The position numbers and the translations under genes are program-made. Under the pieces are notes generated by a model, which was given only the letters and a program-made list of their open reading frames with translations, had not been told where the DNA came from and ran no database searches. Positions 1 to 64,000 of a DNA stretch of 64,000 nt are shown here, piece by piece (within the stretch, counting starts at the first letter, position 1; every line of letters starts with the position of its first letter). This DNA comes from Sclerodactyla briareus (taxonomy: Eukaryota; Echinodermata; Holothuroidea; Dendrochirotida; Sclerodactylidae): positions 310,001 to 374,000 of the forward strand of contig JAODTK010005657.1 in assembly GCA_026419785.1 (NCBI GenBank), written 5' to 3'.

Positions 1-649
1 AGATGTTCTTCAAATGAAGTTTGGTCTTCTAACCGACTATAAAAAATGGTGGAACTGAACATTTCAGCGCCATTTTTAAACGTGAAAATGAAAGGCCCGG
101 GTGAGAAGAAAGGTTAAAATGTTTGGCAATAACGATCTATGGCGGGGATAGAAATCCATTTTCAGTGCCATGCAGCCTAAAAACACTGGGAAGGGCCATT
201 ACTGCCACCTGGGGGCTTACAAAACCAAAACCAATGGTGGCGCTCCGCCTTAGATAGTGCACTAATCCCACCCTACTTAAAACTGAATGTGCCACCCCCA
301 TGCCCCAGAAATAGACGGACAAAAAAACACTACTTTAGAGCAACTAAAGCCATTGTGAGTACCAGCTTTGTAGATCTAGGAGGTATTTTGATTGAAAATC
401 CTGAGCTGGCCTCGTGCATTCGCTGTGACACGGCATTCGAATCAACGCCGATTTTCCTCCATATATGAAGACTGGTTAGTCGGCAAAACTCAGCATGTAG
501 GCGGCAAATCAGGATGGTGCCGGCAAAAAAAATAGGGGGTAAACCTCCCCAAAAAGAATGTTGCGTCTGGCGACTACCCTGCTGTGGGGGGGGGGGGGGA
601 GTGGGAATGTTCAGAAGTATATCGAAGGTGGCATGGACTGTTCTGTCGT
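1..649. other. No gene seen
   Basis: I see no coding signal, RNA gene or clear repeat boundary in this stretch. A run of about 13 G lies near 587-599. Short open frames on both strands do not read like protein and have no convincing splice sites. Confidence 0.4.
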
Positions 650-1150
650 TTTATCACCATCGTTCGCATGTCGCCACACGTGTGAGTATCACTGTGTCAC
701 CAAATGTTGAGGGTTTTTTCGTCCTCCTATTGATCAAATTGACAGCGAAACAAAGTACTGACAGCCGGAATCCTGAATTATGGGACATTGAGTACCTATT
801 CAACCGGCTGTACCTTTGACCCAGGATCCTGAATATGATTGCTATTGTCGCTACATGTGTGGATACCACTGTGTCACCAAAGGTTAGGGGTTTTTGCTTT
901 CTCCCAACTAAGCAAATTGACAGGCGAAACAAAGTACTGTCAGGCAGCGAATCCTAAAGTATTTGATATATTGATATTGATATTTATTTTGTTCTCACAA
1001 AAGCATATTACAATGTGAAGGAAGTCTCCTACAAAAGCTTATGGATAGCTTAAACCCCAAGCGGGAAGACTCCGGTAAGAGAGAGAGGAGAAGTAGTAAA
1101 TAGGAATATTACCTATTCAAACTGCTTCACCTTTGGCCCATATGCTTTGT
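650..1150. repeat. Short tandem duplication, ~180-bp unit
   Basis: A segment starting near 658 recurs near 838. Both copies share the blocks CACTGTGTCACCAAA, GGGTTTTT and AAACAAAGTACTG followed by an AATCCT motif. The intervening block (ACCTATTCAACCGGCTG near 795) has a diverged relative near 1112. The copies differ by many substitutions and indels, so the duplication is old or the array is degraded. Open frames here are shadows of the repeat. Confidence 0.6.
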
Positions 1151-1879
1151 AGGGTTTTCACTTCCCAGGGACGATCATCGTGCACTTACTACAATATCCC
1201 ACTGCAGGTCTCACGAGGATTTTTCATAGTGGTGGCATGAGTGATCACGCCACAGTCTTAGGGGACCGAGGGCGTCTAAGGGGGCCGGGGAGGGTGGTTC
1301 GAAATTTTTGCTACCGAAGTAGGGCGGGATGCAAAATGTGTATATGTGACCAATTCCGGAAGCCATGTGTGAACGATATTTCAGCTCCGTTTTTCGACTT
1401 CGGGAAATAATTTATGATTGACATACGTTGTGAACTTGTTATGCTCTATACTATATCAATATCATATGGCTATGGGGACGAGTTTTCATCGTGGCGACAT
1501 GCAAACGTCATTGTGGTTTCGTCAGTGCCTTTTCAAGTTGATACGCGACCTACAATCGTTAATACGTGTTAATTCGTGATGACGTTCGTCATAAAACGAA
1601 GAAATAGTGATCTTTCAATGGACCATGAAAGCATATCTCTCTTCCCTTCACGCCCCGCATATCGCCGCAGAAGAACCTCAACACACTCGTACGCCTATTA
1701 AGGTCCATGTGCTATATATTTCCTAGGGTGATAGGGCAAGAAATTAACAGATGGTGGCGCTGTTGCGAAAACTCTCAAATATAAAACGACCTTTATGACT
1801 AAGGGTGGAACGCTCATGAATTATATGAACATTACACACAACACGCGTTCATTAATCCCCCAACACTGATAGTGTTCGG
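1151..1879. other. No gene seen
   Basis: Unannotated stretch with no recognisable exon, RNA gene or repeat structure that I could delimit. Confidence 0.35.
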
Positions 1880-2700
1880 TATATTATGGTTTTGACCGTG
1901 TGTGCCCGCCGTCTCCATCCGCCGCCGCCGTCCTCGCCGTCCGCCCCCGCCGGACACTTTAGGCATTTAGCGCTCTCATTCTTTAACAATTATCCGATTG
2001 ACACAAAACTTGGTACACAGTCGTATGAGGGTACCATCTCGGATACGTTCGAAAATGGCTATATCGTATATTTGCTGGCCCCTCTATTTTTGCAAGGTTT
2101 CCTTCCGCACCAAATTTTCAAATTTGTGCGATTTACACGAACTGTGGTAAAAAGTGGGGGTAGTTTGTTGGAGCCAAAAAACATGGCGACAATTTCACGG
2201 TCATCCGAGGTCTAAGTTTGCATTTCTTTGGCCAGTAGCCTACTTAGCATAATGGTATGTGATATTCAAACTTCATTGGATTTTCATGAAACTTGGTGAA
2301 ATGGCCAACTAATCAGTGTCGATAGAATTTTCCTAATGTGGCCGAGTCACTGGAGGTCATCTTGCATGCTAAATGTTGCATAATATTGGCCCAATTAGCA
2401 AATAGGCAAATTTATAACTTGGTTGGATTCTCACGAAACTTGGTGCGTAGACCTTCCCGTAACAGTCCCGATAACTTTATATTCAATGGCGTTGAAATCA
2501 CTGAAGTTCATTATGTTGTTTAATTTACATATTCGTTGCATAATTAGAATAATTAATGCAATTATTTTCTCATCTCAACTTTTAGGGATTTTGACGAAAC
2601 TTTGTGAATAGGACCTATACCAGTCCTGATAAAACTTATTCAATAGCTCAAATACTGAGGGGAAATTTTGGTGGGACTAATTTTGCATATTAGTTATCCT
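1880..2700. repeat. Dispersed repeat with GCC-rich head
   Basis: It opens with a GCC-rich stretch (about 1915-1950), then a block containing CAATTATCCGATTGACAC and GGTACACAGTC. After that come several ~165-bp subunits with the theme TTTCATGAAACTTGGTG and TTGCATAAT. The same order (GCC run, then CAATTATCAATTGACACGAA) recurs at 17540-18020. The subunit theme recurs at 15080-15400 and near 32480-32760. No enzyme-coding frame was found in it. Confidence 0.6.
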
Positions 2701-4385
2701 GATCAGTCAAAATGATGAGTTTCATCCTTTTTTTCGCATAACATTGGAACATGTTAATTGGATGCAATCTGCCTTATGGAGTGAATGCATCACATGGAGG
2801 TAACAATTTTCTTAAAAAACCTGTCCATGTCATTGAAGGTCATTAAAGGTCACTTAGGTCAAAAAATCAAAAACTGAGTTTTAGTACTTTGCCCCGTCAT
2901 AGCACTAGGTGTGTCCATCAGAATGCAAAATGCTCCTAGCTGTGGATGTATCACATGTAGAGTAACAATTATCATAAAAACTGTCATATCATTAAAGGTC
3001 ATTCGAAGTCACTTAGGGGTCAAAAACTGTTTTTTGGCTATAATCGGAGAATTGAATATCTGCGAAGGCTGGATGGTTCACCATTGTGATATAATTGTTG
3101 ACCTGCATGTGTGTGACCTCTGACCTGAATTTGACCTCTGTCGGGTGGTCATGTGGTTAAAGGTCGAATCTTGAATAAATGTGCTTATTTAGGGAGTTAC
3201 GGGGCAAAAAAAATAGAAACTGGTTATTTTCGGATATGTGATAGAGCTTTGTGTGCTTTATGGAGGGAAAACAACTCCCGCTTCGATCGGACATTACTTT
3301 AAGTAGTTACAAGGGGTCAAAGTTCAAGTTTATACCTTTTTCGCAATAACATTGAACATGTTAATTGGAATGCAATATGCTTATAGGAGTGAATGCATCA
3401 CATGGAGTGTAACACTTTTCATAAAAAACCGCCATGTCATTGAAGGTCATTAAAGGTCACTTAGGGGTCAAAAACTGATTTTAGTACTTTTCCGGCAATA
3501 GCACTGGGTGTGTCCATCAGAATGCAAAATGCTCCTAGGAGTGGATGTATCACATGGAGATTAACAATTTCATAAAAACTGTTCCTATCAGAAAGGTCAT
3601 TCGAGGTCACTTAGGGGTCAAAAACTGTTTTTTGGCTATAATCGGAGATTGAATATCTGCGAAGGCTGGATGGTTCACCATTGTGATATAATTGTTGACC
3701 TGCATGTGTGTGACCTCTGACTGAATTTGACCTCTGTCGGGTGGTCATGTGGTTAAAGGTCGAATCTTGAATAAATGTGCTTATTTAGGGAGTACGGGCA
3801 AAAAAAATAGAAACTGGTTATTTTCGGATATGTGATAGAGCTTTGTGTGCTTTATGGAGGGAAAACAACTCCCGCTTCGATCGGACCACTTACTTTGGTA
3901 GTTACAAGGGGTCAAAGTTCAAGTTTATACCTTTTTCGCAATAACATTGGACATGTCATTGGAATGCAATATGCTTATAGGAGTGAATGCATCACATGGA
4001 GTGTAACACTTTTCATAAAAACCGCCATGTCATTGAAGGTCATTAAAGGTCACTTAGGGGTCAAAAACTGATTTTAGTACTTTTCCGGCAATAGCACTGG
4101 GTGTGTCCATCAGAATGCAAAATGCTCCTAGGAGTGGATGTATCACATGTAGAGTAACAATCTCCTAAAAAAATGTCATATCATTAAAGGTCATTCGAAG
4201 TCACTTAGGGGTCAAAAACTGTTTTTTGGCTATAATCGGAGAATTGAATATCTGCGAAGGCTGGATGGTTCACCATTGTGATATAATTGTTGACCTGCAT
4301 GTGTGTGACCTCTGACTGAATTTGACCTCTGTCGGGTGGTCATGTGGTTAAAGGTCGAATCTTGAATAAATGTGCTTATTAAGGA
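2700..4385. repeat. Tandem array, ~600-bp unit, about 2.7 copies
   Basis: The anchor ACATTG..CATG..ATTGG, followed by GAATGCATCACATGGAG, appears near 2740, 3350 and 3945, giving a period close to 600 bp. Within a unit, AGGTCA-type motifs lie about 150 bp apart (for example 3444, 3594, 3756, 3908, then 4037). The 600-bp unit is therefore built from four ~150-bp subunits. At 3444-3470 two AGGTCA copies are separated by 4 bp, then a GGGTCA follows after 5 bp. The array ends abruptly near 4385. A second array of the same family lies at 30885-33190. Confidence 0.85.
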
Positions 4386-5002
4386 CGCACCTTGTCGGGG
4401 CTGTAGGGGTGCCGCATACAAATTAACAAGTGCATTAATAGGCCTAATATGCTTCTTATGGACCTAACAACCTGAAACTACCATTAAATGAAGAAGGTTG
4501 TTTAAATATCCTGTCAGAAATTGGAAAAATAATCAGATCAATTCATAAAACAAATTAAAAGCTTGTGTGGGGTTCATTTAATTTAATACTTTGGTGTCCC
4601 CTTTACATATGAAACCCTGTAGTATCCAATTTTATGAGACCGGTGGAGTTGTATATATATTTTCAATGCAAAATAGTACTGTTGATCAGTTAGAAGAAGA
4701 ATCACACAAGAAAGATTCTTGAGTAGAAAATTGATTGAGCAATGGAGAAAAAAATGATTTTGGGCCTGAAAATATCATGTCCATAGTTGGCCCATTCTGA
4801 GTCAATATGAATGACCCATATACCTGTCACGTGTCGCCTAACAAGCTATAATGTATTCTTTCTACGAATATGTCCAGTTTCATGCTCACCCAAATTTCTT
4901 GAATAAGAGATGAGGGGATTATACGTGGCGGTTTACCGCCGACATTTTCAGGTATCTGTGATTTCGTTGCTGAGCCGTGCAGTACAACCAATTTCTCATC
5001 GT
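4386..5002. other. No gene seen
   Basis: AT-rich sequence between the ~600-bp array and the hairpin. No exon, RNA gene or element boundary recognised. Confidence 0.35.
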
Positions 5003-5033
5003 CCAGGGAAATGCTATAGTAGCATTTCCCTGG
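5003..5033. repeat. Perfect short hairpin
   Basis: CCAGGGAAATGCTA and its exact reverse complement are separated by 3 nt (TAG), forming a 14-bp perfect stem. Pairing does not continue outward, so the structure is far shorter than a microRNA precursor. Role unknown. Confidence 0.7.
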
Positions 5034-6619
5034 CCAGTCGTCTCTCAGATAGGGAGTGTGAAAAACCACTGACTCGGTCCGTAAGTGAGTACACGATGTG
5101 CGACGCAATCGCCTCATGTCTCACACCTATTACCTAACGCTTTGAAGGTCTGTGCTCCTAAATAACAAAACGATAATAGACCCCGTGAGCACCCCGGTCA
5201 GTTTACTCGCGCCAACAAATTAGGACGTAATTCCGACATAACTGTTTAGGTTTAGTGGAAAACGTTGATAATTTCTAGGAGAGTTACAGTTCTCGGATGT
5301 GTAAGGGGAGATAAGCGTGGTTTGGAGTAACCAGGGTATATCGAGAGGTCTGGGTTGTTGGATCGTTCACTATCTCCTTAAAGAAACAAACTGCAGGATA
5401 AATTATACAAGGAAGTTAGTATACTGGGTGGATGGAAAACTGTTCAACCCGGCGTTTATATGACTTTGAAGTCTGTGCATGTATATGTGCAAGATCGAAA
5501 TGCATCACATATGCAATAATAAATAATGTCCTACTAAACAACTCCGCGTTTGCGAAGAATCTTTTTCTTTGTTTCTAAAAAATTGCACACATTAATGCAC
5601 TTAAAGTCTATGGGAGAGGGTTGTTGTAGTGGGTTGGTAGGTTTGTTGATGGTTAATTTAACTTTAGTGACGAAAACGACACAGACCTTCTGCCGAAATG
5701 TTGGTATTTAACACATAAAAACAATGGAATACATAACAAACATAATTTCTGTATTGGTCCAACGGTTGACGCCATGAGTTATTGCGGCGCAACAGGGACG
5801 TCTTCATGTCTCTGCCATAATGGACCAAACTGCCGAAGGCCAATAACTCCACATAAGAACATCGCATTGAAATGAGGTTTGAACAGTAGGTTTAGGTTGC
5901 TTTCCCACGAAATGACCTTATTGTATCCAGGCTGCCGTTGTTCTAATAACACGCTGGGAAGCAAATAATCTGCAATCCTAACTAGACATGTGCAGGGCGG
6001 GTAACCGCCCGACGTGTATATCCCCGCAGAAACAGCCTTGTCGACCTCATTTAGAGAAATCACCATTTGACCTCCAGACATTGAAATGCCCTACATGTTT
6101 TCAGGACCAGTTGGTAGTCCACATTCCCACGTTTGTTTTAAATACAAACCATACAACGAAGTATGAAAATAGCATGAAGTCATGAACTGAACTTGACCTC
6201 CTGTGAACCTTGAATTGACCTGCATGTTGTTCAGGACTAACAATAAGTCCATATCCACAGAGTAAGAGAAAAAACGTAAGAAGAAAAATCGCGAAAAAAA
6301 AACACTAATTTGACATCTTGAGTGACCTTGAAAATTCACTGTCATGTTATCGGGACAAACGTCGGTCCCCACCCACAATGTTTCGTGTAAATCGGATCAA
6401 CCCACTATTTTCGTGTTAAAACCCGCGAAATAGAGGGCAGCAGGACAAGCAGTGTGCCCAGTTCGAACTCGTCCCGAAGATTTACTAGGGACGGGAACGT
6501 GTACTAAGTTTAAGGTCAATCGGATAAAGCGGTAAATATTTATTTGCGGCGGCGGAGACGGCGGCTACACTCCCAAACTATATCCCCGAACAACCTGGAA
6601 AGTGTTGCGTGTGGATTTA
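5034..6619. other. No gene seen; scattered repeat fragments
   Basis: No coding exon recognised. A ~20-bp block (GTACACG..GTG..GACGCAATC) near 5091 also occurs near 9449. A GGCGGCGGAGACGGCGG stretch at about 6545 is the reverse-orientation counterpart of the GCC-rich head seen at 1915 and 17575. Confidence 0.35.
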
Positions 6620-7165
6620 ATTGATATATAGTGCACTCATCCTCCATGATAGGTTTCTCAGTTCACTTCCTGAACGCCCCGAAAGTATACTTTCGATACC
6701 GTAACCTGATGAAATTTAAAACAATTGATGTAGGATGAGTTGTAAATTATCCATGTTACTCTGTGGTTCCAGGCATTTGGGATCAGATGTCATCAGTTTG
6801 CATGTTATCGCGTGCCCTGCACAATAGGGGTGTCTGTATATGGGACGTCATTAATTTGATATTTGGGCTTTTGTGTTGGAAGAACAAAACCTTTTTGGAA
6901 GGTCGGCGGTAATTTGAAAAAAAAAACCCGGATAGAATACACTACATAACACGTACACATTTAGGACGTTGGTTAAAAGCTGCAGTGAACGTTTACCAAC
7001 TAATTTTTCCAGTCAAATCATCGAGAATCGTGGCGCCATTTTGATTCTGCTTTCGAAGTCGTCGTTCAGCGGAGGTAGAGGAGGATAGACGCGCAATAGT
7101 AACAGAATTGTCTTTAAGAAAACCATTTCGACTGGAGGTTATATGTTATTTGGATTGGGGTCGGT
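6620..7165 (+). repeat. Direct repeat, copy 1
   Basis: This segment aligns with 9525-10460. Shared blocks in the same order include CTCAGTTCACTTCCTGAA, CTTTCGATACCGTAAC, GTAAATTATCCATGTTACT, GGGATCAGATGTCAT, ACACTACAT, CGTCGTTCAGCGGAG and AAAACCATTTCG. The two copies face the same way and flank about 2.4 kb. They could be diverged long terminal repeats or a segmental duplication. I found no primer-binding site, polypurine tract or reverse transcriptase between them. Confidence 0.65.
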
Positions 7166-7962
7166 TTCGTCTGAACCCTCAGAATGAATGTGAACACCAA
7201 TGGCTACGCAGACGCAAGGGAGGCGGAAGTATCCCCCCCCCCCACACTCTTCGAGTCAAAAAAATCTTTCAGTCTCGACAAATTAATACATAGTTCGTAT
7301 TTTGAAAATATGGAGTGGGTGTATTCAGGCGTATCACAGTGCCACCAAAAGGCATCTGAGGGCACCTGAAGACGCACATGTTTGTGCAGATGTCGAAACT
7401 CTCCCCTTAAACCAATCATGTCAAGATCGGATAAGAATTTATTTTCCAAACGGAAACAAAAAGTGCGTTCAGCGTAAGGCAGTAGTACGTATGTACAATG
7501 ACAAAAAAAAATCTTGAAGAACTCACATAGAAACAAATTTGATTACCCGGCTTCCTGCTATGTTAAAACCTAAATATTTCCAGGGAATATATCCACTGCT
7601 ATCTGCATGGGAAAAGGGGCGCTTAAAAACATAAAAAAGGTTGCTGTACTGTCTGTTGCTGTAAACGCCAAAGAGCACGCGTACCAACTGAAGTCTGATT
7701 GAAACCTCAAACTAAGCCATTACATCCGTGGCAACATTCTCATTTGACGCAAGACACCCACACGTGAATACACAACTATGGCAGTATGAGCTGGGATAAT
7801 TGTTTCGAGTTAATTAGGCTCCAACCGTCTCCATGGCATCTGCCATACACTGTACGTATACGAAGTATATAAAACCCCTCCCCCCAATAAAAAAAAAACA
7901 CAACTAGGTACCATATCTGCCTATTGGGGTATGAGTAATGAGGACTCTCTAAAGAATGAGGG
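7166..7962. other. No gene seen
   Basis: Sequence between the first direct-repeat copy and the hAT element. It has a run of C at about 7231 and no convincing exon. Confidence 0.35.
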
Positions 7963-8936
7963 CAGGGTGTCCAACCTTTTGCAGAGAAGGGCCACATGGA
8001 ATAATACTATGGGAGAGGGGGCCGCATGGACTCCATGTTTTTTTTTTTCATTTTCCGATGAAAACGATGAATGCCTAATGAAACACACTATGATCACTAC
8101 AGGCAGAGCGCACTAATTCATTTTCTTCCCGATAAAGCTGATGAATGGAATTCGGCAGAAATGAGCCCTTTTTGTCCCCTCCCATTGCATATCAGTCCCC
8201 GTGCCCACCACACAATTTGTTTAGCATATAATGGCTATTTACCTCACCCCATGGAGGGGGATAGGGGGAGGCTGTAGCAGTGCTCGCGCGTTCACAAAGA
8301 AAAAAATAACCACACATCAGGTCGGATTACCCATTTTGTTTTTTCAACATCTCTGTGAATTCAGTGCATGGGGCACAAGCGGTGCGGTGATATTTCAAAA
8401 TCACTGTGCACGTGCATTCTCGGATATCGCAGTTGTAGAGCAGCGGCAATTGTCAGTTTGCGTGCCAGAATAGTAAAATAGCCCACGCATTTTTTTTTTT
8501 TTTTTGATCTGAAACAGCCGAAAACTGTGGCACTCTGCATGCATATTACTGCAGATGAAACACAAAAGTGGCAACGCCGAATTTGAAAGTGAAAGTAAAT
8601 GTATGATAGCTAATGACACGCCTTTTGTGTATCGTACCAGCGGGTATATGACGTGGGTATTCGGTAGCTGCGCTATGTACCAGTATGTATCTTATAGGAC
8701 AGGCAGACATTCCACCATTTGAGACTAAGTATTGTAAATGCTCCTAATGGACAGAGAGAGTGTCACACGGAAATGATCTCTGTGTAGAAGGTTTAATTAT
8801 TAATTGCAGAAACGTCTTAGTGTGGTCGTGAGTCATGCGGTCTCAAATTTCATGCTGTTGAGCATATCTTGCGCGTCACAAGCCCCAAACCGGGCGGCCG
8901 CACTGTGGCCCGCGGGCCGTAGTTTGGACAACCCTG
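7963..8936. mobile_element. Non-autonomous hAT transposon
   Basis: The left end starts CAGGGTGTCCAACCTTTTGC and the right end, read in reverse, starts CAGGGTTGTCCAAACTACGG. Both continue into GGGCCACA-like sequence. This is the widespread hAT terminal pattern (CAGGG..GTCCAA..GGCC). The flanking 8-mers are AATGAGGG on the left and GTGTAGGG on the right. They agree at five of eight positions, consistent with an old 8-bp target-site duplication. The ~970-bp interior has no transposase-like frame, so mobility would have needed a transposase supplied elsewhere. It lies between the two direct repeats, so it may be nested in an older element. Confidence 0.85.
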
Positions 8937-9524
8937 GTGTAGGGCAAAAAACATAATATGGTGGCACTGTTAACAACTAACAATCTAAATAAGACGGCTC
9001 TGCAGCTCGAATTTAACCCCGAGTGTATCATATAAAGAACTATATGAACTGTATTATTGGTGAAAACTTCATGAATATCTATGAACAATACTCAACACGT
9101 TGTTCGTTATCTGGTTATACAAAGTCTTCAGGTTGCTGGAGCGATGAATACCGAATAATGAGAAAGAAGCGTTTATTACGGCATGTGAGAACGGTTGCAA
9201 TAAGACTAAGCAACCCTATTACGGCACTGAAAACGGACGGGGGACACATGCCTGAATTTGGCGCAAATGGCGATACTTTTTTTTTTCGTCCAACGATTTT
9301 ATTGGCGATCAACGAGATTTTCTCATATGTGGCTTGGAACATCGGTGGAACGAATAATGCCTTCTAGGTCGTTATTCCACTTAAGATTCACGTATCAGCA
9401 ACGAGTGGAGCCAGAATAATTTTTGGCGCATTCGGAGTAACATAGTACACGCTGTGTGACGCAATCCACCCAGTGTTTTTACGCCTCATTGCTTACATCC
9501 TAAATGATAATATGCAATCTTAAA

Positions 9525-10460
9525 TGTATATAGCGCCATCATTTTCTCACGATTGGGTTGCTCAGTTCACTTCCTGAAAACGCCCTGAAATTTTATACTT
9601 TCGATACCGTAACTTGAGAAGTAAAAACATGGATGTAGTCATAGTTGTAAATTATCCATGTTACTTTGTGGTTCCAAGGCATTTTGGGATCAGATGTCAT
9701 ATGCGAAAATTTTGTTAACACCACCACATGGGGATCTGATTATGGAGATGTTAATCATTTTTTAGGTTGGTTTTCGGGTTGGTAGTACGATTTTTTTGGA
9801 AGGTCAAACAGTAATTCTGGCAAAAAAAACCCGGAGGAATACACTACATGACATTAGTCAAGGGGTATACGCAATGATTCCAATTGACTTTAACACTGAA
9901 TTGGTCCGATTATCAGCCACCCAGGCGCCTCCACGAAGTTTTACCTCGAAAATCGCCTTACACTGCTGGTGCGAAGCTGAGAGTTCCATTTTTCAACGAT
10001 GTGCGTCCAATGTATCTCCACTCACTTTTCCAACAGACAATGGACGAGGGCCTATTTTAGTTCAGAATTTTTTAAACAGCAAAAAGATGACCAATTTCAT
10101 ATGAAATTTTCGAGTTTGTAGTCTGAATGAACAACCCCCTTTCAAATGAGGAAAGAGTCCAAAGAAAACCAGCATTCCCTCTCCACAAAGCAGAGATGTA
10201 CCCCCAAAAAAAATTATGGACTATTTTTTCGGCGGATGAAATCTTCAAGCTAATAGTACTCTGCCACATAAAGCATTATGTAGCCGAAGTTTACCAATTG
10301 TTCCAGTCCAAATTCATTCGATATCGAGCGCCCTTTGATATGGTTTCAAAGGGCCGTCGTTCAGCGGAGTTATCGGAATACGGCGATATACTGTATAGTA
10401 CCGGAATCGCCTAACGGAAAACCATTTCGGCTGGAGGGTATTATGAAATCATTATACGGA
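9525..10460 (+). repeat. Direct repeat, copy 2, with ~430-bp extra segment
   Basis: Same-orientation partner of 6620-7165. It matches from the CTCAGTTCACTTCCTGAA block (about 9569) to ACACTACAT (about 9842). It then carries about 430 bp absent from copy 1, and resumes matching at about 10290 through CGTCGTTCAGCGGAG and AAAACCATTTCGGCTGGAGG. The extra segment is either an insertion in this copy or a deletion from the other. No coding function recognised. Confidence 0.6.
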
Positions 10461-11799
10461 TTGGATTGTCCCTCAATCAACGTATGAAAATTGAGGGAAG
10501 AATAAGTCAAAACATGTCCATAGTATTTTTTTTTGGGTAGAATTTAAAAGGCATGCTGTCGGAAACACTTGTAAACCAAGAAATTGAACATTGAATACTC
10601 AGTTTCCCATGGATAAACTTATTTACACTGCACTATACAGATATCATCTTTTTATAATATAATGTTTCATTTGTTAGTGTGGCATGCAATTGTCAGTGGA
10701 CATGAATCTCTTCTGTGGTATTACTCCTGGACAGGAAACATGGTAAAGCGGCCAAGGAGCTCGGCGGCCTACGGTCGGGTCAAACTTGGTGGCGTCCTTC
10801 TGTCTCATGGAGAATGCGCCGGATTACGTAGCTTTCGGTTGCAAACGCTGCTGTGACTGAACAGCCTATTAAGGGCAGGCTCCGTAGCTGCTGAGACTAG
10901 ACTATATAGTGTAGCCTCGCGCCGGGTGTCGGTGGGAGCTAATGCTCCCAACGGGGGGGGGGGGGAGGGGGCTCTTCTATCCTTCACCACACTGCCCATC
11001 GAACCTGCGTTTCTTTTGCTTGCCTGAAACAAAACTACTTTCTAAGTCCCCCCCCCCCTCCCGTGTGAGTTATGGTCGACGCCACCGTCTTCATGATACG
11101 TTTAAAACGAAGGACGGATCTCCGCCGCATTCTTGCCAGTCACGCTGAGGTGTTGTGCGGGACACATTGTAGGCACGGTATCTGGAGAACCCGAGCATTC
11201 AGTCAGATTTATATTGCAATAAGGAAAGGAAGAACCCTAGGTTTGTAAAGGTTTCAGGGGCTCTCGGTTCGGAGGTTTGGGCACGATATCAGGGAGATGC
11301 GATCATTAATCAACCTAAAGGTCGAGAGTATAGGGTGGAAAAAATATGGGTGTAGACATAGAGATGCAGGGTGTAGATATGAAAGAGGAGAACCATGTTG
11401 TTTTGGTTACCAGTCATGTCGTTCAAGATAAGGAGAGACCAGAAGCCAAGAGCTCCAGTCATATGAGAGTCAGGTAGTGCTATAGGTCAGGGGAGGCTAA
11501 AAACGAAAACCCCCTCATGAACAAAAAACATTCGAAGATTGCAGGCATCAATAAACTCTAAATTGGACATGTAAGTTGCAGATTCTAAACGGTTGAAAAA
11601 CTTGACCAGTTGAGACCCCTACCCCAGCTCTAGAGGGGTCAGAGGGGGCACATCGGTAATAAGCTTGCTAAACAGTATTGGAGAATGAAGGACATTACCA
11701 AAGACACGTTTGAAATAGGCAGTAGGGGTGCAGAATAGAGAGGACAGACACCATCGTTTTGGGAAGTTGTCCATCAGCCTCCATTTCATATCATGCTTT
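10461..11799. other. No gene seen; G and C homopolymers
   Basis: There is a poly(G) tract at about 10953-10966 and a poly(C) tract at about 11049. Nothing here reads like a conserved protein or structured RNA. Confidence 0.35.
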
Positions 11800-12085
11800 C
11801 CAGCCACGAAGTACCCAAATGTAGTAATTTCTTGTATGAATGATATGAAAAAGAACTACAATTGCGAAACCAAATCCGTTTGATGAAAAAAGATAGGATT
11901 AGGTCAGGAATTTGTAATATTCGTGGAATAGGTCCCGTGGCGAAACAAGAGCAGTTGGCTTGCGCCGGTCGCATTGTTTTTCTTCTTAATTCCGCAGCTG
12001 TTCGCAACCTTTCTCCACGAAGAGGAATAATTGAGTGCTGTTATTGACTGACGTTCTTTGTAGTGAGGATCGAAAGATGTATGCA
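11800..12085 (+). repeat. Dispersed repeat, copy at 11.8 kb
   Basis: It matches 49335-49610 in the same orientation. Shared blocks include TCCAGCCACGAAG, ATTCGTGGAATAGGTCCC, TTGAGTGCTGT and TGACG..TTCT. The copies are clearly diverged. No terminal inverted repeats or coding domain were recognised, so the class is unknown. Confidence 0.6.
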
Positions 12086-12089
12086 TTTT

Positions 12090-14239
12090 CAATATGATTT
12101 CTGTTATTCGGCGAATAGTTCGAAGGGGCGAATGGAAACTTAAATTAGGAAGGTCACATTCAGATAAGTTCGTTTGTTCGATATTAGCGCAACGCGAACA
12201 TTCATCAAGGCTCAAACTGGCCAGGGCAAGTAGTTGTTGTAGACCCTGACCATATGCTATGCCACAAGTTTCTGTACGCTTCGTGCCAACAAGTGGTGTG
12301 CTCCGATATAACATGTGATGCACGCCGTCAAGTGTAAACAACGAGTTATTGCCATGGAGCTATCATAAAACAGCGTTCTTGCCGCTTTTTTCCTTTGGTA
12401 TATAGGTGGTGGAATTGAAGGCATCGCTGCAGGAGAGCGCTTTTTTTTTTTTATAAGTCATCATGTCATCTCCGTCCGTTCGATAGTCCGTTCGGTCGTC
12501 GTTTGGTCGTTATGTTCGTCACGTGACATCAGACTTCTAAACCTGTAATGCGGATCAATTGAAACTTGGGGGGTGCATTATGGAAGCATTCTATGGCTAG
12601 GCAGAGTACATTTTTTTGCTGGCATAGTGTGATTCAATTTGAATTTAATCCAATTATAATTCCCCAATTCACCACAGCCATTCCTATTGATCTCTCTGTG
12701 CGGAGAGTTTGTTCACATCACTCCTGGCTCGGCAGAGCAAATGAAATGAAATGAATCAAAATGAGCAATGGCAACAACCACTTCGTTCGCGCGAAACGAC
12801 GGGTGTTGTCGATTACAAGTTGAATAACGACATTGCACTGACCCCGCTCTGACGTATCACTTAGGTAGGCTTGAGTTTTACTCGAGATTCAGCAGGATCC
12901 AATTTGACAACGACATTGCACGACCCCTCTCTGACCTATTACTTGGGTAGGCTGAGTTTTTACTAAAAGATTACCCCCCCCCACCTCCATTTTATCTTAG
13001 TTGCGGACCACAGGCGAATAGAAGGGACACTCCAATTGGGCCAGACAGTGGCAAAATGAGTATAACACAGAATATTTTAAATTACCGCAAATTGCGCGAA
13101 GCTCTCGCGACAGTTTACATTTTGCGAAATTCCATCGAAAAGTCAGGCAATCTTTCGATATAAACTAAACGTATCTTCACCTGAATTTTGAACATCAATG
13201 TCTTTGCACGGAGTTTTGTGGCGTTAACTGGCCGAATCTTCGATGGTAATTTCAAGGGGGTGTCCAGTTCCAGCACCGGTGCTTGCCCATAGTATATGTG
13301 CACCGTGGCACGACCCAACTTGGAAAAAAAAAAGTAAAAACGGTCAGCACCCATAAAAAATTGATTGCCGAATACTTATTTTAAATTTGCAGATAGACCA
13401 TATATGCAAAATTCGGCAATATGGGACTAAAGCCCATGCATAGGCTCGTCTCCCCTGATATAATTGAGAGTTCGATCAGCAAGTTGAGAGAGTTAGTGGG
13501 GAGGTATGGGAGTTCATGTTAGGGATACAAACAATCGTTTCTTAAGGGACAACTGCAGGATGAAGAAGCTAATATATTAGCTGGAGAAAAACTGATGCGT
13601 CAGTCTAAGCGGGATTCAATAGCGCGTATATGCGTATCGGGTGGATGTGAAATCACATATTTACGAAAACGAAACGTGTTTCAGAAGAGGGAAAACCACG
13701 CGGTCTCTGCGGGAAAAGGCCATAAAAAGGCAGCACCCCATGCATATTGTCGTGCTTGGATTGAGAAGGAAGATATTCTAGAATTAATTCGCGGTGAATG
13801 AACGTCATCGCGTACGCATGGTACATTGTGCTTATTTCGCATAGTACGCGTTGGTGCCCTTCATTTTTGATTCTGTTCTGTTGGAACCGTATAGCTCTTG
13901 CAAAACTGAATAGAACACTATAAAACACTATAGCCCCGCTCAGTTCACGTAAAGGCGAGGTGCCATACATACGGCATACGCACTACTGGACTCCTAGCCT
14001 AAACATTCCACACGGATTGACCGAAGTGGTGGGGAGGGGTTTATCTTCATGAGGTACTCCAAAGCGCCCCCCAAAGGGCATTTGATGGGGCGAGCCAGAG
14101 AGTAGAGTTTACCCAGTGTATAGCCAGATGATTGGTCTATGGCCGTATTTTTGCACAGTTATGAGAAATATTGCGCAATCTGTTTACTTCTAAAAACAAC
14201 AGATTTGTGTACAACTTGTAGTTGTTACCACTTGCATCG
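12090..14239. other. No gene seen
   Basis: About 2.1 kb without a feature I can support. A GTCCGTTCG-like short repeat occurs at about 12474-12515. A T-rich tract is near 12441-12452 and a poly(C) tract near 12975. Open frames around 13.6-13.9 kb overlap on both strands and have no recognisable domain. Confidence 0.35.
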
Positions 14240-14261
14240 GCAGGCGGGGACGCCCGATGTT

Positions 14262-14697
14262 CATAAGGCCTTTAGTCATTAGGCCTTTGTCATAGGCCGT
14301 TATTTATAACGTGCAATTTTCGAAAAAAGGGGTCCGTATTCATAATGACCAAAAAGGTCCGATATAATAATAAAAATAGGGGTCTTTGTCATAAGGACGA
14401 TATTCCTATGACCAAAAAGGTCCGTTTCTTAATTATCAAAAGGTGTCTGTTTTCATAACAGAGCACAAGGTCCATCAGACGATATAATAATAGTGAAAAA
14501 AGGTCCGTATTAATAATGCGAAAAGGGTCCGTAATCATAATTGCAAAAGAGGTCTGATTGCATAATAGCAAAAGAGGTCCGTATCATAATCGCCAAAAAT
14601 GTCCGTTATTCATAATAGCAAAAAGGTCCGTTTTAATTATAAGAGCAAAAGGGGTCCGTATCATAATCGCGAAAAAGGTCCGTTATCCAATGTTTTT
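14262..14697. repeat. Left ~25-bp tandem array of the foldback element
   Basis: About 16 diverged units contain the core AGGTCCGT, an A-rich lead and a CATAAT(A/C)GC tail. Before it is a short transition series with TCATTAGGCCTTTGTCATAGG. Unit length varies from about 22 to 28 bp. Confidence 0.8.
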
Positions 14698-14880
14698 TTG
14701 GTCTCGCCTGAACAAAGTTCAGGAAGAGACTTAACGATCACTTCGTCGTGTGGTGTGTGTGTGTAGTATGATTGATGTGGGTACTATTGTGTTGTGGTGT
14801 GGTGTGGCCTATTCCTCGTTAGCAGGATTCCTACCAAAACGGTAGACCGTTGTGAGGAGATTTGTGGTAGGGTCAGGGTT
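14698..14880. repeat. GTCTCGCCTGAA repeat head plus GT-rich tract
   Basis: A block with GTCTCGCCTGAACAAAGTTC and a following GTGTG tract resembles 30394-30510. There, GTCTCGCTGAAACTTTGTTC precedes a GT/CTGT microsatellite. The two are copies of one dispersed repeat whose tail has become a microsatellite. Confidence 0.5.
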
Positions 14881-15079
14881 AGGGGTGAACACGATATGAT
14901 TAGATGTGGGCACAACGTCACTAATTAAGTAAGGTAATAGCCTATTTTATGTGATTTATTGTTTAGGTGCGTTAGCAAGATTACAGAGAACCGTAGGTGA
15001 TTGGTCACTCGGTTTGGCACATAGGTGCAGGATGATAAGGGAGATGAACTAATTAGCGAATAAATGCGAAATTAAAGGT

Positions 15080-15400
15080 CGTTCGGATGATTTCGCGGAT
15101 TCATGAAACCTTGGTGAATATGGTTATAACTTCAGTCCCCAAAACTTTCTAACAAGATCGGGGTCAAGGAGGTCAAGCAACGTACATAATTGACATAATT
15201 TATGCCAAATTTCGAAGTTGCTTGGATTTTCATGAAAACAGGTGGGTATGGTTTACCTTGAGCCCGAAATTTCATAAGGATTCAGGGTCACTGGAGTTAA
15301 TCAACGTGTCTAATTTTGCATAATTATGCGTATTTAAGTTTGGCCGGATTTCAGGAAACTTGGTATATATTATAGATATATTCTTGGGCCCTTCACTAGA
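15080..15400. repeat. Tandem subunits of the CATGAAA..TTGGT family
   Basis: Three diverged subunits, each about 110-125 bp, carry GGATT..CATGAAA..GGTG, TAACTTCAG..CCC and AGGTCA- or GGGTCA-type motifs. They belong to the same family as 1880-2700. Confidence 0.5.
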
Positions 15401-15714
15401 GAATGTCTGGCCCTCTGTCCCACCCCCCCCCCCCCCTAGGACGAAAAGTCTGGTGACGCACTGCGAGCAGGGTGTGTATGTGTGTTGGGGCTTGTATGGG
15501 GACTCGTGATAGTGAGGACAATATCAAAAACGCAAACGTCTATGAAATTCAAATAGATAGGTTGCTTGTCTATGGTGAGGAAGAATCCTATTGTTTGATG
15601 GGGGTCGGATTGATGCTCCCATTACGGTTAGCCAAGAGAAACCAATTTGTAACGCTGTCAGCACGATAACTTCTAAACTCCAAGATTAGAGGACATACGG
15701 GTAATGTAGGCTGG

Positions 15715-15935
15715 AGTAAAGAGTACCATATTGTGTTGGAGTCATGTCAACTATACTAGAAGGTAAGCAGACGTCAATGTCTGAAAACTTTCTAAGTTTG
15801 TCACCCCGATATGTGCAACCAAAATGTTGAAGATGGCTCATACTTGGCAGGTAGGTTGCCCATGTAGTGTAGATATTCTATGTTCTCGGAATCACCTCCA
15901 AGGTCACGTAAGGTCAACAGCGATCAAAGTCTAAA
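15715..15935 (+). repeat. Diverged single copy of the 37.9-40.2 kb array unit
   Basis: The order GCTCATACTTGG, TTG.CC, then TCAC..AAGGTCA and CAAAGTCTAAA matches one unit of the ~310-bp array at 37880-40170. It shows that unit dispersed outside its main array. Confidence 0.5.
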
Positions 15936-17539
15936 CTTGAAATACGACAAACCTCCTTTAACACGAAAAGATGTAGAAGAACCATATTTAGAATGTAGGC
16001 AGGTAGGACTATCGTCTGGTGCCATTGTTTTGGGGAGTGAGTTTAAGAGTTGCATTTACTGGGCACAAATCCTAAAACCAAATTCCTCTCATAGCCTTAG
16101 AACTAAGTGATTTTTACATCAATATCTGTTCTAATTGCATGCAACTGTCACACGCTAGGTTCGACTTCATGCATTACCCGGTGACAATTCAAGCGAAACG
16201 TCACACCGGTTTGGGCCTCGTGGCGTGTCAGAAAACATTTGGGGTTCGAACCCCAGATCACCGGAAATTATGGCAAACACGGAACAACTTTTGTTTCAGT
16301 GTCTTTTACATCAATCATTTTTCAAAATTGCGTGGACAACCGTCACGCGCGAGGTTGACTCATCGCATTTCCGTCAATATCTAAGAAGAGCGCCACCACA
16401 GGTTCGCGCGATAGCGTCCACTGAAATTTTTTGGGTTATGATACACCCTAAGTACTAGAAATATCATTCCTGGGCACAAAATGGAACACCCGATCTTTTA
16501 CTTTTTTTTGGCCTTGGAAGCAAGATTTCTCTTAGTTCTTACATACATATAATTTTGGAATATTTAATTTGTTATATTTTCAAAGAAGATCGTTGTACTT
16601 TCGTCATCTCTTTTCTGTCGAAATTTCGTTATATTTCTCCAAATTGTTTAAGTTCCCTACCCGGATTCAGAATGTGGGTGGGAGGCAATCGATTGCTGCA
16701 AATGAAATGAATATGAAAATTTCAGCGAGTTGCTATTTTAGCTCTATATATTATTCATTCAAGTCAGATATACTGTATGCAAGTAGCTTCAACGCTTGCA
16801 ATTTGCACATAATATCGTGTTTGTGGAAATGTGTTGAAAACTTCTCTTGCCAGCCGTCGGATAATCACAGCTTACCAATTGCATGCAGAATGGCGGCATC
16901 ATACAACTTTTAAACATCTTGAAAAATGAACAACAGACCTTTCTGCCTATGTGAACGGTTGAGAAAACATACTTCACGCACCTTATTAAATTTCATTATG
17001 CTCTTCAGTTCTGTCGAAATAATATTTAATTCCAGGGGGCCAATCCTCAGAATAACCAATGGAAGGCGAGAGGGCTCGCGTGGGTCTTAGCCTGCATCCC
17101 GGTGGTGTGGAGGGGGGATCCGTTCATAACCGTAACGAGTTCAAGGGACAAATTGAATATATAGCTTTCTTTTCGATTCAGAGAATACATTTTCAATCTA
17201 AATTATGACGATGCGCCCAAATGGGCACGACGCCACTGGCAAAGGTTCGCATGTGGGTACAGGAATCCCATTGTTCTGTGGTCATATCCGGAGTCACCTG
17301 GAGGGCTGTGAACAGCAGTCGATGTCTTGACACCTTGTAAAACAGATAACTATTCAACAAAAAGAACAACCGTGCAACAAAGATGGTAGGCCTATAGGTA
17401 GGTTCTTACTTGGCAGTGGTACCATATGAAAAACAGATAACCCCTATTGCTTCCGCATGAGGCCACTGTCCAGGGGTCAAAAGTATGAACGTCTGATGCA
17501 CGTGATTAAATCCCAGATACAGTGAAAAGCGTCAATTAG

Positions 17540-18020
17540 GGTTGTGGTGTGTAGGCCGCTGCGTTTTGTCTCCGCCACCGCCGCCGCCAGCTACCGCCGC
17601 GCCGGAAACGCCAAGCGTCCGTTTGCGCAATAACTCTCAAACAATTATCAATTGACACGAAACTGGTACACAGTCCGTCCTAGTGAAATCTCGGGTGAGT
17701 CGAAAGTGGGCATGCGGAATGTCTTCTGCCCTCTATTTTGCAGGTTTTACACAAAAACACAGAGTCGGTCCGTTTCACACGAAATTGGTAGGTGGGGTCA
17801 AAAGTTGGTCGCGAAAAATGACGGTCGTTCACGGTCACTGAGGTCAATTCTGTGATTTTCTCGCAATTTTTTCAACTTTTTCGAGTTGAACGAAACTTTG
17901 TAGATGTGTGGACTGTTGTTATTCATGAATTTCAACCGAAGGTCATTTCAAGGTCAACGGAGCTCAAATTTGCATAAATAATCCATTCATTTTAAATGAA
18001 TCCATCAGCTTTGTCGTATT
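17540..18020 (+). repeat. Second copy of the GCC-headed dispersed repeat
   Basis: A GCCACCGCCGCCGCC run is followed by GCAATAACTCT, CAATTATCAATTGACACGAA and GGTACACAGTCC, in the same order as 1915-2030. CAAGGTCAACGGAGCTCAAA follows near 17950. It lies inside the candidate foldback element. Confidence 0.6.
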
Positions 18021-18754
18021 TGAAACGAAAAATTGGAGAAGGAATGTGGATATAGGGAATAGAGGTTAGCTTGAGCCTCAAGCACGGGGGAAATGAATAT
18101 ATATATGGCTTTCCTTAAACGAGTCCGCAAAAAAGGCGAATTTGCAAAGGATATGCACGTCGCCCGGTTTACCCGCCTGCAATGTCGAGTTTATTAAAAG
18201 GTGGTAAAACTAATGAATGAAAACAAGTGGAGGGTACATGGTTTGTATGTAGTTTGGCCATAAAGAGTGCAGATTTCCTATTGTTCTTGAGTATGTCGTC
18301 ATCAATTATAGGCTATTTATTAGTACAACATTCAAAACTCAAACGGGATTGAGGACGGCTTCCCTCCACTTAGACGCAACCTCCAAGAGGTACCCACCAT
18401 TCAGACATTCTGTAGCGGCCATGGGTCATTTCACTCACGTTCCCATCAATGTTGGCAAGCACCAAGCCCGATTACCAGGGAGGCGCTCGCGTGTGCCAAT
18501 TGCCCCTATCCCTAGCTAGATATACCTGAACTTCGTCCTGCCTCGTAGGAAAGCTTCAGCTAATGACGAATATGGGAAGTGGCGTACTGACGGAGCTTAT
18601 AGTCACCACTCAAGTGGGGTGTGGGGGTGGGAAGGGGGTATATCCCGTGAAGTTTGTCCCGGCTTATGGAGAATTAATTTTCACGACACAAAAGGATAGG
18701 AATAGTAATACATGAATACAATCAATTATAACATACCACATCGAGACAAAGAAA

Positions 18755-18900
18755 TACGATAATATATATAATATAATCTAATATACTTATATAATTATAT
18801 AATATAATATAATATACTTAATATAATATAATATAATTCTATCAATATAATATAATATAATTAAGACGATATTATATTAAAATATAAAACAATACAATAA
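18755..18900. repeat. AT-rich simple repeat
   Basis: Nearly pure A/T sequence built from ATATAAT and AATAT units for about 140 bp. Indels make the unit irregular. Confidence 0.85.
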
Positions 18901-19094
18901 TAATGCAATTAATATATGGTTTTCCCGTTCTCTTCTCCTTTCTTTTCAGCTTCTCCCCCGCCCCCCTCCCCCCCCCCCCCTGCTCGTTAACTTCCACCTC
19001 GTCACTCTGAATATATATTATCTTGTCGTTTGAACATTGTTGAGGAGGGGGAAGGGGTCCCCGATCCCTGGCCAGATCCCGACGGTGTTTTGTT

Positions 19095-19512
19095 TTCCTA
19101 TTATGAATACGGACCATTTTTTCCTATTAATGAATAACTGACCTTTTTTCCTATTATGAATATCGACCCTTTTCCCTATTATGGAATAACGGTACCTTTT
19201 TCCTATTCTGAATTCGGAAACCTTTTTTCCATTCTGAATATCGGACTTTCTCTCATTATGAATATAACGGACCCTTTTTCTTATTTGAAATAACGGACCT
19301 TTTTTCCTATTATGAATAACGACCTTTTCACTATTAATGAATAACGGACCGTTTTCCTATTATGAATAATCGACCTTCCTTTGTGATTATGAATATCGGA
19401 CCTTATGAATAAAGAACCTTTCGGCATATGAATAACGGGCCTACGAACAAAAGGCATTGTGAATAAAAGGCATTATGACCCAACAAGGACCTTACGAATA
19501 AAAAACCCTTAT
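19095..19512. repeat. Right ~25-bp tandem array of the foldback element
   Basis: About 15 diverged units of the form TTTTTCCTATTATGAATAAC plus GGACC. This is the reverse complement of the left array at 14262-14697. It ends in ACGAATAAA..CTTATGAACACCGGGC, which mirrors the start of the left array. Confidence 0.8.
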
Positions 19513-19824
19513 GAACACCGGGCTGCCACCGGTCAGGCGATAGGTACGGTCTCTTGTTCGTGTTACGGACGAGTACAGTAGTTGTGTTTTGTTACAAAAA
19601 ACATCAATGTGCAAACCAGATCGTCAAATCAGTTAATGAATTACCGGAGTTGACTTATCTAGTATCGTCGAACAACAATTAATTGAATTTAAATAAGCAA
19701 TATTGTCGCGTTACAACATTAATTATTGTGCGAAAAATGTATGTAGACAGCAAATGTGTCTTGATTTTGCCGAATAATAGCGAATTTAGTCAAACTATTA
19801 GTTGATAGTCCCAAAATTACAACT

Positions 19825-19971
19825 ATGGCTGAAGACGAGACTGACGGGCAGCCCAATCGGCTGCCCAAAAAAGGCCTTGAGTTAGAGGCCGAATTCAAGA
19901 AGCTGAAATGGAAACTGAATGTTCGAATAAAAGAGGATACCTTCGAAACATTTGAGCCCCACGAAAGCTAA
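19825..19971 (+). CDS. Candidate first coding exon, product unknown
   Basis: An ATG in good context (ACAACTATGGCTG) opens 48 codons before a stop at 19969-19971. The peptide starts MAEDETDGQPNRLPKKG and continues into a charged stretch with LKWKLNVRIKEDTFETF. It is lysine- and glutamate-rich and reads like genuine protein. The stop sits in GAAAGCTAAGTG, one base from an ideal donor (GAAAG|GTAAGTG). A single base error, or a mutated donor, could therefore have turned a first exon into a short closed frame. If spliced there, the phase would fit the exon at 22955. I do not recognise the product. It could also be a fragment of a mobile-element protein. Confidence 0.35.
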   Translation: MAEDETDGQPNRLPKKGLELEAEFKKLKWKLNVRIKEDTFETFEPHES

Positions 19972-20167
19972 GTGATGGGTTTGTACAAGGGTTCCTTTGA
20001 TTGGGAAACCCTCGGCGGGGCTTAGGATTGTTCTCTGTGTGAATGGGTTTGTGTGCTGTGGAAGTCGTAGTATTATTACTTAGGGCATAACTTAGTTTCA
20101 TCAAAATTAGAATTGCATGTTATACATGCCCGTTTTTGTCCAAAAAGAAACACTTTTTAGAGGCAAC

Positions 20168-20638
20168 GTGCGAAAACCATGTCATAGGGGCACTTTGTGT
20201 TAGAAGTCAATGGAGCAGCAGAAAAATAACAAATTTCACTCATATTGTGGGTGGTATTGCCACTTAAATCTTTAAAGTTTGTTCTTGTCATTCTAATCAT
20301 ATGAAAAATTGACAGAAATTCCGATTCAAATCCGAATTTTCTTACTCACCGAGCATTTATTTTGTTTTTTGCCTGGTATGCGTTCCATGGAGGCCTAGCC
20401 TCCACTGTTATCATGGGAGGCTTGCGTTCGGAAGATCGGAGAAAACGGCCACATTGAGATAGAAGAAAAATCGAATTTCAATCACTGTTATGTGAAGTAG
20501 AATACCAAAGAACCACTAATCAAGGATTTGGTGGCCAATATACTCTCCACAAATGAGTTGAAATATCGTAATTTTTATGGCTTGCTTCATTGACTGCTAT
20601 TACACAAAGTGCCCCTTATTTAATCGAGTTTCGCACGT
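20168..20638. mobile_element. Foldback MITE, copy 1
   Basis: The left end reads GTGCGAAAACCATGTCATAG, then GGGGCACTTTGTGTTA and GTCAATGGAGC. The right end in reverse reads GTGCGAAACTCGATTAAATA, then GGGGCACTTTGTGTAATAGC and GTCAATGAAGC. Similarity between the arms continues inward with gaps for about 200 bp, so nearly the whole element can fold on itself around a centre near 20393 (GGAGGCCTAGCCTCC). No coding capacity. Clear target-site duplications were not found. A second family member lies at 21120-21531. Confidence 0.8.
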
Positions 20639-20686
20639 GCGAAACTAAATTCATTGGGGTGTATAGTGACCGATCGTGAGTCGATC

Positions 20687-20708
20687 CGATCGTGAGCGAT
20701 CACGATCG
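20687..20708. repeat. GATC-rich perfect hairpin
   Basis: CGATCGTGA and its reverse complement flank a 4-nt spacer. GATC or CGATCG motifs are dense from 20671 to 20718. A similar motif (GATCGACCACGATCGG) recurs near 21071. Confidence 0.6.
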
Positions 20709-21119
20709 TGAGGTGATCAGCGCGTCCTTTTGTGGTTTATTGCACAAAACGCGCGCTATGTACTGCGCGTGAATATCACCTGATTCAAAAACATCCGCGC
20801 CGATAGTATGATTCCAAAATAGACGCATCAAAACAATTTAATCATCCCATTGTCCTATTTCGGGAGAACAAAATTATACCCTCTGAGGTTTTTGGTGTTT
20901 TTATAAAGGGCTGAATACCTGCCAGAAATTCACCGAAAAGAACAAGAAAATGTTTTTGTTCATGTTCCATATCAAGGATAGGTTGACAAGAATGTTTTTT
21001 GGTTGTGAAGGCGGTAAACAGGAGTTCAAAAATGTTTTGCAGTGCTGTGTAAGGAGTAAATCTCTGCATGGTGATCGACCACGATCGGAAAGAGATGTTG
21101 GGATTTGCCATCTTTTTTT

Positions 21120-21531
21120 TAATCTCCTTTGCCTCGGAACGATTTATCCCATTGAGACGAAATTATCATGAAGGGAAGCGGACAGATGAGGAAGACTTCT
21201 GGTAAGTTTTGGTCTATTTCGCAATTTGTTTTCTTTGCTTTTGTTATTAATATGTCCCTTAGTTGATGACTCACGATTGTATAGTTATCGCCACTAGGCC
21301 TAATCCTGATGGTTTGTTCTGTTATCACTCACATAAAATGGCAGAGAGAAATTTAGATTGAAAATCTGATTTTTCCAACTCAAATCAAGCCGGTTTTCCG
21401 ATCGCCGTAACACGGCCTACCATGATGAACAGCGAAGACTAGCTCACTCTTCCATGGACGCATGCCAAAAACAAAATAATTGGCTTGATTTGAGTTGGAA
21501 AAATGGATTCAATTCAGAATTTCAACTCTGC
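21120..21531. mobile_element. Foldback MITE, copy 2 (opposite orientation)
   Basis: The best-preserved arms are 21341-21393 and 21479-21531, which share CCAACTCAAATCAAGCC when inverted. The loop, read in reverse, aligns with the centre of copy 1 (ATTTTGTTTTT..GCATGCGT.CCATGGA, then ATCATGG.AGGC and GATCGG). Left of 21341 the similarity to copy 1 continues as GGTTTGTTCTG. The outer left limit is approximate. Confidence 0.6.
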
Positions 21532-21539
21532 AATTGTCT

Positions 21540-22860
21540 TGTCTTACAAAAGTAAAAAGATTTTGAGTGTAGGGTTCCAAAAAAATCTTACCAGAACCGG
21601 ACTGGACCACAGCTTAGTGCATACATGGCTGATGATTCACCTGTAACCAAGAATCACAACTTTGAAAGAATGTAGCACTAGCAGCATGTTACACTACGCA
21701 CAGTCACGCATGGGCTTACTTCCACAGAGCGGAGGATCATTGGGCATTTCTGATTTCACAAACCAGAGTGAAGAGCTAAAGGCAAACCTCCACTGAATAT
21801 CAGGTTGTTAAACACCTAAAAAACTTGAATATTTTAATATACGGTCTACATAGTAAAGGACAACTGCAGGCTTGGATAAAGCAGAGGTGTATATCGTAGC
21901 GAATGGCAAAAAATGTATATAGGTTCAAATCACATTTTTCATACGATGGTCCTATGTGGAGTTATTGGCCTCAAATTTGGGCCATGGGCAGAGAAATCGA
22001 GGAGATCCCTAATTGCACAATAACGAATGAAATCACACAATGACAACCAGAAAAATAGTATGTATTTCATTGTTTCATTTTGTTGAATAAGTCATCATTT
22101 AGCATAAGTTCGTGTCTTTCTCTACCCAACAGTGAACATCAACCACCTGCCAACCAACTATAGCAATCCTCTCACATTGAATAAATACTTTTTGAAGTGA
22201 AATTAATGTTTGATTTCAATAGAGAACAAAGAATGTTTGCAGGGAGTACAAAAGTATGACATCATTAGGATTGCATGAGGGGATGCCTTTTGATCTGTGC
22301 ACTACACATGCTTCACAATGCACAAATTTTCAAATGGACTATTAACTCCGTACCGGAAAAGTCCTATGAACTCCCGTTTTGGATGACGCAATCCATTTTT
22401 GTCCAGCTATTATAATAGTCTCTATAAATACATCCTGCAGTTTTCCTTTACTGCTTTGACAGGATTGCAAGAAAGTAGGGTCTATCTCTACTTCCTCTGC
22501 ATTTGTAAACCAAACTTTGGAAGCTGATCAGGGCTAAGAATGAGAACACAGCCATGCGAGTGATTCCTTGCCATTTCTTTTGAGTATATAAGAAAACAAC
22601 TTGTAACAAAAAGAAACTTTCAAGATCATCTAAAATCTTAATATTATACAGAACAATCACCACACACCAACTGTCCTGCTGTGCTATGTGCTTGTAAAGT
22701 TGAGTTTCAAGTAAACGTCCCTCCTTTTTAGTCATTAACCATATAATCCCTAATCTCCCCAAATAGTAGGGGTTTGCTCATGCTGGTAATGAGCATTATA
22801 TGTATTGTATATAATATAAGTGATTCAGGAGCGCGGTTTTCTATACTGTAGGCTATCAAT
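21540..22860. other. No gene seen
   Basis: AT-rich sequence without a recognised exon, RNA gene or element. Open frames on both strands lack splice context and domain signatures. Confidence 0.35.
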
Positions 22861-22954
22861 ATGGTTTGAATGTATTAGGCAGAGATTTCCGGAAATCCCC
22901 CACTGAAGAATGCAAAGGAATCTACTTTGTCAATTTAATCTGGCATAATTTTAG

Positions 22955-23033
22955 ACATTTTGAAACCGGCGTCAAGGTTATCAAATACAGTACTGTATCT
23001 AAAAAGGAGGGCACTGAAGATTTGCCTATAAAG
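22955..23033 (+). CDS. Candidate internal exon, product unknown
   Basis: Bounded by ATAATTTTAG on the left and AAAG|GTGGGAG on the right. The frame gives HFETGVKVIKYSTVSKKEG then TEDLPIK, a charged and non-repetitive peptide. Its start phase (one base completing a split codon) fits the donor proposed at 19.97 kb. Its end phase is 0 and does not fit the start of the exon proposed at 27933, so another exon would be needed between them. A long G run follows immediately, where base counts are unreliable. Confidence 0.28.
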
Positions 23034-23224
23034 GTGGGAGGGGGTGGGGGGGGGGGGTTGCCAAGGTCACCAACCGGACCTCCCCCTTCTCATTTTCCCT
23101 TTCCAAGATTGCTATTTGAAGAAATCCTTGAATATTTCACATTGTAAGAATATCCGGTTGGTTTTTTAGCTCAAACTGCGATGCTGCTTGAGCTATTGGA
23201 ATCGCTATGTACTCTATCTACGAT

Positions 23225-25130
23225 ATATACTCTATAAGCCAGAGTGGGTTACAAATTGCCTTTTGGCCCCACAAACAGTCATTCGTGATGAATGTCGACC
23301 AACTTGGACACATTTGTTTATTGACCATGGGACATTTGCACTTTGTGCAAGTCAAGGTCAAAGGTCATAAAGGGCAGTGTAGGCCATAAGTGTGAAATTT
23401 CAAAATCTCTCCTACAAATTAGGCCACTCGGCCACAGGCTGAGTTCGTCATAATGAGGTCTATTCTAACAGCCGTACCTTCGGGGTGTTAGGAATTTTTG
23501 GTTCAAGGCACCACTGGGGCCCCGAGGGCCATTTAGGAAATTTCACACAATAGTACTGAAATGCTATCTTCTCCCACAAGATTCAAATTATGTTCCCTCA
23601 AAGTTTGAGTGATAGGGCTTGGGTTAGAGGGCCATAGGGGGTCTTCAGGAATGTTTGGGCGTAACGCCCAGTTTGGGGACCCTTGCGGCCAATCTTATAG
23701 GAAACACGCAAAATATTGTATTCCCTACAAATTTTGTTGCACAGTTTGGCTGATGTTCAGTCATATGGTGTCTAACAGCCTACCTTGGGGGGCTAGGTGT
23801 TCAAGGATTTGTGGTCCAGGTCCCATTGGGTCGAGGGCCATTTTATGAAATTTCACACAATCGTACTTGAAATGCATCTCCTCCCACAAGATTCAATTGT
23901 GTTCCTCAAAGTTGCATGTAGTGGTCATTGGGTAGAGGGCCATTACGGGGGTGTTCAGGAAGTTTGGGCTTAACGCCCAGTTTTGTTTTGGCGCCATTGG
24001 GCCCATTAATGAAACACCGCAAAAATTCCCTTGAACTCCTACAAATGTTGTTGCACAGTGCTGATGTCAGTCATATTGTGGTCTAAAGACCTACATTTGG
24101 GGTGTTCAGGGAAGTTGGTCCAAGGTCCCACTTTGGTTCGAGGGTCCATTTTATGGAAATTTCACACAATGTACTTGAAATTGCATCTCCTCCCACCAGA
24201 TTTCATTGATGTTCTTCAAAGTTACATCTATGGCTCCGTGGGTAGAGACCAGAGGGGGTGTTCGGGAGTTTGGGCTCAAGACCCAGTTTGCGGCCCTTGG
24301 CCCATTATAGCAACACAACAAAATCTTGTATCTCCTACAAATTTTGTTGCACAGTACTGAAGGTTCAGTCATAATGATGGTCTAACAGCCAGTATTCGGG
24401 GTGTTCAGGGAAAATTTTGGTCCAGGTCCCACTTGGGACCGAGGGTCCTTTTTATGAAATATTTCAGCACAATAGTGACGTGAAAATGCCATTCTGCCTC
24501 CCACAAAGTTCCAATTGATGTTCTTCAAAGTTACATGTAATGGTCTTTGGGTAGACGTGGCCATAGGGGTTTGTTATGGAATTTTTGGCCCAAGGCCCAG
24601 TTTTGGGCCTTGGGCCCATTATTGAATACCGCAAAAATATTGGTATCTACTACAAATTTTGTTGCACAGTGCGGAGTGCTTTAGTCATAATGGTGGTCCA
24701 ATGACATATCTTCATGGTGCCCAGAATTTAGGGTCCCAAGCCCAGGGTGGGCATAGGCCCATCCTGTGGAATTAGCAAAATGCTTCCACAAAATTTGATG
24801 CACAGTGCTAAATTGGGTCATAATGAGGTCTAACAGCTGTACCTTTGGGGTGTTCATGATTATTTGGTCCAAGTCCTCTTGGCCTGTGGGGCCAATTTTC
24901 AAAATTTACCAAATTACTGAATGCATCTCTCCCACAAGCTTCATTGATTGTCTTCAAACTTACTGTAACGGTCCTCGGGTAAGAGGGCAATTGGAGGTGT
25001 TGGGAATTGGAACCTGAGGGCAACATATGGAATACTGACAAATTGGTATCTCCAACAAATTCTGTCGCAAATTGCTGATGTTCAGTCATAATGATGTGTG
25101 GTCATAATAGCTGTACTGCCCAGGATTAAG
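23225..25130 (+). repeat. Tandem array, ~310-bp dimeric unit
   Basis: The marker AAATTTCACACAA recurs near 23540, 23850 and 24160, with diverged forms near 24460 and 24770, giving a period of 303-311 bp. Each unit has two related halves. One contains CTACAAATTTTGTTGCACAG and CAGTCATA..GGTCTAACAGCC. The other contains CTCCCACAAG..TTCA and TTCAAAGTT. The array includes AGGTCA-A-AGGTCA at 23355-23367. Open frames here are products of the repeat, not genes. Confidence 0.85.
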
Positions 25131-25540
25131 GCCTCATGGATCTTGAACATTCATTCACATAAGCTACATTCGTCTTGGTACATTGTGCAGTTTGAGCTAC
25201 AGCACCATTGGTGCTTAGTTAGCAAAATCAGACAAATAAATTTTCTGTGGGGAGGAGTGGGGGGTAGGCTTCAATGATGCTCTCCATCTAGGTCATGGCA
25301 CCTCTCCACTTGGCTACAGAGGGTTTTACAAGAAGTTGCTGGGTAAACAAATGAATAGTTTTGTTCACGAACTGTTTGTTTTCCATGGATTAAGGGAAGT
25401 GGCCTAAACCACTGAGAGCTATGAATCAGTAACTTTGGAGGGTTTTTGTGTCCTTGATGGACATGTGATAATGTAACAAGAAACCAGGTAGCCGGGCCTA
25501 TAGAGACACCTTCAATGAAGATTATGTGAACTGGTTCACT
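25131..25540. other. No gene seen
   Basis: Short unique-looking spacer between the ~310-bp array and the hAT element. No exon recognised. Confidence 0.35.
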
Positions 25541-26343
25541 CAGTGGCGTAGGGACCTATTTTTGAGTGGGGGGCTGACCGGCGAAGTTGATGACTGATAT
25601 TGAGTTTCAGGGTTCTGAGTGTGGGGGTGTTTCCCTCCCTTCGCAAAATGTTGTTTTTGTCTGCACAGTGTCTTCATGAGTCATAACTGGGGGGACAGAT
25701 GAAACTATCTAAAATTTGGTATATCAATATAATCCAGAACGCACAACTTTGAACAGAGTTTTCAAAAAGGCGGGCAGTGGCATTGGGTTGTTGGGAGATT
25801 GCTTCCAATGACTGTGGTTACCGCCACTCCCATGGAACATCAAAAATCAAGGAATTGGGTTAGTTTTAGGTAGGCAGGCAGAGGGCAAAAAAGAAAAGAA
25901 GCTTGATTTTTTCTGCGCCGTACGCTCGCAGTTGCTCCTTCGTTTCGCATCACCTGCAAGCAAAGCTCCAAGATTGGGGGTAATGGGCTGGTCTCATGTG
26001 CCTTGTATGAACAACATGGAACATGCCCCAGCCCCCAAATAACTTCAACAGGTCATAGGGGAAAGAGGGGTATCTTCATTGGAGACAACTTACCTCGGGA
26101 TGAGAATTTTGGAACATAATGAACAAATATGGAGCAGCCTCAAACGGCTCAGGAAATGCCATTTCCTGCTTCTGTATCCAGGGGTCTTTCAGGCTCAATT
26201 TTTTTTTCTTCTTGTAAACCTCCTCGCCAACCAATGGTGGCACTCCACTTAGATAGTCGGTCGAACCTTCCTCCACCAAGTATTACCACCAGTACCACCA
26301 GTTTTATGCGCCCCCCCCTGCAAAAATTTGGGCTACGCCACTG
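25541..26343. mobile_element. Non-autonomous hAT element, CAGTGGCGTAG ends
   Basis: The left end starts CAGTGGCGTAGGGACC and the right end in reverse starts CAGTGGCGTAGCCCAAATTT. CAGTGGCGTA termini are common among animal hAT elements. The flanking 8-mers are GGTTCACT and AGTTCTAA, sharing only a GTTC core, so any duplication has decayed. The ~800-bp interior has no transposase. Confidence 0.75.
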
Positions 26344-26394
26344 AGTTCTAACTATTTTTAACCCCATCTGGCCATCCAGCTATTTTAGAATTTG

Positions 26395-26457
26395 GCCCCC
26401 ACCTGGTAAACTGCCCCCCCCCCCCCCTTTTTCGGCATCGGTCTAGATCCGCCCTTG
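26395..26457 (-). mobile_element. Solo hAT-like end
   Basis: The sequence ending GGTCTAGATCCGCCCTTG reads in reverse as CAAGGGCGGATCTAGACC. This resembles the CAGGGGCGGATCTAGA termini found on many animal hAT copies. It is followed inward by a long poly(C) run. No matching second end was found nearby. Confidence 0.5.
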
Positions 26458-26669
26458 TACACAGTGCCCCATATATTTTCAGGACATGAAAAGGAGGCAC
26501 ACCCCATCTTTAGGCAATGATAAGATTCCTGAAGTGCTTGGTAGAGCATTTTCACATGCTCGGGAATAGATTTTTATGAATCCCTCGGATCGGTAAAAAG
26601 AGGTTACACTGTATTAGTTTGAGGTTGGTTCTTCAGAGATTCCATTCCCCACAATATTACCTTTGTTAA

Positions 26670-27347
26670 GCCGTGTTTCCATGCACGCGGGCAACACGGT
26701 TGCCCCATTTCCATGCACGCGGGTGGGCGGGTGCCGCGTTTTAACACAATCACGCACCTCTTCCCACCTTTAGTGTGTATATGTGCTATATTAGAACCGT
26801 GTACTATTATATTATTATTATTATTATTATTTATTATCATTACTTATCAAACACCGGACGCATACGAGTGTTAAACCTGAACACCGGTGTTTAATTCCTT
26901 AAAACCTTGTTCTAAATGTCAATGATAGTGCCTAAAATACTATTAAAACTTTGCAATTGACAGGTTTTGAGGATTTAATTAGCAAAACTTGACACGTCAA
27001 TAGTTCAAACATGCAAATATGTGTTCAAATAGGTGTCTGGCGCTAAAAATGGAGAGAATTTGTATACGATCTCATTACAGGTGTTGAGACAGTTATGAGT
27101 TTTGCTTGGAACATGATTCGAACATAACATTGTCCTCTACTCTGCGCTATCGAGCTACAAGCCAGTAAGATTGCAGGGAAATCCCCGGGAATCGATTACG
27201 AAATACCACGAGAGCGGGCGGGGTAAAATCGCTACTTGACCGATTCGAGAAAACGCCCGCCCGCGTGCATGGAAACGGTTCCATTGAAATAAATGATGAG
27301 CGATTTTACCCGCTCCGCCCACCCGCCCGCGTGCATGGAAACGCCGC
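26670..27347. mobile_element. TIR element with internal TTTCCATGCACGCGGG repeats
   Basis: The left end starts GCCGTGTTTCCATGCACGCG and the right end in reverse starts GCGGCGTTTCCATGCACGCG. Each arm holds a second inner copy of TTTCCATGCACGCGGG. The left flank is TTAA and the right flank TTCA, consistent with a TTAA target-site duplication with one change. A TTAA target suggests a piggyBac-like relationship, but the terminus is not one I can assign and there is no transposase. An ATT microsatellite lies inside at 26808-26840. Confidence 0.7.
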
Positions 27348-27932
27348 TTCAGTCTGTTATATATCCAATTCTGCTGTGATTCCTTCTATTTCATTTCTTC
27401 TCATTTGGAACTTTCCTGTACTGTACCTTGCTACGATCACATTCGAGGACTAATATTAACTTACATGTACATGTAACAGTCAGGTAATACATGGTTTGGT
27501 TTCCACTTGACCTGTTGGAGGTCATGGACAATATGTTTGCCATGTGAGTATTTAAAGAGGCATTGTCATAGATTGCTTGCTATACCCAGTGAAGAATGGA
27601 TGGTGCCCTACACATGACATCACAACAAATATTGAATAAAAAATACACAGTATATATATAGTGTACTTGTATTATCAGAACTTATTTTATATTGACATTA
27701 TTATTGTGACAGAATTTTACGATATCGCTCATCAAATTGCCCTGGGACAATTTCTCGTTGTGACGTCATGATGCACCCCAAATGTAATGTAATGTTGGGA
27801 ATGGGCATGGGCTTAAGTCAAACTTGAAAAATACAAGACAGGAAGGTGACTAACCAAAAGTAGTGCCATATTCTCAACATCGAGGTAAATCTTAATTGCA
27901 AACACCTTTCAACTTTTTCACTTATTTTCCAG
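27348..27932. other. No gene seen
   Basis: Spacer between the TIR element and the candidate exon at 27933. No feature recognised. Confidence 0.35.
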
Positions 27933-30900
27933 GTTGATTGTCACCTCCAACTACAACATAGTGTTCATGACTCTGTCATGCATAACAGCCGTTACTGTGC
28001 ATACATTCTACAAGAAGATCTGGCCAGACATGAAAGGTTTGAGAGTTGTAATGTGGTCGCCCATTTTCTGGGTTCCTTCCAAAAACCTCTTCCCAATCTA
28101 ACTCTCCTAAAATATAATATGTCATGGTCATATTACTCTATCATTACTGGCATGCTTAGCATATTGAGATGTTCTTAGGGACAGGCAGCTCATAGTGAGT
28201 GTATCTGGTATTATATCTCTGATGAGCTGTACCCATTTGTTTACTGTAGTGCTATCGGTGTTACTACGGTCTGTAAAGTTGCGTAAACCTCTGGTGGGTC
28301 CAAGAATTTTTGTGGGTCCCTGAGGGCAAAAAGTCTGCAGTGGGAACCATGAAAAAAAAGGGCCCGCATCAGCGACATACTTTATTACTAACCGGCATAC
28401 TCAGCTTATTGAGATCACCAGAACTATGCTGGCAGCCAGCACTTAGTGACTGTACCCAGCAGCATCTCTGATGGGTTGTACCTATTTGTGTGGTGCTCTA
28501 TACCAGTGTACTCGTCAGGCTTGTCTGAACCTCTAGGGAGTCTGAGAATGTTTTGCGGGTCTGTGAGGGCAAAAGGGTCTGCCGGGGGCCATGAAAAAAA
28601 TGAAGGGCCCGCAACAGCTCAAGGGGTTTTGTGAAAACGAACAAGGTACATATAATAGTGGTTGTTCAGATCAGACAATATCTCTATTTGTATACCAAGT
28701 AACCGTTACAGTTTGGTAGAAAGCGCTGGGAGATCGTGGTTCAAATCCCAGTCGGGTCATACATAAGACTTGGTACCTGTTGCCTCGCTGGTCGCCTCTC
28801 ATCAAAGGATTGGAGCAGAGGCGCCAACAAGAGGTAGGCATTTGCAAGCTGCATTCTGCGTGATTAACTCCCACCCCACTTTAAGGTACCACCAGAGAGG
28901 CATTGCCTGATTCTGTGTACCTGGTGAAGGATTCGCACCTGACAAAAATGTGCAGTATGATTTATCCCGATCTGCACCTTTGCCGCCTCCGCCGGCCTCA
29001 GAATAGGTTACAATCCTCATCCCTCTCGGCAACCAGTTATCATAAAAACTATAAAGGATATTAAGTCGATAAATGTCAAACCGTGTATGAAACTAAAAAA
29101 TAGTTTGCCTGCATGCATGGCAGTGAAGCAGTTCCTTAGACCCCTGGGAATCAATGTCTTAAAGACTTATTAGTTACTGTACATGGACATGTAGTTATTC
29201 AGTGTATCATGACTGATGATATAAATGGGGTGTTCAGAAATTTGAGGTCAGTGGTCATCTTCTATAGGTCAATTTTCGCTATTTTGTCAAGCGGCTTCTA
29301 CTCTGACTACAGAATAGATTGGATGTTCATGGAAGTTGGTTAGTAATGTAATGTAATTTCATCGAACAATACGACATATGAGGCATTAATGAATTTTGGG
29401 GTTTGGGGATTTTGGCAATTCTATTCAAATTGTCTAGTGGCCTGAACTCTTCAAAATGAATTTGGTGATGAAAGTTGGCCAGTATTATCATTGACCTATG
29501 GTACATACAGTATGGGGTGTTCATGAGATCGAGGTCAAATGTCATCTGGAGGTCAATACCACCATTTTGTTTGGTTGTGTGGCTTCTATTCCTTCAGAAT
29601 AGATTGGATGATCATGAAAGTCGGTGTGTAGTATCATTGACCAGTAGTTTCATATGGGATGTTCATGGATTGGAGGTCAAAGGTCACTTTTGGGTCACTT
29701 TTGTTTTGGCAAGTTTGTTTCAAATGGTCGAGCGGATGATCATTAGATTGGATTGTATTACCACTGACCACTGTTACATTATAGTGGTTCAGGAATTTGA
29801 CATCATAGATCGTGTAGAGGTCATTTTTTTTGGGCATTTTTTCCCCAACTATCAACAACTTCTACCATGAGATCGGTCCAGTCCTTTTTATTGGCAGCAG
29901 TAAAGAAGTATTCAGAATTAGAGGTCAAAGGTCCTCTAGGGGTCAATTTCGGGAGTCTGTCTGATATAACTATAATTGCTGCATTTTTATTTGCATCGCT
30001 CATGCGGACTCGTTGCTCAGATGCTCAGACCGGATGATATTATTAAACAAAGTGAGCAAAATAGAACTTCATATACTATCAACAATCCCTGCTATGCATT
30101 GATAGGTGTGCCAATGTCACTCTTGTTTTCTATGGTTCCATTTGTGCTCATCATTTTACCCTCCTGTGTTTTATTTTCTAATTTACAGTTGAGCCCAAAT
30201 ACCTCTGACGAGTAGTCCAGTAATCTTTGCCTTCTTTCTTTCTCATGCAATTCAGTTCCAGTGTTCCTATCGACCCCCCCCCCCCCCCCACCCCCCCCTA
30301 TAATCCTGTAGGTAGACTCCGTTAGGTCGAAATTGCCTCAGCGTGATTGTCCTGTCATAATGCGCCTTATAATGAAGCCTCTTGGATCCTTTTTGTCTCG
30401 CTGAAACTTTGTTCAAGGAGAGCCATATTGGTCACTTTGTTGTGTGTGTGTCCTCTGTCTGTCTGTCTGTCTTTCTTTCTGTCCGTCCTGTCTGTCCGTA
30501 TGTGCGGTAGATTATCTCCCTGAACCGTGGAGCCATCATGCTGGGACCTTCTTGTGGAGGTGCGCTTTGAAGAGTTGCCGATGTGAATCCACTTTTCGGC
30601 CCAAAAGACCATCCTCATTTGCATAAAGTTTGCATCTTTAATGAAAATTGGTCCGGAAGCTTGTGTACAAGATATCTCTTGATCGGTAGATGCAGTGGTG
30701 CTGCCAGTTCAGGGTATATAACAATATGAAGAGTACACGAATTGAATAGATCCTGGCAATGATATATGCTATTAAGTAGTCTAATTTGCATAAGTCTGCT
30801 ATATTTTGAGTTTTGTTGGATTTTTGCCGAATTGATTGAGCTGGTTTATCTATAGTCCCAATGAATTTAACAGTAGGGATGCGGTGCCCCATAGGTCCTT

Positions 30901-33900
30901 CAATGTTACAATGGCTGTCATTCAAGGTCACTTAAGGGGTCCCAAAAACTGTTTCCCCTTCCCTGGCCGTAATCGGAGATATGAAATGTCTGTGAAGGCT
31001 GGCATGTTCACCATTGGACTATAATTGTTGACACTGCATGTGGTGTGACCTCTGACCTCAATTTGACCTCTCTGTCGGGGTGTGGTCAGGGTTAAAGGTT
31101 GCGTCTTGAATAAATGTGCTTATTTAGGAGGTACAGGCACAACAAATAGAAACTGGTTAATTTTTGGATATGTGATTGACCTTCGTGTGCTTTATAAAGG
31201 AGACCAACTCCCGCTTTCGGATCGGACGCATACTTTGGTAGTTACAAGGGGTCAAAGTTTATTTAATAGCTTTTTTCCAATAACATTGGGCGTGTTCCTT
31301 GGATGCATATGCTTTTCTAGGAGTGGACTCATCACATGGAGAGTAACATTTTATAAAACCGCCATGCATTGAGTTCATCAAAGGTCACTTAGGGGTCAAA
31401 AACTGAATTTATAACTTTTTGGCATAGCACTGGGCATGTTTCATCAGATGCAAAATGCTTCCTAGGAGGAATGTATCCCATGGAGAGTTTACAATTTTCA
31501 TAAAAACGTGCCCTTGTTCATTTAAAGGTCATTCAAGGTCACTTAAGGGTCAAAAAACTGTTTCCTCTGGCCAGAATCAGAGAATTGAATATTTGTGAAG
31601 GCTGGAAGGTTCACTATTTGTCATATAATTGTTGACCAGCATGCGTGTGACCTCTGCCCTCAATTTGACCTCTGGTCATGTGGTTAAAGGTGAGTCGTGC
31701 ATAAGTTGTGCTTATTTAGGGGGTTACGGGCAAAAAACATAGAAACTGGTTTATTTTTTGGATAATGTGATAGACCTTTGTGGTGGCTTCCATGAGGAAA
31801 CCAACTCCCGCTTCTGACACCATACTTTTGGGTAGTTACAAGGGTTCAAGTTTAATTTTATAGCTTTTTAGCAATAACATTGGCCGTGCATTGGAATGCG
31901 GATTGGCTTCTAGGAGTGGATGCTCACATGAAGAGTAACAATTTTCCATAAAAACTCGTCATTCATTGAAATGTCATCAAAGGTCCGTAGGGGGTAAAAA
32001 ACTGATTATAGTCTTATTTGGGCAATAGCACTGGGCAATGTTCATCAGATGCAAATGCTCCCTAGGAGTGGATGTATCACATGGAGAGTTCCAATTTCAT
32101 AATAGCTGCCATGTCATTAAAGGTCATTCAAGGTCACTAGGGTCAAAAAACGTTTCTTCTGGCCATAATCGGCAAATTGAATATCTGTGAAGGGCTGGGA
32201 AGTTCACCTTGTGATATAATTGTTGACCTGCATGAGAGTGACCTCTGACCTCATTGACCTCTGTCGGGTGGTATTTTGGTTAAAGGTTGAGTCTTGAATA
32301 AATGTGCTTATTTAAGGGAGTTTACGGGCCAAAAAAAAAAAACTGGGTTATTTTTTGGAGATTTATAGACCTTTGTGTGCTTCATGGAGAAACCAACTCC
32401 CGCTTCGATCGGACGCATACTTTCTGGTAGTTACAAGAGGTCAAAGTTAATTTAATAGCTTTTTTTCGATAACATTAAACGTTTTCATTGTGAATCTCAT
32501 GAACTTGGTGGAAGATGGGTACACCTTTTGATCCGATAAATTTAACACCTTAATAAGGTCACTTAAGGTCATTTATGTGAATATTTGCATAACTTACACA
32601 ATTTTTCGAATTTTGTTAAATGGCGAGTAACAATTGGAATGAATGCAGCCTAGGGTGCTCGTATAGATTTGTCATGGTAATTTTTTGGGTTCAGTAATCA
32701 AACAACATCTATATACAAGGCAAAGGTCAAGTTTTAAGAAAATGTGCTTATTTATCAGTACTACACGGCCAAGAAATAAAACTGTCATTTTTGGATATTT
32801 ATAGTTCTATATCTGCTACATAGACGAAACCAACTCCCCCGCTTCACTCTGACACCTGGTCTTACAGTTACAAGGGGGAAAGGCTGATTTTAATACCTTT
32901 TGGGCGATAGCATAGGGGGTGTGTGTACCTGATGACATAATCCTTTTGGGGGCTTTGGTGCATCACATTGAGGCAAGCATTTTTCCATAAAACCGTCATG
33001 TCATCAAAGGTCATTCCAGGTCACGAAACTGCCAATATTAACATTTTTCTGGCAATCATTTTATGACTGTGTGTGTTATAGAACTGAAATTTCGGACATG
33101 CTGCATATGATTAAAGGGTAAAACATTTTTTCATGACACCGTTCATGTCATCAAAGGTCATTCAGGTCACTTATGGACCAAAAACTTGTCAAATAATTAA
33201 CTTTACTTCAAACAAGCTCCAGAGACTGTACGCTACCTTTTAAGATGTTTAGTTTGGGGCAAACCCTAAGCTGACCAGCAGAATTCTGAATCGCTAGTAC
33301 TAAGCATGCTATCAAAACAAAATGTTTTATATTTACTCATTTCAACCCCTCGGGCATGTTATTTTCATCCTCCCACTAGTCTTCCCATCTGTACAGACAG
33401 AGATTTCATAAATTGTCAAAACCTGCCTTTTTACGTTGAGGTTCACATCAGCTGTCAGAACCCTTCTGGCCCCCTTACAATGTGTACAAGTGTAAAACAC
33501 TCAGTCATTTGTTACTACTGCAAGCACCTATTCAGAATGAATGGTCAGGTGTCACCTGCAGTAGTATGTGGTGGATGGGGGGGAGGGGAGGTAACTCCCT
33601 TGTATCACTACATTGTCATAGCTTCAGCCAGTAGGGGCCGGCATGACTCCTAAGTAGATGGCTTATTCCCTCTAGAAGGGGATGTGAGAGTGGGGGTGGG
33701 TTGTGAACTCCCTAGGGTTGATGGAAGTAGTAGAGTATAAAGGGAATACTCTTTGATGAATATAGGAATAAACTTTAGTAGATTTAGGGTTTCATTTACA
33801 ATTGTGTGGACCAATACAGTAATATCAAGGGGGGAAACATAAACTCAGTAAGTATGAGTTTATAAGGGAGGGGTAAGTGTGTTGTTGTCAATGATGGCAA

Positions 33901-36624
33901 TGAAGTGAATATTTAAGAGGTATTGGGATATTAAAGCAACATATGGAATGCCAGTTGTAATTGTTTGCTGGTGACTGGAAAGAAGAAAGCACCTGATCGC
34001 GCAACCAGGCGAGGAACTGGGGCGATCGCCTTGTTTTCCAACAGTATGTCTTAGCTTCCACTTTGTTTTGAATTGCATCATATTGTGAAGCACCAATACG
34101 TCATGTGTTAGGAGCCCCCATGAATTTTCAGCGCTGTATTCATTGCAACAGATTGTACTCACCATTCCCTACTAACATGTGCAGAAAGAAAAGGAAAGTG
34201 ATGCGAAGTCAGGGTACTAGTTTACTAGGAGATAGTTTAAAACAGAATCAAAAAAAAGTTAAAAGTGGCACCATTGTTGTGGTCAAAGGTGAGTTCATCG
34301 CCTAATGAAAAATAAATTAGTGTCCAAGAGAGTTTTGGGAATGTAACATGTAATTCGTCCAGTCCAGAGCTTGGTGACTCAGCTTCATGCAGACATGGAC
34401 TGCTGCCACCCATATCAAACCCCGGTCTATGCTATGTGGTTTTAAGGGGTCCTGGACCAAGACTAGAAGGACCTCTATTAGACTCCCCATGACTTACACA
34501 CTAAATTTCTCCCACTGACGAGTCCCTGGAGCCCTATGTGCCCCAATTGAAGCCAAGGTCACCATGCATTTGGCGGCACTCACAAATTACATGCCTCACC
34601 ATTAATGTTTGGCTAGAGGAGCTTGAAGTTAGTAGATGACTTCCACCCAACGTTATTGTCTACGAACACCAATTTTGTTTTAAGTATATCCTGTGAAAGT
34701 CAAATCAGTGAAAATTCACCTGGATTTCCACAAGCTCACATCCATCTGTACTTTTGAATTGCCCTTCCATTTGCAAGCGAAAACAAACCCATCAAATATG
34801 TTAGGTGATGAGAAATGGGTTTCAACAAGTTGTAGAACTATTTTGGAGAAATCTAGCAAAATTCCATGTAGGAACATCATCAATGGTGTTCGCTTGCTGG
34901 AGGTCCTTGATCGCTCCAGATGGGGCGCGAAAAGGCGTGCCCGGTCCCAGGAACAGAGTGGGATTAGTTACACCCCGGCCTCGATATCATCTGAGCATTT
35001 GTCGAGAGGAGGAGGAGAATTATTACCGGTGCTCATCCACGATAATAAGACCAGTCCTAGGAAAAGGCCAGCCTGGGCTCTATGGAGATCCGAGAGAACA
35101 CTCAATTTGATGAAGTCAGGGCTCAAGTTTTGGATTGTCTAATCATCAAGGATGACCAAATTTTTGACAGAATTTCTGTTTTGAACGGTGTTCTATGAGA
35201 CGCAAAATCACCAGTCTGTAAAGCGCTTTGAGAACGCTACGAGTTTGAAAACGCTATATAAGCATGCAGATTATTATTATTACAAAGTTGGAAGAAAAGC
35301 ATGTGCGCTTCCAGCAGGGCACAAACTGTTTGATTGAATGAAGTACTCATGTCCAACGTCCTTGGTTTCCTCTCCACAGTTGGACGCCACTGGAGCCAGA
35401 ACTTGTGCAATTCCACGACATCTGCCATCACATAGCGGTGACATGGCAGTATTCCGTAGAGAAAAACCGACAGTTCTGGCAGCTACGGAAGAAGAGGCCA
35501 GGAAAGGTAGGCATACCAGGTGGGGGGGGGGGGGGGTCAGGGAAAGGATTCATCCAGAAGACTAGCCCTGTTGTCACCCGGAGGGGTGCTATGGTGTGAT
35601 GCCTATTGGCATGGTGGCATAGGGAGAGTGTGGTGACCTAATTAGAGAATGACGTGCCCTAATTGTTTAAGGCGTCGAGCCCCTAACCCAGCGACTGTGG
35701 GTTCAACAAAACTTCACTGGTTTGTGAATCTGGGAAGTATGAATACTTACCCATATTTGACCATTCACCCCACCCCCGCGCCATTGAACATCTGGCAATA
35801 ACACAAAAGTCTGGGTTGGCCACCCCATCGCCCTTCTCATTTTTCCAGCAAGGCGTCCTAGAATTAGATAAAATAAAAATAGATTTATTCCCTGTTGTAC
35901 CCTTGAGCAAGGTTCTTCTATCTTGATGGCTTCATTCCACTGAGTGTAAAATGGGTATCCTGTAACTTGAATAGCATTGCACTGTATGTACTTCACCAGG
36001 GGAAGTTCCCCAGGGGACCGTAACGTGGTCATAACCTTTTCAGTGTGGCCAGGGGGTGCGAACGGCGAAGGTTGTGCACCGTATAGTGTCCCTAGCAGCG
36101 GACAATTATGAGAGGCCTTCGAATGTCCTTCCAACCTACAAGACGCTAAGATAAAAGTCTAGACATCAAATCATTATGGCCATACGTGCTGAACCAAAAG
36201 AACAAAATAGTGTCTAACTGTATTTGCAATACATTGCCTCAAATCTTCGAGCAGGATAGATGGGTGAGGGGGGAGGTGGGGGAATTGGGAAGGTGGGGGG
36301 GTGGGGGGGAGGGTAGTAGAACATGTTAATATGTTGATTGTTATTGTTTTGAAGAAAAACATGCATTTTGTATACTTTTTCTCGGGGAGTGCTTCATTCG
36401 TGATACCCCAGGGTTCTAGTGCACTTCCTTCCACAACATTTTTGTTCTTCAGAATTATCTCTGTTGTTAAAAAACTGTATGTCAGACAGAGTAACACACA
36501 TTTTGTGTCAATGTCTGGCATTATGGGATACATTCCAGAATCTGCAGATATTCAGACCAGATCAAATGTGTTTGATGATATTTCTCAGGATTTCATAGAC
36601 AGAGATGTAGCTAGATCAGTTTGA
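27933..36624 (+). CDS. Candidate spliced gene, product unknown
   Basis: Seven exon candidates can be chained on the plus strand: 27933-28036, 33397-33543, 34112-34288, 34709-34902, 35061-35194, 35380-35506 and 36412-36624 (stop). All junctions fit in phase. All have AG acceptors and GT donors except the donor after 35194 (ATGAG). Readable peptides include a hydrophobic stretch near the start (IVFMTLSCITAVTVHTFYKK), two CxxC pairs (ICYYCKHLF, RCIHCNRLY), a lysine-rich stretch, QFDEVRAQVLDCLIIKDDQ, VQFHDICHHIAVTWQYSVEK, and a terminus ending IDRDVARSV. The best splice contexts are CAAAG|GTGAGT at 34288 and the pyrimidine-rich acceptor at 35380. Tandem arrays and SINEs lie in the introns. Some exons are open in a second frame, so the chain is a hypothesis. 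I could not match it to a known family. Confidence 0.3.
28138..28640 (+). repeat. Two-copy tandem duplication, ~245 bp
   Basis: The block from ATTACTGGCATGCTTAGC to GGGCCCGCATCAGC (about 28140-28372) is repeated from ATTACTAACCGGCATACTC to GGGCCCGCAACAGC (about 28383-28617). Shared features include GATGGGTTGTACC or its diverged form, GGGTC..TGAGGGCAAAA and CCATGAAAAAA. The first copy starts inside the intron that follows the candidate exon at 27933-28036. Confidence 0.75.
28695..28975 (+). repeat. tRNA-derived SINE, plus strand
   Basis: TTGGTAGAAAGCGCTGGGAG resembles the D-arm/A-box region of a tRNA. GTGGTTCAAATCCC is a B box with a TTCAAAT loop. Downstream body blocks (AAGACTT..GGTACC..GTTGCCTCGCTGG) match the SINE at 59345-59570, so the two are one family. 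A tRNA-like acceptor end does not follow, so this is a retroposon and not a tRNA gene. Confidence 0.75.
29220..29960 (+). repeat. Tandem array, ~145-bp unit
   Basis: GTGTTCA or ATGTTCATG followed by GAGGTCA recurs at spacings close to multiples of 145 bp (AGGTCA near 29243, 29530, 29674 and 29920). AGGTCA-A-AGGTCA lies at 29674-29686. Other shared words are TTCAGAATAGATTGGATG and ..AAGT.GGT..GTA.TATCATTGACC. Confidence 0.7.
30240..30310. repeat. Poly(C) tract
   Basis: A run of about 17 C, interrupted once by A, then another C run. The length is likely to be inaccurate. Confidence 0.8.
30394..30510 (+). repeat. GTCTCGCTGAA repeat head with GT/CTGT microsatellite
   Basis: GTCTCGCTGAAACTTTGTTC is followed by TTGTGTGTGTGTCC and repeated CTGT and CTTT units. 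It matches the arrangement at 14698-14810. Confidence 0.65.
30885..33190 (+). repeat. Second ~600-bp tandem array
   Basis: It belongs to the same family and orientation as 2700-4385. The anchor TAACATTGG..GTG.. occurs near 31283 and 31876 and, diverged, near 32470 (spacing 593-594 bp). Blocks such as GAATATCTGTGAAGG, ATAATTGTTGACC.GCATG, GTGACCTCTG and AACCAACTCCCGCTTC repeat in order. Later units (32500-33190) are more diverged and partly rearranged. AGGTCA-type motifs recur about every 150 bp. Confidence 0.85.
35205..35283 (+). repeat. SINE-like 3' tail
   Basis: GTAAAGCGCTTTGAGAACGC, then AACGCTATATAAGCATGCAG and an ATT-rich end (ATTATTATTATTAC). This AAAGCGCTTTGAG..CTATATAA..ATTATT arrangement is a 3' end shared by many SINEs of marine animals. 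A tRNA-like head could not be located upstream, so the copy is probably 5'-truncated or diverged. Confidence 0.7.
35520..35536. repeat. Poly(G) tract after candidate donor
   Basis: A G run follows the candidate donor at 35507. Long G or C runs also occur near 23040, 36297, 46318 and 50643, all places where base counts are unreliable. Confidence 0.6.
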
Positions 36625-36794
36625 GTGTGGTTGGTTCACACAAAATCAAATTGGAGCCTCATTGAGTTTGTTGAATGCAGAATCAAAGGAACTTTCAATT
36701 TCTACGGTTCAGGAAGCCACTAAGGCTCATCTAGGACCTGGCCGTATTGCTCGTGGATGAGCACCGCGATAACTCCGCCTTCTCTTCTCAACTA

Positions 36795-37160
36795 TTGGCT
36801 CAGATGATAACGAAGCAGGTGTAACCAATCCCAACCTGCTCCCGGGACCGCCGTTTTTAGTCCCTCCGAAAGGACTTCAGTGAGCTCCAGGGACCCGACC
36901 ATTTCTCGGATCCCTGGATGAGGCGAAGTCAAGTACAACTGACTGTTCACAGCCGATAGACGAGACTTATTGGAAATATCCCGTAACAAATCCCAGTAAC
37001 CCCAGAAAATCCACGCATCACACCGGACATCATGAGTGAAGACCAAGACCTCATCATCGCAACTGCACAGGCAGCCACCTAGGGAAAATCGTCCGGTGAC
37101 CGCTGGAATTCGAACCCAGAATATTTTGGTTGTCAAGTGTCACTGATACCATTCTACTAT
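36795..37160 (-). repeat. tRNA-derived SINE, minus strand
   Basis: Read in reverse from about 37160, TAGTAGAATGG fits a loose A box. CTGGG-TTCGAAT-TCCAG forms a perfect T-arm (5-bp stem, 7-nt loop), so the B box is well preserved. The remainder down to about 36795 is a non-tRNA body. The tRNA acceptor stem is not completed, which excludes a functional tRNA. Confidence 0.75.
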
Positions 37161-37649
37161 TTTCCACTACTATTCTTCGCCCTTAAATAGTAAGAATTTG
37201 TGAGGGTCCTAATGACTTCTTTTTAGCCCGAGTGTGTGTTGACAAAAGCTAGTGTGGGTCGCGCATCCTCGCCGACCCACTGCGAACATCCCGTTCTTAG
37301 ACGTATGTTAAATTACTGGGGGGTTGACATAATCGATCTCTCTCTTGTTTCTTACTACAGTTCTTTATTTTGTCTGTTTCGTCTCGCTCCTCGTTCCCCT
37401 TCGGTCTACGGTCCTCCGGGGCAGTAGCTACTTACCTACTTGGTAAGAATTCAATTTTCTGATAATAGAGGTATTCTCAAAGTCAATGGTCATGTAAATG
37501 ACTGGGACTTTTGGTAGCTTTTCTATTATTTACATTCGACAGCCAAAACTACAGACCAAATTTCAGCTGATCAGAGTGCCAGTATGGAGGCAACTGCAAT
37601 TGCAAATTATGCCTTGTGACAATCACAGAGGGAACTGCAGGATCCCCGA

Positions 37650-37666
37650 AAAAAAAAAAAAAAAAT
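37650..37666. repeat. Poly(A) tract
   Basis: An A run of about 17. It could be a retroposon tail, but no matching body was recognised upstream. Confidence 0.6.
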
Positions 37667-37837
37667 ATAAAAAGTAATGTAGAATGTGAAAATCTTGTAC
37701 CAAACAAACTAATAGATGAAATTCAAATAAAACCTACAAATCATTCCTAAAAATTAAGAATATCTCATTCATTTCTAAGTAATACCTTTTTGATTCCTTG
37801 ACAAAGGAGTCAGAGGAATTTCTATGCAGTCACGTCG

Positions 37838-37862
37838 TTGTGTGTGTGTGTGTGTGTGTGTA
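37838..37862. repeat. GT microsatellite
   Basis: About 11 GT dinucleotides. Confidence 0.9.
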
Positions 37863-37879
37863 TGTGTTCGTGGTGTGAC

Positions 37880-40170
37880 CCGCCCAGCTTTGTAAACACG
37901 ATAACTTGAATCTGGTCTGGGTAGGTCAGGCTCATACTTGGTAGGTGTGTTCCCCATTATGAGTAATGATCCTATGTTTTTGGGGTCAGGCCGAGGTCAT
38001 CTGAGGTCACCAGCGGTCAAAGTCTGAAACCTATAAACACGATAAGTTCCCAGAATGGTTTGGTCTGATCAAGTTGGAATTGGGTGTATAGCTTTTTCCT
38101 ATGGTGAGTACAGGAAACCTATTGTTTTTTGGTTTCAGGGCGGGAGTGATTTTGGTTCGAAAATAGAAATTTTTGAAATTTCGATTTTTGGTCAATTTTG
38201 GCTTTAAACACGATAACTCGACCCCACCCTGATGGATAAGCTAATACTTGGTAGGGGTGTTCCCATGATGAGTACATGAACCCATTTTTTTGGGTCAAGG
38301 TCAGAGGTTCATCTGAGGTCACCAGAGGTCAATTCTGAAAACCATGTCCAACAACGATAGTCCAGAAGGTTGGTCTGATCAGTTGAAATTATGTGTATAT
38401 CTTTCTTATGGGGAGTACAGGACCCTATTGTTTTTGGTTCATGTCGGGGTGATTTTGGTCGACAATAGAAAATTTGCGAAAATTCGATCTTTTGGCAAAT
38501 TTTTGCTTATAAACAAAATAACTCGACCCCAACCCGTATGGATTGAGCTCATACTTGGTTATTGTGGTTCCCCAGATGAGTACAATGAACCCTATTGTTT
38601 TTGGGTCAGGTCGAGGTCAACTTGAGGTCACCAGAGGTCAAAGCCTGAAACCTTGTAAACACACGATAAGTCCAGAATGGTTGGTCGATCAAGTTGAATT
38701 AGGTGTATAGCTTCTTATGGGGAGTAACAGGACCCTATTTTTTTTGGTTCAGGTCGGGGTGAATTTTTGGCGAAAATAGAAAATTTGCGAAAATTCGATA
38801 TTTTGGCCAATTTCGGCTTGTCAACACGATAACTCACCCACCCGGATGGATGAAGCTCCATACTTGGTATGTTTGTTCCATGATGAGTACATTAACCCTA
38901 TTGGTTTTTGGGTCATGTTCCGAGGTCACCGATAGGTCCAAAGTCTGAAAACCTTGTAAAACAAAACACATAAGTCAGATGGTTGTGTCTGATCAAGTTG
39001 AAATTAGATGAAGTCTTTCTTTTGGGGAGTACAGGACCCTATCGATTTTGGTTTCAGGGGGTCGGGAGGGAATTTTGGTCGAAATAGAAATTTCTGAAAA
39101 TTCGAATTTTTGGCCAATTTTGGCTTGTTAAACCAACACATAACTCGACCCCAGCTGGTGGATGAAGCTCATACTTGGTAATGTGTTGGTTCCCCATGAT
39201 GAGTACATGAACCCTATGTTTGGGGTCAGGTCCGAGGTCATCTGAGGTCACCAGAGGTAGAAGTCTGAAAACCTGTAAACACGATAAGTCCAAATGTTGG
39301 CTTATCAAGTTGAAATCATGGTGTATAGCTTTCTTATGGGGAGACAGGAACGGTCCTCTTGTTTCTAGTTCAGGTCGGGGTGAATTTTTGGTCGAAAATA
39401 GACAATTTGTGAAAATTTGATATTTTGGCCAATTTTGGCTGTAACATGATAACATCTCTACCCACCCGGATGGATGAAGCTCATACTTGTATGTGTGTTC
39501 CCCTGATGAGTACATGAACCCTATTGGTTTTTGGGGTCAGTCAGTAGGTCATCTGACGGTCACCAGAGGTCAAATCTGTAAACCTTGTCACACACGATCA
39601 TCCAGAATGGTTGGTCTTCAGGTGAAATGAGAAGGTGTAAACTTTTCCTTATGGAGTACAGGAACCCTATTGTTTTGGTTTCAGGTAGGAGTGAATTTTG
39701 ATCGAAAATAGAAAATTTTGAAATTTGATTTTGATCAAGCCGATTTTGGCTTGTAAACCTGATAACTTGACCCCACCTGGTGTAGAATCTCCTACTTGGT
39801 ATGTTTTGTTCCCCATGATGAGTAGATGAACCACCTGTTGTTTTGGGGTCAGGTCAGAGGTCATCTGAGGTCACCAGAGGTCACAGTCTGAAAACCTTTA
39901 AACCACGATAAGTCCAGACCGGTTGGTCTGATCAGGTTGAAATTAGGTGTGGAGCATTCTTATGGTGAGTAGGAGTACTGAGGCCCTATTGTTTTTGTAA
40001 AGGGGCGGGGTGAATGAGGCTTCATACTTGGTTTGTGTATTCCCCATGATAGTACAATGAACCCTATTGGTTTGGGGGTCAGGTCGGAGGGTCATTTGAG
40101 GTTACCAATTTCAAAGTCTGAAAACCTGAAATTTAGTGTGTAGCTTTCTTTAACCACGCGTACAGGAACC
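37880..40170 (+). repeat. Tandem array, ~310-bp dimeric unit, ~7.5 copies
   Basis: The marker TACTTGGTA followed by TG.GTTCCCCATGATGAGTA appears near 37935, 38251, 38554, 38862, 39173, 39485, 39793 and 40026, a period of 303-316 bp before a short last unit. Each unit has a second half with TTCTTATGGGGAGTACAGG. Halves share the pattern GAGTACA..AACCCTATTG and GGTCAGGTC. The first half carries AGGTCA repeats, best preserved at 39851-39883 (spacers 1, 4 and 4). Open frames inside are repeat translations. Confidence 0.9.
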
Positions 40171-43100
40171 TATTAGTTGGTTTGGTACAGATAGGAAATT
40201 TGTCAGTTATGTGTTACTTGCCTATAATGAGCTGGTACTATCTCCGTTTGTCTGGCTATGAGTTGACAGAACCGTCAAGGAATCACTAAGAAGCTTTGTC
40301 TTTCTTCTGGTTTAGTTTTTCGTTATCATGGTGCAAAAGCAGCATTATACTGTGCTGGGCCATGAGCGGCCTATGCATCGTTCCCCCGTGATGTCAAGAT
40401 TCCTCAATTTCTCAAAGTAAACGAAATATCTCAACAGGCCACATGCTAGAACCATCCAATTTGGGGTGTGGGCTTTGAAATGTTCCTCTTTTCCCCTGTT
40501 CTAGTTTAAAGCCAAATCTGTTACATGCGCATTGGCCTTTGGGATAGATGGGCTGTTCCTGTTTGCTGGTATACCCTCCTCTACTATACTCGCATACGTC
40601 CGAAACGTGGTTCGTTTGACAAATCCCCGAATCGGAGGATTCTCATAGAGTTCAATGCGATGTACCTTTAGGCATTGAAACCTTATATTAGCTCTGGTCA
40701 CTTATACTGCATCGTTGTCATTAGGCTCCACACATGGGCCCCACTCCATAGTGTGGTGATTTTTCAGATTGACCGCAAAGCAAACGAAATCCTACTGGCG
40801 TTTAGTTAAGGTTATAAGGAAGGTCACCAGAACTGAGTGCCCTCGTGAACGACCCTTAAACGCACAATAGTTCCTTGCAACAAGTTCAGACTGGTCTCTC
40901 AGGCCTTATTAAACACTCTTAGAACGAACACATCTGCAGAGAGGCTATTCCATTCTTTAATAACTCTTTGCAATAAAATGAACACGTCCCGATGTCTAAT
41001 ATCTGGTAACAATACCACAAAGCTCAGACAATGGCCTCTATTAGTGGTAAGTGGTAACGTTAAAATTCAAAAAGATCAGTCAGAAGAAAGAACGGTCATC
41101 AAAGCCATGGACAATTTTGAAACCTGATCAAATTACCCTAAATTTCGTCTTTAGCTCCATCGAAGTCATACCAAGATTTTCAATATTTCCTCATATAGCA
41201 AACTCATCAGACAGTGATCAGTTCTGTCGCCCACATTTGAAAACGATCTCATTAGTCAGCCTGCATTCACTAAATAAGCGATTCCATCACTTGCATGGCA
41301 TACTCCAGGTGAGGTCTTACCAACTGCTTTGAAGAGCCTGACAACAATGTCTTTGTCACGGAACTGAAATTACGTTTATCAAGCCGAGGATCCAATGCCG
41401 TTCATAGCAGCTTGTTTTGGTAAAATGAGGATTAGTCAATCTTAAAGGCATAATTTTCCTTTCGCCGTTTTGTAAACACTGTAAATTCCGTTTATAAATT
41501 TTCTAATTATAAATTTTCTGTTTCCGTTTTTTCGCGTTTTTTGAACAAGAGCACTTTTTCTAACTGCATACTTGCAGCACACTGTATGGGGCATCTATTT
41601 CCACCATGTTTTCTTTCATACTCCTTATTTTTTCATGTAAAAGATTCCCACCCCCCCCCCCAAAAAAAAAAAAAAAATTACTTCCGTGTAATCAAATGAA
41701 TGGTCATAGTTCCGTTTTTCTGAAAAGAATTCAGACACGTAACGTATGGCAAACAGCCCATGCATGTGACCACTGTTGTGCTGGTAGTACTAGTACGCAG
41801 GAGCAAAAAAAAACTGTACAACTCGCATTCTTCCATACTAGTAAGCTCAGCCCCCGCCGAACCGGATCGTCTACTCGCTAGACGCATTACGAGGCTGAGT
41901 AAGCCCTAATGTACTGAGTATTTTAGCAAGAAACCGAAGCAAAGGCACGAATCTGAAATTAAGTCGTAAAATACACTAAATCAATGCTAAACCTTAATGT
42001 ATGATTGTTTCTCCACCAATTGTCTAATTATCACGTTCGTTCATCATAGACTTGTAGGACAACGCGAGTTATATTGCAGTATCGCTGATCGACGATCGTA
42101 AATAAATCCCCTCCTTAATCACATAGTCAATGGAAAATTCCAATTGAGTTAAGTGTGTTTGGAAGGATCGTTGCCGTCGGGGGTTGTGGGGGCCACAAAC
42201 AAAAAAAACAGAGTGGGCGGTCGTCCCTAGACTTGGTATCGTTGTGTTTGCGTGCTGTGGAATTGGAGCACATTGCAATTGGATGACCCGTGTCCAATCA
42301 GGGCTATGGTTTAAGTAGTGCACAGCATTGAGCGATGGCTAAAGCAGCAACATACAGAGCTTTGCTGTTACGTTAAGGTGAAGCTGCGATGTCTGCATCG
42401 GCTGGGTATTCAGCAAATAAAGCAAATACACAACTCGCAACACACGTTGGTCATAGTTTTATATCATTTTTAAACCACTTTTTTCACATGAAATGTAGAT
42501 TTAGAAAAGTGTTTCATCAAGAGTGACATTGCCGTTGATTACTTGATCTTTTAAGCGAAGTCTAGTTTTACAGGCAAGCGTGCGAACTTCTGTACATTGA
42601 TGTAAATATTAAAGTTACATCGCGACCGAATTGAATGGAGCATGCATGTCTTCGAAGACCCGATCATGTTGTGAAGTAACGTCTGCCGGCGTAACAAACG
42701 GGGTATGCTTCAACGCAGTGTTCTTGGCTCGGATTTCAAGTGAAGTGTTCTGATCGCGGTAGGTTGTCACAATATGTCTTTATTTCGCTTACTTATCCGA
42801 GTAAGGAGGAGTTTTCCCTTGAAAATAAAATCTTCTTTACTTTTTGGTGATCACGTCCAATTCATTTTGGACTTTAGGCTTATTCTTGGGACAGATTCTC
42901 GAAATTGTTAGCCTATACACCTAACTTCTTTCGAAAACCTCAACCCTGCCGGTGAGGGGGGAGGGGTAGTTACGCCGTAGCAATTCTAGTTTGACTCATG
43001 TGCGGCATCCCCCGCTCCCAACATTTTTTTAAATCGCCAATTGTCGCTTTGGATATCTCACACAGTCACCTCTCTAGAAGAGGGTCCTGTCCCCCCCTCC

Positions 43101-44110
43101 CTCCTCCTGTCTTTAATAAATCCTGCTCTTCGTTGGTTTTGACTTCCCGATCGACGTAAACAGTACTCAATCAATCAAATCAAAAAACTTTGAGCGCTCA
43201 ATATCCAAAGTGGAACCACTCTCAGTGGCGCTGAGTCAGTTGGAAAATTCTCTCAAGAACAATGGACTTCAGGCTTGGTCACCAGCGGGCGACACTGGCG
43301 GTGCTACCTGGCTCTCAAAATTTCAGCCCGGTACTCTAGGTTAATTTCAGCCTTTCCGCCCGGCACAAATTCCTTACCCTAAATGAATAAAAAGATCCTA
43401 GGAAGATTCAGTTCAAAGAAAAAAAACAAAGGTATCTCAGGGAGTTTTGGGATCAAAATACTTTCTGAATGCCAATCGTTTGCATGTAGGCACAATCAGG
43501 GTTAAAAACTTCTTGAGGCTCCTCTCCCTCCCCTTATACCCCTACCCCAGGATAGGCATCACTGTCAGAAATTACCCGGCTCTAAAAATTGTCTGGTGAC
43601 CCTGATGGCTTTTAGTCTCTCTTAAAAATATTTTCTGTTCATGTGGTAAAAATTGAAAACCTGTTATGGTTACCCTGTCATCTTGCTTTCCCAGTGACCT
43701 TTCTAGCAACTCTTCCTGCATTCTCCACCGAGGCCTCATCGTCAATCTCTACCTCAAGATGAAAACCGTACCTTACTCAGATTGAGCATAGCATGGAAGA
43801 CACACCGAGGCGAACGAAAAAGAAAAGTTGAGTGGTACCGAGCTGTGGGCTGAGACTCTCTTGCTAGATACTTCTTGCACTTTCGTTTGAGCAGCTTGGC
43901 AACTGCCAGGGTTAAATGCTGTAGCCAGTTTTCTTAAAACATGATGTTTTTATAACTATCATTTTCTCTAAATATTGTGAGGAGGATACATGACTACACA
44001 TTCCTCTATGATGACACTTTAATGTTTCCGGCCTTCTAACCTCTCGCCACGATTAATAAGTTTCGAATTGTAGTTGGTAGTGTTATTGACTTAGTCCATG
44101 ATGTCACTGG
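40171..44110. other. No gene recognised in ~3.9 kb
   Basis: Mixed sequence with a C-then-A homopolymer at about 41651-41678, poly(C) near 43094, and no exon that I can support. Open frames on both strands have no domain signature. Repeat fragments are likely but could not be delimited by eye. Confidence 0.35.
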
Positions 44111-44114
44111 TATG

Positions 44115-44590
44115 TCAAATTTCTTACACCCAGTGTTTTAGGCTGTTTCAACCTTCTATAGAATTCCTTAACTGGAGGTAGCTTAAGATAGGAGTGTTGT
44201 AGTACATCTGGGGTATGGCGTGGTTTTTTTTTAAGGCGAGTCTTGTCATTACAAAAATTAGCCCTGATGGTCACATGGTCTATATAGATCAATAAGTAAA
44301 AGGTCAAATAAGTCAAATCCATTGAGGTCACAGTAGGTTCCGAGAGTCTATAACAAGTTGAGTCTATATTTCAGTGTTTTAGGCTGTTTAGACCTCTAAC
44401 AGAGTTCATAATTCGAGAAGCCTGTGATATTATGTTATTGTATTCATTTTGATTGACCTTTGTGCTTCGTCTCAACAAGACAATCTTGTCAGCACCAATC
44501 ACCCTCATGGTCCTACTTGCAAAGGTCACATGAAGTCAAAGGTCGATTGAGGTTAAAATAGGTCACAGACTAGTTCACACAGATGAACTA
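44115..44590 (+). repeat. Two-copy tandem repeat, ~241 bp, with AGGTCA motifs
   Basis: CAGTGTTTTAGGCTGTTT starts at 44131 and 44372. Each copy continues with a CTAACAGAGTTC-like block, a GTCTTGTCA-like block, CCTGATGGTC or CCTCATGGTC, and clustered AGGTCA or AGGTCG motifs. Confidence 0.75.
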
Positions 44591-45418
44591 AACTTCGCAT
44601 AATGCGATTCCTCTAAATGATTCATTGCAAGATATATGAATATTGTCTCTAGTGACCATAACCTAACACTAAGAACAATATGGGTCATCCTATCCATTGA
44701 TTTGAGCTTAATAGGTCCTTGTGTCCTTGACATCTCGTGCTGACAAGTTTTCCCTCTTGCCACTGAATGACCTCGAATTACTGCAAAAACAATGGTGTTC
44801 ATCCTCAACATAGGTGGCCATCCCATACCCATGTGCGACGAGGATGTCACACACACACCTACACACGCCCCGCTCGATTGCATAGATTCCTCAGTCTCTG
44901 GCAAGATCAGAAATAGGTGTGTTTCCATTCACTGGGTTGAGAAGTTTATGAGCAGGTACCATAGCCCCAAACATCTGTTTTGCTACTGCCTGATAATAGT
45001 TGGGGAGTCACATCAAATTCCAGTGAGGTAAGACGTCCTTCCTCACTTGGGAGGATACAGCCTGGAAGGGACATTCGGAGGGAAGAGGTGGTTCTGTGGT
45101 ATTCTCTTACTTCTGGCAACTCGTCGATGGGCGTGATTGGGGTCTGTGTATCAACTTTGCGGCATACTTTCTGCATGTTTTTATCAATTCATAGCAGCAG
45201 TGGTGAGGTTGAGAAGCAGCTACTTTTAGCAATGCCCACGATTAGAAGGACTTCTGCGTAATATATATTCATGAAAGAAGCGCCTGTCAAGACGAACATA
45301 GCATGTGAGACACTCGAGACAAGTGGAGTTGGTTGGCAACAGTGGAAGAGGTATGAGCAGATACCTACTTGTTTGTCCTAGTTGTGTTATTTTGGTTGGA
45401 TAAGAGTACGCCACGCAG

Positions 45419-45849
45419 ATGAAACACAGCACAGATGAAACACCAGTTGCTAGCAGTAGTGGGAAGAAAAAACTTGATGGGAAATCAGTCATGGACTCCT
45501 TGCTCCCGGCAAATTCCCTGACAGGGGACCAAAAAATCATTTCTATGAGCATATCCAGAATGATGGAATGTACCAATAATTTAGCAAGTCAAAGTTTTCA
45601 AATTCGTCTCCTGCTCGCTCATCCACAGAACGCTTAAGGGCTTCAGCAAGATGACAATGATGGCGATGGTTATTCAGCTCCGACAAGAATTAGCTGACTT
45701 CATCCCATCTCCTGGTCCTGAGCGCGATGCAGCTTCAATCATGCCACTGCCCCATATTGAGACAAACCCAGGGTCCAGTTCTAGGGCCAGTCCCATGTAT
45801 GAATTGGTCGAGGCTGATGACAAAGGGAAGCCTCCCTTAGAAACTCACT
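45419..45849 (+). CDS. Possible coding fragment with frameshift
   Basis: Two neighbouring frames read like protein. The first, from an ATG at 45419, includes DETPVASSSGKKKLDGKSVM then DSLLPANSLTGDQKI and stops at 45637. The second, from about 45651 to 45851, includes LRQELADFIPSPGPERDAAS and YELVEADDKGKPP. They may be one exon split by an indel, or unrelated chance frames. I do not recognise a domain. Neither end has an obvious splice site. Confidence 0.22.
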
Positions 45850-45952
45850 GATGACGGTATGAAAATTGAGCTTGACTTCACTTCAGTGTTTGAAGTTATT
45901 GAGTGACAAATTTTAAACATGTGTCTTCATGCCTCAGTCACACTGCCGCATT

Positions 45953-46105
45953 AATCATGTTTGTGATGATGTGTGTTGAATGCTTCCTTAATCATGTTTG
46001 TGATGGAGGTTGTTGTTGAATGCTTCTTAATCATGTTTGTGATGATGTTGTGTTGAATGCTTCATTAATCATGTTTTGTGACTGTTGTGTTGAATGCCTT
46101 TTCGA
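45953..46105. repeat. Minisatellite, ~40-bp unit, 4 copies
   Basis: Four diverged units, each containing TTAATCATGTTTGTGATG and GTTGAATGCTTC, at a spacing of about 38-42 bp. Confidence 0.85.
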
Positions 46106-46418
46106 TCAAATCTCCCTTTATCATATCAGGTATTAAATTGTTTTACACATTATTCCATGACTACTTACCAAACCATCAACCATGCACGTAGTAATAGGTG
46201 GTTGTAGTTTACTACCAGCATGAGGTATTTTTCTGCAGTTCCTTGAATGCAAATCCTAAGCATGCACACTTCTTGAGAAAGCAGAAAGAGAAGATGGGTT
46301 ATTCCAGAACACCGGTGGGGGGGGGGGTTGAATCAGAGGCCCCCAGAGCAGGATTAGGGAGTTAGTCTCATAATACCAGTCCTTGGTCAATATTGGCTTA
46401 TGCCCAGGAAGGGGAAGA

Positions 46419-46571
46419 GGCAACAACACAATCACTGGATTGATCTCTTCGTTACCAGAAGGCGCTGTAGTAAAACTTTCCGGCCACACACCCGTCTTCG
46501 TCGACTAGGGCTGACACCCTTTTTGTGCAAAAGTTTGATGGTTTTGGCGTTGTTGGAGCATTGCTCCTGTT
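46419..46571 (+). CDS. Candidate exon of a membrane protein, frameshifted
   Basis: After the acceptor TGGCTTATGCCCAG, one frame reads NNTITGLISSLPEGAVVKLS then GHTPVFVD and meets a stop at 46506. A neighbouring frame then reads ADTLFVQKFDGFGVVGALLL then FATNLFN, a hydrophobic segment long enough to be a membrane helix. A one-base error at about 46505 would join them. A donor at AACA|GTGGAA (46571/46572) gives the phase required by the exon at 47050. Identity unknown. Confidence 0.33.
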
Positions 46572-47049
46572 TGCAACAAATCTTTTCAACAGTGGAAAGT
46601 TAAAGCGTCACGCTAGTCATTTCCTGATAACACTGACTCCTGATGATTGATAGACAAGTTCTGTCAAGATCTCGGGGGCCATGCATTCCCGTCTCTCCCC
46701 CCCCAGCCCCTCAATGTGTCCCCCCCCCCTCCCCCTCCTCCACCTGCTCGAAAAAATGTTGGGAACGGGGAACATAAATGAAAGTGGGTTTGCACGTATT
46801 CCCCCAATTTCCTAGGGTTGTAGCCTTGCATTGGGTAGTTATTCATTCTCCAGTATATGGCATTTAAGAATGAGGGTTATTCTGCATATTATAGGTGGTT
46901 ATTGCCACTACCCCTACCCCGTAATCATTCCCTTATTGTCCCCATAAGCTTACCCCGAATAGTGTTCACAACCCTCAATAATTTTGGTTATGAAGTTTCT
47001 GCTGTTTCTTAACTCTTCATCATTTTCTTTTTTATTCCAATTTTTCAGA

Positions 47050-47835
47050 CATTCTGACCGATAATGAAATTAACAGCCTCGCCTTCAGGCCGATGGATAA
47101 CATTCCAGCCTTTGACCAGTCTGACAGCTACGGGGTGCGCCGCCGTCGGATCAGACCCCGGGATCAGTTGGAACACTGCCACCTTGTTACCAGTATGAAA
47201 GCGAACCCTCCTCACCAGAGGGACATGTCTGAGACACACTTCCAGGTTATCCCCCGGGATTAACCGTACCACCCCCCCGGACCAACGCCATCGTCATCAC
47301 AAGGAAGCTCCTCGAACATCCCCAGAGATCCCCACTGATCCACCCTCTGACGAGGATAACGAGGCGAGGTGACGGTTGGCAGGCCTCTGACACCGCCTCG
47401 CTGACACCAGAAAGAAATACAACGAAACCGGAGGTTACCATGAACAATTGGAGAGGAGACCAGAGGCCAAGGTACCAGGGACGGTGGGTACTAGTATTTC
47501 TGTGACCCCGACGCAGGGGTTCATCCCTTTCCCAAGCAGCAAGTGGCCTTCCTCAGCGAGGCAGTTGCCTCCGTGACATCTGGGTAATGGGAGGAGCCAG
47601 GATGCGCCCTCATCGGGGGACCAGACTGGCCGGGCAGAGCCCACAGTGGTGGGTTACCGGGCCCCCAAGCCTGGAGCCAGACCTATCAGAGTATGAAATG
47701 CTGGACACTTCAGAGATTAACGACAACGCACGGAACTCCAGAACCGAGGGTGAGGCGGGGGCCACAAAGGATGGCAGCGTCACCGAGGTTTCTTCTCAAC
47801 TTCTCTTCTGTTTGGTTAAGACAGTGACAGCGTAG
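47050..47835 (+). CDS. Candidate terminal exon with several frameshifts
   Basis: A long pyrimidine tract and TTTTTCAG precede 47050. The first frame reads LTDNEINSLAFRPMDNIPAF then DQSDSYGVRRRRIRPRD, and closes at 47263 beside a C run. Adjacent frames continue with HRHHKEAPRTSPEIPTDPPS, then KKYNETGGYHEQLERRPEAK, VTPTQGFIPFPSS, and finally EYEMLDTSEINDNARNSRTE to a stop at 47835. The whole block is GC-rich compared with its surroundings and rich in P, S, T and charged residues, like a disordered cytoplasmic tail. Frame changes fall at homopolymers, so assembly errors are likely. A pseudogene is the alternative. The product is not recognised. Confidence 0.42.
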
Positions 47836-47839
47836 ACCC

Positions 47840-49330
47840 CGTTTGCGTGCGGGAGAGACAAGTTCTATTGCCAAAAAAAAAAAGACTGTGCATGGGCTGT
47901 ATTACGTTGTAGTTTGTGCACATGTCAGAAGTGCTGATGAAGTTAAACTCACATGGACCTGGGCCCCTGTGCAGTTGAATCAATCAGGAGGGATCTTTTG
48001 TGGCTCCCTATACTCCTAGGGGTGGGAGGCACAAAGTGTTACAGCAAGTGGATATCTCCCCATCAATAATTACAAATCCCTGCCCCTGCTTGGATCTTCT
48101 GATAGGAAACATTGTTTCCTGAATGACATCTGATGGAATTGACTACTCTTCAATTACATCAGTTTGGTAACCGGGGACGGACAAGCAGGGAAACTAAATT
48201 CCTGCTTTTCAGAGAATACCATACTAGTTTGTCAATCTCTCTTGTCCTCGAGCACTTCCAAATGTCAACTGATTTTTTTTGTGGGGGGCATGTCACCTTC
48301 ACATCGCTAATTACTCTTTCACGCATGGGTAGGTAACGTGAGACATTCATAAATACCTCAATTGGTTTCCTGCATTCGCATTGACTGAAAAGTTCATTGA
48401 GACCATGTTCGAATCGCCATTGGAACCCTCTTGAGGTTAGGGTGCTTTGCATATTTTTGTGTCTGAGGGAATTATTATGATTGTTTAGCTGGTGAGCAGC
48501 CATAGTAACTGTAGTTCATCATGTACCAGCCTACACACTAAGTGAACTTGAAAAAAAAAAAACATATTAGCCATGTTTTGAGTAGTTGCTATGGTGAAAC
48601 ATTGTGCAGCGGGCACTGTACGTGTAAACAAAGTAATAGCTTCTACGTATTACACACTTGTGTATGTATTTGTACGTTTGCCCGTATATAGCTGCTTGAA
48701 TTGCACACAAACAACCCAACTAGATACTACAGCCTGGCTCACAGAATACAAGGCAAGGCAATCTCTCATCTTTCGAAATTTTGGGTTTAACACACAAATA
48801 CGACGCAGCTAACCTAGTGCCATGGTAAAAATTATTATTCTGGATAGTGAAACAATGGGTCATGGCGTGGCAAATCTCTCGTATCAAGTAGCCTTCAAAA
48901 ATCAAATATGGTTGATGTTTGCTGGGACACCGACCTGCGTAGGGATACAGTTGCTCTCAACATTACAAAAATCATGAGAAATACATCCCCTGTATCTAGC
49001 AGAACTGTTTTTTAATTTGATATCCAATTGAGAGGTGGTCCAGCTGCGATTTGGTGTAACATTGATAGTGTTTCTAGGTTCAAGGTTGTAATATAGCCAG
49101 CCCCATGTCGCGTTCAACTTTCTTCATCGAGGTACAAGATTCATGCGTCAGCTCTTCAAACATGAATAGTGGATTATGCTGTATGTTGTGTAATCCAATC
49201 AGTGCCCCAGACACTTTGGCCTATGGTTCAAACTTTATTGTCTTGTGTTACTCTGACTGAAATTGGAGGGTTCGCCATTGCGATGTCACTGATCTGATTA
49301 GAGAGAATGTATCATTCAGCTTTTATTACA
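47840..49330. other. No gene seen; possible 3' UTR then unique sequence
   Basis: Downstream of the candidate terminal exon there is no further coding signal. Poly(A) runs at 47872 and 48551 are short. No canonical polyadenylation signal could be tied to the exon with confidence. Confidence 0.35.
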
Positions 49331-49334
49331 TGTC

Positions 49335-49610
49335 CTCCTCTCCAGCCACGAAGCTACCATACGTAGTGATCTATTGCCATTGACTGATGTAAAAACCACA
49401 ATTGGAAAAAAAAAAATCTATTGAAACGATAGTATTTGGTAAAAATTCGTAATTTCGTGGAATAGGTCCCTGTGGCGGAATGAATATATTTGTTACGGCC
49501 GCCCGCTCCTCTGGAAATTCGCGGACTCATCACCGTTTTCGCTGAAATGGAAATTATTTGAGTGCTGTAATTTTGACGGAAATTCTCCTTGCAGATGAGG
49601 TATCGAATGG
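49335..49610 (+). repeat. Dispersed repeat, copy at 49.3 kb
   Basis: Same-orientation partner of 11800-12085 (TCCAGCCACGAAG, TTCGTGGAATAGGTCCC, TTGAGTGCTGTAA). It is diverged by many indels. Confidence 0.6.
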
Positions 49611-49740
49611 TGATTAATGCTTGTTGGAGGCTGAATAGAGTTTAATGAACCCCCCAAAAATGCTGAGTTCTCTTTATACTTTTTCAGGTATGTATGAGAA
49701 CAAAAAAAACTATAAAAATGAGGGTGCCTCTGTCTTTTAG

Positions 49741-49906
49741 TGCATTTGGGACATCTGAAGATGTCTTGGTAGAGGCAAAACCCCTCGCCGAACTCCAGAT
49801 GATGTCATCATCAGTCTTAAATGCAACAAAATACCTCAGCACCCTTATCCCTGAAGCAGAGACAACATCCTGTGCTTTGGTTCACACTCTCATTTGCCTT
49901 GAATAA
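49741..49906 (+). CDS. Possible terminal exon, product unknown
   Basis: The acceptor CTCTGTCTTTTAG is followed by an open frame reading FGTSEDVLVEAKPLAELQMM then SSSVLNATKYLSTLIPEAET and ending at a TAA at 49904-49906. Composition is protein-like and non-repetitive. Strong polyadenylation signals lie about 1.1 kb downstream on the same strand. I do not recognise a family, and no upstream exon was joined to it. Confidence 0.25.
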
Positions 49907-50642
49907 CAGTTGATCCGAAGTTTACCTGGAATAAGTTCCACCTTTTCTCACCAGGCTGCCTCTACTCCACTCCTATTTGGTTAACACTTTTGTTTTCTGT
50001 TCATACGGCATATTTTCAATTCCATCCATGTAATTCTAAAATTCTGTGAAAGATGCTCTTCGTTGTAGGAAGTATTTTTTGTCCGCCTTATTGGAAACCT
50101 CTCAACACTGCTTTTGTTCCATTATCCCACAAATTCCTGGTATTAGACTGGTGTAATATTTCGAAAATATGTAAAAAAGATGACCTGTACATAGGAGATT
50201 GTTTATTCTCGAGGCTAAATTATCAACGAATGTTTCCCTTCATTTTTTTTAAATTTGTAACTAGTGTTTGAGACATTACTTGTTCAGGTTTTGTTTGAAG
50301 AATCAGTACTTCGATGCTGGTTTGTGTTGCAAGTGGGAGTTACATTGAATTGTGTTTAATCAAGAAGTTGAAGAATAACATTGGAATGACCTGTGCAGTT
50401 TGTAGTGTAATGTTGCTGTGATTTTAGTTGGGTATACTGTGAATACCCGTCCACCTATGTAGCATTTCAAGTTGGGTCATGGGGACATGTGACCGCTATC
50501 CAAACCTTTATCGTTTGAAAATTGAAAATCCACGAGATCTGGGAAGGGGGATTCTCTTCCATCAATTTTGACACGGAGACAATGGTTCTGTCAGTGAGTT
50601 ATAATGCAGTATCTACAATGGGAGAACCATACAGCCACCAAC

Positions 50643-50663
50643 CCCCCCCCCCCCCCCCCCCCA
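50643..50663. repeat. Long poly(C) tract
   Basis: About 20 consecutive C. It is one of the longest homopolymers in the window. Confidence 0.85.
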
Positions 50664-50969
50664 CCGCCTGCCTTCCCTGGGCTCCTCCAAGACCCTACTT
50701 TTTCGGCTTTATCTTGACATATTTACAGAAAATAAAATTGAGCACTTTGATGATCAGACACGATTGCATAAATTACATTCACATTGAGAACAATCAGAAC
50801 AAGCTTTTGCCTAGGCCGAATTAACATTTCCATACGCATTGTTGTGTTGTCTGTCTGAACATGACTCATTGCTTGATTTCATCATTGAATGTCATTCATG
50901 CAACAGGATACAGCAAAAACAAGTAACTATTTGATTGTTGAGTGATATCCTGGCAAGCTGTCTGTTATT

Positions 50970-51065
50970 GAAGAAATATGGATTTTCATAGCGGAATAAA
51001 GTGTTTGTGCTGTCTGTGAATGAAGAAATATTGAGTTTTCATTGCGGAATAAAGTGTTTGTGATT
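50970..51065 (+). promoter_or_regulatory. Tandem polyadenylation signals
   Basis: A 53-bp unit occurs twice. Each copy has GCGGAATAAAGTGTTTGTG, placing AATAAA at 50995-51000 and 51048-51053 with GU-rich sequence just downstream. This is the usual layout of a metazoan cleavage site. The signals would serve a plus-strand transcript such as one ending after 49906. Confidence 0.45.
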
Positions 51066-51643
51066 AGCCACTCAGAAGCCAGTGTTCGCAATATTGCTGA
51101 ATAACTATTTCAGTTGTAATTTATTTCATACCGATATATAAAGAATATTTATTCAGAGATCCTGTCAAGTATTTTGTTGCCATCGTTTCTATTTCCAATA
51201 TCACCAATACATCTGGCCTCATCAAATCTAGCCTATGCCCAGCTGTGATATCTCGCCTGTCTTGTCTTGTACTATGCAAACATCAGCTATTGGTTATCAC
51301 TGCATAGAGGACAGTACACATCAGACACAGGCCTAACCAAGAGATGGTGTTTGAAGTGAAGATAAATATAAAACAATGGAATGTGAAAAAGATGCTTCAA
51401 ATCCTGAAATTTTATTTGCCAAAGACAGACATGGGAGAATTGATTGGCTGAGCTGGCTTTTCAGGGCTGTCCGGACTGGAAATCAACATTTCCAACCTGT
51501 AATTTCATTTGGAAGAATTGTAGAAATATCATGGAATTTCATTCTCTTGGAATGCTGGGAACACGGGTCTTCATCTTCACATTAACAGGAACCAGTAGAG
51601 GTAACTCGGGTTGGGGGGGGATGGTCAAGGTGATGAGTTTGGG

Positions 51644-51864
51644 TTATGTCTGGGAGTAGTTGTTTGGGAACTGCATTGCACCTTCTCTCCTGTAAAGTAG
51701 GGCCAGGCAAGACGTTTCAGTGATCCTCTCAGACAAATCGGCAGCTTTCCGCTGGATCACTATTTGATATTCAGCTTCAAGCTCTGCATTGATCCAAACC
51801 CAAGAAGCTATATTCCGAACCACGACAAAACAGTGACTTATGAGCAATGTCTTCAATTTCCGGT
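51644..51864 (-). CDS. Candidate terminal exon of an unknown minus-strand gene
   Basis: Read in reverse, the acceptor TTTGATTGTAG is followed by an open frame of about 73 codons to a stop at 51646-51644. It contains RNIASWVWINAELEAEYQIV then IQRKAADLSERITETSCLAL. It starts in phase 0, matching the donor of the exon at 52127-52344. The two exons together give about 145 residues with one hydrophobic segment. No family recognised. Confidence 0.35.
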
Positions 51865-52126
51865 ACTACAATCAAAGTACTTGTAATAAGCCTTACTACT
51901 ACTTATTTGACCATGAGAGAATCGATGTGATGGTTGCGCGCACTCTCTCATAAGTTAGAGAGGAGTATTGCCATTTACATTTTTGAAGCCTTAGTTGGCT
52001 TCCTGAACCCGTAGAAATCAAATCACAATTGCAGACGGCTGGTTGAGGAAGTGATGTGCATTAAAATCTCCATCGTCCCCATCCTGGCAAGGAACGGAAG
52101 TATTAACCTAAATGGCAGCTACTTAC

Positions 52127-52344
52127 AGGGTCATCCGTTGGAGAGTGTCCCTCATTCTTGAAACATCTGGTAGCGCTACGATGATAATTGATGGCTATAT
52201 GAATATTAGATATTCCTAGCAGGAACACGGACCATGTGAATGGTAGTAGGCTGACAGTATCGTACCAGGCGGCTTGGTAATTTCTTGACTGATCCATTAA
52301 CCTCGGGTGATCTTTGACCTGTTCGTTTACTTTGCATGGGAAGA
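52127..52344 (-). CDS. Candidate internal exon of an unknown minus-strand gene
   Basis: Read in reverse, the exon follows CACCTTGCTTACAG and ends GATGACCCT|GTAAGTAG, a near-ideal donor. The frame includes NEQVKDHPRLMDQSRNYQAA, then WYDTVSLLPFTWSVFLLGIS (a probable membrane or signal-anchor stretch) and HRSATRCFKNEGHSPTDD. The donor phase is 0 and agrees with the exon at 51644-51864. Upstream exons, at higher coordinates, were not found. The repeat at 52540-52795 lies just upstream. It could still be a chance open frame. Confidence 0.38.
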
Positions 52345-52539
52345 CTGTAAGCAAGGTGCCTTGTTTAAATTGAGCTTTATAGTAGTCTATTCCCCACAAA
52401 TGACCCCCCAGTCTACACCCAAAAATGCCAGGGTTCATGCAAGATTTCAAAATGATGGGACCAGGCATATACAGTATAATTGGACTCAATCATGTTAACA
52501 AACTTTCAGACTGACCTCTCTTGATCTAACCCCAATGTG

Positions 52540-52795
52540 ATAGGGATCATGTACTCATCATGAGGAACACACATAGGGGTATGAGCTTTCAGTCACCCAG
52601 GCGGGAGGGGGGTCAACTTGCCAGGTTTAACAAGGCTGAAATTGGCCAGAATATTGATTTTCCACAAAAGTCCCAATCTTCATCAATGACGATCCCTGAT
52701 CTACATTAAAACCAGTAGAGGGTCTTTCACTCCCCATAAGGAAGCTACACACCAAATTCAGCTTGGACCAGGCATTCTGGGCTTATCCTGTCAAG
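52540..52795 (-). repeat. Inverted single copy of the 37.9-40.2 kb array unit
   Basis: GTACTCATCATGAGGAACAC, ..TATGAGCTT.., CTCCCCATAAGGAAGCTACA and CACCAAATTCA are reverse complements of conserved words in the ~310-bp unit at 37880-40170. The order is that of one unit read backwards. Confidence 0.75.
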
Positions 52796-53228
52796 ACTTT
52801 ACCATGTACGGTGTACCCATTACAGGGTACACACATACAAGTTGACGAGCTTCAGACCTGATGCGAGTATAGTGTCACAAGCCAGGTGCCATACACACGC
52901 ACTCACTGACATGACTGTAGTTGGTGTGAAGGGGGTTTCAGAGACCAAAATTATTCATGAATTACCAGGCAGTGATCTGTCTATGCAGGTTTTACAGAAT
53001 GCATGCCCTTGTGTGTTGGAAAAGCATACTTTTGAAGGTGATGAAATGGAAGAACTTGTTGTCATTCAAACTCAAAGATGCTAAACATTGTTGGTTCAAA
53101 TTTTGGGAAGTATTACTACTAGAATATAGACTGCTTTGTGGAGATCAAAGTCAATGCATAAACCATAGAACTCTAATGCTACACCAGATGGAAGACAGAG
53201 GAAACGAAGATTTCTACAATTTCTACTT

Positions 53229-53234
53229 TTTATT
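53229..53234 (-). promoter_or_regulatory. Possible RPL37A polyadenylation signal
   Basis: AATAAA on the minus strand (TTTATT on plus), about 175 bp beyond the RPL37A stop codon at 53409. The distance is reasonable for a 3' UTR, but nothing else confirms its use. Confidence 0.35.
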
Positions 53235-53408
53235 CACTCTCCACATTGACAATCACTTCATCAAAGCATACTGTCTCTCGAGATTTTAATCGATTTTGCT
53301 ACAGCAGGGTTGATCGCCCTTCTCACGTCTGCTTCATGCCCAACTCCGACTGATGGAAATCAGCTTGGGGCTGACTGGAGTTAATCTCAGCTGTCATGGC
53401 AACCACAT

Positions 53409-53472
53409 CTACAAGTCCTTGACCTCCCGTAGACGACGGATGGCACTCCGGACCTGAACAGCAGCTGTCGTG
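53409..53472 (-). CDS. RPL37A: RPL37A terminal exon
   Basis: Acceptor ATTTCTCTTTTCAG, then one base completing a serine codon and an uninterrupted frame TTAAVQVRSAIRRLREVKDL followed by TAG. It matches the conserved C-terminal helix region of RPL37A and has no indel. Confidence 0.9.
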
Positions 53473-56400
53473 CTGAAAAGAGAAATAGAACTGACATCAG
53501 ATCACTAGTGGGGGAAGGTTTTTCTGCAATGAAACAGAATATGGTATCAGCTCAGCTAATGTGCAGTTTTCTAATGGCACAAGGTTTTAACCAGGAACAC
53601 AATTATAATGAGCAAAATCCACCAGGTGTTTATTTTTAATTTCCACCAAATATTCCACATGCTGATTGGACTAATTGACAATAACAACGGCAATAATAAT
53701 ATACCAAGGAGTTGTCAATGTGCACAGTAGCTCACTCTGTACCCTTCCTCACTTATAAGGACCATAATGGTATCTGATGGCTAGATCATGATGACCTTAA
53801 ACCATTGGAAGATTTGAGACAGTGGTAGCACCAAGCCCAAAATTTAGTGGGTCCGAGCATAGGCTTTCGGACCCCTAAAAAATCCACATCTCTGAATCTA
53901 AGGGACCAGCTCTATTTTCAAGGGGTCCAATCATCGAAGTCGGGATTTATTAATTCATTATTTGCAGCCAGGGTACTGATGTTGCTTGTAATTTACTAGC
54001 CTAGGCCACTATATTATTTTAACCAGGAAGCATGCCCACAATCAAGAGGGATTCGTTTTTATCACGACCAATCCCAACTGAATTTATATTTAAGAGAAGT
54101 GAATCCATTGTTGATGCACAAGTTCAACCATCAGCCAATAATGATTTTAAGAGGCTTGTAAGATAGCCACAAGCATGTAAGCGCAGGAATAGACCCCACA
54201 ATATACTGCACCATCAAATTCAAAACAAAGTCTCTGTCAACCATCGTGTGGGTGTTCACATGGAATGATATTGGAGCACTTGTAGCTACATTAGGTTCCA
54301 CCTGTACTTGCCTGTATCTGAATGTTGATTCTGTTTATGCACAGTCAGAGGGAAGTTCTCTTTACAGAATAGCAATCATTATGATCTCTACGTAGCTTAA
54401 GTTATGCCCCCAATCCTTGTCTTAAGGCCTCACGTTTAATGTTATAGCTATCGTACGCTACGGCTCCAGTAACAAACACAAACACTAGAGTGAGTTAGAG
54501 CTGGCAACACCCTGATATGTAAGCTAAGTCCCAAGGCCTGTGATACTGCCTAGGCCTCTGCTCACAGACATACACATTATTTAAGCAATCTTGAATTGGT
54601 GTAAATTAGCCTAAAATCCCTTGCACATTTTGGCACTTGCAGGTACAGTAATGGAGTAGCTGTATAAACTCTAATTACAAAGTAGCCATGCCCTTCAAAC
54701 AGTCAATAGCTGGGCTAAAGAGACCAATGTTAGGACTAGTGTTATCTCTTAGTACACAATAGCTTATGGTAACATAGCCGAACCAGTCCAAAACATCGTG
54801 ATAGAATTTGGTCTAAGACTTCCAACTATTATTAGTTTGAGAATCTGTGCTGTGTCCATCAAAAAGATAGAGAAATGGATCATCACTCCCCTCGTCAAAG
54901 TTTAGCAAAGTAAGAGAATAATCTAGCCTAATATACGTTGAAAACTAAGCAGTCTAGCAACTCAATAATGCCTAGCACTAAGCAGTAAGTTAGCACTTGT
55001 CCAAGTCCTGTTTGCAACGTTGTTGTGGCTTTGTGTTTATGACACTTTTTATTTGCATTACAAGTAGGTTGGAAAACCATGCAGTCAAACTTGCCGTAAA
55101 AAAAGTGCACTTTCCCCTATACTGCATGCTCCTCCAAAGACCTTTCACTTCTCAAACAACCGTACACTGATGAAACTGACGCCGTTACATTATCCAGAAA
55201 ATTCAACTTCCATCAGAACTGCAAGCTTCCCCTCCATGAATTCTAAATCCATGACCATTCAATCTGACCTGTACAAGAGCTGGACTGCTTGAACCAAATG
55301 GTTGTCATTAGAAACCTTCAGCCTTGAACACCCTGTATGTATTACTGGTGACTGGTCAAGCATTATTAGGACCCACCTTTGTGCAACAAGAGATCAATGT
55401 TTGTGTGTTATTTCATAATGATGGGCCAACATTTTCCCGACTTTTCAGACTTGGTCAAACCTTCTGGCAGTTAGTAGGTCTGAAAATTGCCGACTATCCA
55501 GATTTTAGCCAGTTTTCTACCAAAATCTTTCTGCTTGAACGTAGGTTTCAAAAAAAATTGCAGGCAGCTGCCACTCAGCCGCTCCAAACAGAGCCAGAAT
55601 AATTCTTGGACAATGAAAATTTCATGATATCAAGTGAGCATTTCTTCAAGTGATCATTTCATTTTATAGGCTGTGCAATGGCATGAATTGCTACCTTTTC
55701 AAACCGCTTTGTACAATAAGTGATTACACATATTGTTCCAGCAACTCCAATCATGTCAATCACTCTCGGTACAGGATTGAAAATCCACCAGGGTGTGGAC
55801 GCATTTTCTGGAAAACCCGATGTAGGCCTACAACACTGACACTCACTGTCTTTACAGTAGTATCAACAGACTAGAGAGTTTGGAGCACCTCAACGCTACA
55901 CTAAACACCTGTCACGTACACGAAGGCATGCAGGCCTTAAGACCCAACTTTTTTGACATTCCTCTCGCGCTTGTTATGTTCATTTGTTATTCTGAGCTGA
56001 TGTTTGAAATTCCTGCAGCCTTCGCCTGACCCACCCCACCCACCTCTATGCCACTGCTTCACTACCTCCGAAGGTAGGGTGGAATCGGGTCAATAAAAAT
56101 GGTCCCCAAATGTAAGACAATTTTGCAGTTTTGAGTCACTCACAACTTGAGATGTGCATGTTCTCAAAGTTTAAGGTCTTTTGCACCACTGTTTTGGTTA
56201 GACAACTGTGGGTTGGTGTGAGCCTTATTCATCAAGTTTATATCTATATTCTAGAGGTAAGGATTATGGCATCACGCCATATGTAAAAATCTGAGACTGG
56301 AACCTTCAGCCGTGCTAATTCCTCCAGAATTCTTATCTACTAACCAGCAATCCCCCTCTCATCCAGTAATATATCCTTTGGTAACAAAACAACTTTTCGA

Positions 56401-59400
56401 GAAACCATTGCACCCAATCAGTGTTCTCCAACAGGTCCAATTTTTGTCCCGGGTGGTGATCGCCGTCCTGGGGGGGGTCTAAGGGGATGGTTGTCCCCTC
56501 ATACCCTTTGCAAAATTTTTGAACCCTCGAAAATGGCCTGATGCCAAATCGTGGCAAATATTTAGTGGCCATTTTGCTTTGGCCATGTATCTCCCAGAAA
56601 TCTACATTTTACAGGCAGTGTTTCAATTTTGTTTACGATACCAAAGTGAAAAAAAATCTTCAAAATTTGCGGCAAAAATAAGTTGATCGAAAACTGTCAG
56701 CAAGGTTGCCAGTCGGAACTGTGATGCTCCCTTCCACATATTCTGGGGGAGATGTTAGCCAATTTCTCTTCAGTGAAGTGGAAGCTACAAAGCTGAGTAG
56801 TATTAGAAGCGATATGTTGCAACCGGTGCTGGCTAATTGACTAATCAGGGCACTTGACTTTCTGTGCATTTAACTCTTGCCAGTGTGTGTCTCCAAGGTC
56901 CCAATAAATCGGAGCCCAGCCGCGAGTGACAGACCGGCGGCATTCAAGTCTCAGACATCGGCTGCTTTTCTAAATGCTTTTTTTTCAAGTGATTTTTTTC
57001 TCTAAAATATTTGGAAAATTTAGACATCATTGTAGTGTTCAACCGATCGCAGTATCGGTATCAGAATTGGTCCGGATTATAGCAGCCATGATAGGAATCG
57101 GTGGGAGCGGTAAATGCCGATCGAAAAGTTCCAATCATAACATACAGAATATTGCAAAAACCTAAGAGCGACCTAGCGGGAACGTTTACTGCTCAGAATT
57201 GACCGACACGACCGCTAAATATCGTGTATGCTGATTGCTGAAACAAACAATGTTTGGTAGTTTGCTACATGTTTTCGGCACGTAGCAACCCCCCCCCTCT
57301 CCCTTTCCGATAAATCACAAATCCTAACATAACACATCATTCACTCCATGTACAAGTAGCCTACACAAGCCCAATTAAACTGCATGCAGTACAACGATTG
57401 CCTCAATTTAGCATAAATACCGAAGCAAATCACGACCTCAAAAGTTGTTGTAATGGATAAAAACCATTGCTAAAGCTGTTATTACAATTGTTTCTCCCAT
57501 TATTAGTGTTAAGTCATTGATTAGGCGTCCGTATGTTGCCTACGTAAAAAAAGCCTGAATTTTCAACAAAGCGGCGATCCCCGATCCCGTGTTCCGAGAT
57601 TCGGTTTAACTATTATGTCGATACAAAAATCCCATTGTACTGTACGCCGGAGAGAAACGAGCTGATGTGAAGCGACTGCCTAAAATTCATGTAGAGATGT
57701 AGTACATGCATACCGTGTTGGTCTAATGACATGTGTCTTTTTGACCTATGGTGTTCCTCGTGACGACGAGCCGTGTAGCGCTCGCACGTGGATTATAAGG
57801 GGAATGTTTTCTTGCTTCGTGTGTATAGACTGTAGCTGCGCAAATCGGAACTTGGAGTCCAGTTTATGTCATGAGTGTAGGTTTTGGAGAATAAACAAAC
57901 ATGCAGGGATGATGACCGCGGCAGAAACGAAACTTTTTAATCATGTAATCGCTTTGAGTGACTTTGCGTGACATTTGTACGTGCCTGGTTGTTGATTTTG
58001 GTCCGGGCGGTCAAAGTTCTTGTCCGGGCGGTAGCTTTCTGTCCGGGCGCTTGTGACCATTTTCAATTTTTGTCCGGGCGGCGCGCCCGCACCAAACCCT
58101 AGTGGAGAACCTGCCAATTGTGGGGCACTTACAGGGCTTACAAAGAATGCCTTTGAAAGCCCTCAAAGGGTGAATCTTGTTATCCGAAGGGAAATTATGC
58201 AGACTGGGGGAAAATTTTGCATTTTCAGAGGTCATCTATGGACTTGTGTAAGGAAACATTGTCATCCTCCTGAGAAATATTTCCATTCTCCAGAGGTGAT
58301 CTGTGAACTTCCTAGCCCAGGAGGAGGGAGGGGGGGGGGTCATTGGAATTATTCCCATACCAGAAGCATATGCTGAGGACTACATCAGTAGGTGGAGACT
58401 ACTCCTTAGCCTTTGCTAGTTGATTCATTTCACTGGCCTGAAATCACATCTACTGCGAGGCAGATAACTCTAACCACCCTACCATACACTTAGCAGCAGA
58501 GAGCATTTACCTGTAGGTCCAGGCTCCACCGGCAAACAGTCTTCTTACAGGACTTGCAATGCCAATCCCGACGCATTTCTCTTCATTGCTTCCTGAAAGA
58601 AAGCAAAATGAAGATCATGGTATTAGAAAGTAGTAAATCACTTCCTTTTGGACTGATTGCATGTTCAGGATAGCACCTGTGTACTAGATGCTCCAGTTCA
58701 CGGTAGAACACAAACACCTCCGCACAAAAAAAGCAATTAATAGCCCCCCAATCCAAGTGTTCTGGTCTGTCTTTGGGCCAATCAATAACATGATTTTTTC
58801 CAGGCTTGACAGATTTACTGCAAATTATTTCACTTTTCAGGATATAAAGTATCTCTTTTTAAATTCCATGACTTTCTCAGGTTCTCCAGGTAAGGCTGGG
58901 AACCTTGATTGATATAGCTTGACTTTTGGTACAATTCAAACAATAAAACCGCATTTCAGCAGATACGAGTGTGTCAATCTGCTACTTCAAAATATCCTGT
59001 GTCGTCGCAGGGCACAACAATAACCTTTAATCTAAAGTTCAATGCCAAACCTGCATCAGTTTGACTTGAATAAAAAAAATGTGCACAAGATTAAGAAATT
59101 TTGATAATTCAAATATCACTTCTCATTTTTCTGTACTATGGGCAAATGACCGCAACTTTGTGGATGTTATAGGCCCAGCCTTCCCATGTTCTTCCGTGAG
59201 ACATTATTTCCCGAAATGGAAGATCAAAAGGCAGCCAGCTAGAGTCCTAAATTCGTGTTTGAAGCAATATGTATGACTGATGGCATTGTTATAGTGATAC
59301 AGAATACAGATTCACAGACATCGTAAATCTTTGGCTTAACATCACATCACCTCATGCCGAGTGGGTTGGCACAATTGGTAGAGTATCGGCCTTCCACCCA

Positions 59401-60333
59401 GGAGATCAGGGTTTGAATCCAGGTCAGGTCACCACCAAAGACTTCAGGAACGATGTTGCCTTCTCGCTGGGGCACTCAGCACAACGAGAGTGAGTGGGGC
59501 AGGCAGGCAAACTGCTGTAAGGCACAGCCCTTTCGTCTGACATTCACAGCACAGTGGGTTCGGCGGGGCCTGTCAGGGATCTTAGCCCCCACCCCCCCCC
59601 ACCGCAGCTAGGCGTATGCTCCAAACTACCGCATGTTGTACATGCCTGGAGTAACCCCAAATATCGAAGTACCATGAAAGCTGTGCCAAACAGGAACTGT
59701 GGAGAGGTACATCCCGGCAGGCCGCACCTCGGACCCACCGGATCCCATTGACCACAGTAACATTTATCCCAGTGACCGACAGGATTTCACATGGTAATAT
59801 GCAATGGATGATCAAAATGAGGGACATCCATCAGGGAGGAGGCACTCACAAATATTGCTTCATCAATGGACGTGCTAAAAATTTTTGCAGGGGGACATTA
59901 GCGCCATTTCGTTTGAGTTTTTCAGTTGTCTCTGTACGGAATACCACAGGTGGTGCAGTTGGACCATGACAATACATGACAAGCAACGCCTCATGATGTA
60001 AATAACGACAGGTATATCAGCCAAGGGAAGGGTCTATTCCTGAGGAATGTTGCAGTCAGAATGATACATCAGAAACGAAAATAGCATTCACACACAAGAA
60101 CAGCAGATTCATCATACCAATGTCGAAATTTTCTGATAATGCTACAAGATTGTTTGTAATTTTGGGTTGCAAGGATTGGCCCTGACCATGACATCCCAAA
60201 AGGACTAACCTTCCCGAACACCAGGTGTATTTGCCATGCTGGGTATCTCAATCTTCTGATCTCTTCCTCCGCAGGGCGGCTCCGTACCTGGTGCCATTTT
60301 ACCAACGATCCCGACCTTCTTGGTTCGTTTTTC
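53409..60333 (-). CDS. RPL37A: Ribosomal protein eL43 (RPL37A), spliced gene
   Basis: Three exons in order on the minus strand encode a recognisable RPL37A: 60333-60210, 58592-58511 and 53472-53409. The protein (about 92 residues in animals) is a component of the large cytosolic ribosomal subunit and carries a C4 zinc ribbon. Seen here are KRTKKVGIVGK at the N-terminus, QKIEI..QHGKYT, the second cysteine pair WHCKSC, KKTV..GGAWTY, and the terminus TTAAVQVRSAIRRLREVKDL. All three exons have standard GT-AG borders and compatible phases. Retained introns (about 1.6 and 5.0 kb) rule out a processed copy. One-base gains and losses interrupt exons 60210-60333 and 58511-58592 and are most simply assembly errors. 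An ATG-only first exon probably lies upstream. Confidence 0.9.
53480..58000 (-). other. Large RPL37A intron
   Basis: Intron between the zinc-ribbon and terminal exons. It contains unique-looking AT-rich sequence. Around 57030-57120 is a stretch with GTGTTCAACCGATCGCAGTA and TCGGTATCAG that resembles one end of a DNA transposon. I found no intronic snoRNA with a convincing C box, D box and terminal stem. Confidence 0.5.
58005..58090. repeat. GTCCGGGCG short repeats
   Basis: GTCCGGGCGG or GTCCGGGCGC occurs four times within about 80 bp, spaced about 20-35 bp. It lies inside the large RPL37A intron. Confidence 0.7.
58511..58592 (-). CDS. RPL37A: RPL37A zinc-ribbon exon
   Basis: Acceptor TTGCTTTCTTTCAG and donor TACAG|GTAAATG. 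Codons give EAMKRN, then GTCGGGATT (VGI), then WHCKSCKKTV and GGAWTY. Reading through needs two restored bases (after GC at about 58573 and within ATT-GG at about 58564) and one removed T (in GTTTGCC). The corrected length is 83 nt, which links both neighbouring phases. The second zinc-binding cysteine pair (CKSC) is intact. Confidence 0.88.
59345..59570 (+). repeat. tRNA-derived SINE in RPL37A intron
   Basis: TGGCACAATTGGTAGAGTAT fits a tRNA D-arm with A box and AGGGTTTGAATCC fits a B box, 35-40 bp apart as in a tRNA. The body (AAGACTTCAGGAACGATGTT then GCCTTCTCGCTGG) matches the SINE at 28695-28975. It is in plus orientation, antisense to RPL37A. Confidence 0.8.
60210..60333 (-). CDS. RPL37A: RPL37A N-terminal coding exon
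   Basis: Reverse-strand acceptor TTGTTACTTCTCCAG, then codons for KRTKKVGIVGK. The codon after this lysine, tyrosine in animal RPL37A, has lost a base. GTRYGAALR then reads in the shifted frame, and DQKIEI and QHGKYT follow after further small indels. The exon ends GGGAAG|GTTAGT, matching the family's CxxCGK motif, although the first cysteine pair is blurred by missing bases. The first codon after the acceptor reads GAA where an alanine is usual. Confidence 0.88.
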
Positions 60334-60685
60334 CTGGAGAAGTAACAAAACACCTTGAGAAATTACAAATTTCCTATCATCACTATAGGTGTTTTGAGTA
60401 CAGAATCTCAGTAGAATGATCCTATGAGATTTTTGCAAAGCAGGTTCGCAGAAGTAGGCCTTCTGTCCACAATATAATGTGGACATCTCTAACCAGGATC
60501 TTAGCTTATGCACAATGTTTGTGTGGCATACATCATTCAACACAGCACCTAGGAAAAAAGTACAAATAATTTTCATAGCAGAAGAAAACCTTCATGCTGT
60601 CTGGTTCTGCTGAGTTCAACATCATATATACACTCCCAAAAAAGGTCTCGAGAGCATTTTGTGTTGCAGCACCTGCTATTTTGTA

Positions 60686-62414
60686 CAGTGCTGGAGTCCG
60701 AGTCCTCTCAATCCGAGTCCGAGTCACAGTGTCCGAGTCCGAGTCCGAGTCATCGGCTTCCGAGTCCGAGTCACAGTGTCCGAGTCCGAGTCCGAGTCAT
60801 CGGCTTCCGAGTCCGAGTCACAGTGTCCGAGTCCGAGTCACAGTGTCCGAGTCCGATTCCTCGAGTCCTTATGCAAATTTGACCTGTACTAGTTTACAAA
60901 TTTAGGGCAAAACTTAACAACCGCTGGATTGTTTGCTATATAACCGAGCAATGTTATGAATGCACCCAGATGCAGCGGCTACTGCGATCAATAATACACT
61001 GACATAACGAGAACTTTTAATAGAGTACTGGGCTGGTCTACCTCCTGCTTGGGCGTCGACAGGTGGGCGACGGGGGGACATGCCCCCCTCCCCAACTTTT
61101 TTACTATGCTCCCATTGACTTTAACATTTTCACACAGTAATTTTTTTTAATGTGGCCATATCCCCCCCCCCCCCACCCTTTCGAGAGGGTGGTGCCGGTG
61201 ACGCTCATGAACTCATGAAGTGCCCGACTAATCTAGGTCCAATTATTTTACTCTGTACTGAGTATGTAACAGGTCAATAATGACTATACTCTAGGTGCAT
61301 GAGTTGTCTTGAGGCCAGGACTCCCTGGAGCGTACAGGCATATTCCAATATGAAATATGAAATATTAATTTGAAAATTAAATTTGTTAAATATTGTTGCG
61401 CAATGCCTCGCATTGAAGAGCATAGAGAATGAAATTTGCTCTCTTCCAAATTCATCTACTTTCTTGTTATCTGTTTATTTGGGAGCCTTTCTTCATCATT
61501 GAACCATTTCCTCCCCTCCCTGTGAATCACTCGTTTAATTCACATACATATCTATGAATAAACTGAGGCTGTCGCATATCGATCAAGAGATATCGAAAGC
61601 AAGTGTGCGCACAAACGTTCGTGGGGGCAAAAGCAATTTTGCAACCCAAAGAATTCCAGAGAATTACAACAAAGCCGCCTGCTCCGTCACGTCCCGCCAT
61701 AATCTATCAACATTGATTTACCGTGTAGGCAGAAAAGTAAATGCCTAATTGTCAGTTACAATAACATAATATGAGAAGCACTTTGTTAAGAGAGTATCGT
61801 AACTTCCATTGGCACAAGTTGAGGTGAAAGCTAGGCTATAAATCTTCCCGAAAACAGTATTTCAAGGTTGTGTTTCAACGTTCGTGTTATGTATCATTAT
61901 AAACAGCAATAATGCTTGTAAAGTCCGGATAGTAGTATCACATTCATATTTGATTCGTTTAAAAAATGATGGATATTTTGTCCATGGCTGATTTTAAATG
62001 CACACAGTTTTCTTCTAACTAGCCAACTTTTCGGCACACAGTAATAGTTTTTTCGTTTGCAATCAATTGTATCTGTTATTCGTAATTGATAATGTCCCGT
62101 ACAACTGCCATCAAAAAGTGTGAAATATTTAATTTTCCCCACCTGATTTAGATCAATCGGACGTCGGAAGTACGTGGAACAGTTTGGGCTACTTTGCAGA
62201 GCTTCGTTCGTATTATTTTGATTGTCTTGTAACGTCGTAAAATCAAGTTCCTGTATTTGTTAAAAAATAGAGGACTCGACCGGGCCAGGACTCGGACCGA
62301 GCCCCTGAGTCCTTTGTCCGTCGATTCCTGAACTCCGAGTCCCAGTCCCTGAAAAAAAAGACTCGAGACCGGGCTCGAGACCGGAGAACCGGACCTCGAG
62401 TCCGTCCAGCACTG
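60686..62414. mobile_element. Candidate hAT-like element with GAGTCC-rich ends
   Basis: The left end starts CAGTGCTGGAGTCCGAGTCC. The right end, read in reverse, starts CAGTGCTGGACGGACTCGAG. Both continue into GAGTCC/GAGTC-rich sequence, so the ends match as inverted repeats in order and content. CAGTG termini fit the hAT superfamily. The flanking 8-mers (ATTTTGTA left, TTTATTAA right) do not match. The alternative is two independent fragments facing each other. The interior shows no transposase. It lies in the proposed first RPL37A intron. Confidence 0.55.
60696..60868. repeat. GAGTCC minisatellite
   Basis: Hexamer GTCCGA repeated in blocks, with longer units containing CACAGTGTCCGAGTCC and CATCGGCTTCCGAGTCC, each present more than once. 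All plus-strand frames are open through it because the unit length is a multiple of three, so these frames are artefacts. Confidence 0.9.
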
Positions 62415-62419
62415 TTTAT

Positions 62420-64000
62420 TAAACGTTGCATATGACTAGTAAGACTGCCAGTAAGCTCAGCATATTGTATCAAAGGTCATAGGGGCATGACCACAGTTCG
62501 ACGTTGAACGTAAATTGTGCAAAACGATCTTTCAAAACTCCCCGCCGAAAAATAAGAATCCTGCCATCACAAACTTTGAACAGCCTTCCCTCAATACTTA
62601 TCAACGATAACATCCGCGAACATGGGATGAATTCTGGTTGGTTTTCAAATAGTGGTGACAGATTGAAAATAAGCCATAACCGATATTGCTATGGGGAGAT
62701 CTGACCGAATCTCGTTTATTACCCCCTGAACTGTTATGTGGTGAGCATGCTCACTTAGAACTACTAAAACCCGCCTTATTTCTGTATCATAGTCTCAATT
62801 GAAAACCGACAATACTTCGTTTTGTGTGTTAAGTAAGTGTAACCCACTAATGGTCGCCTATTAGAACCGCCCGGTTGTGAACTACCTAGGTTACTAGGTT
62901 ATTCCTAATTCTATGTATTGTGGTACGGGTACTTGAGCCTAGCTGTTTCAACTTGTGTGGACATCTGGTGGTGTTTGGGGATAAGTTTTTCCCATCCATT
63001 ATTTAACATTCCTCACGGGATCAATTTCAAACATCACTAATATTTGTATAATCCATATTCTTTCAATCTATATCACGATCATAACCATGAATATCTTCAG
63101 GATTGGAGTGATTTGGGGAGATATCATGCAAGCAGTTTCTCACCATTTCAACGAGCAGCACTACAGAAGCTCTGGAAAATGGCGATTCACTGTTGCCCAT
63201 ATGGACAACATCCCGCCAAATTTTCGCAGAAAATCTCCACACCAGTAACAACAAATTGGATTGATCATTTAGACTCCAAAGTGAACACCGACATACCCCA
63301 AAACAGTTAAAAGACAATGGGACGATCCAAAGATATCTGGATGTCCACAATCAACTGAGTCTTTTGGTTGGACTATTAGTTTTAGCCTCTTCCTGACTAG
63401 ATTATCCGTATTTGTCTATAGAAGAAAATTGCAGCCTGACTGGGAGTGGTGGCGCACTGCTTCGCAGAATCTCGTGTCAGCAGAGTGATTGAGAAAATCA
63501 CAACATCAGGGCCTTCACTGCTCTTTCATTTTTTGGAACCCCAGCATCAAGCCCCCCCCCAGAATACAACAGGGTCGGTCCTTGCCCCACTGGCTAGTGG
63601 CTAGCTGAATAATGCAGTCACATATGCAAACACACTATTGGAAAACGTGCTATTTTCATTTCATTTCCAATTTTATATTTGATCGTGACATCCACAAAGC
63701 CACCCCAAGCACGAGACTCAATATCATTAATCATCAAAATACATAGCCCAGGGAGGCCAGATGAAGTAGATTATTAAATGTTTAAAAAAATCAGACTAAT
63801 TTAATCATTCCAAAAGCTCCTAATAATAATTGGTTTAGTAGGGTTCTTACGTATATTTTGTTAGCTCAACACTCGAGTACATGGGGTTACTAACCACACT
63901 ACTGCTAAGCTTGTCCCTACAGTCGCAGTGATAAGATCTGGTGAATGAAAATATTATGGTCAATAACTCTCCCATTGAGATTATCGTTCAAAGCTATATT
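62420..64000. other. No gene confirmed; possible RPL37A first exon
   Basis: On the minus strand, CGTTGAAATG|GTGAGA at 63146-63144 places an ATG directly before a good donor. It is in the phase the 60333 exon requires, and just upstream is a GCCATTTTCC motif of the sort found near ribosomal protein promoters. It is the best candidate I saw for the missing first exon, but such a short match can arise by chance. The rest of the stretch shows no supported feature. Confidence 0.22.

Follow-up and report, generated by a model that had tools for sequence, protein, structure and literature searches.

The AGGTCA-rich tandem array at 37893-40196 of the window, which is the whole 64-kb stretch of Sclerodactyla briareus DNA that was analysed, forms the core of a mobile element, a point beyond what the first-pass annotation of this DNA had seen. 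The best explanation, to which we give a probability of about 0.8, is that the element is a HINE-like, gene-less rolling-circle element and that its AGGTCA run is transposon cargo copied by descent, like the DR2 sites of Alu. The features of the window copy, all on the + strand, were as follows.

37787..40312, + strand: whole HINE-like element (putative non-autonomous Helentron), ~2.5 kb with its ends; head and tail are common to other copies and the ends were placed
37787..37791, + strand: T-run of the 5′ end; 11 of the 14 elements whose two ends could be placed have a T-run of at least 4
37792..37802, + strand: 5′ subterminal inverted repeat GATTCCTTGAC
37809..37820, + strand: complementary arm, predicted to pair with the 5′ subterminal repeat as a hairpin (folding against shuffles)
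37839..37867, + strand: TG microsatellite, present in other copies too
37893..40196, + strand: central tandem array of 8 unit matches that ends in a shortened unit (unit profile)
39851..39883, + strand: AGGTCA cluster DR1-DR4-DR4 of one unit (exact motif positions)
40274..40284, + strand: 3′ subterminal inverted repeat GTCAAGGAATC, the exact reverse complement of the 5′ repeat
40288..40302, + strand: position of the 3′ palindrome, which is decayed in this copy of the element (folding against shuffles)
40305..40312, + strand: 3′ end TTCTGGTT, from end placement across copies

The head of the element was ordered as T-run, GATTCCTTGAC, complementary arm and TG repeats, and the tail as GTCAAGGAATC, palindrome and TTCTGGTT. 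In the window copy, the two subterminal inverted repeats (37792 and 40274) were complementary at 11 of 11 bases. The hairpin in the head of this copy was equalled in folding by 5 of 200 shuffles, and that of the common head form by none of 200. The common form of the 3′ palindrome had a 5-bp stem that was matched by 21 of 200 shuffles, and the window copy was matched by 113 of 200. The placed 3′ end was followed by Ts in 8 of the 14 elements. The extent of the array was 37930-39971 by TRF and 37893-40196 by the unit profile. Of the features that mark a HINE, the subterminal inverted repeats (11-15 bp in HINEs), the complementary arm, T-rich insertion with terminal Ts, and a microsatellite with central tandem repeats were found. 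With its class assigned on this structure, 37787-40312 probably works like a HINE.

The layout and distances of the element agreed with those of published HINEs in the excerpted text of PMC4067079 and PMC7492417. Like the Pacific oyster element Cg_HINE, it has a left end with a 5′ subterminal inverted repeat, a complementary arm and a microsatellite, then central tandem repeats, and a right end with a 3′ subterminal inverted repeat and a candidate palindrome, and it likewise has a T-rich target and is dispersed in both orientations (PMC7492417, in part). In contrast to Cg_HINE, for which the same excerpt gives monomers of mostly 140-180 bp and microsatellite motifs of mostly 4 nt, the sea cucumber element has a 311-bp dimer unit and a TG microsatellite. 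Its anatomy also resembled the HINE or DINE-1 elements of mites, mosquitoes and flies, but those animals yielded autonomous partners that share the element ends, which were not found here (PMC4067079, in part). The element gives one animal genome a HINE-like family whose central unit is a dimer. Similar AGGTCA-rich monomers occur in fish and marine invertebrates. No AGGTCA runs in HINE arrays appeared among the literature matches listed, which included the Alu and HINE papers, judged by title and the start of the abstract, and a literature search for three repeat words returned one unrelated primer paper. The excerpted text of PMC7492417 held no noticed report of AGGTCA runs in Cg_HINE.

The genome assembly that was scanned comprised 319.5 Mb in 3171 contigs. 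Element heads were found at 379 places and tails at 540 (at most 1 mismatch), with 0 for the reversed controls, and a 26-mer of the unit had 2,947 places (at most 2 mismatches), again with 0 for the controls. The unit profile matched 200 times in the window plus 22 loci. The arrays recurred with common ends, and many finished with an identically shortened unit. Of the 33 arrays in which the unit matched two or more times, 25 had a head, 19 a tail and 15 both, counted with fuzzy words and with some arrays cut at the edge of the locus. The flanking sequence outside the element differed between copies, which lay on both strands and in many contigs. At L012, the tail of one element directly abutted the head of the next, the sole case in the 34 loci scanned, and the head and tail coordinates gave a second head-to-tail pair at L014; tandem rolling-circle insertion could leave such pairs.

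When the flanks of 14 elements were joined and used as queries for empty sites, which would reveal insertion without target-site duplication, one (L022) gave a usable match, to uninterrupted copies of a 595-bp repeat at 71-77% identity, where papers use 80-90%. The matches for L012 and L014 were their own tandem neighbours, and the joined flanks of the remaining elements gave no empty site in the sampled sequence. L016 was left out of this test, as its 3′ end was unclear; by eye, it resembles a second insertion into a 595-bp array. At L051, one of 12 loci picked by the element head, the head word was present and the unit was absent.

The unit is 311 bp long and is a dimer of two related halves (145 + 165 nt), whose homology scored 96 against a best score of 46 in 500 shuffles. 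The half-site run is confined to the first half, with AGGTCA at unit positions 97, 104, 114 and 124; at the corresponding place, the second half retains AGGTC, and the remainder of the run is gone. Indels between array units were scored at 13%. Part of these is probably assembly error, because a conserved NR5A2-like receptor exon (C2478) was split between two frames. For the same two reasons, assembly error may be part of the cause of the degraded AGGTCA copies.

The first-pass annotation had described four AGGTCA half-sites with spacers of 1, 4 and 4 bp, and these were found exactly where it had placed them (39851, 39858, 39868 and 39878, + strand). Its statement that the hexamer recurs in the other units also held, as 37880-40170 contained 18 exact AGGTCA, every one on the + strand; the neighbouring pairs among them, with spacings taken by hand, were six DR4, one DR1 and one DR5. 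The whole window held 122 AGGTCA on both strands compared to 35.4 +/- 6.2 after shuffling (0 of 100 shuffles reached 122), many of them in repeat families other than the 37893-40196 array. The majority 311-bp unit had four compared to a shuffled mean of 0.24, and 1 of 5000 shuffles reached four. Outside the listed repeat stretches, 49 were left in 54,230 bases compared to 29.4 +/- 5.1 (largest shuffled count 44), so the repeat listing does not catch everything. Searches of the window against Rfam, at the gathering score, and for tRNAs gave no matches.

Direct pairs of the form AGGTCAN{0,10}AGGTCA were found at 45,487 places genome-wide (22,914 + 22,573) compared to 1,140 for the reversed pattern, an excess of ~40-fold, and the DR4 pattern AGGTCANNNNAGGTCA at 18,337 compared to 240 for its control. 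Inverted AGGTCA pairs were not enriched (369 places compared to 323 for the control). The first 100 direct pairs listed comprised 31 DR4, 16 DR1, 12 DR0, 12 DR5 and 29 others. By the unit shuffles and the genome-wide reversed-pattern controls, the DR1 and DR4 spacings are real and far above chance; the earlier observation was sound, and its extent is larger than first thought.

These spacings would also be expected if the arrays were platforms at which receptors bind DR1 and DR4 sites that are under selection and act as an enhancer, a sink or a chromatin switch. We regard this as unlikely, even though the excess is confined to direct pairs, DR4 is the commonest spacing among those listed and receptor genes are present. 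A zf-C4 search of the genome gave seven matches, and four of the exon pieces were compared with solved structures, where the best matches were NR6A1, NR5A2 and PPAR-delta and the fourth was unclear; judged from these matches, the genome encodes nuclear-receptor DNA-binding exons and probably belongs to a bilaterian animal. The conservation of the half-sites, which the first-pass annotation had itself named as the test, did not support the platforms. In 12 loci that were picked by the element head, blind to AGGTCA, 11 held unit matches, and 34 of the 38 matches were aligned after 4 short ones were dropped, using a profile derived from an AGGTCA-biased first sample. Mean column identity was 0.883 for the half-sites, 0.858 for the other columns of the same blocks and 0.808 for the 9 spacer columns, an excess over neighbouring positions that was matched by 26 of 110 circular shifts of the site mask and is thus not significant. 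The four half-site windows stood at the 93rd, 66th, 85th and 53rd percentile. A first sample, in which these windows stood at the 90th-97th percentile (134 of 200 unit matches used), was rejected for bias, because its loci had been chosen for a 26-mer that contains an exact AGGTCA.

The same slight excess was seen genome-wide. After subtraction of the controls, the ratio of DR4 pairs with one mismatch to exact pairs (27,669 to 18,097) gave ~11% divergence per base, compared to ~14% for a 6+4+6 comparator elsewhere in the unit (5,708 to 2,998), a rough comparison in that the DR4 set mixes families and the arithmetic was by hand. The slight excess in both tests, together with the recurrence of the module in a second family that otherwise aligns at chance level, would be compatible with a weak constraint on the half-sites or with one between families. 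The platforms are further opposed by the loss of the run from the second half of the unit and by a short element (L045) and an array (23464-24698) that exist without AGGTCA. The suggestion that an array could act as a sink or switchable chromatin domain is unsupported. Incidental binding by AGGTCA-reading receptors at the candidate sites is possible and biochemically plausible.

A different reading is that the AGGTCA direct repeats are a working module of several diverged satellite-like or HINE-like families, with germ-line or embryonic receptors (NR6A1-like, NR5A2-like) occupying tens of thousands of putative DR0, DR1 and DR4 sites and aiding opening or copying in the germ line. Large parts of the genome would then be tied to receptor levels, but we consider this improbable. 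The 311-bp family can hardly supply all direct pairs, since its 26-mer has 2,947 places against 45,487 pairs. The spacers of the first 100 DR4 sites listed were TCTG (33), CCAG (17), TTCA (10) and 26 other kinds; TCTG and CCAG are spacers of the 311-bp family, and the 595-bp repeats of the window contain TTCA. Nine TRF arrays in the sampled sequence lay outside the 311-bp family, and the two of the 595-bp type exceeded shuffles for AGGTCA, whereas the other seven had none. The kinds of spacer and the AGGTCA in the 595-bp arrays thus point to a module common to more than one family. Beyond the two families, 13 direct pairs were left in 260,801 bases.

The alignment of the two families scored 45 compared to 28.8 +/- 4.7 after shuffling (best of 200 shuffles 48), and with the GGTCA blocks masked it fell to chance level (25 compared to 26.6 +/- 3.6). 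Common descent is the simplest reading for the shared module. We abandoned the idea that hexamers are kept longer than spacers between families; by eye, 17 of 18 hexamer positions agreed and ~5 of 8 spacer positions, plus a gap. A seed from upstream gave 14 matches compared to 5 for the reversed seed. Four of the 14 had AGGTCA 40-70 nt downstream (6 sites, and none near the control seeds), and 6 further AGGTCA lay 50-80 nt upstream; these numbers hint at a repeat superfamily and are too small to lean on. In the window, the 595-bp family occupies 2730-4390 and 30916-33187; its unit bears two sets of AGGTCA runs, one per strand, and the family also occurs in L016, L011, L022 and L045. Neither the HINE-like head nor the HINE-like tail was seen in the 595-bp arrays of the window. 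At 29225-29960, diverged monomers of ~150 nt contain GGTCA words, among them DR1 pairs (AGGTCAAAGGTCA), and appear to be remnants of a broader superfamily.

Iterons in rolling-circle plasmids and viruses are read by Rep, and by analogy the 10-bp-spaced run might be read by the Rep protein of the transposon itself. Half-sites placed roughly one helical turn apart, on a single strand and within an element of the rolling-circle type, would suit such a role. However, the run sits in the internal array and not at the ends, the ~360-nt element at L045, another head-picked locus, has a head and a tail around an interior that lacks AGGTCA, and such runs are present too in the 595-bp family, where HINE-like ends were unseen within the window. 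We therefore regard this as very unlikely. The search for Helitron_like_N gave three matches, at C2413 and C2926 only, and the match at C2413 was split between frames. An autonomous partner with the ends of the HINE-like element was not found, with these two Rep-bearing contigs seen, and no element head lay within 3.25 kb upstream of the Rep match in C2413. In the same contig (L041), with Rep matches at ~1501-2000, a head word stands at 3159, ~1.2 kb downstream on the same strand, which may reflect nesting or chance.

An ordinary, immobile satellite would also be tandem and non-coding, but this is contradicted by dispersed copies with common ends and differing flanks on both strands and many contigs, and we give it little credence. 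An assembly artefact, for which the indel noise of the assembly might speak, is the least credible of all in view of 2,947 places for the 26-mer, none for its controls, and distinct flanks.

For the HINE-like element, we propose that two related monomers of ~150 bp fused into the 311-bp unit and that one of them ended in the 10-bp-spaced AGGTCA run, which the array would then multiply, probably growing by unequal exchange or replication slippage. The Rep/helicase of a Helentron would mobilise the element in trans, and transposition would scatter it with the AGGTCA runs carried along. The half-sites would be passengers kept by common descent and not by selection for receptor binding.

A mobile repeat that spreads receptor-type direct repeats over a genome is known from primate Alu. 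In the human genome, 90% of the DR2 sites (n = 108,582) lie in Alu, and binding of RAR at several elements was shown by ChIP (PMC1785376, in part). Unlike Alu, a SINE in which DR2 prevails, the sea cucumber element carries candidate DR4 and DR1 sites in tandem arrays. In Drosophila miranda, a DINE-1-like element supplies binding sites for the male-specific-lethal complex, with a function reported (PMC4067079, in part); it is likewise a HINE-type carrier of sites for a chromatin-binding complex, which are putative in our case, but complex and motif are different. In this one genome, receptor-type direct repeats are in 40-fold excess and are carried by repeats. If receptors bind, the arrays would parallel the Alu DR2 sites in another kind of transposon and would test how mobile DNA rewires receptor networks. 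If they do not, scans for response-element motifs in such genomes would mostly return transposon repeats.

Several other repeats were seen in the window. A tandem array of a 309-bp unit at 23464-24698 (4 copies) looks related, with a consensus that lacks AGGTCA. The 311-bp unit has short, decayed matches that lack head and tail words at 15723-15950, 17246-17349, 44653-44830 and 52385-52795. Arrays of ~24-26-bp units at 14483-14687 and 19093-19404 match each other on opposite strands, and TCCGAG/GAGTCC word repeats at 60694-60866 are perhaps a candidate coding stretch of the Ser/Glu or Asp/Ser type. Scans for viral contigs gave one match (L056), with 0 AGGTCA on the + strand and 2 on the other, plus 50 contigs. 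On contig C2424 (L036-L039), 13 of the 14 HSP70 exon matches listed lie over ~100 kb, some with stops, an arrangement suggestive of a local cluster of genes that includes disrupted copies or errors in the assembly.
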